Positions 1-14,856 of a stretch of DNA of 14,856 nucleotides are shown here, one piece after another. The DNA is from an uncultured Acidobacteriota bacterium (GTDB taxonomy: Bacteria; Acidobacteriota; JAAYUB01), in contig CALAMB010000307.1 in NCBI GenBank assembly GCA_937925645.1, positions 1-14,856 on the forward strand, written 5' to 3'. Below the pieces are notes generated by a model that worked only from the letters and a program-made list of their open reading frames with translations, was not told where the DNA came from and did not search any database. The first letter of the stretch is position 1; each line of letters begins with the position of its first letter. The position numbers and the translations under genes are program-made.

Positions 1-522
1 AAGACCTCCTATCCCTGCTAGAAGTCCTGCTCCAGCAACCGCTCCCCCACCGACCAGGGCTCCCGTACTCGCCAATCCTGACATCACCCCAGGACCAGAC
101 AAACCCGCCACCGCGCCGCAGGACGAGACCACCTCGACAGCACCCAGACCCGTTGCTACCGAAGAACCTGCGGTTGCCACTTTGACGGCGCCATCGACCT
201 GGTCGCTCGTGTGGATTCCATCAATGCACCACATCATAAAGTGTTCGCAGTTGTTGCCCCAGATCGAATAAGCATCTTCACCCAGGCGAGATCGAGCGCG
301 TTCGACAGCTGCTTCGCAGGAGTATCGTCGGTTCGGGTGCTTCTTTACCTGAATCTGGCAGGATCCGGCGAAAGTGCTGAGCGAGACTTCGCAGATGGGT
401 CCTGCTTCTAATCCATTCGAAAGGCCGGCATAGTGGATGACCTTTCCGTTGCCGACTCCCAACCCGTGGTGCGTATAAACGCCCTTGTCGATGTAGAGAT
501 GAGCTCCAAAATATTCGTCCAT
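1..522 (-). CDS. LRAT-domain (NlpC/P60-like) protein, 3' end cut by window edge
   Basis: Reading the complement from ATG at 522 gives 174 residues with no stop before the window edge, so the C-terminus is missing. The start is set by a near-perfect ribosome binding site, AAAGGAGGT, 5 nt upstream. Visible motifs are H18-H19-G, V-I-H30-Y-A-G and N-N-C92-E-H-F followed by W-C-x-D-G. This is the His/His/Cys pattern of the lecithin:retinol acyltransferase (LRAT, PF04970) fold, whose members form acyl-thioester intermediates as acyltransferases, phospholipases or thiol hydrolases. H19, H30 and C92 are the likely catalytic residues. After about residue 115 the chain becomes a Gly/Ala/Val-rich hydrophobic stretch, which could contact membranes. 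It lies downstream of, and parallel to, the zinc-ribbon gene with a 173-nt gap, so it may belong to the same transcript or have its own promoter. The fold assignment is firm. The substrate and role, whether housekeeping or effector-like, cannot be told. Confidence 0.85.
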   Translation of the reverse strand, partial: MDEYFGAHLYIDKGVYTHHGLGVGNGKVIHYAGLSNGLEAGPICEVSLSTFAGSCQIQVKKHPNRRYSCEAAVERARSRLGEDAYSIWGNNCEHFMMWCIDGIHTSDQVDGAVKVATAGSSVATGLGAVEVVSSCGAVAGLSGPGVMSGLASTGALVGGGAVAGAGLLAGIGGL

Positions 523-527
523 TTTGT

Positions 528-536
528 ACCTCCTTT
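528..536 (-). promoter_or_regulatory. strong ribosome binding site of the LRAT gene
   Basis: The complement reads AAAGGAGGT, nearly the full anti-16S complement, followed by 5 nt and ATG at 522. It fixes the start of the LRAT gene and marks the minus strand as coding in the first 522 bases. Confidence 0.8.
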
Positions 537-695
537 CAAGGCACTCCGGATTTCCGACAAGATGCCCGCTCGGCCATGTCTCTCACTCCATCACAGACTT
601 CTGACGTCCAGTTTAGATACCCCATCTCAACTAGATGAATTCAGCCCTATACATATGCTCAACGCCATCTGGCGATGGAAAGAGCGTGAGGATCA

Positions 696-968
696 CTAGA
701 CCTCAGATTCATCCCCGTTGATATTTCCGCAATAGGGGCAGAAGACATCATCAATCCATTCAATGTCCTCGCCGCAGTCGCTACACTGGATCGTTGAATC
801 ATCGGTGTAGGCGCAAATTGCGTCCTCCATTTCGACGATCAAGGAAGATTCGATACAGAATTCGCAGTCCTCGGACACTACTCCACAGGTGCCGAGTTGT
901 TTGCGTGTCTGCATGCATAAATCAGACCGAAACCGATTGTCACAACGAAATCCAAACGGATGCTTCAT
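696..968 (-). CDS. small cysteine-rich zinc-ribbon protein (90 aa)
   Basis: This is a 90-residue protein with ten cysteines. Its C-terminal half holds a clear zinc ribbon, C62-x2-C65-x11-C77-x2-C80-G. The N-terminal half holds a further CxxC (C35, C38) and single cysteines at 9, 18, 28 and 52, which may form a second metal site. The start ATG at 968 has AAGGAG 6 nt upstream, and its A is also the last base of the stop codon of the preceding 51-residue ORF (TGATG), so translation is probably coupled. I do not recognise the family. Zinc ribbons of this size bind nucleic acid or act as protein adaptors, and nothing here decides between these. The neighbours are a ribbon-helix-helix protein two genes upstream and an LRAT protein downstream. 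The gene is probably real because of the ribosome binding site, the motif and the coupling. Confidence 0.75.
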   Translation of the reverse strand: MKHPFGFRCDNRFRSDLCMQTRKQLGTCGVVSEDCEFCIESSLIVEMEDAICAYTDDSTIQCSDCGEDIEWIDDVFCPYCGNINGDESEV

Positions 969-1123
969 CAGAGACTCCTTTCATTGACTTCCCAGACCCT
1001 TTTTTTCGTGAACACTACTCGTTTTCTATCGGGGACAAAGAAACCGTGGCTAGACTGATGCAAGGCGAGCCTGTCCGAATGCATCTGCTGATCAAGAGCT
1101 TCTTCCAGATGGTCCTTCTTCAT
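968..1123 (-). CDS. unrecognised 51-aa ORF coupled to the zinc-ribbon gene
   Basis: The complement from ATG at 1123 reads through 51 codons to TGA at 970-968. The protein begins MKKDHLEEALDQQ and ends KRVWEVNERSL. It is charged and mostly hydrophilic, with a basic second half, and has no signal peptide or membrane segment. The stop overlaps the next ATG as TGATG, and the gene starts 20 nt after the stop of the regulator-like gene, so it fills the gap in a three-gene minus-strand operon. The ribosome binding site is weak: an AGG stands about 14 nt upstream. No family is recognised. Position and coupling are the main reasons to believe it. The alternative is an untranslated spacer in which the overlap is chance. 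Confidence 0.5.
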   Translation of the reverse strand: MKKDHLEEALDQQMHSDRLALHQSSHGFFVPDRKRVVFTKKRVWEVNERSL

Positions 1124-1143
1124 GAGTCGGCACATCTACCTGC

Positions 1144-1665
1144 TTAGATATCCAGCTCGTGTGTGTATTCAATCCCAAGCTTCCTCAATTCTTCATAGGC
1201 CCTCCCAATGATGTCGGATGACCAAATTTGAGTGCCCATCTCTCCTCTCCCTGCTTCATCGAGCGATCCATAGACTCGGAAAGTGACCACATTTCTGACG
1301 CCATCGGCTCCTACTTGATCCTCTTGTTGATCCCAGAAAACGAAATTCCCTTTCTGTGTTGCAGCTACCCAAGTCTTTGTTCGCCTTGGATCATCCCGAT
1401 CTACTTCCCCATCCAAGAGGATATGGCCCTGGAATGCGTTCACTCGAGCTCCGTAAAGCGGGCAATTGGATTCGTCAATGGTGGGGCGTACTTTGATTCT
1501 GCTAAAGGTGAAGATTCCTTTCTGGATCAGATCATTCTCAGCCAAATACCGGCGCAGCAAATCCTCAATCAGAGAGGAGATGCTTTTCCCAGAAACCACC
1601 TCGGCACGTTCCCATAAAGCGCGAGCCTCATCTCGAACGTAGACAGATTTTTTTGGTTGTGACAT
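1144..1665 (-). CDS. ribbon-helix-helix protein resembling the EXLDI family (173 aa)
   Basis: I chose ATG at 1665 over the longer frame start at 1704 because AGGAGG lies 5 nt upstream of it. Residues about 5-42 (KKSVYVRDEARALWERAE, then a second helix SISSLIEDLLRRYL) look like a ribbon-helix-helix or CopG-type DNA-binding unit, with a beta strand followed by two helices. Residues about 50-140 are predicted beta-rich. The protein ends GIEYTHELDI. The layout resembles the EXLDI family (TIGR04342), small proteins with an RHH-like N-terminus and a terminal E-x-L-D-I, but here the motif is H-E-L-D-I, so the assignment is tentative. It heads a minus-strand operon with the 51-residue ORF and the zinc-ribbon gene. 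An inverted repeat over its candidate -10 would suit autorepression. DNA binding is inferred from the fold only. Confidence 0.7.
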   Translation of the reverse strand: MSQPKKSVYVRDEARALWERAEVVSGKSISSLIEDLLRRYLAENDLIQKGIFTFSRIKVRPTIDESNCPLYGARVNAFQGHILLDGEVDRDDPRRTKTWVAATQKGNFVFWDQQEDQVGADGVRNVVTFRVYGSLDEAGRGEMGTQIWSSDIIGRAYEELRKLGIEYTHELDI

Positions 1666-1670
1666 TGAAA

Positions 1671-1676
1671 CCTCCT
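1671..1676 (-). promoter_or_regulatory. ribosome binding site deciding the regulator start
   Basis: AGGAGG on the complement, 5 nt before ATG at 1665. It favours the 173-residue product over the 186-residue reading from 1704, whose start codon lies near the putative operator. Confidence 0.75.
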
Positions 1677-1713
1677 GTATTCGATTTCCAGTAAGGTGGT
1701 ACATGCACCCATC

Positions 1714-1736
1714 ACCATGCCACCTATATGCATGGT
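1714..1736. promoter_or_regulatory. 7-bp inverted repeat, candidate operator for the RHH protein
   Basis: ACCATGC at 1714-1720 and GCATGGT at 1730-1736 form perfect arms around a 9-nt spacer. The right arm overlaps the candidate -10 of the minus-strand promoter, and related CATGC/CACC words recur at 1702-1709. RHH proteins commonly bind short inverted repeats over their own promoter. That this protein binds here is inference. Confidence 0.4.
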
Positions 1737-1762
1737 AGCATCTCGCCCAATCCCTTTGTCAA
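1732..1762 (-). promoter_or_regulatory. candidate sigma70 promoter of the regulator operon
   Basis: On the complement a perfect TTGACA (-35, 1762-1757) is followed, 19 nt later, by TACCAT (-10, 1737-1732). The spacing is 2 nt longer than ideal and the -10 matches only 4 of 6. It faces the regulator gene, leaving a 5' leader of about 60 nt. Confidence 0.45.
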
Positions 1763-1888
1763 GCTAAAAAATCAAGTTGAAACAAAATGGACGGCGCACT
1801 CAATCTATTGTGCAAGCCAACCACCCTTCGTAACCTGTATTCTCATGGCAGTTCGGGCGATCATCTTGTAATTAACACACTTGTTCTT

Positions 1889-1928
1889 CCAATCACATGA
1901 TTTGGCTGTAATGTGATCCCAATCACAT
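1889..1928 (+). repeat. direct repeat CCAATCACAT, two copies 30 bp apart
   Basis: Identical 10-mers stand at 1889-1898 and 1919-1928, with starts exactly 30 bp apart. The second copy contains the right half-site of the TGTGA/TCACA palindrome, so the first may be an extra half-site. Confidence 0.45.
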
Positions 1929-1929
1929 T
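1910..1929. promoter_or_regulatory. perfect Crp/Fnr-type palindrome (TGTGA-N6-TCACA)
   Basis: AATGTGAT (1910-1917) and ATCACATT (1922-1929) are exact inverted repeats around CCCA. The core TGTGA-N6-TCACA, with AA/TT flanks, matches the consensus of Crp-type regulators base for base at the half-sites. It lies about 61 bp before the start point inferred for the plus-strand promoter. Which regulator binds in this host is unknown. Confidence 0.6.
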
Positions 1930-1945
1930 TTCCCAGTCTATCCCC

Positions 1946-1974
1946 TTGCAATCGATTTCCCTCGGATCTACCAT
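1946..1974 (+). promoter_or_regulatory. candidate promoter for the 56-aa ORF and GIY-YIG gene
   Basis: TTGCAA (1946-1951) and TACCAT (1969-1974) are separated by the ideal 17 nt, and each matches 4 of 6 consensus bases. Transcription would start near 1981, just before the ribosome binding site at 1984-1988. The Crp-type palindrome centre, 1919.5, would fall near -61.5, the classical class I activator position. Confidence 0.4.
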
Positions 1975-1997
1975 CACCTCTTTAGGAGATTCACGCG

Positions 1998-2168
1998 ATG
2001 TTCCCCATCCGGGACCGAGGCAGCAGGGGGGCCCTCGACTCCCGGCGGTATGTTTCCGCCAGGTGCCAAACGTCCTCGAAGTGTATCCATCGACTCAACC
2101 GTTCGGGCCCACACCGGATTTTGGGCCGCCTTAACAACCACAATTTGGGGAGAACTCGCGATGAGTAG
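1998..2168 (+). CDS. unrecognised basic 56-aa ORF ahead of the GIY-YIG gene
   Basis: ATG at 1998 is preceded by AGGAG (1984-1988) with a 9-nt spacer. The frame runs 56 codons to TAG at 2166-2168 and overlaps the GIY-YIG start at 2161 by 8 nt, so the two could be translationally coupled. The product begins MFPIRDRGSRGALDSRRY and is rich in Arg, Ser and Asn, with no hydrophobic segment and no motif I recognise. It could be a small partner protein, a leader peptide controlling the next gene, or an open frame by chance. The good ribosome binding site argues for translation, while the odd composition argues against a conserved folded protein. Confidence 0.3.
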   Translation: MFPIRDRGSRGALDSRRYVSARCQTSSKCIHRLNRSGPHRILGRLNNHNLGRTRDE

Positions 2169-3053
2169 GACCTTTGCGGATTTTGAATTTCGAATCGTTT
2201 GCGCCATCCAGCCGGAGCGAGACACCGCAGGGCAGATTTTGGAAGACTATCCGGAGCTTCGATTCGACAATCCCCGCAACTTGTCCTTGAACAAGTACGG
2301 GCGGGGACCCTTCTGCCGGTTTCGAATCCCATCCGAGTGGTCGGGGCGGTCGGGAGTCTACATTCTCACGCGGAACGGCGTACCAGTTTACGCTGGCAAG
2401 TGTGACGACTTGGCGGTTCGCTTCAATATGGGATACGGACAGATTTCCCCCGGAACTGTTACCAGGGGGGGCAGGAGACCAATTGCCGGATCAACGCCGA
2501 GATCCTCCGGGCCGTTCAGTCCGGCGCCCGGATCGAGCTATTTTTCCACTCCACGTCGAATTCTGCCGAGATCGAGGCGGCGGTGATCAGCCGCCTTCAA
2601 ACACCTTGGAACCGGCAAATTCCAAGTCCGCCCTCAATATCCAGACCGGGCCTCAGTTCTCCAGTCAGGAGTTCTGCAGATACTCCTGTCGGCCGAGAAA
2701 TTCCCGCCCCCTCGATGCCCCCTGCCTCGTTTGAGGATTTCTGGAGAATGCTGACCACGGGTCTGAGTAACCGGACTGTAATCCGGAATTGGACTGTGGA
2801 CAAGGGGCATCTGGGACAAGGTGATTTCACGGCACAAGCGGCACGAGACTATGTTCTTTGCGACGCACCAGGTGCAGGGCATCTCCAACGAGTCCCGAAG
2901 CGTGACTTCGAAATGATGTTCGAACGATGGAACGCGTACCTGCATGGTGCTGTCCGCCGATCCGAAATGCGGGATTTCAGCCGCTTCACCAAATACACCA
3001 TCAGCATTTTGCATCACTTTCTGGGCGGACAGGCGACACCATCCCGCAGATGA
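2161..3053 (+). pseudogene. GIY-YIG nuclease with one-base frameshift in a C tract
   Basis: ATG at 2161 has GGGGAG 8 nt upstream. The first frame gives a GIY-YIG nuclease start: G65-V-Y67, V-Y77-A-G, catalytic-type R87, then GYGQISP. There it goes out of frame at a five-C tract (2447-2451). Adding one base restores the rest in the frame ending at 3053: RNCYQGG, TNCRIN, E139 in the AEIEAAVI helix and P-W-N151, the usual GIY-YIG Glu and Asn positions. The restored protein is 297 residues. After a Pro/Ser-rich linker (about 152-188) comes a C-terminal module, about 245-288, starting VPKRDFEMMFERWNAYLHG. I recall similar short modules at the end of restriction-type proteins. GIY-YIG enzymes cut DNA with a divalent metal, and a restriction or homing role is likely. 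Either a sequencing or assembly error or a true inactivating mutation could explain the shift. All catalytic positions survive, which favours error or very recent loss. Confidence 0.75.
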
Positions 3054-3060
3054 ATGTCTA

Positions 3061-3080
3061 GCCTCGTTAAGAGCCGAGGC
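3061..3080 (+). other. GC-rich hairpin after the GIY-YIG gene
   Basis: GCCTCG (3061-3066) and CGAGGC (3075-3080) can pair as a 6-bp stem with an 8-nt loop, 7 nt after the GIY-YIG stop. No T tract follows, so it is a weak candidate for a terminator. It may be an RNA-stability element or chance. Confidence 0.25.
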
Positions 3081-3156
3081 CCGGGCACTTGCGGGGGAAT
3101 GATTTTGCGGTCTCTCGAATTGCGAAAACGATCCTGTAGGTAAGGATGAAAACTCC

Positions 3157-6100
3157 ATGACACCAGTTGAACACGAGCAAATCCCTCGCCCGGGCATGTT
3201 TGCCACGGTGCGCAACCGCCGGGGAGTGATCGCGGCCGTAGAGCCGTTTGACGGCGAGGACGGCCGGCTCCACCTGGTGGACCTGGAGTACAAGGACGAT
3301 CAGCACCCTCTTGAAGAGCGACTGCTCTGGGAGCTGGAGCCGCACAAAATGCTGCTGGAGCCGACGGCCCTCCCTGACCCGGCCCGTTCCGACGCCATGG
3401 CGGCCGACGACTTCGACGCGCTCCTCCGGGCGGCCCGGTGGAGCGCCGCCACGCCCTTCCTCGATCCCGATGGCGAGGGCCCGCTGGACAAGCTGCCGAT
3501 CCAGAGCCCCTTCCACGGCGCCGTGCTCAGCGAGGACTTCCAGCTGGTGCCCCTCTTGAAGGCGATGCGGATGCCTCGCGTCAACCTGCTCATCGCCGAC
3601 GACGTGGGCTTGGGCAAGACCGTCGAAGCTGGCCTGATCCTCACCGAGCTCCTCCTGCGCCGCCGCATCCAGCGGGTGCTCATCCTCACCCCCGCCTCGC
3701 TGCGCCTGCAGTGGCGGGACGAGATGTGGGACAAGTTCGCCCTCTCCTTCGACCTCGTGGACCGCGCCGAGACCCACGCCCTGCGCCGCCGGCTGGGGCT
3801 GGACGCCAATCCCTGGCGCGCCTTCAGCCGGATCATCGCCTCCTACCACTACCTGCGCCAGCCGGACGTGCTGGATCAGTTCCTGGTCGCCTGTCGGACT
3901 CCCGAGGGCTCTCCCCACCTGCCGTGGGACCTGCTCATCGTGGACGAGTGCCACAACCTGATGCCGTCGGCTTTCGGTGACGACAGCGACCTGTGTCGGA
4001 TGCTGCGCCTGGTGGCGCCGCAGTTCGAGCACCGCCTCTTCCTCAGCGCCACGCCCCACAACGGCCACACCCGCTGCTTCACCGGCCTGCTGGAGATCCT
4101 GGACCCAGTGCGTTTCAGCCAGACCGACGAGCTCCGGTCGGCCGAGCGGGAGCGTGTGCAGCAGGTCGTGGTCCGGCGGCTCAAGCGCGACATCAACGCG
4201 CGCACCACGCCGCCGCGCTTCTGCACCCGCCACGAGCCGCACGCCTTGATCCTCAAGCTGTCCAAGGAGGAGTTCGCCCTTAGCGACGCATTCGATGCCT
4301 TCCGCACTGCCATCCGGCGGCTGATCCAAGCAGGCAGCCGGCGCCGTCGGCGGGCTGGCAGTTTCGCCGTGGAGATCCTCGGCAAGCGGCTCCTGAGTTG
4401 CCCCACAGCCTTCGCCGAGTCGTGGCGGCGCTGCAAGGAAGGCTTGGGAGGCGCGGAGGCCGCCTCCGACGCCGACGTCGAGACGGCGCAGAAATCCGTG
4501 GAAGGGGACACTGCCGACGATCGCGAGACCCAGTCCCGCGAAGCCACTGCCGCCGGGGTGGTCGGCGCGTGGATGAAGACCGTGGCCACCGAGCTTCGGG
4601 ATGAAATCGCGCGAATCGACCAGGCCCTGACCGGCTTGGGACTGGATCTGCAGGCCGGAGATCCGGTCGCGCAAGATCCAGCGGCCGACGCCCGTCTGGA
4701 CGCTCTGTTCGAACTAATCGAAAACTTTGTGCGGGCCGGCGGATCCTGGAAGGACGACGAGCGGCTGGTCGTGTTCACCGAGTACAAGACCACCCTGGAC
4801 TATCTGACTCGCCGCTTGCGCGCACGCTACCAGGAGGAACGCATCCTCAACCTGTTCGGCGGCATGGACGAGATCGGGCGGGATGTCGTCAAGCAGGCCT
4901 TCAACGACCCGGTCCAGTCGGTGCGGATCCTCGTGGCCACCGACGCCGCGGCGGAAGGTCTCAACCTCCAGAGCACCGCGCGCTACATGCTTCACTTCGA
5001 CTGTCCCTGGAACCCGTCCCGCCTCGAGCAGCGCAACGGCCGGGTGGACCGCCACGGCCAGGCGCGCGACGTGACGGTGTATCACTTCGTCAGCGATCTT
5101 GACCAGGACCTCAAGTTCCTCGACCACGTGATCCATAAGGCCCACGACATCCGGGACGACCTCGGCTCGGCCAATGAGCTGTTCGACGAGGCGACGCACC
5201 GCCGCCTGGTGGACGGCGAGGACGCCGCCTTGGTGCGCGCCGACCTGGACCGCCAGATCGAGACCGCCCGGGGCCGGGCTGCCGTCGACGCCGACGACAC
5301 GGTCTCCACGGGCGAAGGCGAAGACGTGATCCAGGCGCAGCTCGACGCCCTGGCGGCCGAGCTGGACCTGAATCCCGACACGCTCCGCGGCACCCTCGAG
5401 ACGGCCCTGGCGATCCGCGCCGGCCGTCCGCAGCTGGAAGGCCCCCTGCCGGACGGCACCTGCCGGATCCTCCGCCCCGACCTGGCTGGATGGATTGAGG
5501 TGGTGGACGAATCGCTCCGGCGGCCCACGCCCGGCGGGCAGCTCGGCCCGGTGGCCCGCCTCGCCTTCAGCCCCGAAGCGCTGCTGGTGGACGTGGGCGG
5601 CCGCCAGATCTTTTCCCCGCGGCCGGACGTGCAGCTGCAGCACCTCTCCCACCCCATGCTGCAGCGGGCGCTCTCGACGCTGACCCGCCGCCGCTACCCC
5701 GGCACCGGTGATGAGGTGTCCCGTTGGACCGTCCGCCTGGGGGAGGTTCCCGAGGGAACGGACGCCCTGATTCTCTTCAGCGTCGAGGAACTGGCCGTCA
5801 ACGAACTGCGCGAGACTTTCCACCACTGGGTGCGCACCCTGGTGTTCCCCATCCGTGGCGACCGTTTGGATGATCCCCTGCCGCACCGTCCGGCCCGGGT
5901 GCTCAACCACTCCCGTCCCACCCACGAGAAAGCCGATCACGACCGGGCCAGCGAACTGCTCGGTGAGGTGATCCACGATCTCAAGCAAGTCCTGACGGCG
6001 CACGGGCAGGATCTCTCCCGCCGCCTGTTGCAGGAATTGCAGGAGGCCGGCGAGGAAGCCCGCCGGCAAGAAGAAGCCCGCTACCGCAGCCGCTTGGGCG

Positions 6101-6411
6101 AGGTCTCGTCCCTCATCTCCGAGAACACCCTGGCCAAGCTGGAGCGGGAGATCGCCAAACTCAAGGTCCAGCGCCAGCAGGGGCTCCTCTTCGACGCCGA
6201 AGCCCGCCTGGAGGCCATCGACCGGTCCATCGAGGAAAAGCAGGAAGAGGTCGACCGGCGGAAGAAGCACTACGAGGAGGTCCGCGGCCAGCTGGAGCGG
6301 GAGCGAGAACGCGTCCAGAAACGGCTGTTGCCCAAGCGGCACGCCATGGCCGGCCCCGCCCAGGTCTTTCCGGTCACCCTGGAAGTGCGCCTCCCGGGAG
6401 GTGCCTCATGA
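3157..6411 (+). CDS. drmD: DISARM-type SNF2-like helicase DrmD (1084 aa)
   Basis: The start at 3157 has AAGGA 10 nt upstream. The N-terminus (PGMFATVRNRRGVIAAVEP, then LWELEPH) and the phrase FHGAVLSEDFQLVPLLKAMR before lobe 1 match what I know of DrmD, the SNF2-like helicase of class 1 DISARM defence. Lobe 1 has Walker A D149-V-G-L-G-K154-T, a DECH box at D263-E264-C-H266 and motif III S297-A-T. Lobe 2, about 525-690, has VVFTEYKTT, TDAAAEGLNLQ and motif VI Q625-R-N-G-R629-V-D-R632-H-G-Q. A charged insert of roughly 100 residues lies between the lobes. Residues about 929-1066 are a long Glu/Arg-rich coiled coil. All ATPase motifs are intact, so it should move on or remodel DNA. It heads the high-GC operon and overlaps the methyltransferase start by 4 nt (ATGA). 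The family is well supported. Membership of a true DISARM system is not, since drmA, drmB and drmC are not seen here. Confidence 0.9.
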   Translation: MTPVEHEQIPRPGMFATVRNRRGVIAAVEPFDGEDGRLHLVDLEYKDDQHPLEERLLWELEPHKMLLEPTALPDPARSDAMAADDFDALLRAARWSAATPFLDPDGEGPLDKLPIQSPFHGAVLSEDFQLVPLLKAMRMPRVNLLIADDVGLGKTVEAGLILTELLLRRRIQRVLILTPASLRLQWRDEMWDKFALSFDLVDRAETHALRRRLGLDANPWRAFSRIIASYHYLRQPDVLDQFLVACRTPEGSPHLPWDLLIVDECHNLMPSAFGDDSDLCRMLRLVAPQFEHRLFLSATPHNGHTRCFTGLLEILDPVRFSQTDELRSAERERVQQVVVRRLKRDINARTTPPRFCTRHEPHALILKLSKEEFALSDAFDAFRTAIRRLIQAGSRRRRRAGSFAVEILGKRLLSCPTAFAESWRRCKEGLGGAEAASDADVETAQKSVEGDTADDRETQSREATAAGVVGAWMKTVATELRDEIARIDQALTGLGLDLQAGDPVAQDPAADARLDALFELIENFVRAGGSWKDDERLVVFTEYKTTLDYLTRRLRARYQEERILNLFGGMDEIGRDVVKQAFNDPVQSVRILVATDAAAEGLNLQSTARYMLHFDCPWNPSRLEQRNGRVDRHGQARDVTVYHFVSDLDQDLKFLDHVIHKAHDIRDDLGSANELFDEATHRRLVDGEDAALVRADLDRQIETARGRAAVDADDTVSTGEGEDVIQAQLDALAAELDLNPDTLRGTLETALAIRAGRPQLEGPLPDGTCRILRPDLAGWIEVVDESLRRPTPGGQLGPVARLAFSPEALLVDVGGRQIFSPRPDVQLQHLSHPMLQRALSTLTRRRYPGTGDEVSRWTVRLGEVPEGTDALILFSVEELAVNELRETFHHWVRTLVFPIRGDRLDDPLPHRPARVLNHSRPTHEKADHDRASELLGEVIHDLKQVLTAHGQDLSRRLLQELQEAGEEARRQEEARYRSRLGEVSSLISENTLAKLEREIAKLKVQRQQGLLFDAEARLEAIDRSIEEKQEEVDRRKKHYEEVRGQLERERERVQKRLLPKRHAMAGPAQVFPVTLEVRLPGGAS

Positions 6412-9400
6412 ACGGCGTCACCCTTCCTGGCTGGGACCGGCTGCGGCACGGCGGCCTCCTCCTGGACCCTCCCCGCCTGCGCGGGCTGGAACCGCACATC
6501 CCCCAAACACTTTCATATTATCTCGAGCAGGAGCTGCGCCGGCGGACCGCGGCGGTGACGGAAGGGGAGGCTGAAGCCGCCGAGTTCGTCCTGTTCGTGT
6601 TGCAGCAAATCTGCGGGTTCGGTCCGGACAGCGGCGCTTGGCGGCGCGGCCCGCAACTGGGCGCCGAGTGGGGCCGCCGGGCGGTCACCGGCGAGACGGT
6701 CAAGCCCCGGGCCCTCTGGCAAGGATCTCACGGAGCCGTCCTCCCGATGTTCCTGGACACGGAGAGGCGGATCGGCATCGGCCGCGGCCGCAAGGCCCAC
6801 AGCGGCGTGCTGCAGTGGCTCCGCGCCGGCCGCGAGCGGCTGGCCCTCCTCACCAACGGGCGCCAGTGGCGGCTGCTGTTCGCCGGCCTGGACTTCGACG
6901 CCTGGTGCGAGTGGGACGCGGAGCTCTGGTTCGAAGAAGGCGCCCTTTCCCCACAGGTGACCATCCTGCGCACCCTGTTCCAGCCGGCACTCTGGACGCC
7001 TCCGGCGGCGGACGAATCCGCGCCACTCCTGGCCGCCATCCTCGACAGCCGCAAGGGGCAGGCGGAACTCTCGGCGGTGCTCGGCGAGCGGGTGCGCGAG
7101 GCGGTGGAGCTGCTGGTGCAGGCCCACGGCGACGTGCTGCGGGACCGCGGCGCCGGCATCGACCCGGCCGACATCTATCGTGCCGCCGTGCGCGTGGTGA
7201 TGAGGCTGGTGGTGGCGCTGTTTGCCGAGTCGCGCGAACTCATGCCCCGGGACAATCCTCTATACCATGGGAGCTACGGAGTCACCGGCCTGCTGGAGGA
7301 GCTGGAAAAGAGCGCCGCCCGCGGCGGCGGCCGCCTGGCCCGCTCCTGGAACGCCTGGCCACGGCTCCTGGCCCTGTTCTGCCTGGTGCGGCAGGGTTCC
7401 TGCCATCCCTCTCTCCCCGTGCCGGCGTATGGCGGCGAGCTGTTCGCCCCGGGCGATCCGGACTCCGCCGACGGACTGAGCCGAGCCCTGGCGGTGTTCG
7501 AGACCGCCTGCTTCCAGCACGAGGTCCTGCCCGACCGCGACGTCCTCAAGCTGCTGGAGCGCATCACCCGCACCCGGGTGAAGGTCCGGCAGGGCCGCGC
7601 CAGCACGTGGGTGCCGGCGCCGGTGGACTTCTCGGACCTCTCCAGCGAGTACATCGGCATCCTCTACGAGGGCCTGCTGGATTTCGAGCTCAAGACCGCC
7701 CCCGCCGGCGACCCGGTGGTGTTCCTGGCGGTGGGCAACCAGCCGGCGCTGCCCCTGTCCCGGCTGGAGGCCATGAGCGACAAGGCGCTCCAGGACCTCT
7801 TCGAAAAACTCAAGGACACCTCCAGCAAAGGCGATGAGTCCGAAGAAGAAGCCAACGAGGAAGAAATTGCGGAGGAAGCCGGGGAAGAATCGGACGCCGT
7901 TGGGTCCGAAGAGGAAGATCCTGAAGAGGCCGAAGAGCCGGAGGACGAACTCGGCGACGAGCGTCACTCCACGCGCACTCGGGCCGAGGCTTGGGCCCGG
8001 CGCGCCGTGGAGGTGGCCGGCCTGGCCCACCGCCCCCGCGGCCGCCTGACCCCAGAGCGCCAGCTGGCCCACGAGGCCGCCCTCACCCGAAAGGCCCGCC
8101 AACTTGTCGAGCGAGTGCTGCTACCGGGCGAGTGGTACCTGGTGCGCTGGGGCGGCACCCGCAAGGGCGCCGGCACGTTCTACACCCGGCCCGGCCTGGC
8201 CGTGCCCACGGTGCAGCGCACCCTGCGCCCGCTGGCGTATGAGCCCCTCAAAGGGCCGGACGGCGCCCCCGACCCGGACGCGCCGCCTTCATACTGGACG
8301 CCCCGCAAACCCCAGGAGATCCTGACCCTCCGGGTCTGCGACCCGGCCTGCGGCTCGGGCAGCTTCCTGGTGGCGGCGCTGCGGTTCCTGACGGAGGCCC
8401 TCTACCAGTCGCTGCACGCCCACGAGCGATTGAAGGAGGACCCCGGCCGCCCCTTGGACGTGATCCTGGGCCTGGTCCCGCCGGGGCCGGACGCCGAGAC
8501 CGCCCAGGCGATGCGACTGCCCTGCCGGCCGGAAGACGAGGACTTCGAGCGGCGCACCCAGGCGGTGCTGCGCCGGTACGTGGTGGAGCGGTGCCTCTAC
8601 GGCGTGGACCTCGACCCCCTGGCGGTGGAGCTGTGCCGCCTGGCCCTGTGGGTGGAGACCATGGACCGGACGCTGCCTTTCTCCTTCCTCGACCACAAGG
8701 TCAAGTGCGGCAACAGCCTGGTGGGCGCCTGGTTCGACCAGTTCCCGCACTACCCCGTGATGGCCTGGAAAAACCGCGAGGGGGGTGACAAGAACCACAC
8801 CCACGGCGTGCACTTCGAGAAGGAAGCCCGCACCAAGGCGATCAAGGAGTTCGTCCGGACGAAGCTCACGCCGGACCTGGCGGCGGCGATCGCCGGGCAG
8901 AAGACACTGCGGGGGCTCACCCCGGCGCAGGCGGCCTCCACCCACGCCGATCTCAAGGCGCTGCTGGCTAGGCTGCACGAGTTGCCGGTGCAGGACAGCG
9001 CCGAGCGGGCCCGCCGCTACCGGGAGGAGCTGCTGGGCTCCCCGGCCTACCTCGCCCTGAAGGAGGCCCTGGACCTCTGGTGCGCCTGCTGGTTCTGGCC
9101 CGCGGACGACCTGACCCACGCGCCGCTGCCCTCCACCCTGTCGGCGCCGCCGGAGGAAACCCGGCAGGCGGCCCGACACATCGCCGCCGCCAAGCGCTTC
9201 TTCCACTGGGAGCTGGAGTTCCCCGACGTGTTTCACGAGGCGGGCGCGGGATTCGACGCCATCCTGGGCAACCCGCCGTGGGACACGGCCAAGCCCAACT
9301 CCAAGGAGTTCTTCTCCAACATCGACCCGCTATACCGCAGCTATGGGAAGCAGGAAGCCCTTCGCTACCAAGTGGATTATTTCGAGAGTGCCGAGGTGGA

Positions 9401-11696
9401 GCACGCCTGGCTGAACTACAACGCCGACTTCCGGGCCCAGTCCAATTTCGTGAGTTATGCCGCCAGCGCCTTTGGGGATCCGACGGAGAACGAGGGGCAG
9501 GACCGTTTCACCATCAGCCGGAGTAAGGACCAGAACGAGAAACTCCACGGCCGCTGGCGCATGGCTCGGGCCGGAAGCAAGGGATTTGCTGACCGGGATC
9601 ATCCATTCTGCCACCAGGGTTCGGCCGATTTGAACCTCTACAAACTCTTCCTCGAACAGGCGCATGTTCTTCTGCGACCCGGCGGCCGGATGGGCCTGAT
9701 CGTCCCGTCGGGCCTCTACTCGGACCACGGCACCGGCGCCCTGCGCAAGCTGTTCCTGGACCGCTGCCGGTGGGAGTGGCTGTTCGGGTTCGAGAACCGG
9801 GAAGGCATTTTCGAAATCCACCGGTCGTTCAAGTTCAACCCGGTCATCCTGCAGAAGGGTGGCCGGACGGAGGCCATCCGCACCGCCTTCATGCGCCGCA
9901 AGCTCGAGGACTGGGAGCGGGCCGAGGAGCTGGCCACGCCCTACGCCCGTGCCCAGGTGGAGCGCTTCAGCCCCCGCTCCCTGGCCATCCTGGAGATCCA
10001 ATCGGCCCGCGACCTGGAGATCCTGGAGAAGATCTACGCCAATTCCGTGCTACTGGGCGACGAGGGGCCGGACGGCTGGGGGATAAAGTACGCCACGGAA
10101 TTCCACATGACCAACGACTCGAAGCTCTTCCCGCCGCGGCCGTGGTGGGAGGAGCGCGGCTACCGCCCCGACGAGTACAGCCGCTGGCTCCAGGGCGACT
10201 GGCGGTCCATCGCCGAACTGTGGGCGGAGCTGGGCATCGACCCGACCCGGTCACGCCCCGTAGAGGTGGAGCTGGAAGAGTGGCTGTTCGAAGCAGGCGT
10301 TTCCCCGGAGGAGCGTGCCGCCCGGGCCCGTTTCGTCCACGGTCACTGGCTCAAGCCCGGCGACGTGCAGCGTACCGAGTGGAAGCTCCGCTGCGCCCAG
10401 CCCCCGTATGATCACTTGCCCATCCCCCGCGCCGACATCCCCCCCGGCATCATCCTCTCCCGCGACGCCGATGCCTGGATCCGGGAGGAACAGATTGATG
10501 ACGTAGCCTTGCCGCTATACCAAGGTGGAGTATTGTCTCACTTTTCCCCTTTTGCACAAGGCTTCGCGGGTGGAAGCGGCCATTCCGTGAAATGGGAGCC
10601 GATACCTTTATCGAATTCTAGAATGGAACCACAATATCTAATTTCATATTCTGCTGCGTTGGACAAAGGTTGGCAACCAACAAGAGCACGAGTGCTGTAT
10701 AGGTACATAGGAAGTGATACAAACTCGAGAACTTTCATTCCAACTCCGGGGTACGCTTCTCCTGCTGGCCATACAGTAGGGGTCCTGCATCTAAAAAATC
10801 AGCTTCAAGAAATCCTTTTATTAGCATCTGTTTTAGGAAGCTTTTGTTTTGATTGGTGTGTTCGAATCGGTTTTAGTGGTAACGGAGCCGGTGCACTTGA
10901 TCCTTCGAAGATCGCTGACCGACCAGTCATAAAGAATATACCAAGAGGAGCTGCTTCCCACGTTTTGAGACTTGCAGGAATAGCCTGTTCGCTTTCAGAT
11001 TGGTGGATTTCTTGTAGCTCTTCATTTGAAAACATGCCTCAACTTAAACAAATCTGGGCTCTCGCCAATAGTGAGAGGATCAGATTAATGAGCTGTATTG
11101 ATGTTCTTGTCGCACGTTGCTATGGAGCTGATAATTCATTCCTACAATGGGTACTTCGCGAAACTGATAATCCTCAAGTGAACACGAGAGACCGCTTATT
11201 CACTCGCACTCTTTATCCAAAAGGTTTCTGGCGTATAGACAAGGACAAAGATCCCGAGTTGCGGCATACGGTGCTGACGCTGGTAGCCTTTCACGATTTG
11301 GAGGAAAAGATCCGCGCCGCGGGAGGGGACCGCGAAAAAGGCATCGAGGCGTTCCTGAACCAGAACGACGGCGAAGGCTGGATGCTCCCCGAGACGCTGC
11401 GGCTGACCGATTACGGCCTCGGCCACGACGAGCGGGCAAAGCACCCCCAGCCGGTGGCCAGCCGTCTCGGGCCCCGCTTCTACGACTGGCAGCTGGCCCA
11501 GACCGCCGATGAGTCCTGGCAGGAATGCCACCTCCATGCCCGAAACCTCCTGGGAGAGGAGGGATACCAGCAACTCCTCCGGGAAAGTATGAATCAAGGC
11601 AATCAAGATTCGAAGGTTGACCCAAAGGCGGGACCCGCCGAACCCCCGCAGAGCAGCGGCACCGCTCCGGCGAACGGCCAGCGCAAGCTCTTCTAG
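6408..11696 (+). CDS. large adenine-specific DNA methyltransferase, Eco57I/DrmMI-like (1762 aa)
   Basis: The gene overlaps drmD by 4 nt and is therefore translationally coupled. The SAM-binding motif I is D645-P-A-C-G-S-G-S-F, followed by YGVDLDPLAVELCRLALWVE (motif II region). Catalytic motif IV is N955-P-P-W958, the order and form of gamma-type N6-adenine methyltransferases. About 300 residues separate the two motifs, which is long, as in Eco57I, PglX and DrmMI enzymes. The N-terminal 600 residues include LLTNGRQWRLLF, common in this superfamily. I see no convincing PD-(D/E)xK nuclease site there. Residues 476-518 are a very acidic linker (26 of 43 Asp/Glu). Residues about 1365-1610 (RVLYRYIGSDTNSRTFIP and following) are the likely target-recognition domain and are encoded by AT-richer DNA. 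The protein ends QRKLF, a possible sliding-clamp motif. Its likely job is to methylate host DNA so the system spares it. The DrmMI assignment rests on its pairing with drmD. Confidence 0.9.
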   Translation: MNGVTLPGWDRLRHGGLLLDPPRLRGLEPHIPQTLSYYLEQELRRRTAAVTEGEAEAAEFVLFVLQQICGFGPDSGAWRRGPQLGAEWGRRAVTGETVKPRALWQGSHGAVLPMFLDTERRIGIGRGRKAHSGVLQWLRAGRERLALLTNGRQWRLLFAGLDFDAWCEWDAELWFEEGALSPQVTILRTLFQPALWTPPAADESAPLLAAILDSRKGQAELSAVLGERVREAVELLVQAHGDVLRDRGAGIDPADIYRAAVRVVMRLVVALFAESRELMPRDNPLYHGSYGVTGLLEELEKSAARGGGRLARSWNAWPRLLALFCLVRQGSCHPSLPVPAYGGELFAPGDPDSADGLSRALAVFETACFQHEVLPDRDVLKLLERITRTRVKVRQGRASTWVPAPVDFSDLSSEYIGILYEGLLDFELKTAPAGDPVVFLAVGNQPALPLSRLEAMSDKALQDLFEKLKDTSSKGDESEEEANEEEIAEEAGEESDAVGSEEEDPEEAEEPEDELGDERHSTRTRAEAWARRAVEVAGLAHRPRGRLTPERQLAHEAALTRKARQLVERVLLPGEWYLVRWGGTRKGAGTFYTRPGLAVPTVQRTLRPLAYEPLKGPDGAPDPDAPPSYWTPRKPQEILTLRVCDPACGSGSFLVAALRFLTEALYQSLHAHERLKEDPGRPLDVILGLVPPGPDAETAQAMRLPCRPEDEDFERRTQAVLRRYVVERCLYGVDLDPLAVELCRLALWVETMDRTLPFSFLDHKVKCGNSLVGAWFDQFPHYPVMAWKNREGGDKNHTHGVHFEKEARTKAIKEFVRTKLTPDLAAAIAGQKTLRGLTPAQAASTHADLKALLARLHELPVQDSAERARRYREELLGSPAYLALKEALDLWCACWFWPADDLTHAPLPSTLSAPPEETRQAARHIAAAKRFFHWELEFPDVFHEAGAGFDAILGNPPWDTAKPNSKEFFSNIDPLYRSYGKQEALRYQVDYFESAEVEHAWLNYNADFRAQSNFVSYAASAFGDPTENEGQDRFTISRSKDQNEKLHGRWRMARAGSKGFADRDHPFCHQGSADLNLYKLFLEQAHVLLRPGGRMGLIVPSGLYSDHGTGALRKLFLDRCRWEWLFGFENREGIFEIHRSFKFNPVILQKGGRTEAIRTAFMRRKLEDWERAEELATPYARAQVERFSPRSLAILEIQSARDLEILEKIYANSVLLGDEGPDGWGIKYATEFHMTNDSKLFPPRPWWEERGYRPDEYSRWLQGDWRSIAELWAELGIDPTRSRPVEVELEEWLFEAGVSPEERAARARFVHGHWLKPGDVQRTEWKLRCAQPPYDHLPIPRADIPPGIILSRDADAWIREEQIDDVALPLYQGGVLSHFSPFAQGFAGGSGHSVKWEPIPLSNSRMEPQYLISYSAALDKGWQPTRARVLYRYIGSDTNSRTFIPTPGYASPAGHTVGVLHLKNQLQEILLLASVLGSFCFDWCVRIGFSGNGAGALDPSKIADRPVIKNIPRGAASHVLRLAGIACSLSDWWISCSSSFENMPQLKQIWALANSERIRLMSCIDVLVARCYGADNSFLQWVLRETDNPQVNTRDRLFTRTLYPKGFWRIDKDKDPELRHTVLTLVAFHDLEEKIRAAGGDREKGIEAFLNQNDGEGWMLPETLRLTDYGLGHDERAKHPQPVASRLGPRFYDWQLAQTADESWQECHLHARNLLGEEGYQQLLRESMNQGNQDSKVDPKAGPAEPPQSSGTAPANGQRKLF

Positions 11697-11698
11697 TG

Positions 11699-11704
11699 AA
11701 GGAG
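11699..11704 (+). promoter_or_regulatory. ribosome binding site choosing the third gene's start
   Basis: AAGGAG stands 3 nt from ATG at 11708 and 9 nt from the in-frame ATG at 11714. The second spacing is the normal one, so 11714 is preferred. The two products differ by two residues. Confidence 0.6.
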
Positions 11705-11713
11705 AGAATGTCC

Positions 11714-14700
11714 ATGAAACTGGATGGTTCCCTGCTGCTGCTCGCCGCCACAGATCTGGCCAATCACCTCGCCTGCAGGCACCTGACGGAGTTGGACCGG
11801 GCGGTGGCCGAAGGCCGGCTGGGCGCGCCTGTGTGGCGGGATCCCGCCCTGGAACTGCTCCAGGAGCGGGGCCTGGCCCACGAACGCGGTTTCGTCGAGA
11901 GCCTGCGCGCCGGGGGCCTCGACGTCGTGGACCTGCGCGACGTAGAGGGCGCTTCGGCCGCCGAACGGACGCTCCAGGCCATGCGGCAGGGCGCGGGCGC
12001 CATCGTGCAGGGAGAGCTGTGCGAGGGCCGGTGGCGGGGCCGGGCCGATGTCTTGGTCCGGGTCGCCAGCCCCAGCGCCCTGGGTGATTGGTCGTACGAG
12101 GTCTACGACACGAAGCTGGCCCAGGAAACCCGCGGCGGGACCGTCCTACAGCTCTGCCTCTACTCGGACCTTCTCGGCCGGCGGCAGGGCCGGGCGCCTG
12201 AGTACATGCACGTGGTCAAGCCCGGCGAGGGCTTCCCCCGCGAGACATTTCGCCTGGCCGACTTTCAGGCCTACTATCGCCTGGTGAAGGGCCGGCTCGA
12301 GGAGGCTGTGGACCGGCCCCCTTCCGGCTCAACTTATCCGAACCCGACGAATCATTGCGACGTCTGCCGCTGGTGGCGCGAGTGCGACGAGCGCCGGCAC
12401 GTCGACGACCACCTGAGCCTGGTGGCGGGGCTGGGCTCGCTGCACATCGGCGAGCTGCAGCGGCAGGGCATCGGCACCCTGGAGGAGTTTGCCGTCCGGC
12501 CGGAGCCGCTGCCCGAGCGGCCCGTCCGGGGCAGCCTGGAAGCCTTTGACCGCGCCCACGGCCAAGCCCGAGTCCAGTTGCAGGGACGTCGGGAGGCACG
12601 GCCCGTCCACGAGCTGCTCCCGGCGGAGGCAGGGCGGGGTTTGGCGCGGCTGCCCGAGCCCGACGCCGGTGACCTCTTCTTCGACATCGAGTCGGACCCG
12701 TTCGTCGACGGCGGAGGTTTGGAGTACCTGCTAGGAGTGGCATTCCGTGGCGCCGGCGGCACCCTGGAGTACCGCAGCTTCTGGGGGCTCGACCGCGCGG
12801 CCGAGCGGCGGGCGTTCGAGGACTTCATGGATTTCGTCATGGAGCGCTGGCGTGGGCACCCCGGCATGCACCTGTACCACTTCTCGCCGTACGAGCCGGC
12901 GGCGGTGAAGCGCCTCATGGGCCGGCACGGCGCCCGCGAGGCGGAGGTGGACCGGCTGCTGCGCGGGGGCCGTTTCGTCGATCTGTTGGCGGCGACGAGG
13001 CAGGGCTTGCGGGCCAGCGTCGAAAGCTACTCCCTCAAGGAGCTGGAGCAGTTCTTTGGCTTCGGGCGCACGGTGGAGCTCCATGCGGCGTCCGGGGCGC
13101 TGCGACGGGTGGCCTGCGTTTTGGAGCTGGCTACGGCGGAGGAGATCCCGCCCCGAGATCTGGAGATTGTCGAAGGCTACAACCGGGACGACTGCCTGGC
13201 CACGGCGGCGTTGCGGGAGTGGCTGGAGGCCCGGCGGGACGAGCTTCTGGCCACCGGAGCTTCGGTGGACCGGCCGGAAGCCAGCGATGACCAAGCCAGC
13301 CAGGCGATTCAGGTGTGGGAAGCAGAAGTGCAGGCCGTGTTCGATGGCTTAGTGAACGGCCTGCCGGAGGATCGCGCGGCGTGGGGCCCGGCGGAGCAGG
13401 CCCGCTGGCTGCTGGCCCACCAGCTTGAGTACTTCCACCGCGAGGACCGCTGCGCCTGGTGGGAGTACTTCCGCCTCCGCGACCTGGAGCCCGACGACCT
13501 ATTCGACGAGCGCAAGGCTATCGCGGCTTTGGAATTTATCGGCGTCGCCGGCGGAACGGAGAGATGTCCTATTCATCGCTATCGATTTCCCGCTCAGGAA
13601 GCGGCTTTGGATGAAGGTAATGATCTTTGTGTGCCGGGTGGTGATCTTGTTGGAAAGGTGGCGGTGTTTGATCCCGTTCGAGGCATTCTGGAAATCAAGA
13701 AACGAGGAGATTCGGCTAGTATCCATCCAGCCGCGGTGTTTGTGAAAGATCGGGTTCCTCCTGGCCCCAACGCTCCCGCTATACTGGATGTGGGTCGCTC
13801 AATCGCCCAGAACGGAGTGGACGGCGAAGGCCCCTACCACGCCGTGCGGAACCTGCTACTGAAGCAACTCCCAAGGTTGTCTGGAGGGAGTGGGGGGGCA
13901 CTCCGGAGGCGCGGCGAAGATGTTGTGGAGGCGGCGGTCCGGTTGGCACGGAACCTGGACCACGGCGTTCTGCCTATCCAAGGGCCGCCCGGCAGCGGCA
14001 AGACCTACGCTGGCGCCCGGATGATCGTGGCCTTGGCGCGGGAGGGCCGAAGCGTCGGCGTGACGGCGGTGAGCCACAAGGTCATTGAAAATCTACTCAA
14101 GGCGATCCATTCCGCCGCCACTGAGATAGGCGTTCCCCTCCGGACAATCCACAAGGTCACTAAACAAAGCGAAGTTGTGCCTCAGGGAATAGAAGAGGTG
14201 ACGAGCAACGGTGCAGCCCAGGCCGGTCTGGCGCAAGGGGGAGTGGTGGGGGGAACCACCTGGCTGTGGACTTGTGAGGAAATGATCGGATCGGTGGACT
14301 ACTTATTTGTCGATGAGGCGGGTCAAATGTCGCTGGCGCAGGCGCTAGCGGCGGGGAGGTGCGCCCGGAACCTGGTGCTGCTGGGCGACCCGCAGCAACT
14401 CGAGCAGCCGCAGCGCGGGGCGCACCCTGAGGGCGCCGAGGTGGCTGCCCTGGTCCACGTCCTCGACGGCCGCAAGACCATCGCCGACGAAATGGGACTG
14501 TTCCTGGACGAGACCTGGCGGCTGCATCCTTCCATCTGCGCCTTCACCTCGGAGCTGTACTACGAGGGCCGGCTGCAGTCCCGGCCGGGGCTGGAGCGGC
14601 AGGCGCTGACCGGCGACACGCCCTTCGCCTGCAGCGGCCTCTTCCTTGTCCCGGTGGAACACGCGGGCAACCAGAGCAGCTCCCGGGAGGAGGTGGCGGC

Positions 14701-14809
14701 TGTCGCCGCCATCGTGGGCGGGCTGACATCGGGAAGAGTCTCCTGGATCGACAAGGATGGCCGGAGCCATCCGCTGCAGGAGCGCGACATCCTGGTCATC
14801 GCCCCCTAC
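11714..14809 (+). CDS. TM0106-like RecB nuclease / DEDDy exonuclease / SF1B helicase, 3' end missing
   Basis: 1032 genuine residues are present. The frame then reads into adapter sequence, so the real C-terminus is lost. Domains in order follow. First, a RecB/Cas4-like nuclease (about 1-225) has D112, D132-T-K134 and Q146-x3-Y150; C21 together with C215-x2-C218-x5-C224 fits the 4Fe-4S ligand set of Cas4, AddB and Dna2. Second, an RNase H-like DEDDy exonuclease (about 316-510) has D324-I-E326, YHFSPYE, FVD423LLA and Y489-N-R-D-D493-C. Third, a UPF1/Dna2-type SF1B helicase (from about 735) has G757-P-P-G-S-G-K763-T, F-V-D867-E868-A-G-Q, L-G-D-P-Q-Q-L and TWRLHPSIC; it stops at ILVIAPY, just before motifs V and VI. 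The TM0106 family (TIGR03491) has this plan. It starts 17 nt after the methyltransferase stop, so it is probably the operon's DNA-degrading effector. A 13561-13740 stretch is less GC-rich (about 51%). Confidence 0.88.
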
Positions 14810-14856
14810 AGATCGGAAGAGCGTCGTGTAGGGAAAGAGTGTAGATCTCGGTGGTC
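14810..14856. other. Illumina TruSeq adapter read-through (artefact)
   Basis: All 47 terminal bases, beginning AGATCGGAAGAGCGTCGTGT, match from memory the reverse complement of the TruSeq universal adapter. Translated in the third gene's frame they give RSEERRVGKECRSRW, a well-known contaminant peptide in protein databases. The genomic sequence ends at 14809, or within one base of it. Confidence 0.97.

What the first reader, a model, noticed from the sequence alone, without database searches (positions are those of the whole stretch)
3157..14809. Candidate DISARM-like defence operon with a Dna2/TM0106-type nuclease-helicase in place of drmABC
Seen: DrmD-type helicase, large N6-adenine methyltransferase and a RecB-DEDDy-SF1B protein, in one direction with a 4-nt overlap and a 17-nt gap. 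Known: class 1 DISARM pairs DrmD and DrmMI with DrmA, DrmB and DrmC. Here the gene after the methyltransferase is a different, multi-nuclease helicase. Inferred: a compact three-gene modification and degradation system in which one polypeptide does the unwinding and both cuts. I do not recall a named system with this gene set, but my recall is not a search.
Basis: partly seen in the sequence, partly recalled or inferred. Interest (0 to 1): 0.8.

Follow-up and report, generated by a model that had tools for sequence, protein, structure and literature searches.

The report
Defence operon with embedded helicase-nuclease gene
This is most likely the front part of a recently described bacterial anti-virus gene set (ARMADA, a cousin of DISARM) with an extra DNA-degrading helicase gene in a spot where relatives often carry other spare defence genes; the piece of DNA ends before the expected last core gene could be seen.

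Summary
The third is cut off: 14810-14856 is Illumina adapter. "In place of drmABC" is not supported. Of 74 genome loci with this methylase, 48 show on the same contig a YprA/DruE-type helicase behind it, ArmC of ARMADA (PMC12458937); 20 of the 25 genomes of the other 26 loci have one elsewhere. The armB-armC junction is an insertion slot (0 to about 17 kb) that often holds known defence genes: AbiE, DarTG, DRT, Mokosh, OLD, type II R-M. The window's TM0106 gene sits at the start of that slot. So this is most likely an ARMADA operon with an embedded auxiliary Dna2-like nuclease, armC lying beyond the contig end. No TM0106 was found in those 48 slots, so the combination rests on one contig. TM0106 genes do recur directly beside other restriction systems (ARMADA in another order, BREX-related DUF1156/DUF499, McrBC, SNF2 with N6/N4 methylase and ResIII, TmtA), which suggests a swappable backup nuclease. 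New variant of a known kind.

The parts
3157..6411 (+). armA/drmD-like SNF2 (BrxHII-like) helicase, 1084 aa, DECH box
6408..11696 (+). armB/drmMI-like, type IIG-related N6-adenine DNA methylase, 1762 aa; overlaps the helicase gene by 4 nt, as in 37 of 61 relatives measured
6507..7043 (+). methylase residues 34-212: restriction-endonuclease-like fold without a conserved (D/E)-x-K (probably a dead nuclease domain; suggestive only)
8340..8366 (+). SAM-binding motif I, DPACGSGSF (residues 645-653)
9270..9281 (+). catalytic motif NPPW (residues 955-958)
10608..11207 (+). methylase residues 1401-1600: variable block between conserved flanks, candidate target-recognition domain
   Evidence: 11 sequences
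11697..11713 (+). 17-nt spacer with AGGAG; start of the slot where relatives carry other genes or armC
11714..14809 (+). TM0106-family RecB-like / DEDDy exonuclease / SF1 helicase, 3' end missing (about 1035 of 1137 residues aligned)
12038..12163 (+). RecB-like nuclease motifs GRAD, DTK, QLCLY (residues 109-150)
12677..13192 (+). DEDDy-type RNase H-fold exonuclease motifs FFDIE to YNRDD (residues 322-493)
13982..14320 (+). helicase Walker A GPPGSGKT and Walker B FVDEA (residues 757-869)
14810..14856 (+). Illumina sequencing adapter left on the contig end (artefact)

Best explanation
The window holds the first two core genes (armA helicase, armB methylase) of an ARMADA-type defence operon, a relative of class 1 DISARM, followed by one embedded accessory gene of the TM0106 family; the third core gene, armC, most likely lies beyond the contig end. 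Likely working (inferred): ArmB reads a short motif with its variable block and methylates host DNA. ArmA and the distal ArmC (YprA/DruE-like helicase; a Vsr-type nuclease at its C-terminus according to the ARMADA preprint, not checked here) act on unmethylated invading DNA. ArmB's own nuclease-like domain seems to have lost its catalytic residues, so cutting must come from another subunit. The TM0106 protein is a Dna2-like helicase-nuclease that would degrade DNA ends or single-stranded DNA exposed by the core system or by phage replication, as an auxiliary or backup effector.
For: (1) ArmC-like protein after the same methylase, same strand, in 48 of 74 loci. The one representative scanned, from L001, matches DruE3 at 349 bits against DrmA at 50 bits, has an MZB domain, and its best PDB sequence matches are a 2108-aa DEAD/DEAH helicase (9tu7) and YprA 6znp. 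(2) ArmC in 15 of 20 further genomes whose contigs end soon after or inside armB. (3) Insertions over 400 nt in 25 of 37 armB-armC junctions against 7 of 61 armA-armB junctions, Fisher P = 1.6e-8. (4) 20 of 27 slot ORFs scanned, from 16 loci, hit PADLOC at E below 1e-10, against 3 of 17 flanking ORFs (Fisher P = 4.8e-4). (5) The 4-nt armA-armB overlap is the family norm (37 of 61). (6) Methylase residues 1401-1600 are variable; the N-terminal model resembles BpuSI/HsdR nucleases without a conserved (D/E)xK in 24 sequences. (7) TM0106: best Foldseek match is Dna2, E 4e-14, though the model has pTM 0.40. (8) TM0106 lies beside a Mre11-like/Rad50-like pair in L077 (Pfam Metallophos; AAA_23) and beside genes annotated DNA repair exonuclease and AAA ATPase in L155 (annotation only). 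(9) Embedded auxiliary nucleases are described for BREX and BREX-related systems (PMC12839542, section 35 part 1 of 2 read).
Against: armC is not in the window and cannot be tested there. No TM0106 was found in the 48 slots examined, so this combination stands on one contig. Five of 25 genomes had no proper ArmC (G004, G015, G392, G400 none; G393 a C-terminal domain only), so a pair without armC is possible, though these are drafts, all but one titled as MAGs. The locus sample leans to close relatives (two peptide patterns, best 80 of 92 kept). I chose the slot ORFs (plus strand, larger ones first), while the control ORFs were the nearest of 200 aa or more on either strand, so the enrichment is approximate. 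The preprint says type I ARMADA generally has the YprA gene first. No activity data.
Confidence: 0.75

Rival explanations
1. One reading: TM0106 replaces the missing partners, giving a compact three-gene modification and degradation system with no armC or drmABC.
For: Tight 17-nt spacing and same strand; TM0106 carries helicase and two nuclease modules; runs ending in TM0106 exist elsewhere: L079 DrmD-like helicase - TmtA - TM0106 and L176 SNF2 - N6/N4 methylase - ResIII - TM0106 at a contig end; 5 of 25 genomes lacked a proper ArmC.
Against: armC follows armB in 48 of 74 loci and is in 20 of the 25 genomes of the rest; no other locus in my samples has armA-armB-TM0106; the window is truncated by adapter.
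Confidence: 0.15
2. TM0106 is a chance neighbour (for instance a DNA-repair helicase-nuclease) with no functional tie to the defence pair. This is compatible with armC lying downstream.
For: TM0106 genes are mostly elsewhere: of 20 loci fetched (18 of the 26 genomes with a match among 347 in the phylum of G035, and 2) none is beside ArmA/ArmB, nor is any of 13 viral-contig loci, one of them a doubtful match.
Against: TM0106 sits directly beside SNF2-helicase/methylase or McrBC-like systems in several unrelated arrangements with overlaps or short gaps (L077, L079, L151, L176, L187, L193); the slot is enriched for defence genes.
Confidence: 0.2
3. Assembly artefact: the armB-TM0106 junction is chimeric.
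For: Adapter at the contig end shows imperfect read cleaning; no read coverage can be inspected; the junction was not found elsewhere.
Against: armB is complete to its conserved C-terminus and TM0106 starts at the family start with an AGGAG 9 nt upstream.
Confidence: 0.07

Closest known systems
[quoted passage not shown] Bell et al. 2025, PMC12458937; abstract, sections 5, 6, 8, 9, 12 and passages read)
   Same: BrxHII/RapA-like helicase (ArmA) plus PglX-like methylase (ArmB) in this order; relatives continue with a YprA/DruE-like ArmC, the order the preprint gives for type II and for type I in many archaea and cyanobacteria
   Different: armC not visible in the window; a TM0106 gene follows armB; no GajB/RelE fusion (ArmD) in the window; a cargo slot between armB and armC came up in none of the parts read (find terms included; sections 7, 10, 11 seen only as passages, if at all)
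DISARM class 1 (drmD, drmMI, drmA, drmB, drmC; gene set recalled, partly as cited in PMC12458937)
   Same: drmD- and drmMI-like pair; NCBIfam and PADLOC name P0001 DrmD
   Different: no drmA/B/C in the window; in the relative scanned the downstream protein is DruE-like, not DrmA-like
TM0106 family (TIGR03491) with Dna2/UPF1-like SF1 helicase domain
   Same: RecB-like nuclease, RNase H-fold exonuclease, SF1 helicase; full-length relatives mostly 1130-1160 aa in the list
   Different: no tested function found in print: none of the 25 papers listed (of 4,153) holds the word TM0106, and the two that do (25 of 30 listed) are corrosion papers
Auxiliary or backup nucleases embedded in BREX and BREX-related systems (PMC12839542; section 35 part 1 of 2 and passages read)
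   Same: extra nuclease gene inside or beside a methylation-based core
   Different: those named in the part read are HNH, HKD, PD-(D/E)XK, TOPRIM/OLD, HEPN, PIN and Schlafen; no TM0106/Dna2-like one is named there
Hna (single-gene helicase-nuclease defence; PMC13381803, passages read)
   Same: helicase plus PD-(D/E)XK nuclease in one polypeptide
   Different: Hna is SF2 with a C-terminal nuclease; TM0106 is SF1 with N-terminal RecB and RNase H modules

Membership tests
ARMADA | BrxHII/RapA-like SNF2 helicase (ArmA) | tested here: met
   DrmD and BrxHII models; DECH box
ARMADA | PglX-like adenine methylase (ArmB) directly after ArmA | tested here: met
   4-nt overlap
ARMADA | YprA-like helicase ArmC in the operon | not testable with these tools
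   window ends in adapter; present on the same contig in 48 of 74 relatives
ARMADA | ArmC with an active Vsr-type nuclease C-terminus | not tested
   one relative's ArmC is DruE-like; its nuclease domain was not checked
DISARM class 1 | DrmD and DrmMI | tested here: met
   but shared with ARMADA
DISARM class 1 | DrmA, DrmB (DUF1998) and DrmC (PLD nuclease) as separate genes | tested here: inconclusive
   absent from the window, which is truncated; in 48 relatives the downstream gene is ArmC-like, DruE-like with MZB in the one scanned; the loci were not searched model by model for DrmB and DrmC
Type IIG restriction-modification | active PD-(D/E)XK nuclease in the methylase polypeptide | tested here: not met
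   model resembles BpuSI/HsdR, but no conserved (D/E)-x-K in the 24 aligned sequences (read by eye)
TM0106 (TIGR03491) | score above the curated cut-off over the RecB/RNase H region | tested here: met
   255 bits against 97.45
BREX | PglZ and BrxC present | tested here: inconclusive
   none among the eight window proteins scanned, but the window is truncated

The most novel reading that the evidence does not exclude
TM0106 proteins are a general, swappable Dna2-like effector that plugs into many modification-dependent restriction systems (ARMADA, BREX-related DUF1156/DUF499, SNF2 with N6/N4 methylase and ResIII, McrBC, TmtA), often under a WYL regulator and sometimes with Mre11/Rad50-like partners; it works as a bacterial end-resection machine turned to phage DNA destruction. 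The window is one case, placed in an ARMADA cargo slot.
Probability: 0.4. Interest if true: 0.7.

Novelty: new variant of a known kind. Interest (0 to 1): 0.5.

Why it matters
If right, two things follow. First, the armB-armC junction is a place to look for unknown defence genes: 12 of 16 loci scanned carried a recognisable defence gene there, so the unrecognised neighbours are candidates. Second, a large protein family (6,204 proteins matched at E up to 0.001) for which I found no tested function gets a concrete hypothesis: an auxiliary resection nuclease of restriction systems, testable in a laboratory strain with single-gene deletions.

Tried and rejected
DISARM proper: rejected as the label because relatives carry an ArmC, DruE-like in the one scanned, not a DrmA-like protein. 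Conserved armA-armB-TM0106 trio: not found in 48 slots, in 20 TM0106 loci, in 19 TM0106 loci from the phyla of G026, G033 and G025 (8 of 343, 2 of 345 and 8 of 349 genomes matched at E up to 1e-200), or in 13 viral-contig loci. Weak ArmC-profile hits near TM0106 in L128 (64 bits, other strand) and L093 (114 bits) were not followed up. A plasmid search with the methylase gave one close relative, a fragmented Synechocystis ARMADA; the viral-contig search gave two loci, L075 and L076, without TM0106. The TM0106 search of phage records gave one weak hit. Own-genome search was impossible: none is held. Hna as the identity of gene 3: rejected on architecture. Paper searches; their listings showed nothing on TM0106 in defence or on an ARMADA cargo slot; supplements could not be opened.
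Full report
What is there. Three genes run in one direction: P0001 (3157-6411), P0002 (6408-11696) and P0003 (start 11714, cut at 14809). P0001 passes NCBI's own cut-off for DISARM DrmD (676 against 610 bits). P0002 is a type IIG/DrmMI-like adenine methylase with intact DPACGSGSF and NPPW. P0003 is a TM0106-family protein with RecB-like, RNase H-like and SF1 helicase parts. The last 47 bases of the window are sequencing adapter, so the third gene is incomplete and the contig says nothing of what follows. The identical methylase and a 99%-identical TM0106 protein are listed with other JGI contigs of 35,545 and 15,703 bases, which I could not open.

What follows this methylase elsewhere. An alignment of 11 methylases (A1) found 74 distinct genome loci (92 relatives, best 80 kept, two peptide patterns). 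The SNF2 helicase lies upstream in the 61 loci where both genes could be measured, 37 of them with exactly the 4-nt overlap of the window. Downstream, 37 loci show a homologue of one protein family, complete copies 1.8-2.0 kaa, within the fetched DNA. The representative scanned (L001) matches DruE3 at 349 bits and DrmA at only 50, has an MZB (MrfA zinc-binding) domain, and is closest in the PDB to a 2108-aa DEAD/DEAH helicase and YprA. This is the pattern of ArmC in ARMADA, a DISARM relative described in a 2025 preprint (PMC12458937; abstract, sections 5, 6, 8, 9, 12 and passages read). The other 37 loci lie in 36 genomes. Searching those for ArmC gave 16 of 16 (one of them, G024, also holds L033, whose ArmC piece is in its own locus) and 15 of 20, not counting a C-terminal fragment in G393. 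So ArmC is visible behind armB in 48 loci; of the 25 genomes of the remaining 26 loci, 20 have it elsewhere.

The slot. Between armB and armC the distance ranges from an ORF overlap to about 17 kb. Of the 37 in-locus junctions, 25 hold more than 400 nt, against 7 of 61 armA-armB junctions (Fisher P = 1.6e-8). I scanned 27 slot ORFs from 16 of the 25 loci; 20 hit PADLOC models at E below 1e-10, in 12 loci: AbiE pairs (L002, L071), AbiEii and a ZacB-like protein (L048), type II methylase-like and nuclease-like proteins (L012), Drt1a with PDC-S19 (L010), DarT-DarG (L024), SoFic with a UvrD/GajB-like helicase (L033), Old (L035), PDC-S68 (L028), pAgo-like (L042), MkoA-MkoB (L052), Orf5/HEC-06-like (L068). 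No such hit: L003, L021, L022, L026. Control: 3 of 17 nearest flanking ORFs outside the operon (11 upstream, 6 downstream; Fisher P = 4.8e-4). Three further genes soon after armB are also defence-like: Dsr1 in L036 (armC 14 kb on, same contig), TmtA in L040 and a ZorD/DpdE-like helicase in L059 (armC on other contigs). I picked the ORFs (plus strand, larger ones first) while the control took either strand, so the rate is approximate. No TM0106 was found in the 48 slots.

The TM0106 gene elsewhere. It is widespread and mostly not beside armA/armB: 26 of 347 genomes in the phylum of G035 have one at E up to 1e-100, and none of 20 fetched loci (18 of these genomes, 2) has ArmA or ArmB next to it. 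Yet in other samples it lies directly beside restriction systems. Plasmids: 119 records match, 40 were listed, 13 opened: L077 has WYL regulator, TM0106, Mre11-like, Rad50-like, ArmC, ArmA, ArmB; L079 has DrmD-like helicase, TmtA, TM0106 (11-nt gap); L151 has TM0106, AAA ATPase, McrC. Genomes: 19 loci from three phyla: L176 has SNF2 helicase, N6/N4 methylase, ResIII helicase, TM0106; L193 has TM0106 overlapping a SNF2/NOV_C helicase, then DUF1156 methylase and DUF499 (parts like those of 'BR' systems in PMC12839542, passages and section 35 part 1); L187 has two genes similar to L151's AAA-McrC pair, then TM0106. Seven TM0106 proteins 72-80% identical to one another (L077, L148, L150, L151, L188, L189, L192) have different downstream neighbours where these are visible. 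Together, 7 of 65 TM0106 loci examined (20, 19, 13 plasmid, 13 viral, one of the last a doubtful match) have an ArmA-type helicase in the fetched DNA at 60 bits or more: L077, L079, L148, L149, L176, L189, L193.

Verdict. The best reading is an ARMADA-type operon with an embedded TM0106 accessory, cut by the contig end. As a single case it is a modest finding. The slot, and the recurrence of TM0106 beside unrelated restriction systems, are what a specialist would want to follow.

Noticed in passing
armB-armC junction in L001-L074 and L161-L171: The junction is an insertion hotspot (0 to about 17 kb) that carries recognisable defence genes in 12 of 16 loci scanned; the unrecognised slot genes (e.g. 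in L003, L021, L022) are candidate new defence genes.
   Followed up: partly
L001:20458-21054 and other long ArmC proteins (L002, L019, L022, L024, L026, L027, L051, L058, L071): ArmC proteins of about 1970-1990 aa carry a C-terminal domain of about 190 aa (Pfam Peptidase_S24-like, 27.5 bits in L001) that shorter forms of about 1800 aa seem to lack; the same domain hits ORFs of about 1200 aa elsewhere in G006, G013, G391 and G393.
   Followed up: partly
L077, L148, L150, L151, L155 around TM0106: A gene annotated WYL regulator lies divergently next to TM0106 or one gene away, while the downstream genes differ; a WYL-TM0106 cassette may be the mobile unit.
   Followed up: partly
window 2050-2586 and 2583-3053: The first ORF has a stretch that looks GIY-YIG-like to the eye and then seems to change frame; the two ORFs may be one disrupted gene. 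No Pfam hit at E 0.001.
   Followed up: no
window 1-522 (-): A protein with an LRAT domain (PF04970, 70 bits), open at the contig start.
   Followed up: no
window 14810-14856: Untrimmed Illumina adapter at the contig end.
   Followed up: yes
L082 (Synechocystis sp. B12 plasmid): An ARMADA-like armA, armB, armC set broken into many short ORFs with transposases nearby, apparently a decayed copy.
   Followed up: no
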